DNA of 64,000 nucleotides, taken from positions 27,382 through 91,381 of the IMG/VR virus record IMGVR_UViG_3300047509_000177. The stretch is one strand, 5' to 3'. Source of the stretch: a virus. Every line of letters starts with the position of its first letter. The first letter of the stretch is position 1. Under the pieces are notes generated by a model. That model had not been told where the DNA came from, made no database searches, and saw only the letters and a list, made by a program, of their open reading frames with translations. The translations under genes were made by a program, and so were the position numbers. Below are positions 1-64,000 of the stretch, one piece after another.

Positions 1-1
1 T

Positions 2-3000
2 GCTCCACAAGGTTTGTCTACTGTAACTGGGTTTACCGGGGCAGTAAAAAGCGCTACCGAATGGGTCAAATCTCATGGACCAGAGGTAACTAAATTTTTC
101 AAGGAAGCGCGTGAAGGTTTAGAGACTATAGGAGGTCTATTATTTACTATAGGGAAGGATTTTCTTGAAGCTTTCAGTTTAAGTTCTTTAAGAGCTTTAA
201 GCGGATTTCTTTCTCAATTCCTTTTGCCAGGTCTTAGAGATGTTATAAATATAATAGGCAAAATAACTACAGCAGTTCTTGATTTCTTTAATCTATTCGG
301 TTCTGCTGGTAGAAAGGCTTTAGAGGTTCTTGCTGCTTTTGTGTTGGGGACTTTGGGTTTAATCAAAGTTATTGCTTTTATAAATGAGCTTCGAAAAGCT
401 ATTATTGAGTTATGGGCTACGATTGTTGCTTTAGAGGGATTAGCTTTTTGGACAGCTATTGGTGCAGGGATAGTTGCTGCCGCCGCAGCTTTAGGATTGT
501 TTGATAGTGCTCAGAAGAAGACTAAAATTACCACTGAAGAAATTAACAATGCTCTTGAAAGGCAAGCTGAAGCTTTAAGAACTATAAAGAGTTTAAATGA
601 TGAATATGCGAGTTCTAAGCTTTCAGTAGAAGAAGCCAACCTAAGAGTAACGCAGTCAGAACAAACTTTGGCTAGGGCAAAGCACAGTTTAGCCCATCCT
701 GAAAGACCTTTATCGCGCGAAGAGCGCGCTGAAGCTGTTATAGGAATTAAGCAAGACGAACAATCTGTTACTAGAGCTAGATTAAGCGCAAGAGAAGCAC
801 AAGAAAATTTTGAAAAGCTTCCAGAACAACAAAGAGAAACAGCAAAGAAGGAAACTTCTGTTGCGCGTAAGAGCGCCGCTGAAGCTCGTGCCCTGAATAA
901 GCAAAACACTGAAGAACTTAGGTCTCTTGAAAAGGAAAGAACTGAAGCAGAGCAGAAGATTAGTAAGGGTAGGGAAGTAGGAGGGTCAATAGGACATGAA
1001 ATTGAAGTAAATGCAAAGTCTGAAGTAGTAAAGATAAATGAAAAGATTGTGTCTAGCAACAAGAAGTTAAAGGAATCACAAGAATCTCTTGGAACAGCAG
1101 TTCTTAGAGAAAATGAAGCAATAAACTCCTCTAATGCCTTAACTTCTCAAGGTGCTTCAAAGTATAGTACTGCGTTTGCAGAAGCATTCTCTAAGTTTGA
1201 AGAGTCTGTTAGAAAGGGCGCTTCTTCTGCGCATGATGGAATGGGCAAGATAAGAAAGCTTGTCGATGATGCTTTAAAGAAGTATGGAGTTACTCCTGCC
1301 GAAATAGCTAGTGGCTCTTCTGCAATAGGCAAGGTATCTAGCGGAATTAGTTCGGCTGGTAGGGCTGTGTCTAAGGGGCTAGAAGGGTTTGCTTCTGGCG
1401 GATATATACCTGCTAAATCAGGGGGGCAGATTGCGCGGGTAGGAGAGGGTGGTCATGATGAGGTAGTTCTTTCTACAGATCCTAAATATGCGGGGAGAAG
1501 TAGAGCTCTTCTCGGCCAATATTTCTCCCGAGCGCCGCATATGGCCGCTGGTGGGTATATATACCCGTTCCACGGTGGAGCGACCAAAGGTAGAACAGAT
1601 CAGGGTATAGATTATGATCTTACTCCAGGTTCACCAATTACTTCGATTGGTGATGCTAAAATAAAGGGTATAATATCTAATTGGTTTAAAGGTCAGTCTT
1701 TCCTTTGGTATGAACTTTTAAGCGGGTTAGATAAAGGGAAAAATGTATATATAGCTGAGCAAATAAATCGTTTATCTCAAGTTGGGTCAACTGTAAGAGC
1801 AGGACAACCTATTGCTTACTATGCTCCTTCTGGAACTGGTTTGGAGATTGGTTGGGCTACTTCTTCCGGGCAAACTCTCGCTCAAGCTACTACCGGATAT
1901 AGAGAGGGGCAAGTAACTCCTGCTGGAGCTTCTTTTGGAGCTTTTATCTCGGGTCTGCAACAAGGAAAAGTAGTTGGAGGACTTCAAGCTTTTAAGGAAA
2001 TTATTGCTCCGAAAGTAAAAGGTGGAGGCATTATTGGGCAAATAAGTCAAAGAGCTTTGAATTTGGCTGCAAAAGCTGCGAATATATATCTTGAAAAACA
2101 TATTTCTTCGGGGGGAGAAGCTAATTTCGCTGGGGTAAGTGGGCATGGTGGTGCGCCGAGTGCCAATGAAGCTTTAGGGAAGCGCATGATGGTTGCTGCT
2201 GGCTGGCCTGTAGGTATGTGGCCTTCTTTGCAAGCTTTGTGGACGCAGGAGTCGGGATGGAACGCGAATAGCGTGAATTCATCCAGTGGCGCTTACGGTA
2301 TTCCCCAATCGCTCGGGCACGGTCATCCCTATAACCTTGGCGATGCTCGTGCGCAGATAGCTTGGGGGCTTAATTATATTCGTGAACGATATGGCTCTCC
2401 TGTCGCTGCTGAGGCTCATGAGCGAGCTTTTAATTGGTATGCCAAAGGTGGTGTAATCCAAGCTGTTAGAGAATTTGCAGCGGGCGGTAGAGCGCCGTGG
2501 GGCGGTAGACCAGTACCAATAATCGCTCACGAGGGCGAGCGCATTATGAATCCTGCTCAATACAATGCTACGGCCAGTTTGGCGGGAATTTCGCCGAGAG
2601 GTTTAGATAAGTATCTTGGTTATGATGGCTCTCCCCGGCAGAACTTCGCTGCTGGTGGTGGCCCTATAGCTATTGGTCAACGTTCTCAGCCTATGAGTGA
2701 ATTTGAACCTAATTTGATAAGCCAGTTTACGAATATAATTTTTGAAATTGGTAATATAAGCAATATTTTAAAATCTTTCAATAAAGTTAAAAAAGCTTTC
2801 TCGAAACTTAAAAAATCTAGTGGAGAGAATTTTGTAAAGAATCTTGAAAAGATTATAAATGAAATTGTCATAGAAACAAATGGAGTTTTGGCTAGATTGC
2901 AAGAAGGAAGAGAATTCTTTAAAGCTCGCTTGGAAAGAAAATCAGTAGAGAAAGAGTATACTGCTAAAGGTGGGAAAATACAATTAGGATCAAAAGGGCA

Positions 3001-4495
3001 GATTGGTATAGCTGAATTTTCTGAAAAAAATCTCGCTGAAGAATCGAAATATCTTCAAACCGAACAAAAAATAATTGATAAAGCTATATCTGAAACTAGA
3101 AAAATAAAACCAAAAAATCAGAAGCAAGCGCAAGCAAAGTCTACCGCATTGAAAACTTTAGCTGTAAAACAAAAAGAACTTCTTGAAACTATAGATCAAA
3201 ATGTAGAAGCTAGATACCAGGCTGAGGCTCAAACTATCCAGGCTAAAATAACTGAAGCTAATAATCAATATCAAGTTTCTTCCCAAGAACAACAAACTAA
3301 AATTTCTAAAGCTCAGGCTTTTGGTAATCTTGGAGAAGTAGGAAAGTTGGAGGAACAAACTGCTACTTCTGCTCAAGCTCAGATTTCTAGGCTAACCCCT
3401 ATGCTGGAACAAGCTCAGAAAATTGGTAATAAGGAACTTGAATCTAGTATAAAACAAGAAATTATTGGTTTACAGCAAACTATAAATACTACAGTAATAG
3501 AAAGAATCTCTAATGCACAGACTTTGATACAGAGAGAATCGGCGCAAGCTGAATCAAAAGTTGGTAGAAGGCTTGGGATTGCAAAGGTATTATCTGCTGA
3601 AGGAAGATATAGTGCTGCAAACGCTGAAGAAGAAGTAGGATTAAAAGAAAAAGGAACCAATTTACTCAATACCAGAGCGGTAGAGGAAAAACTAAAAGAA
3701 CAAGCTTTGCGGGAAGGCGATACTGCTGCTGCTATAACTTTGGGCGAGGAATTGGAAAAGAACAGTGTAGAAATAGCTGAAAATAATCTTGCTCTAAAAA
3801 ACAATGCTGCTGTGACAAGGGAATTAGTTCTTAGTCAAATAGGAAGAGAAACAGGAGTTGGAACAGGTATTTATGGGGCGCTTCGATCCGGGATCGAAAC
3901 AATAGGAAAGACAACTGGATTTACAAATGTTGCTGCTTTGATAACTACTGCAAAGGGCGAAGGCGCTGTGCTTGGGGCGGGCGAGAAAAAATATGAGGAA
4001 ACAGGAACTGAAATGGGATTTCAGACTGTTGGTATGACTGCTCAGCAGGTTCTTCAATATCTTACTTCTCCTGAAGCACAGTCTATAATCTCTAGAATAG
4101 AGACTACGGGCACAGAAGCAGAAAAAGCTGATCTTGAAAAGTGGCTTTTTGGGATAGAGGGCAACTCTGTTGCTATTTTGAAGAATACAGAAGAACTTGC
4201 GAGGTTGAATGGGCAGCTAAATCAACCGCAAAGCTTTTCTACTGCTGCTTTCAATGCCTTCAGGACTTCTTTCTTTACTGGCATGGGAGGGCTATTAGAA
4301 CCTTATTCGGCGGCGCTTCCGCCGGGATCTCGCCCAGAAGGTCTTCCTGTATATGGTTCTGGGCAAGTTGGAGCGCCTATGAGTTCAACTCATATTGAGA
4401 ATATCAATCTTACTCATCCTGTAGAGAAGCTTCATCCGGGTCTGTTGGGAGAAGAATTGTCCTACCATATTTCAGTGACACCGCCTACTTCATGA
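2..4495 (+). CDS. Tape-measure protein with two cell-wall-hydrolase-like domains (5' end outside window)
   Basis: Long coiled-coil, Ala/Gln/Glu-rich protein typical of tail tape measures, which set tail length and are ejected with the DNA. The frame is open to the window edge, so the in-frame TTG at 14 is probably internal and the gene starts upstream. From that codon: hydrophobic helices at about residues 100-165, coiled coil at 190-400, Gly-rich linkers, an M23/LytM-like fold at about 515-635 (TDQGIDY in place of the usual HxxGxD, so perhaps inactive), a lysozyme/SLT-like domain at about 725-805 (WTQESGWN, GAYGIPQ, NWYAKGG), and a second coiled coil at about 880-1260. The hydrolase domains would help local peptidoglycan passage during DNA entry. 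It is the first gene of the visible tail operon. Confidence 0.9.
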   Translation, partial: APQGLSTVTGFTGAVKSATEWVKSHGPEVTKFFKEAREGLETIGGLLFTIGKDFLEAFSLSSLRALSGFLSQFLLPGLRDVINIIGKITTAVLDFFNLFGSAGRKALEVLAAFVLGTLGLIKVIAFINELRKAIIELWATIVALEGLAFWTAIGAGIVAAAAALGLFDSAQKKTKITTEEINNALERQAEALRTIKSLNDEYASSKLSVEEANLRVTQSEQTLARAKHSLAHPERPLSREERAEAVIGIKQDEQSVTRARLSAREAQENFEKLPEQQRETAKKETSVARKSAAEARALNKQNTEELRSLEKERTEAEQKISKGREVGGSIGHEIEVNAKSEVVKINEKIVSSNKKLKESQESLGTAVLRENEAINSSNALTSQGASKYSTAFAEAFSKFEESVRKGASSAHDGMGKIRKLVDDALKKYGVTPAEIASGSSAIGKVSSGISSAGRAVSKGLEGFASGGYIPAKSGGQIARVGEGGHDEVVLSTDPKYAGRSRALLGQYFSRAPHMAAGGYIYPFHGGATKGRTDQGIDYDLTPGSPITSIGDAKIKGIISNWFKGQSFLWYELLSGLDKGKNVYIAEQINRLSQVGSTVRAGQPIAYYAPSGTGLEIGWATSSGQTLAQATTGYREGQVTPAGASFGAFISGLQQGKVVGGLQAFKEIIAPKVKGGGIIGQISQRALNLAAKAANIYLEKHISSGGEANFAGVSGHGGAPSANEALGKRMMVAAGWPVGMWPSLQALWTQESGWNANSVNSSSGAYGIPQSLGHGHPYNLGDARAQIAWGLNYIRERYGSPVAAEAHERAFNWYAKGGVIQAVREFAAGGRAPWGGRPVPIIAHEGERIMNPAQYNATASLAGISPRGLDKYLGYDGSPRQNFAAGGGPIAIGQRSQPMSEFEPNLISQFTNIIFEIGNISNILKSFNKVKKAFSKLKKSSGENFVKNLEKIINEIVIETNGVLARLQEGREFFKARLERKSVEKEYTAKGGKIQLGSKGQIGIAEFSEKNLAEESKYLQTEQKIIDKAISETRKIKPKNQKQAQAKSTALKTLAVKQKELLETIDQNVEARYQAEAQTIQAKITEANNQYQVSSQEQQTKISKAQAFGNLGEVGKLEEQTATSAQAQISRLTPMLEQAQKIGNKELESSIKQEIIGLQQTINTTVIERISNAQTLIQRESAQAESKVGRRLGIAKVLSAEGRYSAANAEEEVGLKEKGTNLLNTRAVEEKLKEQALREGDTAAAITLGEELEKNSVEIAENNLALKNNAAVTRELVLSQIGRETGVGTGIYGALRSGIETIGKTTGFTNVAALITTAKGEGAVLGAGEKKYEETGTEMGFQTVGMTAQQVLQYLTSPEAQSIISRIETTGTEAEKADLEKWLFGIEGNSVAILKNTEELARLNGQLNQPQSFSTAAFNAFRTSFFTGMGGLLEPYSAALPPGSRPEGLPVYGSGQVGAPMSSTHIENINLTHPVEKLHPGLLGEELSYHISVTPPTS

Positions 4496-4502
4496 GGTAA
4501 TA

Positions 4503-6140
4503 ATGGCACGAGTTCAATATATAGATGTAATAATAAATAATTTAGGTGTGCCGCAGAAAAATGTGATTCTTACTGTAGTTCCTATTGCTGGTACGTCTGC
4601 TACAAACAAATTATGGAAAGAAGAAACTGGTCCTACGGAACTGGCAAATGTTATTACTAATTCTAATGGAGTCTTCTCGGTATGGCTGGATGAAGGAAGA
4701 TATGAAATAAAATTAGAAGGTACTGTTGTTAGAAAAATTGAGTTAATAAATCAATCGTCAGTTATAGTTTCTTCTCATTATGTAAAAGAAGAAAATAATA
4801 ATCTATCATTTGGATCTTCTTTATCAGGTTTGACTACTGGCAAAAATAATACATCTTTTGGAATTGGGGCGCTAGCAGGTGTTACTACTGGAGAATATAA
4901 TGTAGCTATTGGGAGTAAATCTCTTGTATCTATGGCAACTAGTGCTGGATTAGTTGGAATAGGATATAAAGCTTTAGAAGTAAACACTACTGGTATTGAA
5001 AACACAGCAGTTGGATATGAAACATTAGCAAAAAATATTAGTGGTAACTATAACGTTGCTGTAGGTTATATGGCTCTTTCCAAGGCAACTGGCCAAGGTT
5101 TTAATACGGCAGTTGGTAAGAGGGCATTGGAAAGATCTACAAGCGGATCGGGGAATGTTGCTGTAGGTAGTAATGCTTTGAATGCTTTAACAACGGGAGA
5201 AGAACATGTAGCTGTAGGTTGTGAAGCTATGCAAAATCAAACTGAAGGAATTGGTAATGTTGCTGTAGGATTTCAGGCTCTATTATCTTGTACAACTGGC
5301 GCCCCAAATGTAGCTATTGGATATCAATCTGCTCATCTTATTACTACTGGGACTGCAAATATTTCTATAGGCCGCGAATCTCTTAATAAAAATGTAAGTG
5401 GGGAAAAGAATATAGCGATAGGAAGCGAAGCTTTATTTGTATCTACTTCGTCTAATAATATTTGTATTGGCCAGGGGTCAGGAAAGGCTCTCACTACTGG
5501 TAATGAAAATATAGCTATAGGAACTGCTTCATTATTTACTTCTGCTACGAATTCTAGAAATATTATAATAGGTAGAAGTGCTGGGAGAGAAATTACCGGA
5601 GGTGGTAATGTTGCTATAGGAGTAGAAGCTTTATTTAAGACCTCTGGAGAAAAAAATACTGCTATAGGAACTGAAGCTCTAGAAAAACTTCAAACTGCTG
5701 GAGAAAATGTTGCTTTAGGGTATAAGGCTGGAAAGTTCCTCAATGCAGGATCAAAAGGCAATGTATATATTGGGAATGAAGTTGGTCCTACTTCTGAAAA
5801 AGAAGAATCTAATAAGCTTATTATCCATAACAAAGGTGTTACTACACCGACTACAGAATCTCTTATTGTTGGAGATTTTTCGGCGAAAACTGTTACAATA
5901 AACGGGCATTTAACTACTAGCCAAAATACTGTTCCGAGTGAAGTAGGACGGAGCGCTGAAATGGTTGGTGGTGAAATTACTATAGCTGCTCCTGCTGTTA
6001 CTGCTACAGGAGTGATTAATTTGTCTGAGGAGGGAACAGTAGCGGCTGGTTTGGCTTTTACTAGGGAAGTTGGTGTTGGATTTAAAATAAAATCTACAAT
6101 AACTAATACAAATCGAGTGAATTGGGCTGTTTATAATTAA
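4503..6140 (+). CDS. Tail fibre with YadA-head-like beta-helical repeats
   Basis: 545 residues. An N-terminal domain of about 85 residues looks like a beta-sandwich virion anchor. From about residue 100 to 420 come many imperfect 14-25-residue repeats with the pattern N-x-A-V/I-G-x-x-A-L (for example NVAVGYMAL, NIAIGSEAL), as in the head of trimeric autotransporter adhesins, which forms a left-handed beta-roll trimer. The last 90 residues are a separate globular tip. Such proteins usually act as receptor-binding fibres. It follows the tape measure by 7 bases with a GAGGTAAT ribosome site. Confidence 0.8.
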   Translation: MARVQYIDVIINNLGVPQKNVILTVVPIAGTSATNKLWKEETGPTELANVITNSNGVFSVWLDEGRYEIKLEGTVVRKIELINQSSVIVSSHYVKEENNNLSFGSSLSGLTTGKNNTSFGIGALAGVTTGEYNVAIGSKSLVSMATSAGLVGIGYKALEVNTTGIENTAVGYETLAKNISGNYNVAVGYMALSKATGQGFNTAVGKRALERSTSGSGNVAVGSNALNALTTGEEHVAVGCEAMQNQTEGIGNVAVGFQALLSCTTGAPNVAIGYQSAHLITTGTANISIGRESLNKNVSGEKNIAIGSEALFVSTSSNNICIGQGSGKALTTGNENIAIGTASLFTSATNSRNIIIGRSAGREITGGGNVAIGVEALFKTSGEKNTAIGTEALEKLQTAGENVALGYKAGKFLNAGSKGNVYIGNEVGPTSEKEESNKLIIHNKGVTTPTTESLIVGDFSAKTVTINGHLTTSQNTVPSEVGRSAEMVGGEITIAAPAVTATGVINLSEEGTVAAGLAFTREVGVGFKIKSTITNTNRVNWAVYN

Positions 6141-6141
6141 A

Positions 6142-6414
6142 ATGAGTAAAGATAATATTAAAAAATTACGCCTTGTTAAAGTGGCTGTACAGCCTTTTTT
6201 TGTTCTGGACGATGGAGAGAATATAAAAGAGATAGAGCATGGAGTTACTATAATTCCTGCTAGTGAGTGGTCTGCTTATTCTTCTGAGAGATTTCCGCGA
6301 GAGGTAAAAGAGTGGCAAAAACAAATTGATGAAGAAAGCATAATTACTCTTCAATCGGATTTTGGTCGTCCAAATCCATCCGAAATAGTTTATGATGAGT
6401 TATCGAGATACTAA
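6142..6414 (+). CDS. Small hypothetical protein in the tail operon
   Basis: 90 residues, starting one base after the preceding fibre gene ends. It is acidic, with no signal peptide, membrane segment or metal site. Position alone suggests a chaperone or structural accessory of the adjacent fibre or distal-tail protein. Function unknown. Confidence 0.7.
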   Translation: MSKDNIKKLRLVKVAVQPFFVLDDGENIKEIEHGVTIIPASEWSAYSSERFPREVKEWQKQIDEESIITLQSDFGRPNPSEIVYDELSRY

Positions 6415-6427
6415 TTAGTAAAAATAA

Positions 6428-8071
6428 ATGACATTTGTAATTGAACCAGCAGAAGTTTTATCTCCAGAATTAAAAGAAGAAAAAAATGTTCTGGGTACAG
6501 TAGCTAATGTTAAATACTACCATCAAGCTGCTGCATGGGATTCGCCGCTTTCTTTTGGGGTTCAAGCTTTTATTGAATATAATGGATTAGTTCTAAATGA
6601 TCGTCATCAGGCTGATCTAATTAGAGTCAACCATGTTGGGGGGCTGGATGACGCGGAAGTGAGAGACAGTAGAGAGCCTCGCCCAGGAGAATCAGGGGAA
6701 TACGCATACGACGCCTTCTATGGAGGACGTAATTTAGTTCTAAGCGGCTTTGTTGAAGCCGGCTCTCTGGCGGCTTTGGGCACTCTTTCCCGGAATTTAA
6801 AAGCCGCTTTTGCGTCGCTTAATGAGTCATATCTGAAGTTTAGGTGGTTTGATGTATATGATCCGTTTGATGATCCTAATACTATTTTAGAATATAATCC
6901 GAACGCTAGCTTAGTTGGGGCGCCTAGTGGGAACTATTCTCCAATTATAGGTTCTTTGAATAACTTGAAGATAGAAAATGGTTTGTTATTGTGGTCTAAA
7001 GCTGGGAAAGTTGCTTTTGTAAGATCGTCTGATAAAAGAACTTTTTGCGACACTCAGATGACTATAAAGTGCATTGTTGGAGAAAAAGATTCTTCATATA
7101 TAGGATTTATTTTGTGTGCTAAAAATTCTGAAAATTACTTAGCCGCTGTGTATGAAGAGAATTCTGGATCGCCTACTTTGAAAATAGTATCTGTAATAAA
7201 TAATGAAGAACATAAATTAGTATCTAAAGAAATTACTTCTAGTTTGCGCCCTGTTGTAGGGCAGCCTATATGGATAAGAGGTCGTAAGGAAGGAAATAAT
7301 ATTTATTGTGAGTTTTATAATGCGATTCCTACCGATAATTCTCTTCCAAATTTTTCTGTGAATACAAATCTTTTTGGTGAAGATGAAGAAATATATGGTG
7401 ATGGTATCTTATCCGAGGTAGGTATTATAGGAAACCAAGTAAACACTAATTGGGCTTTTGATGAATATAGAATTGAATCTATTTATCCTGGTGATATTCA
7501 ATTTAAAGCCAGAAAGATCAATTTCTCTATGGCTGATGAGCAGACCAGTTTAACAAAGTTTAAAAGGCCATTCCAAATAACTATGAAGACTTCTGATTTC
7601 AGAGCTTTCTCTTCTGTAAAATTATCTAAATCTATTTATCCTACAAACGCGACTTCTGCTCCTGCGTTGGGGCGTTCTTATCCAAGAAAATATCCTTTAA
7701 GTTATAGAGTTTTTACTTCGTCAACTTTCCCTGCTCAATCTAATTTGCTGAGTATAAATAATAGAGGGTCTGTCTACGTAGAACCAATTTTATATTTATA
7801 TGGTCCTGGAGAAAATATTCTTATTGAGAATTTAGCCAATGGCCAGTCTCTAGAATGGCTCGGTGCTATTTCCGAAGGTGACTATATAGAAATTGATTGT
7901 AGAGAAAAAACGATTGTAAATTCAATAAAATCTAATTTTTTGGAACCGCTTGTTCCTACCACTGAATGGATACGAATAGAGCCTATGTGGAACGATATAT
8001 ATATACAAGGTTCTGGATTTAAAGAAGAAGTTACTAAATTTATTGCGAAATTACGCCATGGATATATGTAG
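6428..8071 (+). CDS. Distal-tail-type protein with inserted lectin-like domain
   Basis: 547 residues. The N-terminal 140 residues (hydrophobic turn, GGRNLVLSGFVEAGSL, then F..LNESYLKFRWFD) and the C-terminal part (FKRPFQITMKTSDFRAF, Y..GRSYPRKYPLSYR, LYGPGENILIENLANGQSL) resemble siphovirus distal tail (Dit)/Sipho_tail proteins, which form the hub between tube and baseplate. A beta-rich segment at about 150-355 splits the fold and looks like a concanavalin/LamG-like carbohydrate-binding insertion, which would make it an evolved Dit. Order after the tape measure and fibre fits this role. The insertion boundaries are estimates. Confidence 0.65.
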   Translation: MTFVIEPAEVLSPELKEEKNVLGTVANVKYYHQAAAWDSPLSFGVQAFIEYNGLVLNDRHQADLIRVNHVGGLDDAEVRDSREPRPGESGEYAYDAFYGGRNLVLSGFVEAGSLAALGTLSRNLKAAFASLNESYLKFRWFDVYDPFDDPNTILEYNPNASLVGAPSGNYSPIIGSLNNLKIENGLLLWSKAGKVAFVRSSDKRTFCDTQMTIKCIVGEKDSSYIGFILCAKNSENYLAAVYEENSGSPTLKIVSVINNEEHKLVSKEITSSLRPVVGQPIWIRGRKEGNNIYCEFYNAIPTDNSLPNFSVNTNLFGEDEEIYGDGILSEVGIIGNQVNTNWAFDEYRIESIYPGDIQFKARKINFSMADEQTSLTKFKRPFQITMKTSDFRAFSSVKLSKSIYPTNATSAPALGRSYPRKYPLSYRVFTSSTFPAQSNLLSINNRGSVYVEPILYLYGPGENILIENLANGQSLEWLGAISEGDYIEIDCREKTIVNSIKSNFLEPLVPTTEWIRIEPMWNDIYIQGSGFKEEVTKFIAKLRHGYM

Positions 8072-8080
8072 AGATATATT

Positions 8081-8818
8081 ATGATTCCTACTGAATATTA
8101 CAAAGTAATACGTAGAGAGTCTTCGCTTGTATGTTATTGGAGGCTCAATGATTCGGCTGGGACCAGGGCGATAGACTGGGCTGGGAAATATAATTTAAAC
8201 GGTATATATGATGGCTCTCCTTCTTCCGATCAACCGCTTATCAGCAATGATGTGGCTGCGGGGTCTAAATTATTTGGATCGGAAAATCAGAATATGGAAG
8301 TGCCGAATGCTGTGCCTTTGCAAATAGTGTCTGGGATAGGGGTTGAGTTTTGGATTTTGCCGCTTGCTGCTACTCAAACTTGCTCGTTGATAGGAAAGAT
8401 GAATGCGGCTTTTACTTTTCCAAATCCATATAGAGTGGGATTAGAAAATGGAAAAGTAATTTTTTCTTTGGGAAATGGGATAAATAAAACTTCAGTTTCT
8501 TCTAGCTATGTATTGCCTATTTCTATTCCTTCTCATATAATGGTTACTTCTTATAGAAATAAGTTAAGAATTTTTATTAATGGGGTAGAAAATATTTCAG
8601 CTAGTTTAGGTACACAGGAAATAAAAGATGGTGGGCAGCCTGTTTACACGGGCGAACTAGGAAATAATTCTTCTAGGTTCAATGGGATGCTAGGAGAGTT
8701 GGCATTATACTCTGAAGCAATTGGATCTACCGAAATAAAGAATCATTTTAGTATTGGAAGAAATATAATATATAAAAAGCCATATTATACTAATTTTGAT
8801 AGACCTTCTTATTCATAA
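8081..8818 (+). CDS. LamG/concanavalin-like lectin-fold tail protein
   Basis: 245 residues. It begins YYKVIRRESSLVCYWRLNDSAGTRAIDWAG and continues with a beta-sandwich pattern (VEFWILP, RIFINGVE, GMLGELALYSEAIG) typical of LamG/concanavalin-like domains in phage tail proteins that touch cell-surface glycans. The stop overlaps the next start (TAATG), so translation is coupled. Probably part of the adsorption apparatus. Confidence 0.75.
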   Translation: MIPTEYYKVIRRESSLVCYWRLNDSAGTRAIDWAGKYNLNGIYDGSPSSDQPLISNDVAAGSKLFGSENQNMEVPNAVPLQIVSGIGVEFWILPLAATQTCSLIGKMNAAFTFPNPYRVGLENGKVIFSLGNGINKTSVSSSYVLPISIPSHIMVTSYRNKLRIFINGVENISASLGTQEIKDGGQPVYTGELGNNSSRFNGMLGELALYSEAIGSTEIKNHFSIGRNIIYKKPYYTNFDRPSYS

Positions 8819-10059
8819 TGTCAGAACCGAATGTGAGATGGTCTTGGTGGCTTTGCAAATCTTCTAATTTAGCTCAGATTGCAGATCTGACAAGTGCCCA
8901 TAGTAAACATCTTCAGTTATTTCTCAATCAACCAGGGAGTGCTACGTTTTGGCTTCATTTGGAAGATGAAAGAACTAAATATATAGAGGAACATAAGACT
9001 TGTATTGTGTGCTATAGGAATGGAAAGGCTGTCTGGTCTGGGCCTATTTTTAAGTGTGTTGAGAACGCAGATAATACTTCTAATGCTACTTTACAAGTAA
9101 CTGTTCTTGGATGGTTTGAGTTATTGAATCGTAGAATAGTTCATACTGGCAGAGAGTGGGAAGAAATGGCTGTGCGATATTCTGGCAAAACTCCCTCCTC
9201 TGAAGAAAAAGCTCTAAAGGAACAGTATGAAATAGTTTTATCAGAAAAACTATATACTCCTGCTTCCACTGAATCAGCTTTGCAATTATATTATGGAAAA
9301 ACTTCGGAACCATTTGGAATTCCTAGAAATGAAATTGCAGTTGATTTAATAAATAGAGCGAACATAGATGTACCTACTGGAATCACTATTGGCCTAAATC
9401 CAGAAGTCTCATCGCTGAATTATACTGTGCCCCAATTTCATCCTGTAGGCGAATTAATTACTCAGCTTACTTCTATTGAAAATAGTTTTGATTTTAATAT
9501 AGACCCTATTACTAGAAAGTTTAATATATATTATAACCAGATTAAAGCAAATACTACTATGTATGGGCTGGGGCAGGATCGCGGCCAAGGTGTTAGATTT
9601 ACTTATCCCGGCAACTGTGTACTGGTTAATAGAGCAGCAGACGGAACGAAAACTCAGAATCGTACTGAGGCTCAGGGCCAATTTGGAGTTGGGAAAGCAG
9701 AATCGCTATCTAGTATCTCAGAAAATGGTCTTTTTGAGAAAAGTGAAAGTTTAACGGATGTAGTTAATATAGATATTTTGATAGCCTACGCAAACATACA
9801 AGTAGCCACTTTAGAACAACCATTCAAAATTCTTACTTTCAATCCAAGGCCAGTAAATAACTCAGAATCTTATGGAGTACCTAGACCGTTTGAAGATTAT
9901 GAAATAGGGGATATTTGCTATGCTACAGTTTCTAAAGGTCCACGATTTAAAGTAGGATATCCTAATCCACAGCCTGTCAGAATCTTTGGTATGTCGGTGG
10001 ACATTGGAGATGATGGCGTGGAGCGCGTTAGCCAGATTCAGACTGTATATTCCCAATGA
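8818..10059 (+). CDS. Gp37-like minor tail (baseplate hub) protein
   Basis: 413 residues, starting MSEPNVRWSWWLCKSSNLAQIADL and ending with a hub-like segment (RPFEDYEIGDICYATVSKGPRF... ERVSQIQTVY). This resembles the Gp37-like tail proteins of actinophages and Bacillus siphophages, which belong to the tail-associated hub family (compare T4 gp27). No protease or lysozyme domain is seen. The start overlaps the upstream LamG gene and the stop overlaps the next start by 4 bases, so all three are probably translated as one unit. Confidence 0.65.
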   Translation: MSEPNVRWSWWLCKSSNLAQIADLTSAHSKHLQLFLNQPGSATFWLHLEDERTKYIEEHKTCIVCYRNGKAVWSGPIFKCVENADNTSNATLQVTVLGWFELLNRRIVHTGREWEEMAVRYSGKTPSSEEKALKEQYEIVLSEKLYTPASTESALQLYYGKTSEPFGIPRNEIAVDLINRANIDVPTGITIGLNPEVSSLNYTVPQFHPVGELITQLTSIENSFDFNIDPITRKFNIYYNQIKANTTMYGLGQDRGQGVRFTYPGNCVLVNRAADGTKTQNRTEAQGQFGVGKAESLSSISENGLFEKSESLTDVVNIDILIAYANIQVATLEQPFKILTFNPRPVNNSESYGVPRPFEDYEIGDICYATVSKGPRFKVGYPNPQPVRIFGMSVDIGDDGVERVSQIQTVYSQ

Positions 10060-10319
10060 CCAAACCACTTTTGAAACCTAATTTCCCGGCCGAATATGGA
10101 GCGCTGAGAAGGAAAATAGAAACGTTAGAAAGAGCTTCTCTACAATCTTCAATTCTATTAGAAGTAAATACTACTGGATTGAGCAATGAAGAAATAGATA
10201 AGATAGTGATTGGCGGTGGAGGAGGAGAACCGCCAAATGCAAAGTTAATATCAGATCCTACAAATAAACTATTATTAGTGCGTCAGGCTGGCGTTTGGAG
10301 AAAGGTTTCGGTGACTTAA
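10056..10319 (+). CDS. Small tail-operon protein
   Basis: 87 residues, ATGA overlap with the upstream gene. It has a short helical segment (YGALRRKIETLERASLQ), then a Gly-rich turn, and ends in a VRQAGVWRKVSVT motif that resembles the N-terminal attachment segment of fibres. Probably a short fibre or adaptor. Function not proven. Confidence 0.65.
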   Translation: MTKPLLKPNFPAEYGALRRKIETLERASLQSSILLEVNTTGLSNEEIDKIVIGGGGGEPPNAKLISDPTNKLLLVRQAGVWRKVSVT

Positions 10320-10320
10320 A

Positions 10321-11451
10321 ATGGCTGTAGGTTCTGGTTTAATATTACAAGCTTCATATACTGAAGATGTTAAGTTCCCTGCATACCAAGATAGGCTTTT
10401 AATGAAGTCTTTAGGTATTCAGGCCGGTGTTGTAGAACCAGAAGATTTCAAAGTATCTGCTGGAACTGGTTTGCAAATTAATGTAAAGAAAGGGAAGTCT
10501 TTTGTAGAACAGACAAAAGCGATAGAGGAATCTAGTAATACATTTTATAATGGATTGTATAACGTTTTAAATCCTATTGAACAAAACCCATATAATAATG
10601 TAGAAGTAAGCGCTGTAAATCCTCAAATCGCTCAGATAATTATTCGAGTATATGACGTTGGGGAGCTGAAAATCGGCGGAGAATCTTATGCCCGGTTAGA
10701 GTGGTTAAACGGTTCTCCTAATGCTTTAGCAACAGAAGCAAAAATGAAAGAAGGCGTATATGAAGGTGCTGCGGCGTTGCCGCAGAGCAGCTTTAGAATA
10801 GCGTATGTGTTAGTTCCTAAAAATGCTACGAAATCTTCTGAATATTATATAGAAGACACTAGAAAATTATCATCTAAATCTTTTTTGCAGTGTAGAGAAG
10901 TGACAGGAAATTATACAGTTTCTAATGGAGAACTTGTTCAAGCTGAAACAGAAAATGCAACTATCACAGCTCCGAAGAATGCACCTGTAAATACTATTGT
11001 TGGAATTTTTGCGGGAGCGAATAATATAAAAATTTCAGCTTTTAATGGTATTATATGGAAAGGGGAATCATTTTCTAGTATAAAATTATCTATAAATCAA
11101 TGCATCATAATGCAAGTGTTATCGTTGGGATCATGGGCTATTATTGCCGGAGAACCTAAGAGGGAAAATAAATATACTAGTACAAGTTATTCAGTCGCCG
11201 AAGCCGAAGTAGGCATAACCCCCAGTGCTGCACGCCCTGCTACTGTAAATCTCGTAGTAACAAGCAAAACCGGAGAAAGTGGATCTGCATCAATTAGTGT
11301 TGGGGGAGAAAATGCTGGGTTTGTTCATTCGCTTTCTGCAACGAGTGAACCTGGGATTCCGTTGACGGTTTGGACCAACCCCGGCGAGAAATGGAATCTA
11401 AGTGCGGCTAGTCACATTGAACGAATTTTTGCTTACACAAAGATACTTTGA
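10321..11451 (+). CDS. Baseplate upper / minor tail protein
   Basis: 376 residues, one base after the preceding stop. The pattern at residues 50-200 (DFKVSAGTGLQINVKKGKSFVE, a conserved ..YNGLYNVLNPIEQNPYNNVEVS segment, EYYIEDTRKL) is that of phage baseplate upper/appendage proteins. A C-terminal domain of about 90 residues is beta-rich and may bind a receptor. It closes the main tail operon; a GC-rich GGCGCGCC palindrome follows and then the opposite-strand gene. Confidence 0.6.
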   Translation: MAVGSGLILQASYTEDVKFPAYQDRLLMKSLGIQAGVVEPEDFKVSAGTGLQINVKKGKSFVEQTKAIEESSNTFYNGLYNVLNPIEQNPYNNVEVSAVNPQIAQIIIRVYDVGELKIGGESYARLEWLNGSPNALATEAKMKEGVYEGAAALPQSSFRIAYVLVPKNATKSSEYYIEDTRKLSSKSFLQCREVTGNYTVSNGELVQAETENATITAPKNAPVNTIVGIFAGANNIKISAFNGIIWKGESFSSIKLSINQCIIMQVLSLGSWAIIAGEPKRENKYTSTSYSVAEAEVGITPSAARPATVNLVVTSKTGESGSASISVGGENAGFVHSLSATSEPGIPLTVWTNPGEKWNLSAASHIERIFAYTKIL

Positions 11452-11462
11452 GGCGCGCCGGC

Positions 11463-11801
11463 CTAACTTATTATTACTTGATTATGAACAAGCCGCGCAG
11501 TAGCAATATAAGTGAGGTTTCCAATAATGGCTTTGCTGTTATCATAGATTAGTGTGTGCGCTCCAATCTCTGCAACGTGGCAGACGATGGTAACTAATGA
11601 GTGTCGGTAACATAATGTCAGTACGACTGATATTGGTTCATCTAGTTCTGCATTAGCACGGATATCCGTCTTGGCTCGGGCCATCGCCAAGCCAACTACT
11701 GGCTTATGTTGAAGCTGTCTTTTGCGAATAGTTCGAGAATGAGCCGATGCTGGCACAGCAAATACAAGTGATACAAATATAGACAGCATTATCCTCTTCA
11801 T
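11463..11801 (-). CDS. Small secreted protein encoded opposite to the tail genes
   Basis: 112 residues. The N-terminus MKRIMLSIFVSLVFAVPASA-HS is a typical signal peptide with an AxA cleavage site at about residue 20. The mature part is basic with two Cys (CYRHS, VCHVAE) that could form a disulphide. The AAGGATATATA ribosome site precedes the ATG. It sits alone with a membrane micropeptide between two late tail genes on the opposite strand, the arrangement expected of a moron gene expressed separately. Function unknown; a cell-surface or superinfection-exclusion role is inference. Confidence 0.7.
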   Translation of the reverse strand: MKRIMLSIFVSLVFAVPASAHSRTIRKRQLQHKPVVGLAMARAKTDIRANAELDEPISVVLTLCYRHSLVTIVCHVAEIGAHTLIYDNSKAIIGNLTYIATARLVHNQVIIS

Positions 11802-11814
11802 TATATATCCTTAA

Positions 11815-11907
11815 TTAAGTAAGATTTATTGAGAGTATATAAGCTATAAAACAACTAAGTATTATAGCAAATATAGAAAATATTATGTATATAGTAGTAT
11901 AGTTCAT
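11815..11907 (-). CDS. 30-residue membrane micropeptide
   Basis: Opens with ATG and encodes MNYTTIYIIFSIFAIILSCF followed by IAYILSINLT, i.e. almost entirely one transmembrane helix. It lies directly upstream of the secreted-protein gene, whose ribosome site begins just after its stop. The pair may act together at the membrane. Supported by hydrophobic composition and position only. Confidence 0.55.
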   Translation of the reverse strand: MNYTTIYIIFSIFAIILSCFIAYILSINLT

Positions 11908-11959
11908 AGCTTTCAGCGCAAAACGCGCCGAGAAGAAGATATTATCATAAAGCTCTTAG

Positions 11960-11988
11960 TTGCGTCAAGCTTCTTCCTATGCTAGACT
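11960..11988 (+). promoter_or_regulatory. Probable sigma70-type promoter with extended -10
   Basis: TTGCGT at 11960-11965, a 17-base spacer, then TAGACT at 11983-11988 preceded by TG at -15/-14 (TGCTAGACT). It is directed at the collagen-like fibre gene, leaving a leader of about 100 bases with small hairpins (CTCC-agat-GGAG). Confidence 0.5.
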
Positions 11989-12097
11989 TCATATGCTCCA
12001 GATGGAGTCCGAGTTCTCCCTTTCCCTCGCTCTGTCTGAGGCTCTTTTACTGCTACGCTATGTCTAGCGGTAGAAGTTGCACATAAAGGGTTTCTAA

Positions 12098-13090
12098 ATG
12101 AGTAGTTCTGGCGCGAAACAAACGGGCGGGGAACCTGGTGAAAAGGGAGAAAAGGGTTCTTCTATTATTACAGAAGAAGGTATCCCTAAAGAAAGTACAG
12201 GGAACATAGGAGATTGGTATATTGATAAATCTACTATGCATATGTATGGTCCTAAGTCTAAAACTGGTTGGACTTTTTATGGAAGCATAGTTGGCCCTAA
12301 AGGAGAACGGGGAGAAATTGGACCTACTGGTCTTGTAGGCTCTCAGGGGGAAAAAGGTGCTGCTGGTTCTGAAGGTCCTCGTGGCCTTGTTGGAGAAAAA
12401 GGCGTAAAAGGAGATACCGGCGCGACTGGCGCGCAAGGCGCTCAGGGCCTGCAAGGAATTCAAGGAGCTAAAGGAGAAGTTGGTTCCCAAGGAGAACGTG
12501 GGCTAGCTGGAGAAAAAGGCTCTACGGGGCTGACAGGGACTACAGGGACTACAGGTGCGAAAGGGGAAGCAGGTTCGGTTGGTGCTACGGGACCAGCGGG
12601 GGAAAAAGGAGCTGTTGGTTCGCAGGGGACTCAGGGAATTGAAGGGCCGAAAGGAGCAACGGGAACTACAGGTCTAACAGGATCGGAAGGTCCTAAAGGT
12701 TCTACAGGCTCTACGGGAGCGGAAGGGCTGAAAGGATCAACAGGCAATACAGGTTCAGCAGCTACTTTGGGAGAATGGAAATCTCTTTCTTTAGAAACTG
12801 GTATTACAAATAAAGGCGAACCTTATAGCAATGCCGAATGTTCAAAAGATTCTTTGGGAATTGTATACCTTCGCGGTGTTGTAAAAAGTTCTGGGTTATT
12901 GTCAAAAGAAGCTACTTTAGCAACTTTGCCAGAAGGATATAGACCAGCTAAGCAACAATCTATTACATCTAATTTGGGTGGAACTTTAGGGAATTTATTT
13001 ATACTCACAAATGGGAAAATTCAAATAAGTTTGGGAGTAAGCTTAGAAACACCTTTTTATTTTGATGGTGTGGTGTTTCCGCTAGTTTGA
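12098..13090 (+). CDS. Collagen-like tail fibre
   Basis: 330 residues. An N-terminal domain of about 65 residues (IPKESTGNIGDWYIDKS, a common fibre-attachment motif) is followed by about 50 Gly-X-Y triplets (residues ~65-220; GPKGERGEIGPTG, GAQGAQGLQG, TGTTGTTG) that would form a collagen triple helix, then a 105-residue globular C-terminus (GLLSKEATLATLPEGYRPAKQQ) similar to tip domains of phage fibres. Its own promoter (11960) separates it from the main tail operon. The GGX repeats are prone to slippage, so length may vary between isolates. Confidence 0.88.
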   Translation: MSSSGAKQTGGEPGEKGEKGSSIITEEGIPKESTGNIGDWYIDKSTMHMYGPKSKTGWTFYGSIVGPKGERGEIGPTGLVGSQGEKGAAGSEGPRGLVGEKGVKGDTGATGAQGAQGLQGIQGAKGEVGSQGERGLAGEKGSTGLTGTTGTTGAKGEAGSVGATGPAGEKGAVGSQGTQGIEGPKGATGTTGLTGSEGPKGSTGSTGAEGLKGSTGNTGSAATLGEWKSLSLETGITNKGEPYSNAECSKDSLGIVYLRGVVKSSGLLSKEATLATLPEGYRPAKQQSITSNLGGTLGNLFILTNGKIQISLGVSLETPFYFDGVVFPLV

Positions 13091-13105
13091 AATTACACAA
13101 TGGAC

Positions 13106-13138
13106 TTGACATTAGCGTGGTTCTCGATTTTCTAGTAA
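13106..13138 (+). promoter_or_regulatory. Possible promoter upstream of the membrane-anchored gene trio
   Basis: A perfect TTGACA at 13106-13111 lies in the gap after the collagen-like gene. The -10 is poor: TCTAGT or TAGTAA at 19-22 bases spacing. A small hairpin (CCTTAG-aagg-CTAAAGG) follows at about 13144-13160. Confidence 0.3.
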
Positions 13139-13169
13139 AATCTTCCTTAGAAGGCTAAAGGCCAGTAAA

Positions 13170-13349
13170 ATGTACGCAGAGCAAGCCGAGCGGGTGCTCC
13201 TGGACAAAAGGACGGCTGCTAATGGGGTTATCGAATGGTATTTGCTCAGATGTTTTTCTGGATCTCTCCGCACGAGGCTTAGCGCCCGATGGAGAGAGCC
13301 ACATCAGCTTGGAATGATGCCAGGCTTGATGACCTTGCGCGGGAAGTAG
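13170..13349 (+). CDS. Possible 59-residue protein overlapping the next gene
   Basis: ATG after an AAAGG-like site, reading MYAEQAERVLLDKRTAANGV... to a stop at 13347. It fills the 200-base gap between the fibre and the coiled-coil gene and overlaps the latter by 61 bases in another frame. The N-terminal 40 residues look protein-like; the overlapping part does not. Low certainty. Confidence 0.3.
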   Translation: MYAEQAERVLLDKRTAANGVIEWYLLRCFSGSLRTRLSARWREPHQLGMMPGLMTLRGK

Positions 13350-13597
13350 ATCGCTTGCGACCTCTAGCTGTTGAGTTCGAGCGCTTATCAGGGAATATTC
13401 ATGGGCTTAAATCTGAATTAGGTTCGACGCGGTATGAGATGGAAGGTCTTAGAAAAGATATTAGATCTTTTATTGGTAATCCCATTGCGGAAAAGAGACA
13501 GAGAAATTCAGCATTATATGTAAGTTTAGTGGCGGCTATTGGCGGTGGCGCTTTTGTCTATGTTCTTTCGCTGCTTACAGGAGCGCCGGTACATTGA
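13289..13597 (+). CDS. Coiled-coil protein with C-terminal membrane anchor
   Basis: 102 residues. Heptad-rich helix at about residues 10-65 (LAREVDRLRPLAVEFERLSG), then one transmembrane helix at 77-98 (YVSLVAAIGGGAFVYVLSLL). This matches small phage membrane proteins of the holin-accessory or hemolysin-XhlA type, although no lysis role can be shown. The next gene starts at a TTG overlapping this stop. Confidence 0.6.
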   Translation: MERATSAWNDARLDDLAREVDRLRPLAVEFERLSGNIHGLKSELGSTRYEMEGLRKDIRSFIGNPIAEKRQRNSALYVSLVAAIGGGAFVYVLSLLTGAPVH

Positions 13598-14409
13598 TAC
13601 GAACAGTCCTTACAAATTCTTCTGCTACTGCTTACGCTTTAACTAAATCTGGTTTGGCGATCGGGGCGGCATTTTTGGGCGGTGTAGTAGTATCTATTGC
13701 TATAGGATGGTCAGCTTTAAATAACACTCATTCTCTTAATAGCGAAAATAGGCGGTTGGTTTCTAGGTTAGAAAATGTAGTAATGTATCAAAAAACTCAG
13801 ATTAGTGAAGCTAGAGAAGCAAATTGTAAGCTAAAGTTATATGATGTTTTGAGTGGGAGAGCAGGAACAATATTATTTAAAAAGGCTAAGGTTATTAACA
13901 AGACTTTTGAAGAGGGAATTAATCATACTTTGGAAGTTGTGGAATCTATTCCGGCAAAGAAAAATTGTACAGCAATTTTTATTGAATCAAAAGGAAAAAA
14001 GAAAAAGCAAATAGGTGGTTTAACTCCTTCTGATATTAAAAATGCTAATATAGTATTGGGAGAAATTTTAGAAGAACCGCGAGCGCAGAGACATAACGAA
14101 AGTAAAGCTCAGAAAAAATTCGAACATAAGAAATTTACAAATCATAATGCTTTTCGACTTCATAGAGGAGCGCATAAGAAAAAAGTTCCTTCTGTGATTA
14201 CTTCTCCGCCTGCTCCAATTGTTATTTCTGCGCCTACTCAAACTGCTTCATCGCCAGTTACTGCCGAAAGTAGTAAGCACGAAAAGCGTGAAGAAAAGAA
14301 GGAAGAACGCGAAAATATAAAGCAAGAAAAGAAAAACGAAAAGTGTGCCGCAGAAGTAAGTGTGGGGAATAGAATTGGCTTAGAACAAGAATTGAAAATA
14401 TGCTATTGA
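13594..14409 (+). CDS. Membrane-anchored basic, low-complexity protein
   Basis: 271 residues; TTG start overlapping the previous stop. One transmembrane helix at about 20-45 (LAIGAAFLGGVVVSIAIGWSAL), then a coiled segment, and a very Lys/Glu-rich tail (KHEKREEKKEERENIKQEKK) after a Pro/Ser linker. Topology suggests an N-in anchor with an extracytoplasmic or periplasmic tail, as in spanin-like or cell-surface proteins. Function unknown. Confidence 0.55.
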   Translation: MIRTVLTNSSATAYALTKSGLAIGAAFLGGVVVSIAIGWSALNNTHSLNSENRRLVSRLENVVMYQKTQISEAREANCKLKLYDVLSGRAGTILFKKAKVINKTFEEGINHTLEVVESIPAKKNCTAIFIESKGKKKKQIGGLTPSDIKNANIVLGEILEEPRAQRHNESKAQKKFEHKKFTNHNAFRLHRGAHKKKVPSVITSPPAPIVISAPTQTASSPVTAESSKHEKREEKKEERENIKQEKKNEKCAAEVSVGNRIGLEQELKICY

Positions 14410-14436
14410 GCGTTTTCAATAGAATGTAGTGAGATA

Positions 14437-14976
14437 ATGGCTAAATCTACATGGACGCTTGAATCGCTTAAGGAGATGCATGATCATGATTTAGCCGCAA
14501 AAGAGAAATTATTCCTAGCTGAAATTCATAGATTAGATGAGGGAGTAAAAGCGGCTCAGGTAGCGCTTGAATTATTAGCTGATGAGCGTCGTAGAGCACA
14601 AGATAAGTTTGAAGATACAGTTACGGCTAGATTTGTGCAAATTAATGAGTTTCGCGGCGCTCTCGATGATCTTGGAAAAGATATGGCTACACGGCGTGAA
14701 CTCGAAGCGTCAATGGAAGCTGTAAGAACTGAGCGTGCATCTTTGGTCACAGCAAATGATGCTAGATTGTCTGAACATAGCAAACAAATAATTGATTTAA
14801 GAAGTAGGCTAGATGTTGGCCCTATAGAGCTACGAACTTTACAAGATAGATCTAACCAATCTATCGGTGCAGAAAGAAAGGAGAGGAACGTAGGTCTGGA
14901 TATTAGATCCAATATCGGATTGATTATAGCTTTATTGACTTTAGCATATTTAGTAGCTAGCGGTCACTTGCATTAA
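14437..14976 (+). CDS. Coiled-coil protein with C-terminal transmembrane tail
   Basis: 179 residues. Long amphipathic helix over residues 5-140, then a terminal hydrophobic helix (SNIGLIIALLTLAYLVASG) at 157-176. Architecture repeats that of the gene at 13289 (coiled coil plus tail anchor), suggesting the two are partners. Function unknown; it closes the block before the early promoter at 15008. Confidence 0.6.
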   Translation: MAKSTWTLESLKEMHDHDLAAKEKLFLAEIHRLDEGVKAAQVALELLADERRRAQDKFEDTVTARFVQINEFRGALDDLGKDMATRRELEASMEAVRTERASLVTANDARLSEHSKQIIDLRSRLDVGPIELRTLQDRSNQSIGAERKERNVGLDIRSNIGLIIALLTLAYLVASGHLH

Positions 14977-15007
14977 GGCGTCGAGCGGTAGCAGGCTGTG
15001 GGCCAAC

Positions 15008-15037
15008 TTGACAGAATGTAGTTTTGTGTGGTATGAT
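15008..15037 (+). promoter_or_regulatory. Strong sigma70-type promoter giving a leaderless transcript
   Basis: TTGACA at 15008-15013, 18-base spacer, TATGAT at 15032-15037. The helicase GTG start is at 15044, only 6 bases past the -10, where transcription should begin. There is no Shine-Dalgarno sequence and no room for one, so the mRNA is probably leaderless. Confidence 0.75.
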
Positions 15038-15043
15038 ATCTAA

Positions 15044-16477
15044 GTGGAGTCTATAAATATAATTATTGATAGTTCGATAAGATTTAATCCACAAGATCTT
15101 CCAAAGCAAGTTTTAGACGAGATCTTTAATCAATTAAGAGTTCCTAATCCGCAGAAGTCAATTGCGGAACGAGAGATGTTATGGAATGCTGATGATATTC
15201 CTGAGTATCTTGAGATATGGAAGTATAATGGGCATAATGAATTGATATTACCTAGAGGATTTTTATTTGATCTAGATGAAATATTTAAAAATGAAGATAT
15301 AAAATACAACAATATAGATAAAACTTTATCTAATAATACGAATTATGAAGTTTCTCAAATTGATTTGAGAGATTATCAATGGAAGGCTTTCCACCAATTG
15401 ATGATGTATGGGTGTGGTATTTACAAGGCTCCAACCGGAGCAGGTAAGTCTCATGTGATGTTGGAGGTTATAAGACAAGCTAAACAAAAATCCTTGATTA
15501 TATGTGAAAAGAGAGATATAGCTCAGCAATGGTATAGAACTGCTAATATGTTGGGGTTTAATTCAAGTCTTGCTAGTGGGCATCACTTTAATGATAACTG
15601 TGATTTAGTTATAGTTCTTAGACAAACACTTTGGCATAAAGAATTAGATCAAGAATGGTATAACCAATGGGGACTAATTGTGTGGGATGAGATGCATCAT
15701 CTCCAGAGCGCGGAGACGGCTTTCGAGCTGATCCAGCGATTCCCTGCATATTATCGTTATGGCTGCTCAGCGACGCCAGATAGCGATCGTGAGTTATTTC
15801 CAATTGCTCGGGCGGTAATCGGCCCGGTGGTCCATGAGACTAAATTAGAGGAAATAGGAGACCATTTAGTAATTCCCTCCGTGAAAGTGGTGAAGACGGA
15901 TTTTGAGTTTCCCTACCGGCCGACTGTGCGTGCCGGTAGGAAGGTAGTTCGTAATAACTACAATGATATGATGCAAGCCTTGGAAGAAGATAAAAATCGT
16001 AATATAGAAATAATGTCTAAAGCTCATGTATCGGCTCAGGCACAAAGATCGTGTTTAGTAGTTTCTAAAAGAAAGAAACATTTAAATAATTTATATAATA
16101 TTTGGAAAAGCGTAATGGAGCATGCTGCGCCACCTAACTATGGAATCTATTTTCTTACTGGAGATAATTCAAAAGAATTTAATAAAATAAAAGAAGAAAT
16201 AGAGAATAGTTATGGTTGTATTGTATTTTCTACTTTAGCTGACGAGGGTACTGATATTCCTAGATTAGATAGAATATTCCTAGCTTATCCTGGAAGAAAG
16301 CTAAGAGGGTTTGAGCAAACTATTGGCCGCATCATGAGACCGCATCCAAAGAAGAAGGATGCTATAGTATACGACTTTAGAGATTACAAAGTACCAATCT
16401 TAAATAGTCAATATAGATTTAGAGCCCAAAACATATACAATAAAAAGGGATATAAAGTAGAAACTATAAATGGCTAA
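15044..16477 (+). CDS. SF2 DNA/RNA helicase (UvsW/DEAD-type)
   Basis: 477 residues with a GTG start. Motif I APTGAGKS at about residue 132, motif II DEMHHL (DEAD-like) at about 217, motif III SATPD, motif VI QTIGRIMRP near 430. ATP-dependent helicases of this UvsW/Ssl2-like type remodel replication forks and recombination intermediates. First gene after the strong promoter at 15008; the next gene overlaps its end by 8 bases. Confidence 0.88.
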   Translation: MESINIIIDSSIRFNPQDLPKQVLDEIFNQLRVPNPQKSIAEREMLWNADDIPEYLEIWKYNGHNELILPRGFLFDLDEIFKNEDIKYNNIDKTLSNNTNYEVSQIDLRDYQWKAFHQLMMYGCGIYKAPTGAGKSHVMLEVIRQAKQKSLIICEKRDIAQQWYRTANMLGFNSSLASGHHFNDNCDLVIVLRQTLWHKELDQEWYNQWGLIVWDEMHHLQSAETAFELIQRFPAYYRYGCSATPDSDRELFPIARAVIGPVVHETKLEEIGDHLVIPSVKVVKTDFEFPYRPTVRAGRKVVRNNYNDMMQALEEDKNRNIEIMSKAHVSAQAQRSCLVVSKRKKHLNNLYNIWKSVMEHAAPPNYGIYFLTGDNSKEFNKIKEEIENSYGCIVFSTLADEGTDIPRLDRIFLAYPGRKLRGFEQTIGRIMRPHPKKKDAIVYDFRDYKVPILNSQYRFRAQNIYNKKGYKVETING

Positions 16478-16739
16478 AAAGGGAAAGCATTCAGGATATA
16501 CAGAGCTAGGAGCAATCCAATTTAGAAGACTTAGGAAAGGAGATATTGAGTGGTGTTCTAACGAACATTATATTCCTAAGCATAAAGATAAGAGAAGTCC
16601 TAATGCAGGATCAGGATCAAGAAAAAATGCTACTCATACAGTATTTATATTAGGACTACATTCTGCTTATGTATGCGCTAAGTGTAGAAAAGAATGGATA
16701 GATACTTGGAAAAAATATTCACCAATAGAGTATGCATAG
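16470..16739 (+). CDS. Small Cys-containing hypothetical protein
   Basis: 89 residues, overlapping the helicase end by 8 bases. A C-terminal CAKCRKEW and an internal C could form a zinc-ribbon half-site. Lys-rich N-terminus. It ends one base before the tRNA gene on the other strand. Function unknown; co-translation with the helicase suggests an accessory role. Confidence 0.65.
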   Translation: MAKKGKHSGYTELGAIQFRRLRKGDIEWCSNEHYIPKHKDKRSPNAGSGSRKNATHTVFILGLHSAYVCAKCRKEWIDTWKKYSPIEYA

Positions 16740-16835
16740 TGCGCCTGGGGAGAATTGAACTCCCGACCTCCTGTTTGAAAGACAGGCGCTCTTTGAGACC
16801 CCGAAGGTTCTCGTTTACCACTGAGCTACAGGCGC
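16740..16835 (-). tRNA. tRNA with UUC anticodon and a hairpin inserted in the D-loop
   Basis: Acceptor GCGCCTG/CAGGCGC, D-stem GCTC/GAGC, anticodon stem CCTGT/ACAGG with loop CTTTCAA (anticodon TTC, Glu codon GAA), T-arm GGGAG-TTCAATT-CTCCC, discriminator A. The body without the insert is 72-73 bases. After AGTGGTAA the D-loop carries about 23 extra bases that fold as GAGAACC-TTCG-GGGTCTC: a 7-bp stem with one A-G mismatch and a UUCG tetraloop. The acceptor and A73 look more Arg-like than Glu-like, so amino-acid identity is uncertain. No CCA encoded. Confidence 0.75.
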
Positions 16836-16841
16836 ATGAAG

Positions 16842-16924
16842 TGCGGGAGACAGGATTCGAACCTGCAAGCCCTTTCGGACAGACCCTCTTAAGGGGTCCG
16901 CGTCGCCAATTGCGCCACTCCCGC
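16842..16924 (-). tRNA. tRNA-Leu(UAA)
   Basis: Acceptor GCGGGAG/CTCCCGC, anticodon arm GACCC-CTTAAGA-GGGTC (anticodon TAA), long variable arm closed by GTCC-GAAA-GGGC, T-arm GCAGG-TTCGAAT-CCTGT, discriminator A. A normal class II leucine tRNA reading UUA, a frequent codon in these AT-rich genes. It lies 6 bases upstream of the UUC tRNA on the same strand, so the two are probably processed from one transcript. Confidence 0.9.
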
Positions 16925-16930
16925 AAGAAA

Positions 16931-16970
16931 TCGGCCGAGAAGAATATCATAATAGATTCTCCCCGGCCGA
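16931..16970 (-). terminator. Hairpin between the winged-helix gene and the tRNA pair
   Basis: TCGGCCGAGAAGAAT pairs with ATTCTCCCCGGCCGA (15 bp, two mismatches) around a 10-base loop. It lies just 3' of the minus-strand gene at 16984-17334 and 7 bases 5' of tRNA-Leu, so it could end the gene's transcript or mark the tRNA precursor. Confidence 0.5.
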
Positions 16971-16983
16971 GTAAATCTACTTA

Positions 16984-17334
16984 TTAACCGCTATAGCCAT
17001 CATCCTTGTTACCAGAAATGACGCCAGTACCAGCCAGCTTAGACAGCTTACGAGCCACGTTACGAGCATCGACACCAAGAGCCTTGGCGATGTCCGTGGT
17101 CTTCACGGCGGCAGAACCTGGCGCAGAGGTAAGCTTACCAACAGTCTCTATAACCTGCTCATCAGTAACAACAGAAGTTGACACTCCCTTGCCGCTTTTC
17201 TTGAGCTTCTTGAGAAGTGCGGCAAGTTCATCGCGCTCATCAACTAGGCCAGCAACCTTCGACTTGATCTCATCTTCAACCTTCTGAAGCTTGCCCTCAA
17301 TTTCTTGGGCTAGCTTATCTGCAACTGCGCTCAC
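16984..17334 (-). CDS. Coiled-coil winged-helix DNA-binding protein
   Basis: 116 residues. GTG start with a strong GAGGAG site 7 bases upstream. Residues 5-50 form a coiled coil (LQKVEDEIKSKVAGLVDERDELAALLKKLKK); residues 60-112 form a winged helix (TDIAKALGVDARNVARKLSKLAGTGVI). Only minus-strand protein gene inside the plus-strand replication region and driven by its own promoter (17380), so a regulator or chromosome-coating protein is likely. Similar small wHTH proteins occur in actinobacteria and their phages. Confidence 0.7.
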   Translation of the reverse strand: MSAVADKLAQEIEGKLQKVEDEIKSKVAGLVDERDELAALLKKLKKSGKGVSTSVVTDEQVIETVGKLTSAPGSAAVKTTDIAKALGVDARNVARKLSKLAGTGVISGNKDDGYSG

Positions 17335-17379
17335 GATATTCTCCTCTGATTAGATTTGGGGTATAAAGAACGTAAGAAC

Positions 17380-17409
17380 ACAATAGCATACATAGAAAGT
17401 GAATGTCAA
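17380..17409 (-). promoter_or_regulatory. Promoter for the winged-helix gene
   Basis: On the minus strand TTGACA (17404-17409) and TATTGT (17380-17385) are separated by 18 bases, about 45 bases upstream of the GTG at 17334. Confidence 0.6.
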
Positions 17410-17465
17410 GGACTTTCTGAAAGAAGTTCTAGATTCTAGTTCTTAGGGGGCGTTTTTGGCTTGGA

Positions 17466-17474
17466 TGCTAGAAT
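17466..17474 (+). promoter_or_regulatory. Extended -10 promoter for the downstream replication operon
   Basis: TG-C-TAGAAT, like the extended -10 at 11981. No good -35. The 70-base leader that follows has two small hairpins (GTTTG/CAAAC and TTTAGA-atatgaa-TCTAAA), the second ending right at the AAAGGAG ribosome site of the 17544 gene. Confidence 0.45.
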
Positions 17475-17543
17475 ATACGGCGGTTTGTGTGGACTGAAAC
17501 AAACAATTTAGAATATGAATCTAAAAGGAGATTATAAAAAAGA

Positions 17544-17762
17544 ATGTCTTTAGTAGTGGATAATAGAAATAGATTACATGCTGTTGAGCAATTGAAAAAG
17601 GGACTTAAGAATAAGGATAACCTAGATGAGGGCGTTGAGGAGCTGAGGATGCTTGCAGCAATAGCCAACTCTTTAATATATGTAGGGGATACTTTGAAAG
17701 AATTAAATGATAATATGAAAGAAGAAGATTGGTCTAATTCAGATAATAGAATAGGAGCCTAA
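17544..17762 (+). CDS. Small hypothetical protein, first gene of operon
   Basis: 72 residues, helical and acidic (HAVEQLKKGLKNKDNLDEGVEELRMLAAIANSL). Preceded by AAAAGGAG at a good distance. Stop overlaps the next ATG. Not recognised. Confidence 0.7.
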   Translation: MSLVVDNRNRLHAVEQLKKGLKNKDNLDEGVEELRMLAAIANSLIYVGDTLKELNDNMKEEDWSNSDNRIGA

Positions 17763-18106
17763 TGGCTGCGGAGACTCCCCAATTAAAATTAGCAAGAGAA
17801 GAGGGAGAGAAGAACTTAGTAGAACAAGATATTCCTCTAGATCCTAATGGAAGACCATTCATTAGAATATCTTGTTCGGCAGCAGAGTTGATTCCTACAG
17901 TCCAATATGGAAATGTTACGGTGGGACCTACAAGTGTTGTTGTATGGGTTCCATTTGGTTTTAAAGGTTTTAATGATGAAGAAACAAATAGTATAAAGAT
18001 TGCTATTAGAGCTACTCAAACTCTTTGTGAGGAAGCTATAGCAGAAGATCGTCAGTCAGTTCATGCTTTAACACGCCAATCTACAGAAGGAAGATACCAA
18101 GATTAA
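17762..18106 (+). CDS. Hypothetical protein
   Basis: 114 residues, start overlapping the preceding stop. A central beta-rich stretch (FIRISCSAAELIPTVQYGNVTVGPTSVVVWVPFG) resembles small phage proteins of unknown role that often sit near replication genes. No motif of known activity. It precedes the PrmC-like gene by one base, indicating co-translation. Confidence 0.7.
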   Translation: MAAETPQLKLAREEGEKNLVEQDIPLDPNGRPFIRISCSAAELIPTVQYGNVTVGPTSVVVWVPFGFKGFNDEETNSIKIAIRATQTLCEEAIAEDRQSVHALTRQSTEGRYQD

Positions 18107-18107
18107 T

Positions 18108-18899
18108 ATGAGCGCTATAGAAGATCTACAGACATTTCCTATAGATAAGGCAGCAGAACTAATTTCAGAAATCAATGGCAGAAATTCTTATTATGAAGCA
18201 AAGCAATTATATGAATATGCAAAGAGTTCTGAATGCAGCTTTAGTGAACTAGTAGATAGAAGAATCAATCATGAGCCTGTAGCATATATTACTAACCATT
18301 GCAAGTTTAGGGGATTAGATTTATTTATCGATAACAGAGTTTTAGTCCCTCGTAGTGAGACTGAACCTTTGGTCGAAGTTGCCGTGGAGTCTCTTCCAAA
18401 AAATTCAAGTGTTATCGATGTGGGAACTGGAAGCGGCGAGGTAGCGCTTGCAGTAAAGAATGAGCGTCCTGATTTAACTGTTCTTGGAACTGATATTAGT
18501 AAAGATGCTCTCGATGTTGCTTCTATCAATTCAACTACTCTTGAGCTTGATGTTGATTGGCATGAAGCCGATTTGCTGGAAGGAATTAAGGGAGAATATA
18601 ACGCAGTATTAGCCAATTTGCCTTATTTGCCTACGACTAAGCGCGATTCGTATGAGCCTGAGATGGTGGATTATGAGCCGCAGGTGGCGCTGTGGGGCGG
18701 GAAGGATGGCTACGATCTCATCCGGCGGCTTCTCGTTGGCGTGGCTAAGCGTTCTGCTGTATCATTTGTAGCCTTAGAGATAGGGCTCACGCAAGAGAAG
18801 GATGTGGCGGAGTTTGTACGCAAAGCAGGTTTCCCCACAGTCTTTTGTACAACTGATAAGAAATCTCAAATAAGATGCGTAGTCGGTAAAAGATTTTAA
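18108..18899 (+). CDS. PrmC/HemK-like protein N5-glutamine methyltransferase
   Basis: 263 residues. The N-terminal substrate-binding region keeps EPVAYITNHCKFRGLDL and NRVLVPRSETEPLVEVAVE; the Rossmann fold has the SAM loop DVGTGSGEVALAV; the catalytic loop is ANLPYLP, the NPPY-type motif of glutamine methyltransferases in a variant also seen in Gram-positive PrmC. PrmC methylates the Gln of the GGQ loop in release factors RF1/RF2 and raises termination efficiency. Length and domain order are those of full PrmC. It sits in the replication operon, so it is made when phage gene expression rises; a DNA or other protein target cannot be excluded. Confidence 0.85.
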   Translation: MSAIEDLQTFPIDKAAELISEINGRNSYYEAKQLYEYAKSSECSFSELVDRRINHEPVAYITNHCKFRGLDLFIDNRVLVPRSETEPLVEVAVESLPKNSSVIDVGTGSGEVALAVKNERPDLTVLGTDISKDALDVASINSTTLELDVDWHEADLLEGIKGEYNAVLANLPYLPTTKRDSYEPEMVDYEPQVALWGGKDGYDLIRRLLVGVAKRSAVSFVALEIGLTQEKDVAEFVRKAGFPTVFCTTDKKSQIRCVVGKRF

Positions 18900-18912
18900 T
18901 TAAGGAGATAAG

Positions 18913-20160
18913 GTGGATCATGAGCGCGCCGTTCTTTCAAGTGCCTTGCAAACAGGTAATATATCCACTTTATTAGCGAAAGGTATCGAAAGTCGGCATT
19001 TCACTTCTACTAAATCTGGAGAAGAAGTAAAAGATGTTTTTGAGTTTTCCACTCATCATGCACGAAAATATGGTGTCTCGCCTAGTTTGCAGATAGTTAA
19101 AAGTAATTTTCCTAATTGGCGCGGAGAACCTTCGTCAGATCCGTTAGAAGCTTTAGCAGATCAGTTTTTAAATGATGTACGTAGAAGATTTTTTGCAGCG
19201 AAGGTATTGGAGTTAGCCCAAGCAGAAAGCAATCCAGCTAACTGGTCTAAATTAGATGAGATTATGCTTGATGCGGCACGGGATTTGGCGGGAGTAATTC
19301 CTTCCGGTCAAGTTTCTCGTGTAAGAGCAGAAATGCAAGAACGTATCGACCAGTATGAAATTGATAAGGCGGAAGGTAAAATCGCAGGAATAAAATGCGG
19401 TATCCCTCTATTTGATGATTTGACTGATGGTTTCCAACAGGGAGATATCGTCACTGTGGCGGGGTATTCAGGTCGCGGGAAGTCTTTTACTTCCCAGAGT
19501 TTCCTTGCTAATGCTATAGACCAAGGTAAAAATGCCTTACTTATGTCTCTTGAGATGAGCACAAAACAGATAATGGATCGTTTTGATACTATGACTATGA
19601 ACTTTAGCCATAGAGATTTACGAAAGCGACAATTGCCAGACAGTGAGATTGAGAACTGGCGACGAGCGGCACAGAAATTTAAAGATGCTAAAAATGATTT
19701 AGTTGTGGTTGATAAATTAGGAAACTGTACTGTAGATAGGGTATATGCTGAGATTAATCGTTATAAACCAGATATCACTTGTGTGGATTATGTGCAATTG
19801 ATGAAGGGGTCTAAATCATCTATGTCGAAGTGGGAGGGGCTTGTAGAGATAACGAATGAATTGAAGTCTGTCGCTCTTGCTACTGACTCAACAATAATTA
19901 TGGTTAGTCAAGATCAGAGAAATTCGGCGCAGGAGGGATCAACAGAAAGCAATATGGGAGGATCAATCTCAGTTCTTCAGGCTGCTGATATTTATATTGG
20001 AATGATGCAAGATGAAGAAATGCGTCAGCAGAAGAAAATTCTGATGAGACTTATTAAGAATCGTAATGGATCTCCTGGCGAGTCGGATGTACTTTGCGAC
20101 CCTGAATTCGGAAAGTTCCAACCTTGGGAACGTCAAAGCGAGTTCTTCGATAAAGGATAA
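18913..20160 (+). CDS. dnaB: DnaB-like replicative helicase
   Basis: 415 residues; GTG start after TAAGGAGATAAG. A short N-terminal DnaB-like domain (ERAVLSSALQTGNI) is followed by a RecA-fold motor: Walker A AGYSGRGKS at about 192, LLMSLEMS, Walker B ITCVDYVQLM at about 293, MVSQDQRN, and the C-terminal LIKNRNG arginine-finger region. It unwinds DNA ahead of the phage polymerase and partners the primase at 21256. Confidence 0.92.
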   Translation: MDHERAVLSSALQTGNISTLLAKGIESRHFTSTKSGEEVKDVFEFSTHHARKYGVSPSLQIVKSNFPNWRGEPSSDPLEALADQFLNDVRRRFFAAKVLELAQAESNPANWSKLDEIMLDAARDLAGVIPSGQVSRVRAEMQERIDQYEIDKAEGKIAGIKCGIPLFDDLTDGFQQGDIVTVAGYSGRGKSFTSQSFLANAIDQGKNALLMSLEMSTKQIMDRFDTMTMNFSHRDLRKRQLPDSEIENWRRAAQKFKDAKNDLVVVDKLGNCTVDRVYAEINRYKPDITCVDYVQLMKGSKSSMSKWEGLVEITNELKSVALATDSTIIMVSQDQRNSAQEGSTESNMGGSISVLQAADIYIGMMQDEEMRQQKKILMRLIKNRNGSPGESDVLCDPEFGKFQPWERQSEFFDKG

Positions 20161-20162
20161 AT

Positions 20163-20243
20163 ATGAGTTGGGAATTGGTTTTACAGATTATTGTAATTCT
20201 ATTTACGGTTAGAATATTCTTTCCGATTACTGGCAGGTCTTAA
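20163..20243 (+). CDS. 26-residue membrane micropeptide
   Basis: ATG two bases after the helicase stop with AAAGGA upstream: MSWELVLQIIVILFTVRIFF then PITGRS. One transmembrane helix and a basic tail. It fills the gap exactly to the next start (20245). Confidence 0.55.
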   Translation: MSWELVLQIIVILFTVRIFFPITGRS

Positions 20244-20244
20244 T

Positions 20245-20457
20245 ATGCAACTTGACGAGCAAATTGAGCTTGCTTTTAAAGCAGGAGTGTCGTGGGCTAT
20301 GGAGAATGCTTATTGTCGTGATATGACAGGAGTTAGTTATGCAGATGTGGATTTAGATAGGAATATAGAGGAAGGTATACAGGAATATATAAATGGAAAT
20401 TCAAAACCCAGCAAGAGTGCTTCGATTTTGGACCAAAGTCATGGCGGGTCTATCTGA
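20245..20457 (+). CDS. Small acidic hypothetical protein
   Basis: 70 residues, two bases after the micropeptide stop. Acidic (ADVDLDRNIEEGIQEYINGN). Overlaps the next gene (HNH nuclease) by 65 bases in another frame, a sign that the nuclease may have been inserted over its end. Function unknown. Confidence 0.6.
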   Translation: MQLDEQIELAFKAGVSWAMENAYCRDMTGVSYADVDLDRNIEEGIQEYINGNSKPSKSASILDQSHGGSI

Positions 20458-20803
20458 TGAATGTTGGAACTGGATAGGTGCTAAGGATACAGAAGGATAC
20501 GGAAATCTATATATAGGAAAGAGCAAATATAGTAAGGCCCATATCTTCTCTTATATATATCATTACGGATCAATTCCTGCTGATATGCAAGTTCATCACA
20601 AATGTGTAAATACTAGCTGCGTTAATCCAAATCATCTACAGTTGTTAACTGGGTCTGAGAATAATGAAAAATCTAATTCTCCTTCTGCTATAAATAAAAG
20701 AAAAACGTATTGCAAATATTTTCATCCTTTCGATGAGGAGAACACAATCAGAAAAAATGGTAGACGCATATGTATTGCTTGTGAGAAAGAAAGAAAGAGG
20801 TAG
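20393..20803 (+). CDS. HNH homing-type endonuclease
   Basis: 136 residues. ECWNWIGAKDTEGYGNLYIGK followed by MQVHHKCVNTSCVNPNHLQLLTGSENN: catalytic HH and the N..H of the HNH fold with CxxxxC zinc ligands. A second Cys pair lies at the C-terminus (YCKYFHPFDEEN, CIACEKERKR). Free-standing HNH nucleases of this type spread between phages by cutting intron-less targets. The overlap with the upstream gene fits recent arrival. Confidence 0.85.
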   Translation: MEIQNPARVLRFWTKVMAGLSDECWNWIGAKDTEGYGNLYIGKSKYSKAHIFSYIYHYGSIPADMQVHHKCVNTSCVNPNHLQLLTGSENNEKSNSPSAINKRKTYCKYFHPFDEENTIRKNGRRICIACEKERKR

Positions 20804-20809
20804 GTTAAT

Positions 20810-21253
20810 ATGACAAGAATTAATTCTCAAAAAGCTCCATTCCCAGACGAGCTTGATGATCTAGTAAAGAATATGAATTATCGCCCAGGATGGAAATTTG
20901 AATTAGAACATATGGATCGTGGACAAGGTAGCGAGGGTCTGACTTTTAAAATTCTCTCGCTTGGATATGATTCTTATCATCCAGATCGTGGTGAAACATA
21001 TCGTGTATGGCATTATATGCTTGTTCCTCCTGCCGCGTTTGATCGCCGTGCTTGGCAGCGATGGATATTGGAGCAACTTCTATTGGTAGAGCAGCATGAG
21101 GCATGCGAGTTTTTTCAAATTGGTGATAAACGTCCCTTCGCGCCAAATCATGGGCCAGGAAGAGATCCATATACAGTTCTTGAGTTAGGCACAGTCGATG
21201 ATGCTGAGACTAGATTCACTGGTGAGCATAAAGCTGGTACTCAAAGTTCATAA
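20810..21253 (+). CDS. Hypothetical protein
   Basis: 147 residues, ATG after AGGTTAAT. Contains WHYMLVPPAAFDRRAWQRWILEQLLLVEQHEACEFFQI, a conserved-looking block similar to small actinophage proteins of unknown function. Soluble, mildly acidic. Sits between the HNH gene and primase in one operon. Confidence 0.7.
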   Translation: MTRINSQKAPFPDELDDLVKNMNYRPGWKFELEHMDRGQGSEGLTFKILSLGYDSYHPDRGETYRVWHYMLVPPAAFDRRAWQRWILEQLLLVEQHEACEFFQIGDKRPFAPNHGPGRDPYTVLELGTVDDAETRFTGEHKAGTQSS

Positions 21254-21255
21254 AA

Positions 21256-22368
21256 ATGCTTGAGGATCTTTCTTATATTAAGTGTAGAGACTTATTAGAG
21301 TCTACGGGCATCAAAAATATCTCTGAAAGTTCTGGCGAGATTTCCTTCTCGTGCCCTAGCTCGGATCACTTTCATGGGGATACTTCTCCTTCTGCGCGAA
21401 TGAATGCTCGTACTTCAGCGTTCCTATGCCATTCTTGCGGGGTTAGAGGTAATGGAATTACTTTTCTTTCTTGGCATAAATCAATTCCAGAGACTGTAGC
21501 TAGGCGTTTGATAGAAGAAAGATATGGCGGAGGCAGAATCTCGGCCGGAGTAGGAAGCTTAGAACAGGAAGTGAAAAGAATTATGAATCCAGAGATTATA
21601 GAAGAGGAGAAGAGAATTCCTCCCGTTGAGTCTTGGCTCGAAGCGTTTTATCTCGACTGGGAAAATAAGAATTGGTGCCAGGGCTGTTCACCTGACCCTG
21701 AGAATAAAAACGAGCATGCTTGTAGTGGTTGTGCTCAACCTCCTCCTTATAAGCAATATATGTATGATAGAGGTTTTAATCCTAGTATTTTAAATATGTG
21801 GGAAATAGGATATGACCAAATTTCAGATCGTATTACTATTCCTATTAGGGACCATGAAGGAAGGCTTGTAGGGTTTAAGGGACGCGCTTGGCGAGAGAAT
21901 ACGGTTCCTAAGTACATGATACTTGGAGATTATGGGAATCAGAAAAGATATGGATTTCAACCATATAAGAAGTCTCATTATGTGTTTGGTTTAGATAGAT
22001 TCATTAAAGAGTATAGCTGGCGAGAAGATAATGTAAGTGCAGTCATAGTTGAGGGAGAGCTAAATGCTATAGCTATGGATCAACATGGGTACGGTTATCA
22101 TGCTATCGCTATTGCTGGTAGCGAGTTTTCTGATAAACAAAGAGACTTGATTGTAAGAAATTGTAGCTCAGCTGTTATATTCTTGGATAAAGGCAGAGCG
22201 GGGGAAAATGGAACTAAAAAAGTTGTAGATATGCTGGCATCTTATATGGGATTAAGAGTTATTTTAAATCCTCCAGGAGATGCAGCAGATTTAGATGCTT
22301 CAACAGTAAAAGATCTTATTGACAATGCGCAACCTTATTTGTCTTTGCAGGTTGAAGGCAGACTATGA
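21256..22368 (+). CDS. dnaG: DnaG-type DNA primase
   Basis: 370 residues. An N-terminal CHC2-like zinc ribbon (CPSSDHFHGDTSPSARM ... FLCHSCGVRGNGITFL) is followed by a second Cys cluster (WCQGCSPDPENKNEHACSGC), unusual for DnaG, then the TOPRIM core (VIVEGELNAIAMDQHG, AIAIAGSEFSDKQ, VIFLDKGRAGENG). It lacks the long C-terminal helicase-binding domain of bacterial DnaG (about 580 residues), as is common in phages. The TOPRIM DxD is replaced by LDKG, which deserves attention. Overlaps the next gene by 4 bases. Confidence 0.88.
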   Translation: MLEDLSYIKCRDLLESTGIKNISESSGEISFSCPSSDHFHGDTSPSARMNARTSAFLCHSCGVRGNGITFLSWHKSIPETVARRLIEERYGGGRISAGVGSLEQEVKRIMNPEIIEEEKRIPPVESWLEAFYLDWENKNWCQGCSPDPENKNEHACSGCAQPPPYKQYMYDRGFNPSILNMWEIGYDQISDRITIPIRDHEGRLVGFKGRAWRENTVPKYMILGDYGNQKRYGFQPYKKSHYVFGLDRFIKEYSWREDNVSAVIVEGELNAIAMDQHGYGYHAIAIAGSEFSDKQRDLIVRNCSSAVIFLDKGRAGENGTKKVVDMLASYMGLRVILNPPGDAADLDASTVKDLIDNAQPYLSLQVEGRL

Positions 22369-22643
22369 ACTTCAGATGTGGATATTGCGGATCTCCTGGT
22401 GAGAATGGCAGATGCAAGGTGTGTGGGTCTGCTATGGAGAAGGAGTATAAATCTTTAGAAGGTGCTAAATATCCAAGTTTAATAAGGAGATGGTTAAAAA
22501 GTAGAGATAGAGGATGGGAACTAGTTGATTCTATGAGGAGTGAGCTTAAGCTCAGACAATATGAGGATTATAAAGAAGGTAGAAATTGGAAAAGATTTGA
22601 TGGAGTAATATTTGAGTATGAGGAAGATTGTGATAAGATGTAG
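22365..22643 (+). CDS. Small zinc-ribbon protein
   Basis: 92 residues, ATGA-type overlap with primase. Residues 4-20 carry CGYCGSPGENGRCKVCG, a four-Cys zinc ribbon, then a basic helical body. Translationally coupled to primase and possibly a nucleic-acid-binding cofactor. Function unknown. Confidence 0.72.
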   Translation: MNFRCGYCGSPGENGRCKVCGSAMEKEYKSLEGAKYPSLIRRWLKSRDRGWELVDSMRSELKLRQYEDYKEGRNWKRFDGVIFEYEEDCDKM

Positions 22644-22732
22644 GGGTTGATTCGCGCGGCAACTAGGCTAGAGCACTCGGATCGCGCACAGAATCGGCAC
22701 GTAAATTAAAACGAATTAGAAAGTAGGGCATA

Positions 22733-23539
22733 ATGGCCCCATCGGGTTTAGACGCATTTCAGCGTCATTCAGATGTCATATCAGCACGACGTAGCGGAGG
22801 GGAATTTCAGCGGATCGATTATTTCCGTCTCAATGACGGGGAATCGGCGCGGGTTAGGTTCCTAGAGCAAGGAGAGAATCTTACTTGGGCTACTTCTCAT
22901 CGTATTAAAACTCCTGGCCTGACTTTCCCCCAGGATGTTCTTTGTTTAGATCAGGAAGATGACGGTACTCCTTGTCCAGCATGCATGTCAGATAATAGAG
23001 AAGTAAAGTCTCGTTCTACTAAGGGTTATCTAAATATTATTTGGAGAGGTACCGAGGAGTCTGATCTTTCTCGTGCTCCTATTTATAAAAGAAATGATAA
23101 AGGATCTCCTGAGAAATCCCCCAATGGGCAGAAGATAGTTACTGGTTTTGAAGATTCTACTTGGCTTTGGAAGTGTTCTAAGACTGTATTTGAACAGATC
23201 TTAGCTAAGGACAAAGCTTATAAAGGTCTCATGTCGCGCGATTTCCTCGTGAGCAGAAAAGGCGCGGGGTTGGAGAATACTACTTATTTCATTGAGCCAG
23301 CAATAGTGGACGGTGGGCCGGAACCCCTTACTGTTGCGGATCAGAATCTCGCGCAGGGAAAGTTAGATGTAGTATCAGTTACTACTCCAGGATCATTCTC
23401 CGAGATGCAAGCTCTAATTGCTGGTCTCCCTGTTCCCGGAAAAGAAGGACCACAACCGACTTTCTCCCGTGGTGGAGAGCCGAATGCTGAAGATGTTTTC
23501 TCTGGAACTCCCATGCGCTCGTCTGCTTTCCAGAAATAA
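22733..23539 (+). CDS. gp32-like single-stranded DNA-binding protein
   Basis: 268 residues. The sequence DYFRLNDGESARVRFLEQGE followed by a Cys/His cluster (DVLCLDQEDDGTPCPACMSDN), an OB-like beta core (YLNIIWRG, FLVSRKGAGLENTTYFIEPA), and a disordered tail ending EDVFSGTPMRSSAFQK fits the gp32-like family of phage SSBs. The 90-base gap before it has a TTGATT-16-TAGAGC candidate promoter. It coats ssDNA at the fork and partners the polymerase and helicase encoded nearby. Confidence 0.7.
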   Translation: MAPSGLDAFQRHSDVISARRSGGEFQRIDYFRLNDGESARVRFLEQGENLTWATSHRIKTPGLTFPQDVLCLDQEDDGTPCPACMSDNREVKSRSTKGYLNIIWRGTEESDLSRAPIYKRNDKGSPEKSPNGQKIVTGFEDSTWLWKCSKTVFEQILAKDKAYKGLMSRDFLVSRKGAGLENTTYFIEPAIVDGGPEPLTVADQNLAQGKLDVVSVTTPGSFSEMQALIAGLPVPGKEGPQPTFSRGGEPNAEDVFSGTPMRSSAFQK

Positions 23540-23540
23540 A

Positions 23541-23774
23541 ATGTACGAGTACAGAATACGTTGGAAAAGAAAAGGTTTAAAAAGTAGATTAAAGATATAT
23601 CAAAATATAGGCAATGCAGAAAAATTTATAGAGACTTTGAAAGGAAATTATTATAGAGATGATCCAAATTATGACGGCGAGAATGGAATTGATTATTATG
23701 AGAAAGTTCCTGAGCTAGAAAATGATCCTGTTATAGAAAAAAGATCAGTAGGTACATGGTCTAGATATAGATGA
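23541..23774 (+). CDS. Small hypothetical protein
   Basis: 77 residues. The ATG at 23541, one base after the SSB stop, is the likely start; the frame also runs open upstream inside the SSB gene, but that part is a shadow. Basic N-terminus (MYEYRIRWKRKGLKSRLKIY), acidic centre. Its stop overlaps the polymerase start. Confidence 0.65.
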   Translation: MYEYRIRWKRKGLKSRLKIYQNIGNAEKFIETLKGNYYRDDPNYDGENGIDYYEKVPELENDPVIEKRSVGTWSRYR

Positions 23775-26700
23775 TACATTTACATCATCATGACAGCGAT
23801 TCTATTTTAGATGGTTTAGGAACTCCACTTCAATGTGCAGAAATTGCTGCCGAATTAGGTCAGACATCTTTAGCTCAATCAAATCATGCAACTTTAAGCG
23901 GGTCACTGAAGCATATAAAGGCTTGTAATAAAGTAGGAATACAACCCATATGTTCCGTGGAGGGATATTTTCGCCCAAATCGCCTCGTAAGAGATAAAGA
24001 TTGGAGATTCCGTAAGTGGCATTATCTTCTTCATGCTAAAAACCTCAAGGGCTGGCATAACTTAATTAAGATCACCAGTGCCGCTTTTGCAGATGGAATG
24101 TATCAATTCCCATGCTTTGACTGGGAGTTATTAGAAAAGCACCACGAGGGCCTAATCGCCAGCACGGCTTGCATATTAGGCCCGCTACCATTTCTAATTG
24201 AGAATGGTTCTGAAAAAGAAGTAGATGATTTTGTTGTAAGAACTAAGAAGATATTTGGTGAGGATTTCTATATAGCGATCATGCCTCACGATTTTGACCG
24301 TCAGAGAGCAGTAAATTTAGAGCTAATATCGATAGCAAATAAACACGGAGTTCCAATTGTATATGAGGGTGACTCACATTACCCTAAAAAAGGTTGGGTA
24401 GATACTCAAAAGATAGCCATTCTCATTGGAACTAATTCTACAGTCGCAGATGCAGATGCGCAGAATAAAGAGAGACTAGAAAATAATGAAGAGATTTATG
24501 AGCTTTGGCACGATGGTCTTCATATTATGGGAGAGGGCGAGGTAAGAGAAACCTTTGCGCGAAATCATCCCGACATTCCTAGCAATATAATTGACGAATC
24601 TATCTCGAATACTGATTACATTGGATCAAAAATTGAACCCTTTCTCATGAATAGGTCAGTCAAGATGCCACGGGCAGGAAAATCGCCGAGAGAAGCTGAG
24701 GATAAAGTAATTCAATGGTGCTGGGCAGGAATGGAGGATAAAGGATTAAGAGGAAATAAAGTATATGAGGATAGGTTGAAGTATGAGCTAGAAGTAATTA
24801 GAACAAGAGGCAATTTCGATTATTTCTTCATTACGATTGATTGGGTAAAGTGGGCTCGTAGCGCTGATCCTCTCCCTGGCGATTCTGCGCCGAAGAAACC
24901 TATGCGTATTGGATCAGGGCGTGGATCAGTAGCTGGGTCTCTTGTTTCATATCTTTGTGGTATTACTACGCTAGATCCTATCGCTTATAAGCTGAAGTTT
25001 GAGAGATTTCTGAACCCTGAAAGAAAGGGGCTGCCAGATATAGATGTAGATTTTCCTAGTAAAAGAAGAAACGAAGCAAAGGAATATCTTGCTAGGAAAT
25101 ATGGGGAGAAAAATATTGCCGATGTAATAGCTCAGCAGCATTTCCAGCCGAGAGCTGCTCTGAAGAATGTTACTAAGGTAATAAATGGTTTTGATAGCGA
25201 AGCATACAATGAAATTGCTGATATATGCCATGAAAAATCAGGTCTGATAGATCCTGTTCATGATACTAATTTGGAAGTTATGAGAGGAAGAATTGCTGAG
25301 CTAGACCAATGGGCTGGAAAATGGCCCGAGGAGTGGAAACAAGCTGTCAGATTAGAGAACGGTGGAGACCCATTCTGCCTGCGTATCAGTAAGCACGCGG
25401 CGGGAGTGGTTATTACCCCCGGAGAAATAACAGATTTTATGCCTACGCTTCGTTCCGATGAGAAGGAGGTAGGAGCTAGAACAGCTTGGTCAGAGACTCC
25501 AAAGATCTCTATCGTTGAGGATTTCGGATTTGTGAAGTGGGACGCGCTTGGCCTTACTGGCATGGATCAGCAGCAGATGATAGTAGATCAGATTTATGAT
25601 AGAAGCGAAGAATATATTGATTTAGATAATCTACCTATATTAATTGATCCTATGAAAGTAGATTCTAAAGTTATGCAAGCTTTTCAAGATAAAAGGACAC
25701 TAGGAACAAACCAGTTCCCAGGAAATGGTGTGACTTCTTTTATGGCTAGGGCTAAACCTGAAAATGTTATTGATCTTGCTGCTGTTAATGCCTTGTATCG
25801 TCCTGGTCCTATGGGGAAACAAGGACATTTTCATTATGCAGATAGAAAGAATGGTAGAAAAGAATATAATATACCTGATATTTTAAAACCATATCTTTCT
25901 GATACTTATGGATCTTTATGTTTTCAAGAGTCTGTAACCGATCTTTTTGAGATTTTGGCAGATTATACTCCTGGTCAATCAGATGGTATTAGAAAGATCA
26001 TCGCTAAGTTATATCGCGAGAAGGGGCCGGTAGCTGAGGAAGAGCTTGATAAACATAAAGAAAAATTTATTCAGAAAGCTTCTGAAAAGATAGGGCTAGA
26101 AGAATCTGAAAGATATTGGGAGGAAATACTTCCTTACACTGATTATTCATTCAACAAGGCACATTCTTCTGGGTATGCAGTTCAAGCTTATCAAGATCAA
26201 TGGTTGAAGGTGAATTATCCTCTTGATTTCTATTCAGTTATTATGACTTTAGACCCGAAGATTTCTTTACAAGCTATAAAGGAGGCTAGATATTTTAACA
26301 TAAAAGTTCTTCCTCCTGATGTAAATATTTCTAATTCAGATTATACTCCTGACTTTGAAAATAATGCTTTACGTTATGGTCTTTGTGGCATTAAAGGAAT
26401 TGCGCAAACGTCAGCGGATCAAGTAATGAAACTCCGGCCATATTTCTCCCTGGAAGACTTCAATAAAAAGCATGAATTTAAATACTCTAAAGTTAATAAA
26501 GGCCACCGAGACAAGCTACTTAGAGTTGGTGCTTTGGATTCATTGGGTGGCAGAAAAGACTGGTCGGACAGTGAAAAATCGGCGGAGGAGATTGAGTTGT
26601 TAGGCATAAGTCTCTCTGATGGAGGAACATTTGGTGATGATGAGAAGTATATAAGAGAAAAAGTTCATTCTGAAGAAGAATATAATAATCTTAATGTGGG

Positions 26701-27064
26701 TGATAAGGTAGTTGCGGCAGGACAACTTGTAGAGATAAAGAAAATAAAAACTAAGAAAGGAAAGAATCCCGGACAAGATATGGCATTTGCGAAAATATCT
26801 TTTGGTTTAGATTCTTTTTCTTGTACTGTATTCCCAAATGTATTTTCTTCTTATAAGGATTTGTTATCTAGCGGCAACAAGGTTGTTATAAGCGGCAATA
26901 AGGACGAAAGAGGAATCATTGTAAATGATATAATTGCAGTTGATGATTTTGATCATTGGACAATTTGTCCTCACGATAGATTTAAAGCTTCTCAGTCTGT
27001 AAAAGAAATGCAGGATAGAGGAGAACTTCGACAGGATTCTGGCCCAGAGGGAGACCCGCATTGA
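23771..27064 (+). CDS. dnaE: DNA polymerase III alpha subunit (DnaE type)
   Basis: 1097 residues. N-terminal PHP domain begins MIHLHHHDSDSILDG; palm motifs include GRGSVAGSLVSY, PDIDVDFPSKRR (two catalytic Asp), and a third acidic region FVKWDALGLTGMDQ; further on are the fingers (FNKAHSSGYAV), a tandem HhH (DKLLRVGALDSLGG), and an OB fold near the C-terminus. The beta-clamp motif could not be placed. This makes the phage independent of the host replicase. It overlaps the genes on both sides by 4 bases. Confidence 0.95.
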   Translation: MIHLHHHDSDSILDGLGTPLQCAEIAAELGQTSLAQSNHATLSGSLKHIKACNKVGIQPICSVEGYFRPNRLVRDKDWRFRKWHYLLHAKNLKGWHNLIKITSAAFADGMYQFPCFDWELLEKHHEGLIASTACILGPLPFLIENGSEKEVDDFVVRTKKIFGEDFYIAIMPHDFDRQRAVNLELISIANKHGVPIVYEGDSHYPKKGWVDTQKIAILIGTNSTVADADAQNKERLENNEEIYELWHDGLHIMGEGEVRETFARNHPDIPSNIIDESISNTDYIGSKIEPFLMNRSVKMPRAGKSPREAEDKVIQWCWAGMEDKGLRGNKVYEDRLKYELEVIRTRGNFDYFFITIDWVKWARSADPLPGDSAPKKPMRIGSGRGSVAGSLVSYLCGITTLDPIAYKLKFERFLNPERKGLPDIDVDFPSKRRNEAKEYLARKYGEKNIADVIAQQHFQPRAALKNVTKVINGFDSEAYNEIADICHEKSGLIDPVHDTNLEVMRGRIAELDQWAGKWPEEWKQAVRLENGGDPFCLRISKHAAGVVITPGEITDFMPTLRSDEKEVGARTAWSETPKISIVEDFGFVKWDALGLTGMDQQQMIVDQIYDRSEEYIDLDNLPILIDPMKVDSKVMQAFQDKRTLGTNQFPGNGVTSFMARAKPENVIDLAAVNALYRPGPMGKQGHFHYADRKNGRKEYNIPDILKPYLSDTYGSLCFQESVTDLFEILADYTPGQSDGIRKIIAKLYREKGPVAEEELDKHKEKFIQKASEKIGLEESERYWEEILPYTDYSFNKAHSSGYAVQAYQDQWLKVNYPLDFYSVIMTLDPKISLQAIKEARYFNIKVLPPDVNISNSDYTPDFENNALRYGLCGIKGIAQTSADQVMKLRPYFSLEDFNKKHEFKYSKVNKGHRDKLLRVGALDSLGGRKDWSDSEKSAEEIELLGISLSDGGTFGDDEKYIREKVHSEEEYNNLNVGDKVVAAGQLVEIKKIKTKKGKNPGQDMAFAKISFGLDSFSCTVFPNVFSSYKDLLSSGNKVVISGNKDERGIIVNDIIAVDDFDHWTICPHDRFKASQSVKEMQDRGELRQDSGPEGDPH

Positions 27065-27288
27065 GTGAGTATTTAAATTTTGAAGAGGATGACCATTATG
27101 ATGGGAAGACTAAAAGAATTATAGTAGTTAGTAAGAGACATCTAAACATCTTAGGTGCGATAAAGTGGTATGGAGCTTGGAGACAATATACATTCTATCC
27201 AGAATCTGACACTATATGGAATAAACAATGTTTGAATGATATTCTAGACTATATAAATAATTTAATGCAGGAAAGAAAGAAATCTTAA
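27061..27288 (+). CDS. Small hypothetical protein
   Basis: 75 residues with a TTG start overlapping the polymerase stop. Aromatic-rich centre (LGAIKWYGAWRQYTFYPESDTIW). Similar short proteins occur beside phage replication genes. Its stop overlaps the recombinase ATG. Confidence 0.65.
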   Translation: MSEYLNFEEDDHYDGKTKRIIVVSKRHLNILGAIKWYGAWRQYTFYPESDTIWNKQCLNDILDYINNLMQERKKS

Positions 27289-28373
27289 TGTCTCCAGTTA
27301 TGACCGAGAATCTTGAGCGCGACATTGAGATAATAAGGAAAAAGCGTGGTCCAAAGGCTATATACACAACGTATGAAGAACCTCCTATATATCGTATCCC
27401 ATTTGATTCTCCTGGACTAAATAGAATTACTTCGGGAGGGATACCCTTGGGTCGGATTACTCGTTTTTGGGGAGGTCCGATGAGTTCCAAGAGTCTTTTG
27501 GCATGGCAAATTGTTCGTAAAGCTAGAGAGATGGACCTTGCTGCTACTTGGTGGGATATTGAGCGGCAAGTATCAAAAGAATTTGCGGAGAAAATGGGAT
27601 GTAAAGGAATTCATATAGAGACAGCTAGGATTATTGAGGATATAACTAGAGAGTTACAGCTGTTACTAGGATCGGTGCATCTCCATGTTCTGGACTCATG
27701 CTCGGAGGCTATACCCCAGGATAGATGCAATAAGGACCCTGCTGATTGGCATATAGGGTTAGACATTCGTGTATGGAATAAGTGTTGGGAATATATAATG
27801 AGTGCTATGGATAAGAATGAAAATTCTATTATTGCGATAGACCACGCAAAGAGTACTTTTTCTCCAAGCTCGCCAGGCGGGCGTATATCAGAAAAACCCT
27901 TGGGAGGGAAGGAGATTGAGCATCATTCATCGCTTTCCCTACATATGAAAAATACTAAGTGGTTATATTATGATGAAGAAGGGATGCTTCAGACTGAGGA
28001 TAAGTTAAAAGATAAAGGAATAATTGGTTTTGCTGGGAAGCCTGAGCCTGATGGAATGGAAGTAGTAGTTAGAACTTCTAAGAGTAGGGTTTGCACACCT
28101 TTTAAAATTGCTAATCTTAGGCTTGATTTTAAAGATCTAGAATTCGATCATACTTTTGAGCTTATGCAAGGTGCAGAATATTTTGATAAAATGGGTGGAT
28201 TAGCACATAGGTCTGGGCAACCTGCAATTGCTCATCGGGCAGCAAAGCAGGGCGGATGGGTTTCCCTTCCATCCGGCGAGAAAATTCAGGGAGAAAGAGC
28301 ATTAAGACAGAGAATAGAGCAGGATATAGACCTTCAGCGCCTTATCCGCCGTGCAATGCTTCAAGGTAATTAA
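27288..28373 (+). CDS. RecA/UvsX-like recombinase
   Basis: 361 residues. RecA-fold motor: RIPFDSPGLNRITSGGIPLGR, then a P-loop GGPMSSKS in which the usual Gly before the Lys is Ser, the Walker B region LHVLDSCSEAIPQ, and IIAIDHAKSTF with a loop rich in Ser/Gly. The C-terminus carries a helical basic tail. It would form recombination filaments for repair and recombination-dependent replication with the helicase, Cas4-like nuclease and RuvC in the same operon. Alternative: a RecA-fold ATPase that does not make filaments. Confidence 0.78.
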   Translation: MSPVMTENLERDIEIIRKKRGPKAIYTTYEEPPIYRIPFDSPGLNRITSGGIPLGRITRFWGGPMSSKSLLAWQIVRKAREMDLAATWWDIERQVSKEFAEKMGCKGIHIETARIIEDITRELQLLLGSVHLHVLDSCSEAIPQDRCNKDPADWHIGLDIRVWNKCWEYIMSAMDKNENSIIAIDHAKSTFSPSSPGGRISEKPLGGKEIEHHSSLSLHMKNTKWLYYDEEGMLQTEDKLKDKGIIGFAGKPEPDGMEVVVRTSKSRVCTPFKIANLRLDFKDLEFDHTFELMQGAEYFDKMGGLAHRSGQPAIAHRAAKQGGWVSLPSGEKIQGERALRQRIEQDIDLQRLIRRAMLQGN

Positions 28374-28535
28374 ATGGGATATGATTCTATAAAATTATTT
28401 GAGATCTACGTTCAGGTTTCTAGACATAATAGCGATAGAGATAAAGAAGACGATATGCTGGTTAGGAATTTAGAAATAGAAATAAAAAAAATACTTGAAA
28501 GCAAGAAATATGAACAAATAATGGTTAGTTGGTGA
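28374..28535 (+). CDS. 53-residue hypothetical protein
   Basis: ATG directly after the recombinase stop. Helical, charged (EDDMLVRNLEIEIKKILESKK). Ends 5 bases before the nuclease start. Too short to classify; kept because it fits the operon without gaps. Confidence 0.5.
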   Translation: MGYDSIKLFEIYVQVSRHNSDRDKEDDMLVRNLEIEIKKILESKKYEQIMVSW

Positions 28536-28540
28536 TATAA

Positions 28541-29614
28541 GTGGGGCTTACACGCCAACAACTTTGGGGTTTGCTCTCGAACATCACTCCTGTAGAGGCA
28601 ACTCTTTTATCTGCATATGAAAACGAAGAGGAGAAGATTTGGCGGGAAGGTTTAGGAGATTCTCCTCATGGTCATAAGTGGGCAAGCTCCTTCCACGGCT
28701 CAAGCTTCCCCGGGGATGATGATTCTGTATGTGGTAGAGCTTTAGTATATGGGTTGACTGATCCTGCGCCGGAATCTCCGCTGGCTCCTAAAACTAGAGC
28801 TATATTCGATGTAGGAACACAGCACGAGCATAATTGGGTAAAGAGACTATCTAACTACGGAGTACTTCTTTCTGCCGATGTAACAGGAAAAGATGAATAT
28901 CAAACTAATTTTTCTGATTCTGAAGTATGGTTGTCTGGTAGCCCTGACGTAATTATGCTCCCTCCCTTCTGGAATAAAAGTCATGTAGCTGAGATAAAGA
29001 CTACTAAGCATGAAAATGTAATTAAGATGCAGCAAAATCCAGAGGATACGCCTTATTCGCATTCAAAGTACGTTAGACAGACTAAACTATATATTGGAGA
29101 AGCACGAGATAACAATTTTTCTCCTACAGTAGTAGTTTGTGAACTAGGCGGTGTATTGATAAAGAATGGGAAAGATAAATGTTCTATGCCGCATTCTGGT
29201 TCTTGCATTCCTAAGCTTCTAAAAGTACTGCCTCCCGATGATGGAACTCTAATTTATTCTTCTCGCGAAGAACCATTTTGTATTGCTAGTTATTACATAC
29301 CTTATGATAGAGAATTTATGATAAAAGGAAAGAAAAAGCTTAAAGAATTAAGAGGATACTTTGAAAGGGGTGAGATCCCGCCTCATGTTAGAGAGGGCGA
29401 GAGCGCGAAGTGGAGCGTTGGTCAATGCCAGTATTGTTCTGAAAAGAAAAGATGTAAAGTTGACTATAAAGAGAAAAGAAAACACCTTTCTGAATCTGAG
29501 GTAGTAAATTTTACAAAGACCATACGACCCTGGTATAATTATCAAGACGCTCGAGCGGCGGTATTCAACAGATGGGGAGTTAAAGATCCTCTTAAAGAGA
29601 AAGAATTAGTATGA
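28541..29614 (+). CDS. Cas4/RecB-like PD-(D/E)XK nuclease
   Basis: 357 residues; GTG start. Catalytic block GSPDVIMLPP then HVAEIKTTKHENVI gives the D...ExK core. Cys residues near the C-terminus (VGQCQYCSEKKRCKVDY) with an upstream Cys (SGSCIPKLLK) resemble the iron-sulphur cluster of Cas4/AddB-type exonucleases. It likely resects DNA ends for recombination together with the RecA-like protein. It stands alone without CRISPR genes. Confidence 0.8.
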   Translation: MGLTRQQLWGLLSNITPVEATLLSAYENEEEKIWREGLGDSPHGHKWASSFHGSSFPGDDDSVCGRALVYGLTDPAPESPLAPKTRAIFDVGTQHEHNWVKRLSNYGVLLSADVTGKDEYQTNFSDSEVWLSGSPDVIMLPPFWNKSHVAEIKTTKHENVIKMQQNPEDTPYSHSKYVRQTKLYIGEARDNNFSPTVVVCELGGVLIKNGKDKCSMPHSGSCIPKLLKVLPPDDGTLIYSSREEPFCIASYYIPYDREFMIKGKKKLKELRGYFERGEIPPHVREGESAKWSVGQCQYCSEKKRCKVDYKEKRKHLSESEVVNFTKTIRPWYNYQDARAAVFNRWGVKDPLKEKELV

Positions 29615-30003
29615 GTATAATTGGAGAATGTAGGATAGAAGAAAATAAGATTTATCTTGATAAAGATTATGATGACGAAACTAAAATAAGATTATATATA
29701 ATTCCTAATTGTTCCATGCGTAGTGAGCTTAGAGACGGAGATAAAATAGAATTAAGAGTTCATAGAGATTTCAAGAAAGATTCTTCAGTTTTATTTGATG
29801 GTAAGCTAACTAATCTTGATAAGGGAAAATATGGATGGATATATGAGCTAGAACAACCAGTTAGAGAACGCTTGGATCACAGAGGATCTTACAATTTTTG
29901 GCAAACTTTTGAGGACGGAGAAGGAAAAGGAGATCTAACTCCAGATCCAATTTTGGGCGAGTGGTTAGAGGTAAGGGTTCATGTAATAGAAAGAGCACAA
30001 TGA
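29611..30003 (+). CDS. Hypothetical protein
   Basis: 130 residues, ATGA overlap on both sides. Beta-rich (ELRDGDKIELRVHRDF, SSVLFDGKLTN, GWIYELEQPV), possibly an OB-like or small beta-barrel fold. No catalytic motif. Position suggests a nuclease/recombinase accessory. Confidence 0.65.
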   Translation: MSIIGECRIEENKIYLDKDYDDETKIRLYIIPNCSMRSELRDGDKIELRVHRDFKKDSSVLFDGKLTNLDKGKYGWIYELEQPVRERLDHRGSYNFWQTFEDGEGKGDLTPDPILGEWLEVRVHVIERAQ

Positions 30004-31943
30004 CAGATATCAGTTTAAACGACGATCAAGCGACGGCCATCTTAACTGAGGGTCTGAATAGAAATTTATATGAGGGGCCTATTCCCTCTGATTCAGCAGA
30101 TAAGATGAAAGATGCTGAAGATCTTACAAAAGCTGCACAGTTAGCATTCAATAATGGGAACCGCAGCGATAACGTTCAAACTATCTTATTCATATCTCAA
30201 GTCGATCAAAAACCTCCGCTGCCTGAAGAACAAGTTTCTGAAGCACCTATGGCGGAAACCGCGCCGGAAGTTACAAATAATATTCACAACGGTATAGATC
30301 TATCTACTCTTTCAGATGGGGTTATTGATGGATTAATCGTTGGGCTTGATAAATATCCTAATTCTGAGCAGGTAGAAGAAGACCGTAAAGCCTATCTAGC
30401 AGAGAAAGAGAGGCGTAATGAAAAAGCCGGTAAAAGCCAAGATGAGCCACAGGGCACGACGGCGCAGGCGCCTGAAGAAAAAGCCGGAGAAGCTGCGCCA
30501 GAGGACTCTCCTGCACAGACTGAAGTGGGAAGCCAATTACCTGGAGAAGCTGGAGACCAAGAGCGAGCCGGAGGAGAAGGAACGGCTAGTGGGCCTGGAG
30601 ACGTTGAGCAGCAGAATTCCGCGCAAGGAGAAGATGCCGGAGCTTTTGCAAGAGCACAAACTCCAGAGACGAGCCCAGAAGGGAAACAAATTAAAGCCAA
30701 AGCGCCAAAAGAAGATGGAAGCCGCCTTGAGCTAGAAGAACAGCTTACTTTTGATATTCTAAAAGCTCATGAAGCTGATATAACTAAAATTAATAATCTG
30801 ACTGTAGATCAGATAAAGTTTATGCTTGAAAATCCTGATGGTTCTGGAGATAAAAAAGTGCCAATTACAGACGGAGAGGCAGAAGCAGCGGCGGTAACAA
30901 ATGCGGAAGTAAAAGCTGTAACAGGGATTTCTGCGCAGGAGTCTTCCCCGGAAAGAGTAGTGTCTAAAGAAGATTTAGGTATAAAAGTAGAGGAGATTCC
31001 AGCGCAAAAAGCCGCCGAAGAAATAGACAGAGAGTCTCTAGAAGCACAACTAACTGGTCCTACTTTAAAAGCTTATGGCCAGGGTAGAAAAAGCGTTCCT
31101 GGTCTTGGGATCAATGAGCTTCGCTTTATGGTTGAGCATCCTGACGGGAAGGTATATCCGGCGGAATTGGAAGCTGCTCGCGCCTTAGATAATTTAGATA
31201 GCGAGTCTCCTGCTGATAGATTAAAAGCAGTTGAGAAAATAAATGATTTAAAAAAATATGCAGAAGGGGGTTTAGTAGAAAATCCTAATATTAAATTAAA
31301 TAATTCTGAGACTTTATTTCTTGTCGAATCAGAAACTATAATTAAAGGTCCTCCTATTGAAGAAGTAAACAGATCAGAAATATCTGATATTGAGGATGCA
31401 GAAGAAGTTAATAAGAGGGACAATATTCAAAGAGCTGATAAGGTTTTTTCTGAAATAGACGCGGAGGAATCTCGGCGGCGAAATCGCGCGATGGAGATCG
31501 TTGCTCAAGAGGGGATGCCTATTCCTCCTGCATATTCAGATGAGCAAGCGCCTGTATTTCCAGTAGATGTTTCTAAGTGCTCTCGTGAGGAGCTTTATTC
31601 TTTCCACGCCGAATATCATGCCTACGAGACAAGAATAAATTATGTTTTGATTGAACATGAAGACAGATTAAATGATTGTATTCATTATAAAAACTATAGA
31701 GAAAACGTAGTAGCTAAAGAAGTTCCATTTATGGGAGAGGATGGTAAGCGTAATACCAATGAGTTTCGAGAGGCTCAAGTTAAAGGAGATCCAGAAGTTC
31801 TTGAGTTAAGCAATAAAGAGCATGAAGCTAGAAAAATAGTTAGTGGTTTAAAGGCTTTTCAGAAGAATTTTCATCTTTCTTGCGAGAGATTGTCTAGACA
31901 AATTAGCAAATATGAAACTGAGAGGCAAGATGCGCCGAGATAA
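30000..31943 (+). CDS. Large low-complexity protein with two internal repeats
   Basis: 647 residues from the ATG overlapping the preceding stop; the frame is open a little further upstream, but that start would lie in the previous gene. Residues ~60-240 are Glu/Pro/Ala/Gln-rich and probably disordered. Two related modules of about 36 residues lie at about 244-280 (LELEEQLTFDILKAHE... IKFMLENPDG) and 348-384 (ESLEAQLTGPTLKAYG... LRFMVEHPDG). The C-terminal 120 residues are a charged coiled coil. A scaffold or assembly protein for the recombination complex is possible; unrecognised. Confidence 0.6.
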   Translation: MTDISLNDDQATAILTEGLNRNLYEGPIPSDSADKMKDAEDLTKAAQLAFNNGNRSDNVQTILFISQVDQKPPLPEEQVSEAPMAETAPEVTNNIHNGIDLSTLSDGVIDGLIVGLDKYPNSEQVEEDRKAYLAEKERRNEKAGKSQDEPQGTTAQAPEEKAGEAAPEDSPAQTEVGSQLPGEAGDQERAGGEGTASGPGDVEQQNSAQGEDAGAFARAQTPETSPEGKQIKAKAPKEDGSRLELEEQLTFDILKAHEADITKINNLTVDQIKFMLENPDGSGDKKVPITDGEAEAAAVTNAEVKAVTGISAQESSPERVVSKEDLGIKVEEIPAQKAAEEIDRESLEAQLTGPTLKAYGQGRKSVPGLGINELRFMVEHPDGKVYPAELEAARALDNLDSESPADRLKAVEKINDLKKYAEGGLVENPNIKLNNSETLFLVESETIIKGPPIEEVNRSEISDIEDAEEVNKRDNIQRADKVFSEIDAEESRRRNRAMEIVAQEGMPIPPAYSDEQAPVFPVDVSKCSREELYSFHAEYHAYETRINYVLIEHEDRLNDCIHYKNYRENVVAKEVPFMGEDGKRNTNEFREAQVKGDPEVLELSNKEHEARKIVSGLKAFQKNFHLSCERLSRQISKYETERQDAPR

Positions 31944-32319
31944 TTTAAAGATATCTGTTAAGGTAGATGATTTTATTGATGCTTTAGCAGCTAAGAGAGA
32001 CAAAGAAATAAAAGATTTTGAGAGATATAAGAAAAAGTATAAAAATGAATCTTCGAAACATTATAAGATAACGGCCGATAAGATAAGAAGGTTAGCAGAT
32101 AAAATAGAATCAGGAATAATTCCTCAAGGAGTAGATAGAAATTCTTATCGTGAAAAGGAAACTCTAGTTATCCCAGTCAATCTTATGAAGCTACCTCATG
32201 AACCGGATACGAATTCTATTAATAGTTTGATAAAGGCTTTAAAGATTTCGTCTTCTAAAACTATATCTCTAGAAAAATGGGAATATGAAAACTATTTTTC
32301 TGACAATTTAGATGAATGA
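31930..32319 (+). CDS. Hypothetical basic helical protein
   Basis: 129 residues from the ATG at 31930, which follows a GAGAGG site; another in-frame ATG lies at 31912. Lys-rich helical N-terminal half (AAKRDKEIKDFERYKKKYKNE), acidic C-terminus. Overlaps the RuvC gene start by 4 bases. Function unknown. Confidence 0.6.
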   Translation: MRRDNLKISVKVDDFIDALAAKRDKEIKDFERYKKKYKNESSKHYKITADKIRRLADKIESGIIPQGVDRNSYREKETLVIPVNLMKLPHEPDTNSINSLIKALKISSSKTISLEKWEYENYFSDNLDE

Positions 32320-32789
32320 AAATAGCAGGAATTGATCCGTCGTCTTCTATAACAGGTGTTGCGTTAGTAGAAAATAATAATCTTCTTTTGACCGATGCTT
32401 GGTATAAACCTAAAAATGGATCTTCTTCTGATCGTCTTGTAGATTATTTCTTATGGCTACAATCATGGTTGTCAGCTAATAAACCAGATATAGTTGTTAT
32501 TGAGTTTCTCAGTGTGGTTAGAAACGCAGAAGCTGTGAGAGTTATATCACATTACCAGGCAGCTTCTGCATTAGTATGTAAGCTTAGAGGATTATTAATT
32601 ATAGAAGGAAGAGTTACTTCGGCGCGAAAAGCGGCGCTGGGAAAGGGGAATATGTCTAAGGAGGAAGCTTATAAGAAAGTCAAAGCCATGTATCCTTCTC
32701 ATAACTGGGGCCGTATAAACGACGGGGGAGCAGATCGCGCGGATGCTTTAGTTCTTGCTCTTGCAGGACCAGCGATAGCTGAAAGATAG
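32316..32789 (+). CDS. ruvC: RuvC-like Holliday-junction resolvase
   Basis: 157 residues. RNase H-fold motif IAGIDPSSSITGVAL (first Asp), PDIVVIEFLS (Glu), and C-terminal DGGADRADALVLAL (paired Asp) give the RuvC catalytic set. Full RuvC length (about 160-170). It resolves recombination junctions before packaging; the end of the replication operon is a typical place. Confidence 0.88.
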   Translation: MKIAGIDPSSSITGVALVENNNLLLTDAWYKPKNGSSSDRLVDYFLWLQSWLSANKPDIVVIEFLSVVRNAEAVRVISHYQAASALVCKLRGLLIIEGRVTSARKAALGKGNMSKEEAYKKVKAMYPSHNWGRINDGGADRADALVLALAGPAIAER

Positions 32790-32801
32790 GAGGTGATGCC
32801 A

Positions 32802-32858
32802 ATGCTGAATTTCAAAGAGGCTTTTGAAAAAGATCTTGAGAGATTAGGCGGGAAATAG
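32802..32858 (+). CDS. 18-residue micro-ORF with a perfect ribosome site
   Basis: AGGAGGTGA at 32788-32796, the best Shine-Dalgarno sequence in this region, stands 5 bases upstream of ATG; product MLNFKEAFEKDLERLGGK. It is followed at once by a terminator hairpin, as in a leader peptide or an operon-ending microprotein. Confidence 0.45.
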   Translation: MLNFKEAFEKDLERLGGK

Positions 32859-32860
32859 AT

Positions 32861-32905
32861 AGGGCCATCTTTTGCGCGAGATTTGCGCCGAGGGTGGCCT
32901 TATTT
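32861..32905 (+). terminator. Terminator ending the replication operon
   Basis: GGCCATCT (32863-32870) pairs with GGGTGGCC (32892-32899), with weaker pairs outside, and is followed by TTATTT. The loop holds a smaller GCGC/GCGC hairpin. It separates the early and packaging regions. Confidence 0.6.
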
Positions 32906-32909
32906 CATG

Positions 32910-32915
32910 TATAAT
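32910..32915 (+). promoter_or_regulatory. -10 element of a leaderless promoter for the packaging operon
   Basis: Consensus TATAAT at 32910-32915; the ATG of the next gene begins at 32924, where transcription should start. No Shine-Dalgarno sequence and a weak -35. Confidence 0.55.
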
Positions 32916-32923
32916 TTAATGGT

Positions 32924-33160
32924 ATGGAGGGATTTCAACCTATTCTGGTCTTTGACTCCAATTCGGCGGATTTCGCGCGTGGGGTAGAGGTTGGACGTTT
33001 ATGGGAGCAGATAAAAGATCCAGAGCCATTTGAGCAGACTATTCATTCTTCTAATATTGAGATGGTAATGAGAATGATAGAAGCAACGGGACGAGAAATG
33101 CGCGTAGAAGATTCTTCAGATGATAATTGGTGCTATTTATATGTAGGTTCTGAAGTATGA
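32924..33160 (+). CDS. Small hypothetical protein from a leaderless mRNA
   Basis: 78 residues. The ATG is 8 bases past the TATAAT, so initiation is probably leaderless. Acidic, with SADFARGVEVGRLWEQIK, a motif common in small phage proteins (VGRLW). Overlaps the small terminase by 4 bases. Confidence 0.7.
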   Translation: MEGFQPILVFDSNSADFARGVEVGRLWEQIKDPEPFEQTIHSSNIEMVMRMIEATGREMRVEDSSDDNWCYLYVGSEV

Positions 33161-33648
33161 GCGAGCAGGAAAACGGCGCGGGTAGTAATGGAAATCTTCC
33201 TTCCCGGAGAAGATCTGGATTCGGTGATCCCTCCTGGTGGAATACTACGGGGCCTCAAGGGCTAACTCGGCGCGAGGAAAAAAGCATTGAAGCTAAACGA
33301 ATGGTCGCCGAAGGCAGGATCGGAGGGGCTAGACCCGGCGCAGGGAGACCCCGTAAAAACAAACCAGTAGCAGAGATAGTAACTGAGAAAGCTTCTGAGA
33401 AAGGCGAGAGGATCGCCAGTAAGCTATTAGACCTTGCTTTGAATCATAAGGCTCCTTCTGTGAACCTCGGTGCGATTGATCGCCTGAATAAGTACGAACA
33501 AGACTATGAGAAAAATCTTCGCGATGACGAGAAAGAGTTGAGAAAACTTTCTAGTCCAGATCTTGAAAAAGTTCTTAAAGAAGAATTATCGAATCATCTT
33601 GGATACGATTATGAGATACCTCCAGAAGATATAGAAGATGATGACTGA
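33157..33648 (+). CDS. terS: Terminase small subunit
   Basis: 163 residues. Contains the RIGGARPGAGRPRKNKPV AT-hook-like motif seen in many small terminases, then a helical oligomerisation region and an acidic C-terminal tail (YEIPPEDIEDDD) that could contact the large subunit. It precedes the large subunit by three small genes. Recognises the packaging site and feeds DNA to the motor. Confidence 0.7.
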   Translation: MSEQENGAGSNGNLPSRRRSGFGDPSWWNTTGPQGLTRREEKSIEAKRMVAEGRIGGARPGAGRPRKNKPVAEIVTEKASEKGERIASKLLDLALNHKAPSVNLGAIDRLNKYEQDYEKNLRDDEKELRKLSSPDLEKVLKEELSNHLGYDYEIPPEDIEDDD

Positions 33649-33883
33649 TTTACCTCCTATGGAAATTAGCGATGACGGGTGGGAGCTAATGCAGGATCTT
33701 GCGCGCCGTTCGGAGTCTGGGCGAGCGCAGATCAATGATAATTGGCTTCCTCATACGCCGTCATATAAGCCACTTGTATGGCTGAAACTGATTGAGGAGC
33801 GAGAGCGCGCGGGTGGTGGAATTGAGATTCGTCTTACAGACTTTGGTTGGAAAATGTTGATTGATGGTATGGAGCGTGTATAA
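33638..33883 (+). CDS. Small hypothetical protein, wHTH-like
   Basis: 81 residues, overlapping the small terminase end; the second Met of MMTDLP may be the real start. ISDDGWELMQDLARRSES... PLVWLKLIEERERAGGGIEIRLTDFGWKML looks like a compact winged helix. Possibly a regulator or packaging accessory. Confidence 0.6.
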   Translation: MMTDLPPMEISDDGWELMQDLARRSESGRAQINDNWLPHTPSYKPLVWLKLIEERERAGGGIEIRLTDFGWKMLIDGMERV

Positions 33884-33886
33884 AAG

Positions 33887-34003
33887 ATGAGACGTAAATA
33901 TAGAAATTGGCGAAAGAGGTGGGCTTGCAGATTGCAGGGATGTTTGCGGGAGGTTGCATATATGTACGATGGCAGATGCCCTAGATGTGGTAAAGATGTA
34001 TAA
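33887..34003 (+). CDS. 38-residue zinc-ribbon micropeptide
   Basis: ATG at 33887 just after the previous stop. Product begins MRRKYRNWRKRWACRLQGC and ends with CPRCGKDV; four Cys in C-x4-C and C-x2-C spacing suggest a zinc ribbon, with an Arg/Lys-rich N-terminus for nucleic-acid binding. Overlaps the next gene. Confidence 0.5.
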   Translation: MRRKYRNWRKRWACRLQGCLREVAYMYDGRCPRCGKDV

Positions 34004-34373
34004 AGTCAATGAAGAAAAGTTGAAATCTGATTGGGATGCAGAAAGAAAACCAATTGTAAATTGGGAAATTAAATCTACCAGCTCTCCTGTGAAGGATTTA
34101 AGAAGTTGGCAAACATCTCTTGGCTATTTATGCGGCACTTATGGAAATTTGATAGAATTTAATTATAAGACTTTTATTTCTATCCAAGAATCATTTGAGT
34201 ATAGAACTCTTGGTTATGACAGGATAGTAACTATATCAGATTTAATAAATTTGTTATGGGGAGTGGATACAAAAATTATTATAAATGATATGCGTGATGG
34301 CAAGGTTGTAATGAAATCAGTGAGTGGATGGCTCCCTGATTATTATAGTGATTTAGAAGCTACTGTATATTAG
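33996..34373 (+). CDS. Hypothetical protein
   Basis: 125 residues from the ATG at 33996, which overlaps the stop of the zinc-ribbon micropeptide; in-frame ATG 33969 and TTG 33954 are alternatives. Mixed alpha/beta, ending KVVMKSVSGWLPDYYSDLEATVY. No known motif. Seven bases before the large terminase. Confidence 0.6.
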   Translation: MYKVNEEKLKSDWDAERKPIVNWEIKSTSSPVKDLRSWQTSLGYLCGTYGNLIEFNYKTFISIQESFEYRTLGYDRIVTISDLINLLWGVDTKIIINDMRDGKVVMKSVSGWLPDYYSDLEATVY

Positions 34374-34380
34374 GCAGGAA

Positions 34381-36267
34381 ATGGCGCAAGAAGAGAAAAA
34401 TAAATTAGAAAATGTAGATCTTTCTACTCTCTCTGATAAGGAGAAAAGAGATCTAATTCTCTCTATGCGCAGATTAGGCGGCAAAAGGGGGTCTCAAAAG
34501 AGGGCTATTCCTACTACTGATGATGAGTTGTGGTGGTTAATTAAAGAAGAGATCGGGGATGAGATCCCGCGAGTTTCTGTCTGCGACGATCATAATGCAC
34601 CTTTTGATTTTGTTTCTGATTATTATTTTGAAAGAAAAAGAGCTATTCTTGTCATGGCTAACAGAGAAGGCGGCAAGACGAGATCTGTAAATATAGCTAA
34701 TTATTTAAATTGTGAGTATAAGCCTGGCTGTGAGGTTTGTGTCTTCGCGGATATCGAAGCTCAATCAAACAAGTCTTATAACTATATTAAATCTTTTGTT
34801 TATGCTAAAGATGATACTGGGAAGAAAATCCCTAAACCCAGTATTGAAGGAGACCCTTTAAGAAAAGAAACTAGATGGAAGAATGGCTCTAAACTAGAAG
34901 TAATTATCGCATCCCCCTCTGGCGTAAACTCCCCTCATCCTCACAAGGTTCACGCTGATGAGATCGACTTGATGGAGCGTCCGATCTGGGCCGAGAGTCG
35001 GTCGATGGCGTCGTCAGGTAAAGGTTCTGACGGTAATATGATTAAATCGCAAGATATAGCTACTTCTACTAGGAAGTCGGCTAAAGGTTTAATGCAAGAG
35101 ATAATAGATGAATCAGACAAAGCTATAAAACTTGGAGTAGAACCTCCTTGGCATGTATTTAAATTTTGTTTGTTTGAGTGTGCAAAAGAGGTTCCTACTT
35201 GCGAATCAGTTCCGGCAGACAAACGAGAAGCAAGATTAATTGAGCTTGGTAAAGATCCTAAAGAATTATGCGGATGTAAAAAAATTATTAAAGGTGAGTG
35301 GGCCGAGGGGTCTCCTAGAACATTAGAGTCTGTTTGTAAAGGAAAGCTTTTTAAATCAAGAGGATGGATGGAATATGATGATATAAAGCATAAATTTACT
35401 CAGAACTCTCCCAATGTATGGGTAGCTCAGCACGAATGTAGAAGACCAATGGCCGATGGTCTTTATCTTCCTACATGGTCTAGAGAAAGATATGTAATTA
35501 AGGATTATGAACCAAGACCAGAGTTTGGATATATTTGGCAAGGTATTGATTGGGGGGGCAGTAGTAACTCGACTTCGGCAGTTTTATGGATACAAGGTCC
35601 TTTACATCAACCTATTCAAGTAAATAATTTTCAAGGAACTAAAACTGTTATACCTCAAGGTGCTTATGTAATCTTTAAAGAGATATATGAGGTTGCTATT
35701 GGCGCGACTCGCCTTGCAGATAAAGTAGTTAGAGTAGAGATCCAATATAAGAATAGATACGGAGCAGCTTGGAGAGTAAAAGGAAGGTTTGCTGATAAGG
35801 CTGGGGCTCAACAGCGCGCAGATTGGCGCGAACATAATCCTCCATTAAGAACTCATTGGTATCTATCAGGAAAATATTTTGATCCAACAGTAGAATGTGT
35901 ACAGTCTTTAGTAGCTGATAGTTTATTATATGCTGATGGAACTAGCGCCCCTGGAATCTGCGATGATTTTGAGAGTTGGAGATCCGAGAATGGGAAAGAA
36001 ATTCATGACGAATCATCTCACGGACCTTCTGGAGTTAGATATTGTTTAAAGAACGTTCAGGGTATTGTGAAGAGATATAGGAACCCTCGGCCGACTTTGC
36101 AGCCGATGGTGGCGGCGCGAGATTCGGCGGTGGGTCCTACAGCAGCTCTGGTTGGTGTAAGCTCCCCTTCCTCTGCCGACTATACAAGCGAAAAATGGCG
36201 TGAGGCTATGGGCCAAGAAATCGGCGGAAATAATGGAAGAGGAGGGCGTGAACCTTGGATGCCATAG
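34381..36267 (+). CDS. terL: Terminase large subunit
   Basis: 628 residues. ATPase region: Walker A-like NREGGKT at about 99, then VCVFADIEAQSNKSYNYIK, Walker B region VHADEIDLMERPIWAES with the catalytic Glu, and a coupling motif near SQDIATSTRKS. Nuclease half: GIDWGGSSNSTSAVLW (first Asp) and a C-terminal CDDFESWRSENGKEIHDESSH segment. Pumps DNA into the prohead at the portal encoded next. Length is at the long end for TerL. Confidence 0.92.
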   Translation: MAQEEKNKLENVDLSTLSDKEKRDLILSMRRLGGKRGSQKRAIPTTDDELWWLIKEEIGDEIPRVSVCDDHNAPFDFVSDYYFERKRAILVMANREGGKTRSVNIANYLNCEYKPGCEVCVFADIEAQSNKSYNYIKSFVYAKDDTGKKIPKPSIEGDPLRKETRWKNGSKLEVIIASPSGVNSPHPHKVHADEIDLMERPIWAESRSMASSGKGSDGNMIKSQDIATSTRKSAKGLMQEIIDESDKAIKLGVEPPWHVFKFCLFECAKEVPTCESVPADKREARLIELGKDPKELCGCKKIIKGEWAEGSPRTLESVCKGKLFKSRGWMEYDDIKHKFTQNSPNVWVAQHECRRPMADGLYLPTWSRERYVIKDYEPRPEFGYIWQGIDWGGSSNSTSAVLWIQGPLHQPIQVNNFQGTKTVIPQGAYVIFKEIYEVAIGATRLADKVVRVEIQYKNRYGAAWRVKGRFADKAGAQQRADWREHNPPLRTHWYLSGKYFDPTVECVQSLVADSLLYADGTSAPGICDDFESWRSENGKEIHDESSHGPSGVRYCLKNVQGIVKRYRNPRPTLQPMVAARDSAVGPTAALVGVSSPSSADYTSEKWREAMGQEIGGNNGRGGREPWMP

Positions 36268-36470
36268 AAAAGAAATCAGTATCAGATCAGAGCAGTTTTT
36301 GCCCGGTAGTTCCTCGCTGGAATGGTGATCGTCTTGAGCTTCATTGGTATGGTTGGGGAGGGCCAATAGATGAGCTTGAGCCTTTATGCGATTTAACCAA
36401 AGCTCAGGGAATAGCATTGATACAGATGTTAAATTCAGCTATATATAAAAAAGATAGTTATAATGTATAG
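36255..36470 (+). CDS. Small hypothetical protein
   Basis: 71 residues, TTG start overlapping the terminase end. WNGDRLELHWYGWGGPIDELEPLCDLTKAQGIALIQMLNSAI is a pattern found in small phage proteins. Function unknown. Confidence 0.6.
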   Translation: MDAIEKKSVSDQSSFCPVVPRWNGDRLELHWYGWGGPIDELEPLCDLTKAQGIALIQMLNSAIYKKDSYNV

Positions 36471-36588
36471 CGATAGAGAGATAAAAATTATTATAGATAC
36501 AATGAAAAATCTTAGTGAATATATTTCCAAGAAAAAAAAAGAAGAGTATGATAAAAGTATTGAATCCATAATACAGGCTAGAAGATGA
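36463..36588 (+). CDS. 41-residue hypothetical protein
   Basis: ATG overlapping the previous stop; product MYSDREIKIIIDTMKNLSEY then a Lys-rich helix. Stop overlaps the next ATG by ATGA, supporting translation. Confidence 0.5.
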   Translation: MYSDREIKIIIDTMKNLSEYISKKKKEEYDKSIESIIQARR

Positions 36589-36770
36589 GCAATTGGTCTG
36601 ATAATTCTACTGCGAACCCTATTGTTGATCTAAGAAAATGGGCAGATTATATTTATAGAGATTTTGGAAGATATGGAAAACATTCTTCTAGATGTGTCTA
36701 TATAAATAGTTATATAAAGGGCAATAGTAAAATTGAGTGGTGCTGCTCTAATGACTGTGAAATGAAATGA
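36585..36770 (+). CDS. Small hypothetical protein with Cys pair
   Basis: 61 residues; ATGA overlaps on both sides. Contains SRCVYINSYIKGN and a C-terminal EWCCSNDCEMK Cys cluster, perhaps a metal site. Function unknown. Confidence 0.55.
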   Translation: MSNWSDNSTANPIVDLRKWADYIYRDFGRYGKHSSRCVYINSYIKGNSKIEWCCSNDCEMK

Positions 36771-36967
36771 TATTAGATAAGCCATATGATTGGTCTACTT
36801 CCGGCGATTTTCCTGCCGTGAAATGGAAAAGGTGCAATTTTGTCCCCGTAATCACCTCTATTTTAGATGGTCGGGGTGGTCCTCATCCCGATGTAAGATA
36901 TGTTGACGAGATAGAGATGTTTCCTAAAAAAGATTTTGAAGAACTAAAGAAAAAGCTAGACATATAA
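36767..36967 (+). CDS. Small hypothetical protein
   Basis: 66 residues, ATGA overlap with the previous gene and one-base overlap with the next. Contains VKWKRCNFVPVITSILDGRGGPHPDVRYVDEIEMFPKKDF. Not recognised. Confidence 0.55.
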   Translation: MILDKPYDWSTSGDFPAVKWKRCNFVPVITSILDGRGGPHPDVRYVDEIEMFPKKDFEELKKKLDI

Positions 36968-37224
36968 TGTTTAAACCAGGATATAAATGGCGTACTTTAG
37001 CTAAGACTGAAAATAGAGATGTTTATGCAGAGAATTCGGGATCTCTACAAAGAGATCATAAAGGAAAAAAGAATTTTTATTTTGATGAGCTTGTTATAGA
37101 TCAATGGTTTCATCTAGAGATGATGGATGAGAATTCATATTGGATGCGTGTAGGAGAATATAGAATTGATATTAAGTTCATAGATGGCAGCGATAAACCA
37201 GAAGTTTATGTAGAAAAGGAATAA
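36967..37224 (+). CDS. Small hypothetical protein
   Basis: 85 residues. Beta-rich (FYFDELVIDQWFHLEMMDENSYWMRVGEYRIDI). Fits the tight run of genes between terminase and portal. Not recognised. Confidence 0.6.
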   Translation: MFKPGYKWRTLAKTENRDVYAENSGSLQRDHKGKKNFYFDELVIDQWFHLEMMDENSYWMRVGEYRIDIKFIDGSDKPEVYVEKE

Positions 37225-37225
37225 A

Positions 37226-39907
37226 ATGGCTGAAGGTGAAAAGTATTCTGAAGCAGGGTTCTTAAATAGAACAGAAGGAAATAAGACAAGTACGGACCCA
37301 TTAGCCATAGACGAGTATCCCCAGCCCAGCCCAGAACAAGAGCGCCTTTTTGAAATAGATATAGATAAAGGGGTTTCCCAAAGATTAAGGGAAGCTCGCG
37401 CGATCGGTCCCTCTGTTCGGCAGCAAACTCAGGCCGAGGTTTTAAATCTAGTTCTTCTATATAGAGAGCTTGGAGGAAATCCTTTCAGTGTAAGGAGATT
37501 ACCTTTCTCCATTATGCGCGATATGAGCGCCGATCCTACTATAGCTTTTGCTTTATATTATACAGAAACTCCACTAATTAACGCTACGTGGTCCGTGGCC
37601 TGTGAGGACGCCCAGATAGCTGCGGCAGTTGATGCTGCTTTTAGGCCTATCAATACAGACTTTAAAATAAAATCATGCAATAAACTTCGCATGGGGTACC
37701 AACCCCTTGTTAAAAGATGGAAGCTAGGAAAATTAGACGGAAAATATAGAGATAAAAATTCAGACAAACCAGATGAAGATCTTCTTGTTTGGCCTTCTAA
37801 GAATGTAGATGCTTTATTGTGGAAGAATGTTTTAGCTTTACCTCCTGAGAATTGCCTTCCTAGATGGAACGAAATGGGAAACTTTAATGGATTTATGTAT
37901 TCTCCTGTTCCAATTCCTAATCCTATGATGCTAGGAGTTGCTCAGACTTATGGCCCACAAATACTTAGTGGATATCCTATTCCGTTAGAGCGGTCGATGT
38001 GGTTAGTTAATGAAAGATCACAAAATTTCGGAAGCTTGTACGGACAACCTAGATTAAGACGGGCATATCGCTACTGGTGGAGTTTTTGGTATAGGTGGGC
38101 GTTAGCTGATAGATCATATGAGAATAAGGCAGATCCAGCTAAACAAATTTATTATCCCACTAATGTTGCTGATGCTTTAGATGTAAATAGACCTGAATCT
38201 GAAACTGCTTACAGTCTTCAGCAAAAAGCTATTCAAACTGGTAACAATGCGCGTTCTGGTTCGACTGTGGCTTTCCCTGGTGACTTTATGGTTGATGAGG
38301 AAGGTAAAACAACTAACCAACGTCAATGGGAACTTAAATATCTTGAGGGTGGAGAGAACTTTAATCAATTAGAGCAATGTTTCGCAACTCTACAATCTTA
38401 TATGCTTCGCGCAATGTTCCTTCCTGAACAAGCCTTTATTGATGCTACTTCTGCCGCTCAAACTTCTAGCCAGAGATATATTGCTGCTCAGCAAGGTGAG
38501 ATTTACCAAGAAGCACAGCAACTTCTTGCTAACGAGGATGATGAATATGTAAATAAGTATATGATACCTGAATTTATTGCTGCTAATTTTCCTGACAAAG
38601 CTGGAATACCATGTAGGAAAGAAACCAGAAAGATTCGTAATCCTGAATTTATTAAACAGCTTATAACTATTGCTGGTCAAAAAAATCCTGAGAATTTAGG
38701 AGTCGATATAAGAGCGCTTCTTGAAGAAGAAGGAGTGCCTACTAATTCGGAAGCACAGCAAAAGATTATAGACGAAAAGCATAAAGCGGAACAGGATAAT
38801 AGTAAACCTCCCATTACTGCTTCTACAAAGAAAGAAGGAGTGGCAGGATATAACGCGGGAGTGGAAAAAACGGAGACTGGAGAGCATGTTTACTTCCAGC
38901 CTGGAGGAGAGATTTATCTGGGAGCAGATTCTATAACTGTTCCTGGAGCAGAAGCTAAAAATTTCTTAGAAAAATTGCCCAAAATTCCTGCCTATCAAGA
39001 TGCAACTGTTCGTACTGCTGCTGTTCAGATGCGCAAATTTTTAAGAGATAGATATCAGAATCAAATTACTTCTTTCGTTAATCAAATTAGAAATAAGACA
39101 GTATTAAAATTGGCTCAGCCTGAAGAAGTGCAGCCGTCCAAACCAGGGCTGGGCAAAGGGGCCGCTAAAATAGCCGCAGCAGGCGCTATAGCGGCGTGGG
39201 GAGTCGATCAAGCTAAATCCCTACCTCCGGCCAACTTGCGCCTTAGAGAAATTCTCAGTAGAATTGCAGGGGCCGCAGGGCGGCGGGAATTGAAATTAGC
39301 TCAACTTGATCCCGAGATATTTAATCCCAGTGTAGTAGAAGACTGGATTAATAGCTATGTAGAGGAAAATCTCGGCCTAATGGATCAGACAGTCCAGGAA
39401 GAGTTTAAAATTTTTCTTGAGAACCAACTTACTGAGAATTCTCATCCTGATGTAGTTGCTCAAGCTATAGAAGACCATTTTGCTGAAATGCCTGATACTC
39501 ATACTCTTCGCGTGGTTCGCGCTCAGACGAGAGACGCATATAACCAAGGTATGTTGCAGGCGGCAGAAGATGCTGGAATATCACAGGTAATGGCGCATGA
39601 TGCTTCTAGTGGAACTAATTTAAATACTGATAAACGTTGCATACTCCGTAATGCTAAAGTATTTGATATAAAAACAGCTAGAAAAGAATCTCAAGATACG
39701 CATCCGAATTGTACCTTATGGTTTAGCTATTTAAATACATCTAATTTATCTGTAAAAGTAACTGATGAAATACCAGATAGACTAGAACTATCAGATAATA
39801 TGATGGCTGCTTATGATGAACAGACTGAGACATTATTTATCAAGCCGACAGCGAAATCATCAGAAGAAAAATATTTACTTACTCTCGGAGAGAGATTGTG
39901 CTTTTAA
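37226..39907 (+). CDS. Portal protein fused to a MuF/SPP1 gp7-like head protein
   Basis: 893 residues. Residues ~60-540 are a portal of the SPP1/Mu type (RRLPFSIMRDMSADPTIAFALYYTETPL, wing, crown with MLRAMFLPEQAFIDATSAAQTSSQRY). After a linker, the C-terminal 280 residues (DQTVQEEFKIFLENQL, LRVVRAQTRDAYNQGML, ISQVMAHDASSG, DTHPNCTLWFSYL) carry the MuF/gp7 minor-head signature including the H-P-N-C motif. The two are normally separate neighbouring genes; here they are one reading frame. Forms the packaging/ejection ring. No capsid gene follows. Confidence 0.85.
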   Translation: MAEGEKYSEAGFLNRTEGNKTSTDPLAIDEYPQPSPEQERLFEIDIDKGVSQRLREARAIGPSVRQQTQAEVLNLVLLYRELGGNPFSVRRLPFSIMRDMSADPTIAFALYYTETPLINATWSVACEDAQIAAAVDAAFRPINTDFKIKSCNKLRMGYQPLVKRWKLGKLDGKYRDKNSDKPDEDLLVWPSKNVDALLWKNVLALPPENCLPRWNEMGNFNGFMYSPVPIPNPMMLGVAQTYGPQILSGYPIPLERSMWLVNERSQNFGSLYGQPRLRRAYRYWWSFWYRWALADRSYENKADPAKQIYYPTNVADALDVNRPESETAYSLQQKAIQTGNNARSGSTVAFPGDFMVDEEGKTTNQRQWELKYLEGGENFNQLEQCFATLQSYMLRAMFLPEQAFIDATSAAQTSSQRYIAAQQGEIYQEAQQLLANEDDEYVNKYMIPEFIAANFPDKAGIPCRKETRKIRNPEFIKQLITIAGQKNPENLGVDIRALLEEEGVPTNSEAQQKIIDEKHKAEQDNSKPPITASTKKEGVAGYNAGVEKTETGEHVYFQPGGEIYLGADSITVPGAEAKNFLEKLPKIPAYQDATVRTAAVQMRKFLRDRYQNQITSFVNQIRNKTVLKLAQPEEVQPSKPGLGKGAAKIAAAGAIAAWGVDQAKSLPPANLRLREILSRIAGAAGRRELKLAQLDPEIFNPSVVEDWINSYVEENLGLMDQTVQEEFKIFLENQLTENSHPDVVAQAIEDHFAEMPDTHTLRVVRAQTRDAYNQGMLQAAEDAGISQVMAHDASSGTNLNTDKRCILRNAKVFDIKTARKESQDTHPNCTLWFSYLNTSNLSVKVTDEIPDRLELSDNMMAAYDEQTETLFIKPTAKSSEEKYLLTLGERLCF

Positions 39908-39972
39908 TTGGGACTATTATTTTGATCTTGATATGGATAATTTTAGGTCTTATATTCTTACACTATGAGTAA
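39898..39972 (+). CDS. 24-residue membrane micropeptide overlapping the portal end
   Basis: GTG after GGAGAG; product MLLIGTIILILIWIILGLIF then LHYE: a single uninterrupted transmembrane helix. The first 10 bases overlap the portal stop. Composition is too regular for chance in this frame. Confidence 0.5.
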   Translation: MLLIGTIILILIWIILGLIFLHYE

Positions 39973-40000
39973 AATGAGATTCTTGGAGAGAGGTTGAGCT

Positions 40001-40264
40001 TTGCCTAAATATAGAAAGAAACCTGTTGTTATTGAAGCTTTACAATTTAAAGATAATCCTGATGAGGTAGTATTATTTCTAGGTGGGTACCATGCGGTTG
40101 ATACACATCGAGTAAAGTCTAATACATTTGAAGGTGGATATATTAAAACGCTTGAGGGTGAGATGGAATATTCTACTGGTGATTGGATTATTAAGGGAAT
40201 TAAGGGGGAGTTTTATTTCTGCAAACCAGATATTTTTGATGCTACATATGAATTATGCGACTAG
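40001..40264 (+). CDS. Conserved small phage protein (PGDWIIKG family)
   Basis: 87 residues, TTG start after GAGAGG. MPKYRKKPVVIEALQF... TLEGEMEYSTGDWIIKGIKGEFYFCKPDIFDATYE matches a very widespread small phage family of unknown function, usually recognised by GDWIIKGVKGE-YPCKPDIFE. Confidence 0.85.
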   Translation: MPKYRKKPVVIEALQFKDNPDEVVLFLGGYHAVDTHRVKSNTFEGGYIKTLEGEMEYSTGDWIIKGIKGEFYFCKPDIFDATYELCD

Positions 40265-40458
40265 AACGCGATAATTTAAATCCATTGCCAGTTGATAAAC
40301 TGCTGCTGAATGAGAAAGAGAGAGAAGGATATAAATTGGGAAAAGGCCAGCAGGTCCAAGACGTTCTTGCCGTGGAAGCCGAGCTGCTTCGCAGCGAGGG
40401 TATCGATCCCGCTTGGCCAGGATTCGAGGAGATAGAGAAAAATAAAGTCCAAGAGTAA
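40255..40458 (+). CDS. Small hypothetical protein
   Basis: 67 residues, overlapping the previous gene by 10 bases. Acidic helical protein ending IDPAWPGFEEIEKNKVQE. Its end overlaps the open frame of the HTH protein, so a +1 frameshift could join them. Confidence 0.55.
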   Translation: MRLERDNLNPLPVDKLLLNEKEREGYKLGKGQQVQDVLAVEAELLRSEGIDPAWPGFEEIEKNKVQE

Positions 40459-40708
40459 AAGAAAAAAATCTTTTTTAGAAAAGAATATTAGATGGGGAGT
40501 ATACTATGGAGATTGTGTAGATCCTCGCCCAATTTTATCTCAAGCAAAACTTTTAGGGTGGAATAATAAAAAAATATCTGAAGCTGCTGGGGTTGATTCT
40601 AGAAGTACATATGATTGGATAAAGGGTAAGAGAAAAATGAGTAGGTATGCAGCTGACAATCTGTGTACAAATTTAGAAATTCCTATGACACTTTTGTATG
40701 ATGATTGA
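40442..40708 (+). CDS. Helix-turn-helix protein with no standard start codon
   Basis: Frame open from 40436 to the TGA at 40706. The sequence ILSQAKLLGWNNKKISEAAGVDSRSTYDWIKGKRKMS is a clear XRE/Cro-type HTH followed by a dimerisation-like helix. No ATG, GTG or TTG precedes the HTH; candidates are ATA at 40442 (GAGGAG site 11 bases upstream), ATT at 40487, or +1 frameshifting from the 40255 gene, whose frame overlaps here. Only in-frame ATG at 40637 would remove the domain. Could be a regulator. Confidence 0.5.
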   Translation: MKSKSKRKKSFLEKNIRWGVYYGDCVDPRPILSQAKLLGWNNKKISEAAGVDSRSTYDWIKGKRKMSRYAADNLCTNLEIPMTLLYDD

Positions 40709-40910
40709 TAAACCGCATATTGGAACTACTTATTACGATTTTGAAGGTAGAGAGCTTTTTGTAACTCAAACAGAAATAGGTGATCTTTCAGGAAGAGAAG
40801 TTAGAGGAATTTTAGATAATAGAAATGATTACAGTTGTGATTTAAAGATTTGGAGAGAAGTTTGGTTAGAACAAAAGCCTCCAACAGATCCTTTGAAAAT
40901 GAAAGTATGA
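40698..40910 (+). CDS. Small hypothetical protein
   Basis: 70 residues; ATGATG start overlapping the HTH stop. Beta-rich (GTTYYDFEGRELFVTQTEIGDLSGREVRGIL). Not recognised. Confidence 0.55.
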   Translation: MMIDKPHIGTTYYDFEGRELFVTQTEIGDLSGREVRGILDNRNDYSCDLKIWREVWLEQKPPTDPLKMKV

Positions 40911-41086
40911 TTTTAGATAAAGTTTTTTTAGAGTATATAGATTGGTCTAAGGGAATGGGAGAGAAAATATACTTTATTGAAGCTTTAGAAGATCTGGATA
41001 GAGAAAAAGAACTAATAGAAGTTAAAGAGCAATATAAAATTAAATTGAATTATACTTTTCAAAATTCTTTGCAAGAGCATGCATGA
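40907..41086 (+). CDS. Small hypothetical protein
   Basis: 59 residues from the ATG at 40907 (ATGA overlap with the previous stop); the frame extends upstream, but only as a shadow. Charged, helical (EALEDLDREKELIEVKEQYKI). Confidence 0.55.
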   Translation: MILDKVFLEYIDWSKGMGEKIYFIEALEDLDREKELIEVKEQYKIKLNYTFQNSLQEHA

Positions 41087-41127
41087 GAAATTTATTTGAA
41101 CAAAATCCTCATTTTTGGGCGCACTAA
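41083..41127 (+). CDS. Possible 14-residue ORF
   Basis: ATGA overlap with the previous stop; product MRNLFEQNPHFWAH. Too short to judge; may simply be spacer before the holin. Confidence 0.2.
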   Translation: MRNLFEQNPHFWAH

Positions 41128-41171
41128 AAGTATATCCAAGATATAGACGAATAAAATTTGAAAGGAAATTA

Positions 41172-41507
41172 ATGAATAATAAAGTTTCAGTAGGAGTTAC
41201 ATCGGTTATAGGATGGGCAACTGCTGTTCTAGCATTGCTTCCTACGATTATTAAAGCAGTAGAAGAAGGGCAAGTAGCTTTTACTGGTCCTGAAAAGTAT
41301 CTTGCAATCTTTGGTATTGCATCTGGATTGATAACTAATGTTGCTCGTTACTTACAAGCTCATAAGCTAATTGGAGAAACAATTAATGAATTTGTTCCAT
41401 TTCATGAAGATGTTCCTGCGCCGGGAACTTCAATTGCAGATGCTAGTAACCCAGCCAATGTTGTAGATGCTAAAGATAATCCGAATGTTCCTTTGTCTGG
41501 TGCATGA
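41172..41507 (+). CDS. Probable holin
   Basis: 111 residues from ATG 41172, which has AAAGGAAAT upstream; the upstream open frame lacks a better start. Two hydrophobic helices at about 8-30 (TSVIGWATAVLALLPTIIKAV) and 43-60 (YLAIFGIASGLITNVARYL), then a charged, Asn/Pro/Ala-rich tail. It overlaps the endolysin start by 4 bases. Size, topology and position fit a two-TM holin that releases the endolysin. Confidence 0.72.
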   Translation: MNNKVSVGVTSVIGWATAVLALLPTIIKAVEEGQVAFTGPEKYLAIFGIASGLITNVARYLQAHKLIGETINEFVPFHEDVPAPGTSIADASNPANVVDAKDNPNVPLSGA

Positions 41508-41983
41508 TGTCTGTTTCAGGTCTATCAAATAAGCATGTTCATACGGCAGTAAATTTGACGCTACAAGCTGCTGTATTGGGATACCATCGTGCTTCTCAGT
41601 GTAGATATACACAGGGGCCACAGCGCTGGGAAGGTATTCAGAAGAATAAGAAAGCTTGGCGTGGAGAATTTCCTGTGTATAGTGATTGTTCTGCGTATGC
41701 TACGTGGTGCTTATGGAATGGTTTAGGCCATTTTCATCATTCAGATACGGTAAATGGGCAGCATTGGCTTGGGGGGTATACAGGAACTCTCCTTCAGCAT
41801 GGAAAGCGCGTAAATAATCCTATTCCCGGTGATCTGATAATCTACGGAACTTCTTGGCCTGGAGAGCATGTCAGTATCTATACTGGTGGTGGTCTTGTAG
41901 TATCTCATGGTGGTGACCCTGGTCCGCTTTTGCTGCCGTGGCGCTATAGAAGTGATGTTCTTTCAATTAGAAGATATATTTAA
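41504..41983 (+). CDS. Endolysin, NlpC/P60-type
   Basis: 159 residues. VYSDCSAYATWCLWNGLG gives the catalytic Cys; GDLIIYGTSWPGEHVSIYTGGG the catalytic His with the typical HVSIY strand; a polar residue follows near VSHGGD. Compact single-domain NlpC/P60 peptidase without a separate cell-wall-binding domain. It cleaves peptidoglycan cross-links at the end of infection. ATGA overlap with the holin supports a lysis cassette. Confidence 0.85.
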   Translation: MMSVSGLSNKHVHTAVNLTLQAAVLGYHRASQCRYTQGPQRWEGIQKNKKAWRGEFPVYSDCSAYATWCLWNGLGHFHHSDTVNGQHWLGGYTGTLLQHGKRVNNPIPGDLIIYGTSWPGEHVSIYTGGGLVVSHGGDPGPLLLPWRYRSDVLSIRRYI

Positions 41984-41985
41984 TA

Positions 41986-42093
41986 ATGTTTAATGGACCA
42001 TTTAGATATAAACATTATAAAATAGGGAAAGTAGATGTTAAAATTCAGTCATCAGTAAGAATGTGGTTAAAAGGAAAATTAAATGAGCTTTGA
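41986..42093 (+). CDS. 35-residue basic micropeptide
   Basis: ATG two bases after the endolysin stop; product MFNGPFRYKHYKIGKVDVKI then QSSVRMWLKGKLNEL. Overlaps the next gene by 11 bases. Very basic; function unknown. Confidence 0.45.
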   Translation: MFNGPFRYKHYKIGKVDVKIQSSVRMWLKGKLNEL

Positions 42094-42505
42094 AATAACA
42101 CAGGCAGAAGGAACGGCGCAGGAATTAAGTGTTGATCTTTCTAAACCAGAGCAGCATGAACGAGAAGAAGCTGTAATGCCTGTTATTACTAAGGCTATTA
42201 CAGAGATTGTAGAGTCTCTTGGCGGATATCTATCAGTCTCAGCGAATGGAAATATTAATCCTGTTTCTGGCGAGACTGGCGATGTAGTACAGATTTATAT
42301 TACTTCTTTACCTGCTCCTACTGTTGCTGCTACTCCGGCGCAAACTTCTCCGGTAGAAGAAAACCCTAGCCTTCTTAATCCAGAAAATAAGACTAATGAG
42401 GAAATAGAGAAGGAGGCACGGGAGAATATAGTTGCGGAGCAAGAAGTTTCCGAGAAAGTTGAACCTACCTATTATCCTCTTCCTCCTCCGCTCTTTTTCC
42501 ATTAA
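42083..42505 (+). CDS. Pro/Glu-rich hypothetical protein
   Basis: 140 residues. N-terminal half is folded-looking (VMPVITKAITEIVESLGGYLSVSANGNI), C-terminal half is Pro/Thr/Glu-rich and ends TYYPLPPPLFFH, probably disordered. Last gene of the intact plus-strand late region; after it the patchwork island begins. Confidence 0.6.
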   Translation: MSFEITQAEGTAQELSVDLSKPEQHEREEAVMPVITKAITEIVESLGGYLSVSANGNINPVSGETGDVVQIYITSLPAPTVAATPAQTSPVEENPSLLNPENKTNEEIEKEARENIVAEQEVSEKVEPTYYPLPPPLFFH

Positions 42506-42532
42506 TAAAATATACAGTAAATTTCTTCATCT

Positions 42533-42759
42533 AAACGGCAGACTCGACCGGCGGAGTAGCTTGAGCAATTTCCTGTGCTTCTGCTTGACCGGGAGTGACT
42601 TCTGACGCAATTTCTGCCGAATTTTCTGGAGCGACTGGAGGAATTAGTGCTCGTAGGGATTTTCCTGAATCGCAGAAGGCGTTTCTACGGTCGCTTTTGC
42701 CTCTGCTGCTGTTTTTGGTTCGCCTGGTGGGATAACAGAAGGTGTTTCTGTACTGGCAG
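42533..42759 (-). pseudogene. Frameshifted C-terminal fragment of a Pro/Ala/Glu-rich protein
   Basis: On the minus strand one frame reads PASTETPSVIPPGEPKTAAE to a stop near 42647; the continuation LIPPVAPENSAEIASEVTPG... ends at a stop near 42533 in another frame. Composition matches the C-terminal tail of the minus-strand gene at 44201 (PPAETPPSETPEQPP). No N-terminus is present, so this is a broken relic, perhaps of a second copy cut off by recombination. Confidence 0.5.
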
Positions 42760-42951
42760 GATTTTCATATAGACATTGAAACTATAAATGGTTTTGATTA
42801 TTCTAGAGAGAATAACACTCTTGTAGCTAAGATTATTTTATATGAAAGTTCTGATAGAAAAATAGGTTATAAGACTATAGTAAATGAAACTAAAAGAGAT
42901 GTTCATATAAATATGGAGAATGTATTATACATGGTAAGCAAAAATGCCTGA
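42742..42951 (+). CDS. Probably 5'-truncated hypothetical gene
   Basis: 69 residues. The first 6-7 codons are complementary to the relic on the other strand; from IDIETINGFDYSRENNTLVAKIILYESSD on it reads as a normal phage protein. The true start was probably lost at the junction near 42757. Overlaps the next gene by 8 bases. Confidence 0.45.
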   Translation: MFLYWQDFHIDIETINGFDYSRENNTLVAKIILYESSDRKIGYKTIVNETKRDVHINMENVLYMVSKNA

Positions 42952-43333
42952 CCAAGATGCAATTAAAAGAGGGAGAGATTTCGAGAAACGTATAGCAGAT
43001 GTCTTAGGAGGAGCTCTACAGCCTGGAAGTGGTAATAAGTTCTATGCTCAAGGGGATGTAGTAGCAAACGGAATGACTATTAGTTGTAAGTCAGAAGTAA
43101 ATCTATCTTGGGCGAAAATACTTAGACATTTATATGAAGCGATTGAGATATCATATCAGGCAGGTAATATACCTGTTTTAGCTTTAGACGGTATAGAGAA
43201 TGAAGACTTGATCGTAATGAGACTGGAGGATCTAATCAAAGCTTTTCAAGAGGAAGTAAAAATTCCAGAGCATCATGATTCAAAAGGACTCCAGAAAAGA
43301 TCTACAGCAGAAATACCATTAATGCTGCGATGA
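42944..43333 (+). CDS. Hjc-like PD-(D/E)XK nuclease
   Basis: 129 residues. RGRDFEKRIADVLGGALQPGSGNKFYAQGDVVANGMTISCKSE gives E...G-S-G-N...GDV...xCKxE, the catalytic pattern of Hjc/VRR-type Holliday-junction or ssDNA-junction nucleases. The genome also has a RuvC-like gene, so this may act on a different junction or in packaging. Start overlaps the truncated gene upstream. Confidence 0.65.
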   Translation: MPDQDAIKRGRDFEKRIADVLGGALQPGSGNKFYAQGDVVANGMTISCKSEVNLSWAKILRHLYEAIEISYQAGNIPVLALDGIENEDLIVMRLEDLIKAFQEEVKIPEHHDSKGLQKRSTAEIPLMLR

Positions 43334-43345
43334 AAAGGAGTAAAA

Positions 43346-43420
43346 ATGACTTTAGTAGGAGCTTTGGTTGTTATTGCAATAATAGTAGGAGTAATATATA
43401 TAGTGAGTAGAATCAGGTGA
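43346..43420 (+). CDS. 24-residue membrane micropeptide
   Basis: AAAAGGAG six bases upstream of ATG; product MTLVGALVVIAIIVGVIYIV then SRIR, one transmembrane helix with a basic end. It stands 14 bases before the left end of the IS1595-like relic. Confidence 0.55.
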   Translation: MTLVGALVVIAIIVGVIYIVSRIR

Positions 43421-43474
43421 AATAATAATAAGAATTGGCACAAACATACATGACTCACCCACAGAACAGAGGGC

Positions 43475-43885
43475 ATGAAAGAGCGTGGAGGGCAAGTTCG
43501 CGCGGAAGTTATTCCTAACGCGAAAAGCGACACGCTCAAGCCCCGTGTTCGCAAGGCCGTACAAGCCGATTCAACTCTTTACACGGACCAGTGGAAGGGC
43601 TACCACGGCCTCGATGAGAACTTCGACCACCAGACCATCAACCACGCGGAACATTATGTTGACGGTCGAGTCCACACAAACGGAATTGAGAACTTCTGGT
43701 CACTACTAAAGAGAAGTTTGCATGGAACTTATGTATCAGTAGATCCTTCTCATCTTTTTAGATATCTTGACGAGAGAGTATTTGCTTTCAATCAAAGATA
43801 TCTCAGTGATTACGGACGTTTCGAGACTGTGCTACTGGCCGTGACCGGCCGCCGCTTGACGTACCTGGAATTGACTAGCACCTAA
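43475..43885 (+). pseudogene. Truncated IS1595-family (ISXO2-like) transposase
   Basis: 136 codons. GGQVRAEVIPNAKSDTLKPRVRKAV, then TLYTDQWKGYHGL (second catalytic Asp region), and HTNGIENFWSLLKRSLHGTYVSVDPSHLFRYLDERVFAFNQR (third acidic site and C-terminal signature). The zinc ribbon and first Asp of a complete IS1595 transposase (about 300 residues, compare 59442-60419) are missing. GC-rich codon use sets it apart from phage neighbours. Probably inactive. Confidence 0.8.
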
Positions 43886-43926
43886 TTGTGCTACAGAGCG
43901 ACGTGCAGTAGCTGCTATTAACGAGC

Positions 43927-43961
43927 GAGCCCCGGCCGGAGGTCAGTCCGAACCGGGGCTC
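43927..43961 (+). terminator. Strong GC hairpin 5' of a tRNA
   Basis: GAGCCCCGG (43927-43935) pairs perfectly with CCGGGGCTC (43953-43961), with GGA/TCC pairing inside. It could terminate the transposase relic transcript; it ends 3 bases before the tRNA. Confidence 0.5.
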
Positions 43962-43964
43962 TAT

Positions 43965-44038
43965 GGTGGCGGTAGTTCAATTGGAAGAACTCCCGACTTA
44001 AAATCGGGATCGTGCGGGTTCGAGGCCCGTCCGCCACC
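43965..44038 (+). tRNA. His-type tRNA body with UAA anticodon
   Basis: G-1 at 43965 pairs with C73 at 44038, the hallmark of tRNA-His. Acceptor GTGGCGG/CCGCCAC, U8 A9, D-arm GTTC-AATTGGAA-GAAC, anticodon arm CCCGA-CTTAAAA-TCGGG, short variable loop ATCGT, T-arm GCGGG-TTCGAGG-CCCGT. The anticodon is TAA (codon UUA, Leu) where GTG is expected. The short variable loop and C73 exclude a normal Leu tRNA. No encoded CCA. If functional and charged by HisRS it would put His at UUA codons. Confidence 0.75.
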
Positions 44039-44039
44039 T

Positions 44040-44078
44040 TTCTTTCAATCAAGAGGTTATCGAAAGAAAGAATTTTTT
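44040..44078 (+). terminator. Rho-independent terminator after the tRNA
   Basis: TTCTTTC (44040-44046) pairs with GAAAGAA (44062-44068), followed by a run of six T at 44073-44078. Confidence 0.55.
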
Positions 44079-44200
44079 GGGAAAGTATCAATGATTTTCT
44101 TTGCTTCGCTGTTGCGGATGCTTTGGGTGAGTCATGTATGTTTGTGCCAAAGGATTTGCAGTCCTTTCCCTATCAATCTCGGGCATCGCCATACGCAGCT

Positions 44201-44764
44201 TTACGCTGCTGGTGTTTCTGGTGTCGGGGTAACTTCCGGCGCGGGTTCTGCCGGGTGTTCCTGTTCTACTGGAGGAGTAGGATTAACTGGAGGCTGTTCG
44301 GGAGTTTCACTCGGCGGAGTTTCTGCCGGAGGAGTCACCGCAGGAGCAGGAACTAGGCTCTTAGCCTTTTCTACTACGGGACCAAGGCTTTCCTTGACGC
44401 TGCGAATTGCGGCTAATTCTGCGTTATTTTCTGCCAGCTTGGTGGAGTCGGCAGCAAGCTCAGAGTTGGCCTGCGTGATTGATGCTTCCTTTTCAGTAAG
44501 AGAGGTCTGTAGAGAAGTAATCTCAGTAGCAAGCCGAGGGACAACTTCGGCTAGAGTAGTCTCCTCTACGCCCAATTCTTCTGCAAGTGTAGTCATTTTG
44601 TTTAACCTTTCGTTGAGTTCACAAAGTTTATTTTTGATATCATATAGTGTATCATTAAATGCAATATGATTAGTTAGTTCTCTATTATATTGAAGCTTAA
44701 ACTGTCTTTCTACATAATGCTCAAATTCTTCACCATTATTTCTAGCTATATTGTTTACATTCAT
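44201..44764 (-). CDS. Coiled-coil protein with Pro/Glu-rich tail
   Basis: 187 residues. Helical N-terminus, heptad coiled coil at about 40-130 (LYDIKNKLCELNERLNK, ATEITSLQTSLTEKEASITQ), then Pro-rich tail with PPAETPPSETPEQPPVNP. GATGGAGAAT site upstream. The tail resembles the relic at 42533, suggesting the island split or duplicated this family. Possibly a virion or internal scaffold protein. Unrecognised. Confidence 0.55.
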   Translation of the reverse strand: MNVNNIARNNGEEFEHYVERQFKLQYNRELTNHIAFNDTLYDIKNKLCELNERLNKMTTLAEELGVEETTLAEVVPRLATEITSLQTSLTEKEASITQANSELAADSTKLAENNAELAAIRSVKESLGPVVEKAKSLVPAPAVTPPAETPPSETPEQPPVNPTPPVEQEHPAEPAPEVTPTPETPAA

Positions 44765-44938
44765 TTAATTCTCCATCTCAAAAATTCCTCCAACGGAAAA
44801 TTTCCTAGTGTGCTACAAATGTTCTACAAGTAGCTATCTTATCCGAGACTTTGATAGCTGATAGTGGCGATCGACCGGGAATTAGCATGTTATATATATT
44901 AGTTATGCTAATGCCTTCTCAGACCACAATTCACAAGT
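44765..44938. other. Intergenic region with hairpin and repeat motif
   Basis: No gene seen. Holds the 5' region of the 44201 gene, one copy of the TTGTAGCACA motif (minus strand, about 44807-44817), and a perfect 8-bp inverted repeat ATTAGCAT/ATGCTAAT at 44881-44912 with an AT-rich loop, a possible terminator. Confidence 0.45.
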
Positions 44939-45169
44939 TTATAGCTGTACTACCCATTCTACTTGGTTTACGTTTACTAATGCTTTTATCGGCGAGTTTT
45001 GTCCGCCAGTGGGTTTTTCTTCTACTTCAACAAATCCTGCACCATCTTCTTTAGTTGCTTCTTTTGCTAATGTTTTCCATTCTGTTAAAGAAGTTGGTAT
45101 AGAACAATCTTTCTTTTCGGTATCCCCAGGAGAACCATAGGAATTTAGATATATTCGCACGCCTGCCAT
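44939..45169 (-). CDS. Small hypothetical protein
   Basis: 76 residues, MAGVRIYLNSYGSPGDTEKK... ending VNVNQVEWVVQL. Its C-terminus resembles that of the gene upstream (VNDLSSVIEY), so the two may be paralogues. Two bases separate them. Confidence 0.6.
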   Translation of the reverse strand: MAGVRIYLNSYGSPGDTEKKDCSIPTSLTEWKTLAKEATKEDGAGFVEVEEKPTGGQNSPIKALVNVNQVEWVVQL

Positions 45170-45171
45170 AA

Positions 45172-45438
45172 TTAATATTCTATCACTGAACTAAGATCAT
45201 TTACATTAAGAGCAAATTTCTGTGTAGAAGTATTAGGGATTTCTAGACCTTGAGGGTCTTTAGTTCCAACAGCTAATTCAAATTCAAGAAATCCTGATTC
45301 TTCATGCACGGCAGTTTTTGCTTTTTCGAGATAATGGGCTAGGGTTGCAGATACCCCACCAACTTTAGAAGCATATTTTCTTTCTACATTGCCTGGAGCA
45401 GCAAATGTTTTGTAGTTCAGCAAGAGCTTTTCAGCCAT
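45172..45438 (-). CDS. Small hypothetical protein
   Basis: 88 residues from ATG at 45438, preceded by GGGAGAT at good spacing; the frame extends upstream without a ribosome site. MAEKLLLNYKTFAAPGN... LEFELAVGTKDPQGLEIPNTSTQKFALNVNDLSS. Beta-rich; related in pattern to the next gene. A GGCGC-aaatc-GCGCC palindrome lies about 40 bases upstream. Confidence 0.6.
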   Translation of the reverse strand: MAEKLLLNYKTFAAPGNVERKYASKVGGVSATLAHYLEKAKTAVHEESGFLEFELAVGTKDPQGLEIPNTSTQKFALNVNDLSSVIEY

Positions 45439-45531
45439 TTGTAATATCTCCCATGAGAGTATTTTCTTTGTTCTATTTCGGCGCAAATCGCGCCGAGAGT
45501 GTCATGACAGGAGACAGTATACAGATAAATT

Positions 45532-45571
45532 GAGGGCTCTACTCATAGCGGCTACTACAGATAGAGCCCTC
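45532..45571. terminator. Bidirectional-type hairpin
   Basis: GAGGGCTCT (45532-45540) pairs perfectly with AGAGCCCTC (45563-45571) around a 22-base loop, in the gap between diverging gene sets. No gene seen between 45440 and 45697. Confidence 0.5.
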
Positions 45572-45697
45572 TGGCGGGAACGTTGATGGAGCGGGCTTTA
45601 ACGTGCCCATGGTGAGTATATCAGAATTTCGGTAGTGGGTCAGTTTGAAATCTCAGCCTACAGCAGGTTGTAGTTCGCGCATGTCGAATCGAGAGCT

Positions 45698-46051
45698 ATG
45701 GCCTGGTTCAAGACTCATGGATGGCGCGTGCTCCTCGCGGCTGCTGTGCTCGCTATCGCGTTCTGGGCAAGCAATGAACACGGGGTACCGAAGAATCTCC
45801 CGGCCCCTGCTCTCGGCTGGCGGCTGCTCTTCCATGTAGAGCGTGCCGTAGTCTTGCTGACGGCCATTGGCGCGGTGCTTTTGGTCGGTTGGCGAGCACT
45901 ACACGGAGAGTTTCCCATCAAGTTCGGACAACTAGAATATGCTGCTAAAGAGACGGCCGATAAGACCGACAGTCTAACTGGAGTTTTTGAGCAAAGACTT
46001 CAACTCGTAGAGGGTTTGATCGGTATTGCGGACCCGGCCCCTAAGGAGTAG
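45698..46051 (+). CDS. Two-TM hypothetical protein, GC-rich
   Basis: 117 residues. Hydrophobic helices at about 9-26 (GWRVLLAAAVLAIAFWAS) and 46-66 (HVERAVVLLTAIGAVLLVGW), then a helical soluble tail. Base composition is GC-rich, unlike the phage core, so it was probably acquired from a host or another phage. Role unknown. Confidence 0.6.
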   Translation: MAWFKTHGWRVLLAAAVLAIAFWASNEHGVPKNLPAPALGWRLLFHVERAVVLLTAIGAVLLVGWRALHGEFPIKFGQLEYAAKETADKTDSLTGVFEQRLQLVEGLIGIADPAPKE

Positions 46052-46063
46052 AATGAGGACTTA

Positions 46064-46237
46064 ATGACGACAGAGCAAAACAAATATTCGTACACCGGTG
46101 TCAACCTAACCCCTACTTCGTCTGAGCATGATCAACGTCGTGCAAAGCTTCTGGAGCAGGCCCGCAGAGAAGTTCCAGCACTACGTGAACAGGTGGCAGC
46201 AGATCGAGCCGCTCTGCGTCGTATCGCTAAATCGTAA
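46064..46237 (+). CDS. Small charged helical protein
   Basis: 57 residues, ATG 12 bases after the previous stop with GAGGAC upstream. MTTEQNKYSYTGVNLTPTSS then RRAKLLEQARREVPALREQV. GC-rich; helical C-terminus. Unknown. Confidence 0.5.
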   Translation: MTTEQNKYSYTGVNLTPTSSEHDQRRAKLLEQARREVPALREQVAADRAALRRIAKS

Positions 46238-46247
46238 GAACGCAGCT

Positions 46248-46278
46248 AGGAGGGAAAGACGAAACTAACTACGAAACG
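46248..46278. repeat. 31-bp inverted repeat, left arm (partner 47478-47508)
   Basis: Perfect inverted copy of 47478-47508. Contains two ACGAAAC heptamers (46259-46265 and 46271-46277) 12 bases apart. The pair bounds a 1.2-kb segment holding three odd tRNAs, a zinc-ribbon gene and a structured RNA. Confidence 0.85.
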
Positions 46279-46299
46279 CCGGGCAAACATTGTGACGTA

Positions 46300-46323
46300 T
46301 AGCACAAAGACACCCTTGTGCTA
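46300..46323. terminator. Hairpin downstream of the minus-strand tRNA
   Basis: TAGCACAA pairs perfectly with TTGTGCTA around an 8-base loop, 16 bases 3' of the tRNA on the minus strand. The right arm contains the motif TTGTAGCACAAG repeated after the next tRNA. Confidence 0.5.
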
Positions 46324-46338
46324 CAACTTCGCTAGATG

Positions 46339-46422
46339 TGCGGCAGACGGGACTCGAACCCGTAATCCGTGGTGGGAACCCGGGCTCTAGCCGGGCGCGT
46401 TTGCCAGTTTCGCCACTGCCGC
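46339..46422 (-). tRNA. Leu-type class II tRNA body with AGA anticodon
   Basis: Acceptor GCGGCAG/CTGCCGC, TGGCG D-arm with GGCAAAC, anticodon arm CCCGG-CTAGAGC-CCGGG, variable arm with TCC-caccac-GGA, T-arm ACGGG-TTCGAGT-CCCGT, discriminator A. Body and A73 are those of tRNA-Leu, but the loop centre is AGA (Ser codon UCU). A34 is rare in bacterial tRNAs. Not a normal Ser tRNA, which would have G73. Alternative: a Leu(UAG) tRNA that lost one loop base. Confidence 0.75.
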
Positions 46423-46520
46423 ATGTAGTGCTCTACCCCCTCCAGAGCAGTCGAGAAATACCCCAACCACCAAGTAACGATTGATACTAGAAATCTAATG
46501 ATGCTTGTGCTACAAATATG

Positions 46521-46605
46521 TGCGGCGGACAGGATTCGAACCTGCACGGTGCGATGCACCCCGACTTGATGAGGGCCGGTGCGTCTACCATTCCGCCACC
46601 GCCGC
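46521..46605 (-). tRNA. Leu-type class II tRNA body with CAU-centred 9-base loop
   Basis: Acceptor GCGGCGG/CCGCCGC, D-arm GGCGG-AATGGTAGAC-GC, anticodon stem CCGGC/GTCGG around the 9-base loop CCTCATCAA (CAT at the centre, U33 kept), variable arm GGTGC-ATC-GCACC, T-arm GCAGG-TTCGAAT-CCTGT, discriminator A. Leu identity elements but a Met-codon anticodon in an enlarged loop. A perfect 10-bp hairpin abuts its 5' end. Confidence 0.72.
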
Positions 46606-46632
46606 GAGTCCCGGCCTGATCCGCCGGGACTC
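46606..46632. terminator. 10-bp GC hairpin abutting the tRNA 5' end
   Basis: GAGTCCCGGC pairs perfectly with GCCGGGACTC around a 7-base loop, starting at the base next to the tRNA. Confidence 0.55.
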
Positions 46633-46761
46633 CGCGCATTCTAGCCGCCTACTTCTGACCTTCTGCTCGCTCAATCAGCTGCTATCAGGCGGTTCGGACG
46701 GAACTTCTATCCGCTGCTGATCGAGGACTTATGCACAGTGCTCGGCTAAGATCGGCTGCAC

Positions 46762-46855
46762 GGAGGGCGCTCCTAAGTGGTGTGTGGGGCCGGGCCTTCA
46801 TCCCGGTGACCCGTCTGAGACACGGCGGCGATTGGTTCGATTCCAACGCCCTCCG
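46762..46855 (+). tRNA. Class II tRNA with 8/4 cloverleaf, Ser-like, UUC-centred loop
   Basis: The acceptor forms 8 perfect pairs (GGAGGGCG/CGCCCTCC) and the T-stem then has 4 (TTGG-TTCGATT-CCAA); read as 7/5 it would have an A-C mismatch. D-stem CTCC/GGGG, anticodon arm CCGGG-CCTTCAT-CCCGG (loop centre TTC with C instead of U33), long variable region with CCGT/ACGG, discriminator G. An 8/4 body with a long variable arm and G73 matches described allo-tRNAs charged by SerRS; tRNA-Sec also has an 8-bp acceptor, but the loop does not present UCA normally. Confidence 0.65.
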
Positions 46856-46948
46856 CAAGCTTCAGCCGAGCTTGTAGAACAACAGCCTATCATTAGATTA
46901 TTTGTGCGGTACGTTACAAACTATCTTTGTGCTCTATGCCACTATCTA

Positions 46949-46967
46949 GTTTCGTCGTTAGTTTCGT
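46949..46967. repeat. Tandem GTTTCGT site, copy 2
   Basis: GTTTCGT-CGTTA-GTTTCGT, followed by AGATGCTGA; about 35 bases upstream of the GTG at 47002. Probably an operator or promoter-linked site. Confidence 0.6.
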
Positions 46968-47001
46968 AGATGCTGATTCTGTTGATTGATATTGTCTGGT
47001 C

Positions 47002-47247
47002 GTGTCACGCGACTTCAAAGCTCTCGCCGAAGTCCTTGAAAGAAAGGCGAGCGACCGATGCCCATCCTGTGGTGGGCACCAATGGGCTGACTTCCGCGCG
47101 GTAGCTCTCCTGCAATACGTTGACGCCCACGAGCCGATAACCGAGTGCTATGGGCTCCCTGTGCTGCCCTTCGCCTGCCTCAACTGCGGCTTCGTTCGGC
47201 TGCATTCGACCCGCATCCTCGAAGACCAGTTCAAGCCCGAGGTCTAA
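47002..47247 (+). CDS. Zinc-ribbon protein, GC-rich
   Basis: 81 residues; GTG start. Two Cys pairs, CPSCGGHQW and CLNCGFV, 40 residues apart, form a zinc ribbon of the type in small transcription- or host-takeover proteins. The segment is GC-rich and bounded on both sides by tandem GTTTCGT sites (46949 and 47291), suggesting joint regulation. Unrecognised family. Confidence 0.65.
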   Translation: MSRDFKALAEVLERKASDRCPSCGGHQWADFRAVALLQYVDAHEPITECYGLPVLPFACLNCGFVRLHSTRILEDQFKPEV

Positions 47248-47290
47248 GTAGACTTTGTGTTTGATATCACGTACATTCATGAACTAAATC

Positions 47291-47309
47291 GTTTCGTAGG
47301 TCGTTTCGT
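47291..47309. repeat. Tandem GTTTCGT site, copy 3
   Basis: GTTTCGT-AGGTC-GTTTCGT followed by GGATGCTGA, directly after the zinc-ribbon gene and before the structured RNA. Confidence 0.6.
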
Positions 47310-47359
47310 GGATGCTGAGATTTTAAAGGCTCGAATCATGGTTGGTATGCTTGTGGCTT

Positions 47360-47456
47360 TCCTAATAGGGCACAGGCCGGGAAGTGGAGCGGGCAGCACC
47401 CGGCCAGGAGAGCCCTTGGAAAAGGCCCTGTAGTATCTGGCCGGGTGTCCGCTTTA
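47360..47456 (+). ncRNA. Candidate structured RNA
   Basis: GCGG (47389) and CACCCGGCCAG (47397-47407) pair with CTGGCCGGGTG (47437-47447) and CCGC (47449): an 11-bp perfect helix, an asymmetric internal loop and a 4-bp base. Inside, CCTT/AAGG forms a smaller hairpin, and ACAGGCC upstream could alternatively pair with GGCCCTGT. No protein gene and no T-arm motif, so not a tRNA. Strand is a guess; a complex terminator is the alternative. Confidence 0.45.
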
Positions 47457-47477
47457 GCGTACATCTGTGTGGTATTA

Positions 47478-47508
47478 CGTTTCGTAGTTAGTTTCGTCTT
47501 TCCCTCCT
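47478..47508. repeat. 31-bp inverted repeat, right arm, with tandem GTTTCGT site
   Basis: Perfect inverted copy of 46248-46278; holds GTTTCGT-AGTTA-GTTTCGT (47479-47497). Confidence 0.85.
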
Positions 47509-47533
47509 TTAGACCCTAAAACAGATTTTATCA

Positions 47534-47605
47534 CGCCCCTGGCAAGAGTCGAACTCGCATCTCTCGGGTAGAAACCGAGTGCCTTTTCCGTTGGGCCACA
47601 GAGGC
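47534..47605 (-). tRNA. tRNA-Arg(UCU)
   Basis: Acceptor GCCTCTG/CAGGGGC (one T-G pair), D-arm GGCCC-AACGGAAAA-GGC, anticodon arm CTCGG-TTTCTAC-CCGAG (anticodon TCT), T-arm GCGAG-TTCGACT-CTTGC, discriminator G. Normal Arg tRNA for AGA, the main Arg codon in these AT-rich genes and rare in GC-rich hosts. A GCGCTG/CAGCGC hairpin lies 11 bases 5' of it. Confidence 0.88.
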
Positions 47606-47711
47606 TAAGTTTGCGCTGGATAGTTTCAGCGCAGTTACATAGGTCTAAATTTTTATATATATCAATTTCGGACGGCATATAGCATCACATCCTATTCTCT
47701 AAATTGTGTTT

Positions 47712-48872
47712 TCAAAGAAAAGAAGATAAAACTGAGAATGAAGGCTTATGCGTTCTATTTTCCTTCTCTATACCATAATAAGCGTTTGATCCGTAATCTA
47801 CATAATTGAAGATTATAACCATATTGATATATTCTTTACTTTGACACCATTTTATGAAGTTAGAGATATTTTCTGCTTGCTGTTGTTCATTCCACTGTTG
47901 AGAATCACCAGTCGATGACTTTCCAACCGCAGTAGGCCATCCCACCTCTGTTATATATACTGGCTTTCCTGAAAGGTTATGAGCATCTTCTACTTGCTTT
48001 CTATCTCCCAGCGCGCCGCCGTGCTGACCGTTAGAACCACCATATGGATGTACAGTAACTCCATCGCAATAGTTGTATCCACCAAGCTTCTTTATTTCTT
48101 CTCCAAACTTATTTCCTACTCCGCCGCCGTCCCAGCTTGCCAGAATCTTCGGACGGATTTCCGCCGGGAAGTTATTTGCTAGTTCTTCGTGAACAACCTT
48201 TAAAAGATTAGTATATCCACTGTAGTTAGTAGGATCAGACCAGAACCAGCTTCCACCAGGCTCATTCAACACCTCCACACATTGCCCACCAAGATCTGTT
48301 TTTCCTGTCCAGAAAGTCCAGAAAGTTCCTCCCTTACCATACTTCTTGAAATGATTGACAATATTTTGAGCATATTCTTTGGTAGGAATTCGGCCGATGG
48401 TTCCACCTTCCCCAAATAGAGCACAAGCTAAAGTAATTCCGGCAGCAGAAGAATCTAGCATGTGCTGTTCGGTTACATAGGCATGAGAAAAACGCACATT
48501 TTTTACGGCCTTCGTAATATCGCTGTAAGATGAGCCTCCCCAACCGCCTGAGTCGAGCCCGATGATTAATTTAGAGGGGCTGGGAGCGGGCGTAGGAGTT
48601 GGTTCAGGGGCAGGAGTCGGCGCGGGGAGAGGAGTATTCTTAGTTTCCTTAGCAGCACCAGCAATAAGGGGCCGTACCCGGAATGCTGTTGGTAAAGTAG
48701 TTGATATTGTATATTTGTAATTCTTTGTAATTGTCTCAGACCATGCGGTAACTCCTTCTGGCTTCCATGCAATTAAGAACTCATAAAGATTTGTTGTTTC
48801 ATTTACTTCCCAAGTTAATTCAATTTCATTTACTTTGGGAATAGATTTCAAATTCTTTATTTCGATACTCAT
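47712..48872 (-). CDS. Clan GH-A glycoside hydrolase with FN3-like N-terminus
   Basis: 386 residues. Residues 1-78 look like a fibronectin type III domain (VNEIELTWEVNETTNLYEFLIAWKPEG), 79-98 are a Pro/Thr/Ala linker, and 99-386 are a TIM barrel: CVEVLNEPGGSWFW carries the acid/base Glu after Asn (NEP), KPVYITEVGWPT the nucleophile Glu, typical of clan GH-A (GH5/17/39/53-like). No signal peptide, so it is either virion-attached or released at lysis. It may degrade capsule, biofilm or cell-wall polysaccharide. Minus-strand location separates it from the tail operon. Confidence 0.78.
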   Translation of the reverse strand: MSIEIKNLKSIPKVNEIELTWEVNETTNLYEFLIAWKPEGVTAWSETITKNYKYTISTTLPTAFRVRPLIAGAAKETKNTPLPAPTPAPEPTPTPAPSPSKLIIGLDSGGWGGSSYSDITKAVKNVRFSHAYVTEQHMLDSSAAGITLACALFGEGGTIGRIPTKEYAQNIVNHFKKYGKGGTFWTFWTGKTDLGGQCVEVLNEPGGSWFWSDPTNYSGYTNLLKVVHEELANNFPAEIRPKILASWDGGGVGNKFGEEIKKLGGYNYCDGVTVHPYGGSNGQHGGALGDRKQVEDAHNLSGKPVYITEVGWPTAVGKSSTGDSQQWNEQQQAENISNFIKWCQSKEYINMVIIFNYVDYGSNAYYGIEKENRTHKPSFSVLSSFL

Positions 48873-48883
48873 AGTATCTCCAT

Positions 48884-49084
48884 TTATTGAGGATTCTTTA
48901 TTTCTTTATGAATTTTATGGTTATACTGTTCTCTGGGAAATATATTATGCCATTTACTTATTTTAGGATCGCATTGTGAACATAACAAAGATCTTTTCTT
49001 ATTAACTAGTCTATAATTAGACCAGAAATTACAAAGAGCAGTATTCTCTATACAATTGCATTTTTCACATCTAAACAGGCTCAT
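48884..49084 (-). CDS. Small zinc-binding protein
   Basis: 66 residues. FRCEKCNCIENTALC and LLCSQCDP give two CxxC knuckles about 30 residues apart. Similar to small HNH-like or rubredoxin-like phage proteins. ATGA overlap with the following start upstream supports expression. Confidence 0.6.
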   Translation of the reverse strand: MSLFRCEKCNCIENTALCNFWSNYRLVNKKRSLLCSQCDPKISKWHNIFPREQYNHKIHKEIKNPQ

Positions 49085-49182
49085 TTAATATTTCTATTAT
49101 CAAGTTGATGAACTACAGCGAGAAGAATTCGCGCAGGATTGATTTGCCATTTATTATCCATTGATATAAATATACCATTCAT
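49081..49182 (-). CDS. 33-residue hypothetical protein
   Basis: Product MNGIFISMDNKWQINPARIL then LAVVHQLDNRNIK; its stop overlaps the next ATG (ATGA). Too short to classify. Confidence 0.45.
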   Translation of the reverse strand: MNGIFISMDNKWQINPARILLAVVHQLDNRNIK

Positions 49183-49197
49183 CTTGTGGCATTCTTT

Positions 49198-49293
49198 TTA
49201 GCTCGCCAACCACGAGCTATAGGGGCTCTTGGTAAGATCAGCCAAGATGTAGGTAGTGCCATGGCACCCAATAATTTCGATAGTATAATTCAT
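49198..49293 (-). CDS. 31-residue hypothetical protein
   Basis: Product MNYTIEIIGCHGTTYILADL then TKSPYSSWLAS, starting just after the lysyl-tRNA synthetase gene ends. AAGG-like site upstream. Unknown. Confidence 0.4.
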   Translation of the reverse strand: MNYTIEIIGCHGTTYILADLTKSPYSSWLAS

Positions 49294-49295
49294 AT

Positions 49296-50603
49296 TTATA
49301 CCTTAGTTTTCAATAAAGGAAACATTATAACATCTCTAATATTCTTCTTTCCCAAGAGTAGCATACAAAGACGATCTATTCCAATACCAACTCCGGCCCA
49401 AGGCAGTGCTCCCATTTCTAGAGCTTCGATGTAGTTTTGATCGTATGGGTCATATTCTCGTATATTTTCTCCAAATTCATTTGTGAAAAACTTTTTGCTT
49501 TCTGGTTCCTTTAGGCGCGTTTCCTGCTCATGTGGGTCATTCAAGTCTGATGCTCCAGAAGCAATCTCCATATCATCTATATATAGCTCCCATGCCTCTG
49601 CTCTGTTTCTATGTCTACCTTTTCCAATTGATTTTCTACTCAAGGGCCAATCAGACGATGGTAAGTCTGCATCGAAAATCATAGGATACTCATGAGGGCA
49701 TTTTATTGAACATGACACATTTCTAATTAAATCTTCAGTAAAACAAATCATATCTAGGTCAGTCTTACAACTCTCAAATATCTCTAGATTAGTGAACTCT
49801 GGGTTGTGTTCGGGACTAATTCCCTCATTTCTAAAGCACCTTGAGAAAGCATATACTCTATCGAACCCGCCAACGAGTGCGCGCTTAAGGTATAGCTCTG
49901 AGGAAATAGATAGGAAAAATTGTTGTCCAAGAGTATTGTGTTGTGTTGTAAATGGCTTCGCAGTTGCTCCACCATAGATGGGTTGGAGTATGGGAGTTTC
50001 AATCTCAACGAAGTCTCTTTCATTCAGATACTTCCTTATCTCAAATACTATTTCTGCTCTCTTCTTAAATACCTCGCGCGAATCCGCGCTGGACATCAGA
50101 TCCTGCTCGCGGTGCCTGTACTTATGCTCAGGGCTTTTCAGGCCATTTCGCTTATCGGGAGGCTCTCGTAGTGCCTTGGCTAAAAGCGTGAAATTAGAAA
50201 TTAAAAGAAGGGGCTTCCCACGCGGATTCTGGCCTAGTGCCCCTTCTACTCCGACCATATCTCCAAGATCGCATTTTATAACGCTATCAAGGACTATTTG
50301 AGATTTTGCGAAATCTAGTTTTCCTGACTCTATGGGGCCATAAATTAGTTGGATTGATCCCGTCTGGTCAAATAAGTCAAAGAATATAGTCTCTCCGTGA
50401 TGCCTTCGAGCAGATATTCTTCCTGCTATCTTACAAAAATTATCTGAAGGAACATCAACTTTTTCTCTAGTAAGGATTTCATGGAGAGTTACGGTTGATG
50501 GTCGATTTAAAACATATTGAATTGTTTCTCGGCCAGGAAAATCGCGCGGGTAGGGGTTAGAATTATTCTGTATCTTCTTTAGTCTCTCTATAGAATTACT
50601 CAC
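49296..50603 (-). CDS. lysS: Compact class II lysyl-tRNA synthetase
   Basis: 435 residues against about 490-510 in bacteria. N-terminal OB fold (CKIAGRISARRHHGETIFFDLFDQTGSIQLIYG, residues 57-89), then motif 1 (VEIETPILQPIYGGATAKPF, ~199-218), motif 2 (RCFRNEGISPEHNPEFTNLE, ~255-274) with the ATP-binding Arg, and motif 3 (GVGIGIDRLCMLLLG, ~404-418). A segment of about 60-70 residues between motifs 2 and 3 is missing or reduced. The OB fold excludes the EF-P ligase EpmA. Charges tRNA-Lys, or possibly a modified target. No Lys tRNA is visible in the window. AT-rich like its neighbours, so long resident. Confidence 0.9.
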   Translation of the reverse strand: MSNSIERLKKIQNNSNPYPRDFPGRETIQYVLNRPSTVTLHEILTREKVDVPSDNFCKIAGRISARRHHGETIFFDLFDQTGSIQLIYGPIESGKLDFAKSQIVLDSVIKCDLGDMVGVEGALGQNPRGKPLLLISNFTLLAKALREPPDKRNGLKSPEHKYRHREQDLMSSADSREVFKKRAEIVFEIRKYLNERDFVEIETPILQPIYGGATAKPFTTQHNTLGQQFFLSISSELYLKRALVGGFDRVYAFSRCFRNEGISPEHNPEFTNLEIFESCKTDLDMICFTEDLIRNVSCSIKCPHEYPMIFDADLPSSDWPLSRKSIGKGRHRNRAEAWELYIDDMEIASGASDLNDPHEQETRLKEPESKKFFTNEFGENIREYDPYDQNYIEALEMGALPWAGVGIGIDRLCMLLLGKKNIRDVIMFPLLKTKV

Positions 50604-50811
50604 TACTTACCTCGGCGTTTTTAGCCTGGCAAATATCTGGTATTACTTTGTCATGCATTGCTGTAAAAATATTTGGTTGCTCGTCGTAATAATGGCACCA
50701 AAATCTTTTACAGTCTTTGCATTCATAAAAAGTTCTCTTTGAATTATCTTGAGGAGTTTCTCCTACCCAATTATGGCTGCTTCCCCATCCGTTACCAATT
50801 ATTTGGCTCAT
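50596..50811 (-). CDS. Small zinc-binding hypothetical protein
   Basis: 71 residues. HNWVGETPQDNSKRTFYECKDCKRFWCHYYDEQP carries CKDC and nearby His/Cys. Overlaps the synthetase start by 8 bases and shares one base with the previous gene, so it is part of the same operon. Confidence 0.6.
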   Translation of the reverse strand: MSQIIGNGWGSSHNWVGETPQDNSKRTFYECKDCKRFWCHYYDEQPNIFTAMHDKVIPDICQAKNAEVSSE

Positions 50812-51035
50812 TAATTGTCACCATAATTTTGGATGGCAGCTAGAAACTCATCGTCAGTAATGTATGTGAGATAAACTGGCTTGTATTCCCTCTCTAAAAT
50901 TGCTGCAATAATTTCACCTAGAGTTCTTTCTGGATTTTTATTCCATACTTTTCTTAGTTCCTCCAAAATACAAGTGATACGGTAAGGGTCAGTAGGTTTA
51001 TCTACAATTTCTATAGGTGTAATTAGATTATTCAT
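50811..51035 (-). CDS. Small hypothetical protein
   Basis: 74 residues; acidic, helical (EELRKVWNKNPERTLGEIIAAILERE). Immediately follows the gene upstream. Function unknown. Confidence 0.6.
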   Translation of the reverse strand: MNNLITPIEIVDKPTDPYRITCILEELRKVWNKNPERTLGEIIAAILEREYKPVYLTYITDDEFLAAIQNYGDN

Positions 51036-51335
51036 TTATATTCCTTTTTTATAGTTAGGGTCGCAATGTCCGCAACAGCCGTGAATTCTGGCCGAGGTAT
51101 CCTCTTCATATTCAACTTCATGTTTCAGTGCATCTGGATCTGGATGGCCTACGCCACAGGGGCAAATTCGCTCGAAAATTCCTCTATCTTCGCGCCAAAT
51201 TAGTGGCCAATCTTTCATATGATGGTTAGAAGGATTATGGATCACACAATATTTTCCTGTGCATTCTTTCGCAGAATGTATGTTATAAAGTATTTGTCCG
51301 TTAGGAAGAGTGAATATATTTTTTAGATTATTCAT
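51036..51335 (-). CDS. Cys/His-rich hypothetical protein
   Basis: 99 residues. CTGKYCVIHNPSNHHMKDWPLIWREDRGIFERICPCGVGHPDPD and HGCCGHCDP form two Cys/His clusters; similar conserved proteins occur in actinophages (motif ...RICPHGVGHPDPD...). Probably zinc-binding. Confidence 0.65.
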   Translation of the reverse strand: MNNLKNIFTLPNGQILYNIHSAKECTGKYCVIHNPSNHHMKDWPLIWREDRGIFERICPCGVGHPDPDALKHEVEYEEDTSARIHGCCGHCDPNYKKGI

Positions 51336-51342
51336 GATATCA

Positions 51343-51627
51343 CTACATTCGCCATGGATATGTTCTGCGCGCTAATTCAAGATGATTAGGATTAACGCAT
51401 ATTTTATTCGCGCATATAGCTTTTACTATAAATCCTTCGGGCACGAGTTCGCCGTGAAAAATTTCCCAAGCAGCGGCAGCTACATATTTAGTAGATCTAT
51501 TGATTCTGATTGTGCCATATCCTTGCGCATCTTTCTTCCCTGTAAACCACCAGCAACCAGCCGTCTTCTGAGTTGAAGAATCTAACTTATCTTTATTGTT
51601 TATTATATCTTCAAGCGTTATAGTCAT
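51343..51627 (-). CDS. HNH-fold protein with altered catalytic site
   Basis: 94 residues. GCWWFTGKKDAQGYGTIRINRSTKYVAAAAWEIFHGELVPEGFIV and CANKICVNPNHLELA follow the phage HNH pattern, but the usual D-H pair before the first Cys is K-A. The Cys ligands and the final N..H are kept. It may be a DNA-binding derivative without cleavage activity. Confidence 0.75.
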   Translation of the reverse strand: MTITLEDIINNKDKLDSSTQKTAGCWWFTGKKDAQGYGTIRINRSTKYVAAAAWEIFHGELVPEGFIVKAICANKICVNPNHLELARRTYPWRM

Positions 51628-51640
51628 TTAGAACTTTATG

Positions 51641-51958
51641 TTAACCGGCATCGGTTTTATCCACAAAAGTGGATTGATGATTTGATTGAGGAGAAATAGC
51701 GATAAGAGTATCCATTACGATACTTTCAATCTCTCCCAATGTCAAGGGGTACTCGCTACAAACTCCAGTCTTGATTTCCTCTAACGCCTCTCGTAGCGCT
51801 TGCTCACGCTCGCCACAGGTTATGCAATACACGGGGTTTGTGTAGTAGTCGCGAGCAACGAGCCAGCCCTCCCATATTCCCTTATTAAAAAGACTATTAG
51901 ATGGAGATATAAAAATTCTCTCTATGGCTTCGTACTCATCTTTGGAAAAATCGGTCAT
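51641..51958 (-). CDS. Hypothetical protein
   Basis: 105 residues. IWEGWLVARDYYTNPVYCITCGEREQALREALEEIKTG has a CITCG knuckle and a helical middle. ATGA overlap upstream. Unknown. Confidence 0.6.
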   Translation of the reverse strand: MTDFSKDEYEAIERIFISPSNSLFNKGIWEGWLVARDYYTNPVYCITCGEREQALREALEEIKTGVCSEYPLTLGEIESIVMDTLIAISPQSNHQSTFVDKTDAG

Positions 51959-52125
51959 TTCTTGTCCTTAGGAATAAAATCAGAATCTTGCTCACCTATA
52001 TCTGGTTTGGGTTGTTCCTTAGTATATTTTAGTATTTTGCGTTCTCTTTCGCGCAAAATTCTGTCCATTAAATTATGGTAATGTTCTTTGTAATAAGAAC
52101 TTCTTGTTTGTCTAGGACGTTGCAT
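51955..52125 (-). CDS. 56-residue charged protein
   Basis: Product starts MQRPRQTRSSYYKEHYHNLM and ends FIPKDKK; basic N-terminal helix, acidic end. ATGA overlap with the next gene. Confidence 0.5.
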   Translation of the reverse strand: MQRPRQTRSSYYKEHYHNLMDRILRERERKILKYTKEQPKPDIGEQDSDFIPKDKK

Positions 52126-52137
52126 TACTAGTCTATG

Positions 52138-52401
52138 TTATATCTTAGGCAGCTCGCTGTTCAAGGCAATGGCGCGTGCTCGTGCTTCTGACATTGCTTG
52201 ATGAAACTCCTTGCCTATAACCCATTTAAATGTACAAGATGTCCCGTCGGGCATTATAGCTACACATAGATTCCTATCGTTGTGGGCCATAATTGGAATT
52301 TCTTGATTATCAGGGTGATAAGAAGACATAAAAGTCTCAGTACGATAATAGCCTAAATCTTCAATAGAATCTATAGCTTGTTGCTGATTATTGTAAATCA
52401 T
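52138..52401 (-). CDS. Small hypothetical protein
   Basis: 87 residues from ATG at 52401, which overlaps the FtsK motor stop (ATGA). MIYNNQQQAIDSIEDLGYYR... YEF-like beta strands with TSCTFKWVIGKEFHQAMSEARARAIA. Unknown. Confidence 0.6.
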   Translation of the reverse strand: MIYNNQQQAIDSIEDLGYYRTETFMSSYHPDNQEIPIMAHNDRNLCVAIMPDGTSCTFKWVIGKEFHQAMSEARARAIALNSELPKI

Positions 52402-53183
52402 GCTGCTTGCCTCTCTTGCCAATAGACTTGGTCTTGCCAGAATTTCACCACGGCGCTGATCTCCTCTGAATCCACGTATGGAGTCTGGATGCGGAACGGA
52501 GTACGACCTTGCGACGAGAACAGAGCGTCGCCAGCGCCGATTAGGTCTTGCGCCCCTCCTTGGTCCAATATGATACGACTGTCGAGCGCTGATCCTACGG
52601 CGAAAGCTAGTCTGCTTGGCAGATTGCTCTTTATAAGACCAGTAACTACCTCTCGGCGCGGGCTCTGCGTGGCGAGCACGAGATGGATGCCAACAGCCCT
52701 TGACTTCTGGGCCAGTCGAGTAATTGATTCCTCTATCTCATGCTTAGAGAGCATCATAAGGTCTGCCATCTCATCGACTACTACCAATATATATGGCCTT
52801 TTTTCATGCTGAGGAAGCTTTTCATTCAACTCATCTAGATCTTTTGCGCCATATTCCTGCGCAAGTTTATATCTGCTCTCCATAAATGATACTAGAGCCT
52901 TGAAACTAGTAATGGCCTCCCAAGCGTCGGTTATTACTGGGCATAGAAGATGAGGAATACTATCATATATTGGCAACTCGACCATCTTGGAATCAACCAT
53001 CATAAACTGTAGTTGATCTGGAGTTGTCTTCATAAGTAGTGAGCAGATCATTGAATGCAAGTACGAAGTCTTCCCGCTTCCAGTCGTGCCTGCTATCAAC
53101 AAATGTGGAAAATCTTTAATGTCAACATGAACTACTTCATTTGATGGATTAACTCCGAGAGGTATATTTAGTATATTGTTCAT
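52398..53183 (-). CDS. FtsK/SpoIIIE-type DNA translocase motor (beta domain only)
   Basis: 261 residues. IPLGVNPSNEVVHVDIKDFPHLLIAGTTGSGKTSYLHSMICSLL with Walker A, YILVVVDEMADLM with Walker B, THLVLATQSPRR-type sensor (HLVLATQSP), and LPSRLAFAVGSALDSRIILDQGGAQDLIGAGDALF are all diagnostic of the FtsK motor. No membrane part and no gamma DNA-reading domain. The alpha domain is encoded separately at 53747-54103. Could move DNA for segregation, conjugation-like transfer or packaging support. Confidence 0.88.
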   Translation of the reverse strand: MNNILNIPLGVNPSNEVVHVDIKDFPHLLIAGTTGSGKTSYLHSMICSLLMKTTPDQLQFMMVDSKMVELPIYDSIPHLLCPVITDAWEAITSFKALVSFMESRYKLAQEYGAKDLDELNEKLPQHEKRPYILVVVDEMADLMMLSKHEIEESITRLAQKSRAVGIHLVLATQSPRREVVTGLIKSNLPSRLAFAVGSALDSRIILDQGGAQDLIGAGDALFSSQGRTPFRIQTPYVDSEEISAVVKFWQDQVYWQERQAA

Positions 53184-53184
53184 T

Positions 53185-53394
53185 TTAGATATTTCCCAGT
53201 GACCTTCTTATAACGCTTCTGAGCCTCATAGATATGTTCTTCTGCTTTGTTCTTAGATTCTCTAGAGGAACTAGATTCATGCCACAATAGTCACAATATC
53301 CTGTATTGAACTTCCTCAGCTCTATCTCGCGCCGAGTAGCGCGCTTGAAGCATGAAGTACAGACAAAGATATCCTTGTGGCTTTCGTATGGCAT
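53185..53394 (-). CDS. Zinc-ribbon protein between the FtsK parts
   Basis: 69 residues. FVCTSCFKRATRREIELRKFNTGYCDYCGMNLVPLE: a four-Cys ribbon, then a basic tail. Lies one base before the motor gene and overlaps the preceding stop by one base, so it is co-translated with the FtsK parts. Confidence 0.65.
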   Translation of the reverse strand: MPYESHKDIFVCTSCFKRATRREIELRKFNTGYCDYCGMNLVPLENLRTKQKNISMRLRSVIRRSLGNI

Positions 53395-53750
53395 TAATTT
53401 CCCTCAGCAGTCATGCGATCTACACCATATAGTTCTTCCATTTCATCTTCAGACATAGGTTTTGAACCTGCATGTGGTGGTTGGTGATTTGCTGGAAGAG
53501 AACATCGTATTAGACCCTCGGCAGTGGGCCATGTTGATTTACATCTATCAAATATAATTTGTTGGTAATTAGAAATTTCTATATTAAAATCTTCTATTGC
53601 TTTAATTGTTTTTTGTTCTATTCTAATTCTTTCAGGAACTAAATCTTCATCTTCTTCGCGTTGTTCTCTACGCTTTCTCATAGAATCGAGAGTAGGAAAT
53701 TTCATTATATTGTAAAGAGGATATTCCCAAGTATTATAGTAAGTTCTCAT
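53394..53750 (-). CDS. Hypothetical protein between the FtsK parts
   Basis: 118 residues from ATG 53750, overlapping the alpha-domain stop by 4 bases. Helical, acidic (MRKRREQREEDEDLVPERIRIEQKTIKAIEDFNIEISNYQQ). The frame extends upstream, but only as a shadow of the alpha-domain gene. Unknown. Confidence 0.6.
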   Translation of the reverse strand: MRTYYNTWEYPLYNIMKFPTLDSMRKRREQREEDEDLVPERIRIEQKTIKAIEDFNIEISNYQQIIFDRCKSTWPTAEGLIRCSLPANHQPPHAGSKPMSEDEMEELYGVDRMTAEGN

Positions 53751-54103
53751 ATTACATCTCCCAAGGTAACTATCCGGCGCGAATCTGTCCGAGAAACATA
53801 AACTCCCACCACTTTCTCCCCTCGTACAGGGCATTCAATAGAGACAGAATCACAGCCTAGCTCATAAGCGATCTCCTCGCGCAGCTTCGTGGCCAGAGAC
53901 CTAATTGGGATTTTTTCTGCGGGGACTCCGGCGAAGAAGGTGACCTGAGGGCCTATTTGGATATTCTCAATATTCAGAGGAATTCCTAGCTCGTCTGTAC
54001 GGCTTTCTATGAGCGCCGCTTCGCGCCAGGCAGCTTCCATCTCTTCCTCTTCATTATAAGTAGATGAAGTTTTAAGTAGTGTCTTTGGCGGTAGGTTCCA
54101 CAT
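53747..54103 (-). CDS. Stand-alone FtsK alpha-type domain
   Basis: 118 residues. IQIGPQVTFFAGVPAEKIPIRSLATKLREEIAYELGCDSVSIECPVRGEKVVGVYVSRTDSRRIVTLGD follows, strand by strand, the alpha domain that in FtsK/SpoIIIE directly precedes the motor (GPxVTxFE.. PGxK.S.I..L..DIA..L...SVRI..PIPGK..VGIEVPN). Here it ends and the motor resumes two genes later, in N-to-C order on the same strand. Seen directly: pattern; inferred: that the two assemble. Confidence 0.65.
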   Translation of the reverse strand: MWNLPPKTLLKTSSTYNEEEEMEAAWREAALIESRTDELGIPLNIENIQIGPQVTFFAGVPAEKIPIRSLATKLREEIAYELGCDSVSIECPVRGEKVVGVYVSRTDSRRIVTLGDVI

Positions 54104-54233
54104 TTAGAATATCCAATATAGTGTCAATAATAGTTACGCACACAAGATACTTATCATGACCTACCCATCGGGCATTGTATGCTGCTCCTGCAAGAAGGCC
54201 GTAAGTCTTATTTATTCTTTCTCTATCGGTCAT
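54072..54233 (-). CDS. 53-residue hypothetical protein
   Basis: Product starts MTDRERINKTYGLLAGAAYN and continues with YLVCVTIIDTILDILNVEP, an amphipathic or membrane-surface helix. ATGA overlap upstream; overlaps the FtsK alpha gene start. Confidence 0.5.
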   Translation of the reverse strand: MTDRERINKTYGLLAGAAYNARWVGHDKYLVCVTIIDTILDILNVEPTAKDTT

Positions 54234-54463
54234 GATTTTGCTTTTTCAAGTGCATTAATAAGAGACTTCAAAGTAGGATAAGATTTAAAGAAATATGGAG
54301 TGTCAATGTAAAATTTACCGTCTAACATTCTTTTATAGGCATTCCATTCTCTATCTTTTGGTGTATTTCTTTTCCCATCCACATACATTTCGTAGAATTG
54401 CCAATTGCCATCGCTAGATTCGTATAGCCCTGGTTCGATTTTATGTAGTGGTCTAATCTTCAT
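54230..54463 (-). CDS. Small hypothetical protein
   Basis: 77 residues from ATG 54463 (ATGA overlap with the micropeptide stop). MKIRPLHKIEPGLYESSDGNW... KDREWNAYKRMLDGKFYID: resembles small phage proteins that accompany homing or recombination genes. Unknown. Confidence 0.55.
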   Translation of the reverse strand: MKIRPLHKIEPGLYESSDGNWQFYEMYVDGKRNTPKDREWNAYKRMLDGKFYIDTPYFFKSYPTLKSLINALEKAKS

Positions 54464-54570
54464 TCCAATATTATAATGAGATACATACAGGTTACTAGAC
54501 CGCAGAAGTATCCGATAAGAAACATAAGGAACGCCCATGAGTAAGGAATTTCTTTTATTGATTGCTTCAT
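54460..54570 (-). CDS. 36-residue membrane micropeptide
   Basis: Product MKQSIKEIPYSWAFLMFLIG then YFCGLVTCMYLIIILE: charged N-terminus and one transmembrane helix. Stop overlaps the next ATG by ATGA, strong evidence for translation. Confidence 0.6.
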   Translation of the reverse strand: MKQSIKEIPYSWAFLMFLIGYFCGLVTCMYLIIILE

Positions 54571-54580
54571 AGATATCATA

Positions 54581-54739
54581 TCAGAGAGATTTCGTCCTGG
54601 AAGAATCTCTATCAATTATTCTTACACTGGAAAGAGGATGGGAATTTTCTGCGCACTGAGTCTCTGTTAAAGGAGTTTGCCTATCGTCTAGCTCCAGCCA
54701 GCGCATAAACAATTTGAAATAATATTTAATCTTGTTCAT
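54581..54739 (-). CDS. 52-residue hypothetical protein
   Basis: Product starts MNKIKYYFKLFMRWLELDDR; basic amphipathic N-terminus, polar end. Overlaps the upstream gene by 14 bases. Confidence 0.45.
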   Translation of the reverse strand: MNKIKYYFKLFMRWLELDDRQTPLTETQCAENSHPLSSVRIIDRDSSRTKSL

Positions 54740-54983
54740 TATATGACAGTCTTTTCATGCGTTCTAGAGTTTCTATAGAATCGTTTAGCCAAGTTTCTAG
54801 AACTTCCGGGCTATATTCGTCAGGGAGGAAGTCTAAAGTTATAACACCAAGTATTCTAAGTATATCCTCTTTTGTATATAGCTGTTCAAATGGTTGCGGC
54901 CAGGTATTGATCTCCTCAGTAGCACGCTGGACCATATCGCTAATTTTCCCATCATAAGTGGCCATACGAGTAGAATCTTTCAT
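54726..54983 (-). CDS. Small acidic hypothetical protein
   Basis: 85 residues; helical (DILRILGVITLDFLPDEYSPEVLETWLNDSIETLERM). 4-base overlap with the gene upstream. Unknown. Confidence 0.55.
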   Translation of the reverse strand: MKDSTRMATYDGKISDMVQRATEEINTWPQPFEQLYTKEDILRILGVITLDFLPDEYSPEVLETWLNDSIETLERMKRLSYNEQD

Positions 54984-55171
54984 AGTAACCTTCCATTTAT
55001 ATCATATTTCTCAATTATATTATGATTAAATACTACCATTATCCCTCTATCATATCCTACTATCTTCGCATAAGTATTCTTACCTGATGCTTCCTTTTTT
55101 ATTCTCTTCCACTCTAAAAGTTGCCGTGTAGAAACTATATATGTTTTTCTATTTTGTATAATTGGAGGCAT
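54980..55171 (-). CDS. Small hypothetical protein
   Basis: 63 residues, MPPIIQNRKTYIVSTRQLLEW... beta-rich with GYDRGIMVVFNHNIIEKYDI. First gene of a run after the hairpin/tRNA-like segment. Confidence 0.5.
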   Translation of the reverse strand: MPPIIQNRKTYIVSTRQLLEWKRIKKEASGKNTYAKIVGYDRGIMVVFNHNIIEKYDINGRLL

Positions 55172-55184
55172 AATTTAAATTGTA

Positions 55185-55228
55185 GGGGCTGAGAAGGCAA
55201 AACCCTTAGAACTTCTTGACTCAGCCCC
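55185..55228 (-). terminator. Hairpin 3' of the tRNA-like RNA
   Basis: GGGGCTGAG (55185-55193) pairs with CTCAGCCCC (55220-55228), with AAG/CTT pairing inside. Confidence 0.5.
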
Positions 55229-55231
55229 AGT

Positions 55232-55308
55232 GGACGCTCTTGGTATCGAACCAAGCTGAACCATCTACCCTTTCTACCGGCGGTTGCTACCGGAGGGGAT
55301 AAGCGTCC
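55232..55308 (-). ncRNA. tRNA-like RNA without a normal D-arm/anticodon arrangement
   Basis: GGACGCT/AGCGTCC forms a 7-bp acceptor-like stem, CTTGG-TTCGATA-CCAAG a perfect T-arm, discriminator A. Between them, only one more solid hairpin exists: CCGGT-agcaacc-GCCGG, placed 8 bases after the acceptor; the remaining 21 bases (AGAAAGGGTAGATGG...) cannot complete a standard cloverleaf. Either a tRNA relic or a tRNA mimic. Confidence 0.5.
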
Positions 55309-55464
55309 TTATTTATTCAGTCTAGATTTTTCTGATATAACACCAATTATTATCATAAAAAGTACTATAAAAGTATACAAAAATATTGTAGATGGAACTC
55401 CTATCATATGATCTACTGGATGATTATCTATATGCTCTGATGCAAAATGTATTGCTTGTATCAA
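55309..55464 (-). CDS. Membrane micropeptide (51 residues, or 32 from the inner ATG)
   Basis: TTG at 55464 or ATG at 55407; the C-terminal part MIGVPSTIFLYTFIVLFMII then IGVISEKSRLNK is one transmembrane helix with a basic end. Its stop touches the 5' base of the tRNA-like RNA. Confidence 0.5.
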   Translation of the reverse strand: MIQAIHFASEHIDNHPVDHMIGVPSTIFLYTFIVLFMIIIGVISEKSRLNK

Positions 55465-55494
55465 ACATTATATATAAAAATTAACCGAGGACTA

Positions 55495-55559
55495 TCTGGA
55501 GAGGCTTATCCGCGGCCGAATATGGCGCTGAGGAGGTAGGGAAGATACCCCACTCCAGA
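55495..55559. repeat. Long-loop inverted repeat
   Basis: TCTGGAG pairs with CTCCAGA around 51 bases containing smaller GC-rich pairs; fills the gap before the 55565 gene. Possible terminator or structured RNA. Confidence 0.35.
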
Positions 55560-55564
55560 CCATG

Positions 55565-55810
55565 CTATTTTTCTCCACTTCCATTCTCTAACAATTCTTG
55601 GAAGGTACCGGGAATAAACTTTTTGTCATATATAAACCATCCGCCTGCTTCTTCTACGAGCCATTTAAATGTATTTGTTTCGTCATTAAATCCTTTAATT
55701 GCCATTACATCAGCAAGCTCTTCAAGCCATCCAGCACAATGTGTATTCTCGCTCCACCATTCCATATAAACCAGTAGAGCTTTTCTTGCTGCTTGTATAT
55801 TATTAGTCAT
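55565..55810 (-). CDS. Small acidic hypothetical protein
   Basis: 81 residues; ARKALLVYMEWWSENTHCAGWLEELADVM... is a helical pattern common among small phage genes. Unknown. Confidence 0.55.
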   Translation of the reverse strand: MTNNIQAARKALLVYMEWWSENTHCAGWLEELADVMAIKGFNDETNTFKWLVEEAGGWFIYDKKFIPGTFQELLENGSGEK

Positions 55811-55815
55811 AATTT

Positions 55816-55923
55816 TTAGTAAATAGTTTCTGAATCTATCCTAGACTTCAATTCAGAATATAGGCGCTGAATTTGCGTAACCAATTGGCGCGGTGTTCGC
55901 TCATCATCAGAATCTTTGTGCAT
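55816..55923 (-). CDS. 35-residue charged micropeptide
   Basis: Product MHKDSDDERTPRQLVTQIQR then LYSELKSRIDSETIY; GGAAAT-like site upstream. Five bases before the next gene. Confidence 0.4.
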   Translation of the reverse strand: MHKDSDDERTPRQLVTQIQRLYSELKSRIDSETIY

Positions 55924-55984
55924 GAGATTTCCAGAACCTATCCTCTGCGCGCTTCTGGCGTCGAAGGAGGATATCAAATTAGAC

Positions 55985-56057
55985 GGAGCAGATCAACTGA
56001 TGAGTAGAAGCACATCTATTTTTATTATTTTAGATATACAATCGATCAATCTGCTCC
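55985..56057. repeat. Long-loop inverted repeat between genes
   Basis: GGAGCAGAT (55985-55993) pairs perfectly with ATCTGCTCC (56049-56057) around an AT-rich 55-base loop containing ATCTAT..TAGAT pairing. No gene seen in 55924-56070. Likely terminator or promoter-linked element. Confidence 0.4.
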
Positions 56058-56070
56058 ACTTATAAGTGTA

Positions 56071-56253
56071 TCATACATCTTCTGATTCGTCAAGGGGGTC
56101 TTTTCTACATCGGGGACAAATATCTAGTTTGTCTCTATATATATAACCGTTTTCGTGCTTAGCATATTCTCGTGCGACTTTTGCTCCTTCTGTAGAAATA
56201 GGAGCCGGATCCCCGCACTTATCACACATCACATAGCAAGCTCTATGGATCAT
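56071..56253 (-). CDS. Small zinc-ribbon protein
   Basis: 60 residues. CDKCGDPAPIS and DICPRCRKDPLDE give two CxxC pairs 30 residues apart. 4-base overlap with the gene upstream. Possibly nucleic-acid-binding. Confidence 0.62.
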   Translation of the reverse strand: MIHRACYVMCDKCGDPAPISTEGAKVAREYAKHENGYIYRDKLDICPRCRKDPLDESEDV

Positions 56254-56510
56254 ATCTCAATGACTCCATACTCCAAAATAGAAGTCTTCTTTGCGAGATC
56301 ATGCGCGGCTACCAGCGCTGCTTCGCGCGTGGGAAAAGAATTATCATATTTCGTATTATTTTCGATGGAATTCTTCCAAATTTTTTCTGCCAAAGGATCT
56401 TCTATGTTAGGCATCATTCCTTTGGCAACGTACCAGCGCACTGGCCTACAGAGTACATCGAAAGAACTAAAAACCGCTATGAAATTATCGGCGGAAATGT
56501 TAATCTCCAA
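56250..56510 (-). CDS. Small hypothetical protein
   Basis: 86 residues; CRPVRWYVAKGMMPNIEDPLAEKIWKNSIE... SFPTREAALVAAHDLA is a fold common in phage proteins of unknown role. Overlaps neighbours. Confidence 0.55.
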   Translation of the reverse strand: MEINISADNFIAVFSSFDVLCRPVRWYVAKGMMPNIEDPLAEKIWKNSIENNTKYDNSFPTREAALVAAHDLAKKTSILEYGVIEI

Positions 56511-56688
56511 AGTCAGTTTTGATTTCGGGAAGAGATTCTACTTCGCGCAAAGTCCTGTCGAAAGCAGCATATTCTTTTAGTTTTTCATGTTCTCTTTTAT
56601 ATACTTCATATAGTTTATTTACGCTCTCATTACGCGTACTTTGCTTCGCTAGTTCTTCTGTATTTTCTCTATAATCCTCATACCTCAT
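56500..56688 (-). CDS. Small charged helical protein
   Basis: 62 residues, EDYRENTEELAKQSTRNESVNKLYEVYKREHEKLKEYAAF. Overlaps the genes on both sides. Unknown. Confidence 0.5.
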   Translation of the reverse strand: MRYEDYRENTEELAKQSTRNESVNKLYEVYKREHEKLKEYAAFDRTLREVESLPEIKTDFGD

Positions 56689-56827
56689 TTGAATACCAAG
56701 CTCTCATTAGGCGCTCTAGCTCAACCCAAATATCTCCTGAGAATCTAGTTCTTATTTGCAATTTATAAACTACCTTTCTCAAATCGTATACGCGCGGCTC
56801 ACGGGTGCGTGGTGTCTCAGTGCTCAT
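56678..56827 (-). CDS. 49-residue basic protein
   Basis: Product starts MSTETPRTREPRVYDLRKVV and ends RLMRAWYSNEV. ATGA overlap with the 56824 gene stop supports translation; overlaps the next gene. Confidence 0.5.
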   Translation of the reverse strand: MSTETPRTREPRVYDLRKVVYKLQIRTRFSGDIWVELERLMRAWYSNEV

Positions 56828-57177
56828 AGCCCCTCTATTCTTTCGATCCATTGGCTGGCCAGATAAGCCACAGCTTCAACCTTGTGCTCATGCTTCGGCG
56901 CAAAAGAGCCCTGGATCGCTTGCAAATGTCTTATCATAGATTCCCCATCGATTCCATCCTTCATAAAGAACTTTATATCTGCTGGAAGTCCCTCGTGGAA
57001 CCAACGACGTTGGAAATCAAGCCATTTATTTCGCTTCGTTTCACTCAAGGCTGCAAGACCAGCTTTGCATTCCTCGCGCGATGGCATTAGCTCCAGAATA
57101 TTCGCAGGGAAAGCCAAAGTTATATCGTTAATTGTCGTTGGCTTGGCCCAACGATCTTCTTTCTCTTTCTTAGGCAA
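56824..57177 (-). CDS. Hypothetical protein
   Basis: 117 residues; TTG start (MPKKEKEDRW) overlapping the previous stop. Central LELMPSREECKAGLAALSETKRNKWLDFQRRWFHEGLPADIKFFMKDGIDGESMIRHLQAIQGSFAPKHEHKVEAVAYLASQWI shows a conserved-looking helical domain. Not recognised. Confidence 0.6.
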   Translation of the reverse strand: MPKKEKEDRWAKPTTINDITLAFPANILELMPSREECKAGLAALSETKRNKWLDFQRRWFHEGLPADIKFFMKDGIDGESMIRHLQAIQGSFAPKHEHKVEAVAYLASQWIERIEGL

Positions 57178-57313
57178 TTTTCAGTCCTCCCAATTTCCCC
57201 TGCGCGCGAATTTGCGCGAGGAAGTAGTTTTCCTCCCGATTACTTTCAATAGGTCTAATAAAATCCGTAATTGGCTTCTCCGGCGATTTCTGCGCTGATG
57301 GCTGCTGGCTCAT
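57170..57313 (-). CDS. 47-residue hypothetical protein
   Basis: Product starts MSQQPSAQKSPEKPITDFIR; polar N-terminus. ATGA-type overlap upstream. Its end overlaps the start of the next gene. Confidence 0.45.
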   Translation of the reverse strand: MSQQPSAQKSPEKPITDFIRPIESNREENYFLAQIRAQGKLGGLKIA

Positions 57314-57468
57314 TCTTCGATCTCCCAATCAACTGTTGTTTCATCATTGATATGACCACTCTCTATATGGTCATCTATAATTTCTTCTACAGCCCCTATT
57401 GATCCTGATCGTAGTAACTCTGCGTCTTTTAGGTTATCACATATAATTTCTATTACCAAACTAGGCAT
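57310..57468 (-). CDS. 52-residue acidic protein
   Basis: Product starts MPSLVIEIICDNLKDAELLR and ends TTVDWEIEE. Very acidic, perhaps a DNA mimic or adaptor. 4-base overlap with the next gene. Confidence 0.5.
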   Translation of the reverse strand: MPSLVIEIICDNLKDAELLRSGSIGAVEEIIDDHIESGHINDETTVDWEIEE

Positions 57469-57470
57469 AA

Positions 57471-57731
57471 TTAGTTCTCATTTCTAACCCAATTTTGCAA
57501 AAGTTCCATGCAGTTTTTAATTCCTTCTGTCCAAAATATTACGTCTGCCTTATTTATAGAGCAGATTGTTATACTTTCATCTTTCTTATCTATTCCTATT
57601 TCTCTAGCGCAAAATTCTCTGTCAAAACTCCAGAAACCATCAAGTTCCTCTATTTCCTCTACTTCGACTGGATTCTTAGAATAAAGGCCACTAAGATTAA
57701 TCATATTGGCATAATATTTTACATTCTTCAT
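57471..57731 (-). CDS. Small hypothetical protein
   Basis: 86 residues; acidic core (NPVEVEEIEELDGFWSFDREFCAREIGIDKKDESITICSIN). Unknown. Confidence 0.55.
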   Translation of the reverse strand: MKNVKYYANMINLSGLYSKNPVEVEEIEELDGFWSFDREFCAREIGIDKKDESITICSINKADVIFWTEGIKNCMELLQNWVRNEN

Positions 57732-57750
57732 ATTACATCTCCAAGAGTAT

Positions 57751-57984
57751 TTACTGGGCGGTAATCTGCGCCGGTAGAGGTTCTCCCGATATAGGATCTA
57801 CCCAATGGCATATTTTTACTGCTAGCACCATATTACGCCTGAAATAAGTAACGCATTGATTAGGTTCTAGAAAAAAATAATCTCCTTCTGTGGCGCTAGC
57901 CGTTGCCTCTGTAACAATATCTAGCGCAACAACGCTGGGAATGTCCTTGCACTTTTCCATATTTTCAGGTGTTGCTAGAAGCAT
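57751..57984 (-). CDS. Small hypothetical protein
   Basis: 77 residues from ATG 57984, which overlaps the upstream stop (TAATG); a GTG lies 12 bases further upstream. YFFLEPNQCVTYFRRNMVLAVKICHWVDPISGEPL. Unknown. Confidence 0.5.
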   Translation of the reverse strand: MLLATPENMEKCKDIPSVVALDIVTEATASATEGDYFFLEPNQCVTYFRRNMVLAVKICHWVDPISGEPLPAQITAQ

Positions 57985-58163
57985 TATGCGTACCACTTAT
58001 CTATTTGATTGAACTCTTCCACGATTTTCCTGCCGTTGGGAACATATTGGCGTACTAGACGGCATAGCAAATGATCTGCGTCCCAGTGGTTGGCTTCCTC
58101 ACCATCCTCGCTGGCGCGAATCTCGCGCATAAGTTCTAGAGGTGTCTTCTTCTTCTTATTCAT
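57984..58163 (-). CDS. Small hypothetical protein
   Basis: 59 residues from ATG 58163 with AAAGGGA upstream. MNKKKKTPLELMREIRASEDGEEANHWDADHLLCRLVRQYVPNG; resembles small phage proteins with HWDAD-LL motif found in actinophages. Role unknown. Confidence 0.55.
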   Translation of the reverse strand: MNKKKKTPLELMREIRASEDGEEANHWDADHLLCRLVRQYVPNGRKIVEEFNQIDKWYA

Positions 58164-58233
58164 AACATTCCCTTTCAATTCGTGCGTGTTCCTGCCACAG
58201 CATAGTAATGAAAGCCCATATATCTAGAATCAT
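58156..58233 (-). CDS. 25-residue possible membrane micropeptide
   Basis: Product MILDIWAFITMLWQEHARIE then RECYE; short hydrophobic N-terminus. Overlaps the next gene start. Confidence 0.3.
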   Translation of the reverse strand: MILDIWAFITMLWQEHARIERECYE

Positions 58234-58237
58234 AATT

Positions 58238-58486
58238 TTATTCTTCCAGTAGAGTTTGCTCTACTTCTTGACCTCGGCGTGTAAGACAATATGTGCGTCG
58301 ATTTTCCTTCCAACCTGCCATATCTACCAGGCCACGCTCCGCAAGTCGCTGTACGGCGCTGTAGGCTGCACTCTCGCTGAGATTTGGCCAGTCGTATGCT
58401 AGACGCCTACAGTCCTTTGCTTCTTCAGCAAGAAGAAGCAAAACCAGCTTTTGAGTACGGCCTAGATTCTTCATTGGGTTATTCAT
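58238..58486 (-). CDS. PadR/MarR-like winged-helix regulator
   Basis: 82 residues. LGRTQKLVLLLLAEEAKDCRRLAYDWPNLSESAAYSAVQRLAERGLVDMAGWKENRRTYCLTRRGQEVEQ shows helix-turn-helix and wing. Single-domain, no ligand part. May control the minus-strand early genes. Its partner-like gene at 59198 has a similar wHTH body. Confidence 0.68.
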   Translation of the reverse strand: MNNPMKNLGRTQKLVLLLLAEEAKDCRRLAYDWPNLSESAAYSAVQRLAERGLVDMAGWKENRRTYCLTRRGQEVEQTLLEE

Positions 58487-58490
58487 AAGA

Positions 58491-58742
58491 TCACTTCACG
58501 AACTGGAAAAACACGCTTACAGGACCACCATCTGACTTCTCTACACGAGTCTTGACCTCTACGCCCAGCTTCTCTGCGCGCGTCTTGAGCTGTGTCTTGA
58601 ACACGGCGAAATTAGCGGCAAAGTCTTCGCCTTCAATCGCTTGCCATACCTCACCGTTCGTCCACTCATCCCACGGGAATTTCCGCCGAGTAGTAGGCTC
58701 ATCCCACTCCAAATGAGTCCTTTTATCAATTACAGTTGCCAT
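58491..58742 (-). CDS. Small hypothetical protein
   Basis: 83 residues from ATG 58742 (AAAGGATTT upstream); a TTG nine bases further upstream is a weaker option. IDKRTHLEWDEPTTRRKFPWDEWTNGEVWQAIEGEDF... GGPVSVFFQFVK: found as a conserved small gene in actinophage-like genomes. Confidence 0.55.
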   Translation of the reverse strand: MATVIDKRTHLEWDEPTTRRKFPWDEWTNGEVWQAIEGEDFAANFAVFKTQLKTRAEKLGVEVKTRVEKSDGGPVSVFFQFVK

Positions 58743-58757
58743 ATAGATCAAATCCTT

Positions 58758-58946
58758 TCAGCCGATATATAGAGAAGTATTAGCAATCTTATGGGGACAT
58801 ACAAAATTATTATTGTTTTCTATTATTGGTTCTAGAACATTCCCTTCGTCGTCAGTCTCTATATCTAGCTCAAGCTCATAAAACCACTTGTTTGCCAAAG
58901 AGGAATCATGCTGTATAGCTATTCCTGAAATAAATTTACCTGTCAT
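58758..58946 (-). CDS. Small hypothetical protein
   Basis: 62 residues; beta-rich, acidic (ELELDIETDDEGNVLEPIIEN). First gene after the promoter at 59015. AAGGGAAT site upstream. Confidence 0.5.
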   Translation of the reverse strand: MTGKFISGIAIQHDSSLANKWFYELELDIETDDEGNVLEPIIENNNNFVCPHKIANTSLYIG

Positions 58947-59014
58947 TTTATTCCCTTCTATAGAACTTCAGTACATAACTAGTAAAACATACTTCTAAGG
59001 TAACTTCAATAAGT

Positions 59015-59023
59015 AGTATACCA
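59015..59023 (-). promoter_or_regulatory. Extended -10 promoter candidate
   Basis: On the minus strand TG-G-TATACT. It faces the 58946 gene across a leader of about 65 bases with paired ACTTC/GAAGT elements. Confidence 0.4.
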
Positions 59024-59037
59024 CAGAATATATATGT

Positions 59038-59220
59038 TTATGCAACTATTTTCTTTGTTCTAAAATAATCTACATTACGTATTCTAATTTGTCTTCGTTT
59101 ATACTCTTCTTTTATCAGGGGCAGCTCGCGCCGAGATTCCTCCCGAATAGCTCTTTGTAGAAATCCTCTAAGCTCTCTAGCATCCAGCAGGTGAAGGCTA
59201 TGAGACAAGTCGGTTCTCAT
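59038..59220 (-). CDS. Small basic hypothetical protein
   Basis: 60 residues, MRTDLSHSLHLLDARELRGFLQRAIREESRRELPLIKEEYKRRQIRIR. Overlaps the end of the interrupted wHTH gene. Unknown. Confidence 0.5.
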   Translation of the reverse strand: MRTDLSHSLHLLDARELRGFLQRAIREESRRELPLIKEEYKRRQIRIRNVDYFRTKKIVA

Positions 59221-59408
59221 GTGTGAGCCTCCTTTGGCCTTCGCGAGTGAGGCATAGTTTTAGCGATGTTTCAATAGGGCTTACTCGCTCTCTTGTTTCG
59301 CAAAGTCCTTTTTCATATACACGCGTAATAACATCTCGTCGGGATCTAGCGCTCCACTCGCACCAAGGCTTCCCTGTGGCGGGAGACCAGCGCCAAAAGT
59401 CGCCGTCG

Positions 59409-59419
59409 ATCTCTAGCAA
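59409..59419. repeat. Target-site duplication, left copy
   Basis: ATCTCTAGCAA, repeated directly at 62047-62057 immediately outside the IS. IS1595 elements usually duplicate 8 bp; 11 bp here may include chance matches. Confidence 0.8.
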
Positions 59420-59421
59420 TG

Positions 59422-59441
59422 GGGTATCCACTTAGATGACC
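59422..59441. repeat. Terminal inverted repeat, left
   Basis: 20 bp, exact inverse of 62026-62045. Confidence 0.9.
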
Positions 59442-60419
59442 TCACAAGAGTTTGATCTGCGGCGTGAGCAGATTCCGGTAGGGATGAGGTTCGGTCACGA
59501 CTCCCTGCTCGATCAGCCGGTAGAACAGCAGGCCGCGAGAGCGGCTTGCGCGGCGGTTGAAGCGGAACACGTACTCGTCGCAGTAATAGTCCAACTGCTC
59601 GCGCGACATGCCGCCCTGATGCGTGCCGAGCAACCACCGCTTGAGCAGACTGGCGACGCGGTGAGCGTGCGGCATCGTGACGTGCGCGTCCGCTGCCTCG
59701 GGGTCGCTCATGTTCGTAACTTCATGCTGGTAGCCGTAGCGGCTGATCGAGCTGTAGCTCCCGAAGGCGTCCGTGTGGATGATCGAGCCACGCGCCACGT
59801 TGTCGAGGATGAACTCGATGAGCGTCTCGGCCTTAGTGTCCGGCACGCGAGCAAGTCGAAGGCGTCCAGCCTTGAGACGTTCGCCAGTGCGGCCGTGAGC
59901 CTCGACCGCGATCACAACGATCGCCTTCCCGTGTGGCGAGCGACCACCCGCCTTCTTGGTCTTGATCCCGCCGATAAACGTCTCATCCACCTCGACCACA
60001 ACACCGGGACCACCGATCATGTCCCGGCCAGGGCGCACCATCGCACGGCGCAGCTTGTGCATCCACGCCCACGCCGTCTGGTAGGAGCCGAAGCCAAGCT
60101 CACGCTTCAACCCGAGCGCGCTCACACCGTTCTTCTGACTAACGACGTGCCACATGACGTGGAACCACACACGCAGCGGATAGCGTGTCTTGTCGAAGAT
60201 CGTGCCAGCCGTCACGCTCGTGCGCTTGCGACACGCCGTGCAGCGCATAAGGCCGCTGCCCATGCGCCAATAGTCGCCTATGACACCGCAATGCGGGCAC
60301 ACAAAGCCGTTGGGCCATCTGATCTTCTCGACGTACGCGAGACACGCCTCCTCGCTATCGAACCGCTCGATGAACTCGCTGAAGGTGCGGGGGTAATCCG
60401 CGCTCGCAGCGGGGGTCAT
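59442..60419 (-). CDS. IS1595-family transposase
   Basis: 325 residues, complete. N-terminal zinc ribbon (FVCPHCGVIGDYWRMGSGLMRCTACRKRTSVTAGTIFD), HTH region (WHVVSQKNGVSALGLKRELGF), catalytic core with first Asp (VVVEVDETFIGGIK), second Asp (IIHTDAFGSY), and C-terminal YCDEYVFRFNRRASRSRGLLF carrying the third acidic site. Starts at the overlap with the passenger gene at 60416. GC-rich, foreign to the phage. Confidence 0.93.
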   Translation of the reverse strand: MTPAASADYPRTFSEFIERFDSEEACLAYVEKIRWPNGFVCPHCGVIGDYWRMGSGLMRCTACRKRTSVTAGTIFDKTRYPLRVWFHVMWHVVSQKNGVSALGLKRELGFGSYQTAWAWMHKLRRAMVRPGRDMIGGPGVVVEVDETFIGGIKTKKAGGRSPHGKAIVVIAVEAHGRTGERLKAGRLRLARVPDTKAETLIEFILDNVARGSIIHTDAFGSYSSISRYGYQHEVTNMSDPEAADAHVTMPHAHRVASLLKRWLLGTHQGGMSREQLDYYCDEYVFRFNRRASRSRGLLFYRLIEQGVVTEPHPYRNLLTPQIKLL

Positions 60420-60913
60420 GTCGCCTCACACTGAGAGCGGGTTTCCCGGCAGAGCCGTGCGCCGCACTGGTCAAAGGGATCGGAGTGGACCGACTCTGCA
60501 TAGCCGCGTGCCACTTCTCGGCGGTGAAGCATCTCGGCCAGCTCCCACGCCCACACGGCGAGCGCATCGTAGGCCACCGCGTCTACCACCTCGGTCCCGC
60601 TGCTGACCTCGGGACCGCTGAGGATTATGCCGCCGGTGAGCTGTTGCTCCGGTCGCGCCAAGTCAACGCGTGGTAGCGATTGCACCGTCCATCGCCGCAC
60701 GCTAGCAGCAGGCGTCATGAGCGGAGCGACGGGACCGTCCTTGAGGGTACGCTTGACGAACTTCTGACAACAAGCCGCGGAGACCCAGGCGTCGCAGTCC
60801 CAGCAGAACCCCACGTTGTCCTCGTGGGCCACACGCGCGTGGCCGCAGGTGCACTGCTCGGCCTCTTCTAGTTCGGCGCGTGTCTGAACGTTCTTCCCTC
60901 CGTCCCAGCTCAT
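60416..60913 (-). CDS. IS passenger gene 5, zinc-binding hypothetical protein
   Basis: 165 residues. CTCGHARVAHEDNVGFCWDCDAW gives a C-x-C-x2-H...C-x2-C metal site; the second half is helical. 4-base overlaps on both sides. Similar small proteins are seen in phages and mobile elements of GC-rich hosts. No transposition role is evident. Confidence 0.6.
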   Translation of the reverse strand: MSWDGGKNVQTRAELEEAEQCTCGHARVAHEDNVGFCWDCDAWVSAACCQKFVKRTLKDGPVAPLMTPAASVRRWTVQSLPRVDLARPEQQLTGGIILSGPEVSSGTEVVDAVAYDALAVWAWELAEMLHRREVARGYAESVHSDPFDQCGARLCRETRSQCEAT

Positions 60914-61155
60914 GACCGCTCCTTGGAGCCATAGCCGAACCGTTGACGATCCCGTTCGATCAGGTGTGCCATTGCTGGGGCCGTGCCGCGAGGGTAGGCG
61001 TGCGGGTCCTCTTCCGCTAGGCGCTGGATCTCCGTGGCGGCGATCCAGTCCAGCTCCAGCGCGTTCGTCGCCAGCCTGTCGGCTACACGGTTCTCGTGGT
61101 CCAGCGCGGCTGCTTCAAGCTTGCTGCGTGTCTCGACGTGATCCCCGAAGCTCAT
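60910..61155 (-). CDS. IS passenger gene 4
   Basis: 81 residues; acidic helical protein (KLEAAALDHENRVADRLATNALELDWIAATEIQRLAEED). 4-base overlaps on both sides. Unknown. Confidence 0.55.
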   Translation of the reverse strand: MSFGDHVETRSKLEAAALDHENRVADRLATNALELDWIAATEIQRLAEEDPHAYPRGTAPAMAHLIERDRQRFGYGSKERS

Positions 61156-61388
61156 GACTCTTCTCGCTCAACTAGACGGAACTGCTCCAAAAAGCGAGGG
61201 ACGGGGATGGAGTCGGGCAGCTTCGGATCAGCGTGGCCACCCGACTGCCAGACCCCCGTTACCTCGGGCGGATCGTGATGTCCACACACATGCAGGACCA
61301 CGAACCGCCCACGCGGCGAACGACTGCCCTCCCTCATCGGCACCTGCTCCCACACGTCGCCGTGGCAAGGGCGCTCAGTGTCGGTCAT
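61152..61388 (-). CDS. IS passenger gene 3
   Basis: 78 residues; MTDTERPCHGDVWEQVPMREGSR... VVLHVCGHHDPPEVTGVWQSGG with Cys/His residues that could bind metal. 4-base overlaps. Unknown. Confidence 0.55.
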   Translation of the reverse strand: MTDTERPCHGDVWEQVPMREGSRSPRGRFVVLHVCGHHDPPEVTGVWQSGGHADPKLPDSIPVPRFLEQFRLVEREES

Positions 61389-61747
61389 GATTGTGCCTTC
61401 TCACGGACAGCGACAAAGCGCCAGACCTTCTCCTGCCCCTCGAATCGCTGCGTATGACTGCGAATATCGCACTTGAGAGCTCCGCCCTGCTCGTGCCTAA
61501 TCCTGTGGATCTTCCGCTCAAGATCCCAGAAGATGATCGTGTCACCCTCCCGAAGCGCGGATGCACTGATGCGTTCTACTTGCCGCACCGGAGCGTCGCT
61601 GTCGCTGAAAGGTGTCTCGTCAGCCTCCAGGAACGCTTCGACGATCCAGCGCACCTGCTCACTGGTGACGTCGCTGCCAATCTTCCACGCGTAATCGCAG
61701 GCGGCGAGCAATGCTGGAGAATCAGGCTTGAGTTGATGCCTCATCAT
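61385..61747 (-). CDS. IS passenger gene 2
   Basis: 120 residues from ATG 61747 with GGAGGTGG upstream; the longer open frame lacks a ribosome site. ASALREGDTIIFWDLERKIHRIRHEQ looks like a small beta-barrel. Overlaps neighbours by 4 bases. Confidence 0.55.
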   Translation of the reverse strand: MMRHQLKPDSPALLAACDYAWKIGSDVTSEQVRWIVEAFLEADETPFSDSDAPVRQVERISASALREGDTIIFWDLERKIHRIRHEQGGALKCDIRSHTQRFEGQEKVWRFVAVREKAQS

Positions 61748-61941
61748 CGTGCCACCTCCTCGACCCGGCCGTCCGGCTTTATGAGGTAGGTAGCCATCGT
61801 GCAGGTCCGGACTTCCACCTTCGCGCAATCAGAGTCCTGCATCCATGTGGTTCCCGCCACGCCGACGGTCCGATCCAGCTCGTCGCATACGGCTTTCTGC
61901 TTGGCGTTGCCGGGAAACTTATCTGTAGGCTCAAGCTGCAT
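61744..61941 (-). CDS. IS passenger gene 1
   Basis: 65 residues; MQLEPTDKFPGNAKQKAVCDELDRTVGVAGTTWMQDSDCAKVEV. AGGAGGAACC ribosome site. First gene of the cassette; a promoter in the 85 bases to the IS end is not obvious. Confidence 0.55.
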   Translation of the reverse strand: MQLEPTDKFPGNAKQKAVCDELDRTVGVAGTTWMQDSDCAKVEVRTCTMATYLIKPDGRVEEVAR

Positions 61942-62025
61942 CAGGGGTTCCTCCTGGTGTCGTGCCCCGGCCGTTCACGCGGTGCGGGGCGATTTCGTTC
62001 TGTGCCCACAGTGTACCACAGATCG

Positions 62026-62045
62026 GGTCATCTAAGTGGATACCC
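62026..62045. repeat. Terminal inverted repeat, right
   Basis: 20 bp, exact inverse of 59422-59441. Confidence 0.9.
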
Positions 62046-62046
62046 T

Positions 62047-62057
62047 ATCTCTAGCAA
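62047..62057. repeat. Target-site duplication, right copy
   Basis: ATCTCTAGCAA, identical to 59409-59419. Confidence 0.8.
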
Positions 62058-62133
62058 AGCAGTTATTTGTGGCTTGGTTAGCTTGGATGTTTTCATAATT
62101 TTGTAAGGTGGAGACTGTTTGGCAGATTCGTTC

Positions 62134-62379
62134 TCATAGTCTTATTCCATAGCTATCAAGACATACCTGCTTTAGCTCGCTCCCAGACAGATCGCCAAGC
62201 GAGCCTACTTCGCCTTCTCCAAGCTCTCGAAATTGGATTCCTTCATCGCGCAGATAGTTTGTATCGCCCTCCATGATCCATAGGCCACCACTGATATACG
62301 TGCAGTTAGCTTTCAGGATCTCAGCTTGGCGCGTAGTAGGTTCAACCGTAGTTTCGATCAATGTTGTCCAAAATCTCAT
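62134..62379 (-). CDS. Small hypothetical protein
   Basis: 81 residues from ATG 62379 (ATGA overlap with the previous stop). MRFWTTLIETTVEPTTRQAEILKANCTYISGGLWIMEGDTNY. Unknown. Confidence 0.55.
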   Translation of the reverse strand: MRFWTTLIETTVEPTTRQAEILKANCTYISGGLWIMEGDTNYLRDEGIQFRELGEGEVGSLGDLSGSELKQVCLDSYGIRL

Positions 62380-62543
62380 GGCTTTATAGGTTTCCAATCT
62401 GAGATTAGGCGTATTTGATCGCGCACTTTGCGTTCCTCTCTCAACCCAAGCTCATCAAAGACTGCTTGGATGGCTGCTTCCATATGCGTGTGACCACTCT
62501 CGGGGATTGGGACGTCCAACGCTGTCAATGCTATCTCAACCAA
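62376..62543 (-). CDS. 55-residue hypothetical protein (TTG start)
   Basis: No ATG; frame opens right after the upstream stop, first usable codon TTG 62543. MVEIALTALDVPIPESGHTH... AVFDELGLREERKVRDQIRLI is helical and its stop overlaps the next ATG, which supports translation. Start uncertain. Confidence 0.45.
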   Translation of the reverse strand: MVEIALTALDVPIPESGHTHMEAAIQAVFDELGLREERKVRDQIRLISDWKPIKP

Positions 62544-62567
62544 CTTAGGATCTATATTTAGATTAAC

Positions 62568-62765
62568 TCATAGAGATTTTATTCCTCGCATATATTCTTT
62601 CTCTGATATCTCCTTTACGGCGCATTTAGCGCCGATAGAAAGCTCATATCTAAGTTGTTTACATATTCTATCAAAGTTTTTATAGTAGAAGTGGATGGTT
62701 TTTCTAGTATATTTACCAAAGTTTGTCTTATATCTAAACGTAGACTCTAGCTTATAGAATGTCAT
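62568..62765 (-). CDS. Small basic hypothetical protein
   Basis: 65 residues from ATG 62765 (ATGA overlap). Basic, with RYKTNFGKYTRKTIHFYYKNFDRICKQLRYELSIGAK. Contains one GGCGC-attta-GCGCC palindrome in its coding sequence. Unknown. Confidence 0.5.
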   Translation of the reverse strand: MTFYKLESTFRYKTNFGKYTRKTIHFYYKNFDRICKQLRYELSIGAKCAVKEISEKEYMRGIKSL

Positions 62766-62953
62766 AGGCTTCTTATATCCAATAGTGTTTGGTGCCATTC
62801 CTTACGTACCATTCCCATGTCTGTAAACCAATAAATTAGATCCTCTGTACTCATAATTCTTTTAACTTTCTTTGATCCCAGAAGATATGAATAGACTGAT
62901 TCATTTTCTTTATAGTCCTGCAAGTAGCAAGTAGGATAATCTTTAGTCGTCAT
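62762..62953 (-). CDS. Small hypothetical protein
   Basis: 63 residues, MTTKDYPTCYLQDYKENESVYSYLLGSKKVKRIMSTEDLIYW. 4-base overlaps on both sides. Unknown. Confidence 0.5.
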   Translation of the reverse strand: MTTKDYPTCYLQDYKENESVYSYLLGSKKVKRIMSTEDLIYWFTDMGMVRKEWHQTLLDIRSL

Positions 62954-63492
62954 AGCTCAACCAGCTTTCTTTCTCTAGCTCGTAGAGATTCAACCTCATG
63001 CAAAAGCACTGTATTTATTCTTAGCCATATCGTGTACTCCTCATCGGCCTTATTCACGCCTCCAGCGGCTTCCAACTTGTTCATTGCATCTCGATCTACG
63101 ATCTCCGCATCCTCCACACGGGCGGAAAGTCGCGCGATATCGTCCTGTAGGCTTTTCTTAGCCTTTTCCTTTTTCTCCTGGTCCAATTCCCCTTTGCGCT
63201 CAATTGCGCCGCTTACAGCGTGTTCTTTGCAACTCCTGGGCGGCTTCCCTCGGCGTATTGGCGCTTGATACTCATGGTTACCGCCATGACAGTACAAAGT
63301 ACGTGTTAGCTCAAAGTTAGAAGCCTCAAGATTGTTATGGTCGCCGTCCTTCGGCGTTAGCTGTAGAGAAGTATAAGAACTAATATAGGGTTTGGAAGGT
63401 TTTTCAGGGCGATGCTCGGGGCATGACTTTGGTGGTCTTCCCCTTCCTTCCTTCTCCCAATAATGTTTTCCACCTTCGCAAAAAAGTCTCAT
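62950..63492 (-). CDS. Protein with two C-x-G-G-H / RGRPP repeats
   Basis: 180 residues. The motif LFCEGGKHYWEKEGRGRPPKSCPEH at residue 3 returns as LYCHGGNHEYQAPIRRGKPPRSCKEH at about 65. Each has two Cys/His pairs framing an R-G-R/K-P-P hook, probably a small zinc finger that grips AT-rich DNA. The rest is a charged coiled coil. Similar repeat-finger proteins occur in actinophages. DNA-binding role is inference. Confidence 0.6.
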   Translation of the reverse strand: MRLFCEGGKHYWEKEGRGRPPKSCPEHRPEKPSKPYISSYTSLQLTPKDGDHNNLEASNFELTRTLYCHGGNHEYQAPIRRGKPPRSCKEHAVSGAIERKGELDQEKKEKAKKSLQDDIARLSARVEDAEIVDRDAMNKLEAAGGVNKADEEYTIWLRINTVLLHEVESLRARERKLVEL

Positions 63493-63947
63493 AGACCTAA
63501 ATCCCTCTGTGAATAGATCATATTTTCTTTTCTAAAGTTTTCAGCAACATGCGCTGCTTCAATCTCATTCTCATAATATCCTAAAGAATGTAGCTTGCCT
63601 TTGATCCGGCAATAAGCGCGCCATTTATGTCCATTTCTAGAAACCCCTCTATATCTAGAGCTACTTCCTTTGTAAGAAGGTAAGTTTTGTTGGCCATCGA
63701 ATCCACTGTCTAATATTCTTAGGTTCGACCTTCTGTTGTCGAGTTTGTTCCTATTTATGTGGTCTACAAATCTTTTGTCGCCATGAACAAGACCCGATAT
63801 AAGTCTGTGCATCTTATAGCTTTTATATTTACCATTTCCTAAGTTTTCTGAACGTTGAGCATAACCCCATGAATCTAGGAGCCTTTGGCGAAACCCTTGG
63901 CGAAACGGCTTGCGCCCATCGCCACGGAAGTCTAGCGTCGGCCCCAT
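63489..63947 (-). CDS. HNH endonuclease with AP2-like domain
   Basis: 152 residues. KMHRLISGLVHGDKRFVDHINRNKLDNRRSNLRI carries the HNH motif with DH and N..N; SRYRGVSRNGHKWRAYCRIKGKLHSLGYYENEIEAAHVAENFRKE is an AP2 DNA-binding domain. A typical phage homing endonuclease. The first 30 residues (MGPTLDFRGDGRKPFRQGFRQ) are unlike the family, so the true start may lie inward or the gene is 5'-altered. Confidence 0.85.
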   Translation of the reverse strand: MGPTLDFRGDGRKPFRQGFRQRLLDSWGYAQRSENLGNGKYKSYKMHRLISGLVHGDKRFVDHINRNKLDNRRSNLRILDSGFDGQQNLPSYKGSSSRYRGVSRNGHKWRAYCRIKGKLHSLGYYENEIEAAHVAENFRKENMIYSQRDLGL

Positions 63948-63957
63948 CCTAGAAATT

Positions 63958-63990
63958 GGCCCCAGCGACAGCGCGAACTGTCCTGGGGCC
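63958..63990. terminator. Strong hairpin at the window end
   Basis: GGCCCCAG-c-GACAG pairs with CTGTC-CTGGGGCC around a 6-base loop. Confidence 0.55.
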
Positions 63991-64000
63991 GTGGCACCGA

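Follow-up and report, generated by a model that had tools for sequence, protein, structure and literature searches.

Four tRNA-shaped phage genes whose bodies and anticodons disagree, and a possible role as tRNA mimics

Four tRNA-shaped genes lie together at 43.9-46.9 kb of a stretch of phage DNA, and in all of them a cloverleaf body of one identity carries an anticodon of another (ARAGORN). Judged from sequence, an unrelated phage has one or more of these odd RNAs as well, and this conservation suggests a role beyond ordinary protein synthesis, possibly as a decoy. Several explanations can be offered for such an island. The one ranked first, tentatively, is that the genes encode expressed tRNA mimics or decoys under selection for their fold; relics in decay or transit rank almost equal, and mistranslation is less likely. 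The stretch analysed, referred to here as the window, is 64,000 nucleotides long (41% GC) and spans positions 27382-91381 in a viral record of 91.4 kb. Its open reading frames include tail, portal, DnaB, primase, PolIII-alpha and RecA/UvsX-like proteins, and the portal is distantly related to those of Gordonia phages. Searches with the portal, terminase and IS1595 proteins returned one syntenic relative or none. A syntenic relative, G001 (IMGVR_UViG_3300043787_000063), has about 70% DNA identity to the window and only part of its tRNA set in common. A second useful comparison comes from two contigs, L076 and L081, which are identical over their shared stretch and belong to a phage (G007/G009) whose genes show hardly any similarity to those of the window phage.

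The four genes and their identities

ARAGORN recovers all four genes where the initial annotation had placed them, and the disagreement it described between body and anticodon is confirmed from the cloverleaves, the G-1:C73 pair, A73 or G73, the class and the anticodons themselves. The Rfam tRNA model scores three of the four above its gathering threshold (59.9, 54.7 and 45.2 bits) and misses the one at 46762-46855. Care must be taken in reading such a conflict, which by itself is weak evidence because phage tRNAs often show isotype conflict at the level of scores. For example, anticodon and model isotype disagree in 14 of 26 tRNAs of the Shigella phage Sf14 (PMC12482277). The likeness to Sf14 ends at the profile score, where its conflict lies, whereas in the island the conflict extends to the class (I or II), to G-1:C73 and to the length of the loop. 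What stands out is therefore the combination of class, discriminator, -1 base and loop length. Microbacterium phage Cece carries a class I-length Leu tRNA as well as long His and Trp tRNAs.

The first gene (43965..44038, plus strand) is a class I tRNA with a His-type body and the anticodon UAA, found by ARAGORN and by Rfam (59.9 bits), and its minimum free energy (MFE) structure is the cloverleaf. Direct reading shows an encoded G-1:C73, a variable loop of 5 nt and the U8-A9 register. Its closest full-length annotated matches in a set of 50,697 phage records are Aeromonas phage tRNA-His genes (78%, E 2e-6), which together with G-1:C73 upholds the assignment of a His-type body. A class I body with UAA is a rare pattern, matched by seven of 2.9 million viral contigs (five of them real) and by 12 stretches of bacterial genomes, the latter being pattern matches only. 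One contig, L022, was considered as a second His-like UAA tRNA and dropped, as it has A73 and an acceptor that is 8/4 or shifted.

The second and third genes have the anticodons AGA (46339..46422, minus strand; ARAGORN, Rfam, nearest-neighbour test) and, nominally, CAU (46521..46605, minus strand; ARAGORN, Rfam, MFE cloverleaf). Both had been called Leu-type class II bodies, and A73, the long variable arm, the Leu-type D-arm and nearest annotated relatives that are tRNA-Leu all agree with this. Identity can also be assessed by a nearest-neighbour test with the anticodon masked, using 88 tRNAs of four other phages as reference, and both genes are then called Leu. The control for this test gave a Leu recall of 10/10 and a precision of 10/14; overall accuracy was 53% and the sole His call was wrong, so the test is weak for His. 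The CAU gene has an anticodon loop of 9 nt (CCUCAUCAA), a feature absent from the earlier description. No homologue of either Leu-type gene was found.

The fourth gene (46762..46855, plus strand) had been described as a Ser-like 8/4 body with G73 and UUC. The branch, discriminator and anticodon stand, but the body is not plainly Ser-like, since its best Rfam family is tRNA-Sec RF01852 (45.1 bits, E 4e-8), just below the 47-bit cut-off; a further score for the family, 39.1 bits, also lies under that curated value. Its loop reads CCUUCAU, as against CUUCAAA in the Sec model, with C at position 33 and UUC rather than the UCA of tRNA-Sec at 34-36; UCA is displaced by one base, leaving UUC as the nominal anticodon. 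The class II RNA has an acceptor stem of 8 pairs and a T stem of 4, within the 8/4 or 9/3 branch of allo-tRNAs, a variable arm of 4-5 bp and an anticodon stem of 6 bp (L076 MFE, pair check). Its acceptor start GGA/UCC and G73 are those of Ser identity in allo-tRNAs, and UUC is a non-Ser anticodon. On these sequence features it is a structural candidate for an allo-tRNA, a kind charged in cells with Ser or Ala, and it falls short of tRNA-Sec in score and anticodon. The allo-tRNAs (Mukai et al. 2017; PMC7609411) share the long variable arm, 8/4 branch, lengthened anticodon stem, G73 and non-Ser anticodon with 46762-46855. They differ from it in the C33 of its loop and in the 7/4 branch of its L076 homologue, which arises because pair 8 of the latter is G-A; the other three island genes are further removed, being 7/5 bodies. 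Known allo-tRNAs come from Acidobacteria, Proteobacteria and Clostridia, and irregular allo-tRNA-like genes have been associated with transposons and with irregular tRNA transcripts from soil (PMC7609411).

Homologues, leaders and mobile elements

Conservation in related phages had been proposed as a check, and the outcome differs from gene to gene. The Sec-like RNA has a homologue in the unrelated phage of L076/L081 (87% over 100 nt), and homology stops no more than about 4 nt from its ends. The anticodon arm is identical over 28 nt and the D-stem carries two compensatory changes. In neutral simulations of this pair, every base pair was retained in 1.5% of runs (P 0.015, a modest value). A further match, L082, was rejected as chance, as it lies in coding DNA where ARAGORN calls no tRNA. 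At the UAA locus of G001 the same leader hairpin precedes another class I tRNA altogether, one that has A73 and carries GGA in a loop of 8 nt. Between the two tRNAs 21/21 stem pairs are kept while 19 stem bases differ, an outcome seen in 0 of 200,000 neutral simulations. By sequence comparison, one tRNA may have been replaced by another behind a shared leader, with both intact.

The window phage also carries tRNAs of the normal kind. The two reported earlier, for Leu(UAA) and Arg(UCU), were both found, the former a class II gene at 16842..16924 and the latter at 47534..47605 (both minus strand; ARAGORN, Rfam and nearest-neighbour test), and a tRNA-Glu(UUC) with a hairpin inserted in its D-loop can be added at 16740..16835 (minus strand; Rfam, comparison with G001 and L076). 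This D-loop-hairpin tRNA is represented by six different sequences. Four of them have the anticodon UUC, that of G001 has UGC and that of L076 has CCU. Compensatory changes occur in the acceptor, anticodon and T stems, and the D-loop hairpins are unrelated in sequence. The same body conserved with three anticodons points to anticodon turnover on conserved bodies in this phage group. Two of the odd anticodons, UAA and UUC, duplicate those of normal tRNAs in the same genome (P 0.03, codon-use weighted).

Leader hairpins precede normal and odd genes alike, suggesting a single kind of transcription unit for both. A GC-rich hairpin lies directly 5' of the UAA tRNA (43927..43961, plus strand; z -4.1 for the 50-nt upstream fold) and is the one kept before the GGA tRNA of G001, and a similar hairpin lies directly 5' of the CAU tRNA (46606..46632, minus strand; z -5.0). 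Z-scores run from -4 to -7 for the hairpins upstream of two normal genes, Leu(UAA) and Arg(UCU), and of the odd UAA, CAU and G001 GGA genes; AGA and UUC have weaker upstream folds (-1.8 and -1.6). A scan for the sigma-70 consensus gave no clear promoter excess.

The odd tRNA genes were likely captured by mobile elements. The UAA gene sits within a truncated IS1595-type element whose 30-nt terminal inverted repeats (43435..43464, plus strand, and 44121..44150, minus strand) are 97% complementary, alongside the C-terminal part of an IS1595-family transposase (43475..43885, plus strand; Pfam PF12762, E 5e-30, profile 43-153 of 153). The terminal repeat had no match in other viral contigs. The AGA, CAU and UUC genes lie between 31-nt inverted repeat arms with 100% complementarity (46248..46278, plus strand, and 47478..47508, minus strand). 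Transposase remnants, judged from translations, are also present in the G001 and G007 islands.

Codon meaning and competing explanations

If the RNAs are decoys, the phage would presumably transcribe the island and selection would act on the fold rather than on decoding identity. The odd RNAs may then occupy host factors that attack or handle tRNAs, with anticodon nucleases and tRNA-modifying toxins as putative targets, and the ordinary phage tRNAs would carry out decoding. That an unrelated phage has also preserved the Sec-like RNA, with compensatory D-stem changes, favours this on sequence grounds, as do the 21/21 pairs at the UAA/GGA locus and the leader hairpins before odd and normal genes. 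Decoding geometry has been abandoned in several of the RNAs (the 9-nt loop, C33 and the 8-nt loop in G001), which also speaks for decoys. So do anticodon turnover, the duplicated UAA and UUC anticodons and standard codon meanings; duplication without recoding favours a role that needs tRNA shape over one in correct decoding. Against it stand the two Leu-type genes without homologue, the modest P for the Sec-like pair and the lack of any tRNA-repair gene among the ORFs scanned. By analogy, the tRNA rescue of retron Eco7, which required the anticodon (PMC11555353), would fit a supply of working tRNAs rather than decoys. Other phage tRNAs that evade anticodon nucleases likewise have altered anticodon loops and a defence context (PMC10264068), but they keep agreement between body and anticodon and resupply decoding, whereas the island identities conflict.

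It is also possible, with almost as much to be said for it, that the genes are decaying or transient relics, which entered on insertion sequences and became chimeric or lost their anticodons through substitutions and loop indels, with stems still intact since the genes are young. The 9-nt and 8-nt loops and the shifted UCA are what loop indels would leave, and insertion-sequence remnants surround the genes. Phage tRNA sets change fast, as the partial set in G001 illustrates. The two Leu-type genes without homologues are where this explanation is most plausible. The initial annotation had argued from the normal tRNAs that simple decay of all tRNAs was improbable; decay is indeed disfavoured at the UAA/GGA locus and for the Sec-like RNA, whereas for the Leu-type genes it is not. 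Decay does not sit well with the paired stem changes, the retained leader hairpins or a conserved Sec-like RNA that an unrelated phage shares, nor with a His body in which 3/3 anticodon bases differ from GUG and zero stem pairs are broken.

An unlikely explanation is that the RNAs are missense tRNAs, charged by their bodies with His, Leu or Ser and reading UUA, UCU, AUG and GAA, so that mistranslation of host or phage proteins is deliberate or tolerated. Charging by the body, as had been proposed, is plausible for the Leu and Sec-like bodies, as neither LeuRS aminoacylation nor SerRS needs the anticodon; for the His body this is more doubtful, since in bacteria HisRS reads the anticodon as well (PMC9976931). 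Sense codons of E. coli can take Ser through allo-tRNAs (PMC7609411), and two of the four odd tRNAs have a canonical 7-nt loop with U33. However, decoding should suffer from C33 and from the 9-nt loop. Codon meaning can be assessed directly, and in 8,021 codons aligned between the window phage and G001, UUA corresponds to Leu in 73%, UCU to Ser in 49%, AUG to Met in 63% and GAA to Glu in 57%. All four retain their standard meaning, and whole-phage recoding was rejected. Moreover, UUA, UCU and GAA are the phage's own top codons for Leu, Ser and Glu, and efficient misreading would therefore harm the phage first. The precedent invoked for programmed mistranslation, tRNAProX/ProRSx of Streptomyces (PMC10365949), does pair the body of one identity with the anticodon of another. 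Its bodies are exclusively Pro and stand adjacent to a dedicated ProRS, whereas the island has His, Leu and Sec-like bodies, neither a Pro body nor an adjacent ProRSx, and only a LysRS nearby. With standard codon meanings and no ProRSx-like partner synthetase, programmed mistranslation is unsupported.

That LysRS (49296..50603, minus strand; 435 aa, class II), the only synthetase found, is located 2.7 kb from the island. It has a conserved counterpart in G001 and is shorter than its cellular equivalents, and ARAGORN finds no tRNA-Lys in the window. A divergent enzyme placing lysine on at least one odd tRNA is nonetheless very improbable, as none of them has a Lys-like body or anticodon, the enzyme retains the OB domain, which normally recognises the anticodon of tRNA-Lys, and it may simply supplement that of the host.

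Implications for phage tRNA genes

The decoy explanation could be extended to phages in general, which would then have a class of tRNA mimics, conserved and expressed, that act as decoys against host immunity directed at tRNAs, with body and anticodon uncoupled under selection, and of which the Sec-like RNA and perhaps the D-loop-hairpin tRNAs would be families. This wider claim is doubtful. Two phage tRNA families are in any case mostly missed or misnamed by standard annotation. If the odd tRNAs are charged, a virus would possess natural missense tRNAs. If they are expressed and selected, the anticodon alone would be insufficient for reading phage tRNA genes, and a non-decoding role would be directly testable.

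A tRNA-Glu body with an extended D-loop

A tRNA-Glu body in which a hairpin is inserted in the D-loop is encoded on the minus strand of the window (16740-16835) and can be found in at least six phages, among them the window phage and those represented by the viral sequences L075, L076 (from a phage with almost no gene similarity to that of the window), L077, L078 and L080. The anticodon carried by this body varies among them and may be UUC, UGC or CCU. Such tRNAs are overlooked or misread by ARAGORN, and a full-length match was absent from the annotated phage collection.

Repeated elements in and around the tRNA islands

A noncoding element, in which the motif GGCANAGGCC...GGAGC precedes a long GC-rich hairpin whose sequence varies, occurs once in the window (47322-47450) and three times in the syntenic relative phage G001 (bases 44240, 46771 and 47273), every copy lying inside a tRNA island. 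Across the best-kept 69 nt, the two phages share 91% identity; no Rfam family match was found for the element. Also recurring around the window tRNA island is GTTTCGT-N5-GTTTCGT (46259-46277, 46949-46967, 47291-47309 and 47479-47497), copies of which are present in G001 as well; this motif resembles an operator or promoter element.

Lysyl-tRNA synthetase and an IS1595 insertion

The phage-encoded lysyl-tRNA synthetase (49296-50603, minus strand) is shorter than cellular ones and is kept in G001. An intact IS1595-family transposase (59442-60419, minus strand) sits in a block of 60-65% GC, which is an insertion into a window whose remainder has 41% GC.

Odd tRNAs in other phages

In G001, a tRNA-like remnant lacking the D-arm follows an Ile(UAU) tRNA near base 56120. 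Within a viral array of 29 tRNAs, L080 encodes a class I tRNA with a UAA anticodon (8365-8438, minus strand) yet with A73 and a Leu-like acceptor, and this seems to be a Leu tRNA that has lost its variable arm. The isolated actinophage Microbacterium phage Cece (OP068343) has Leu tRNAs of class I length together with His and Trp tRNAs of class II length, and could possibly serve as a laboratory model for odd phage tRNAs.
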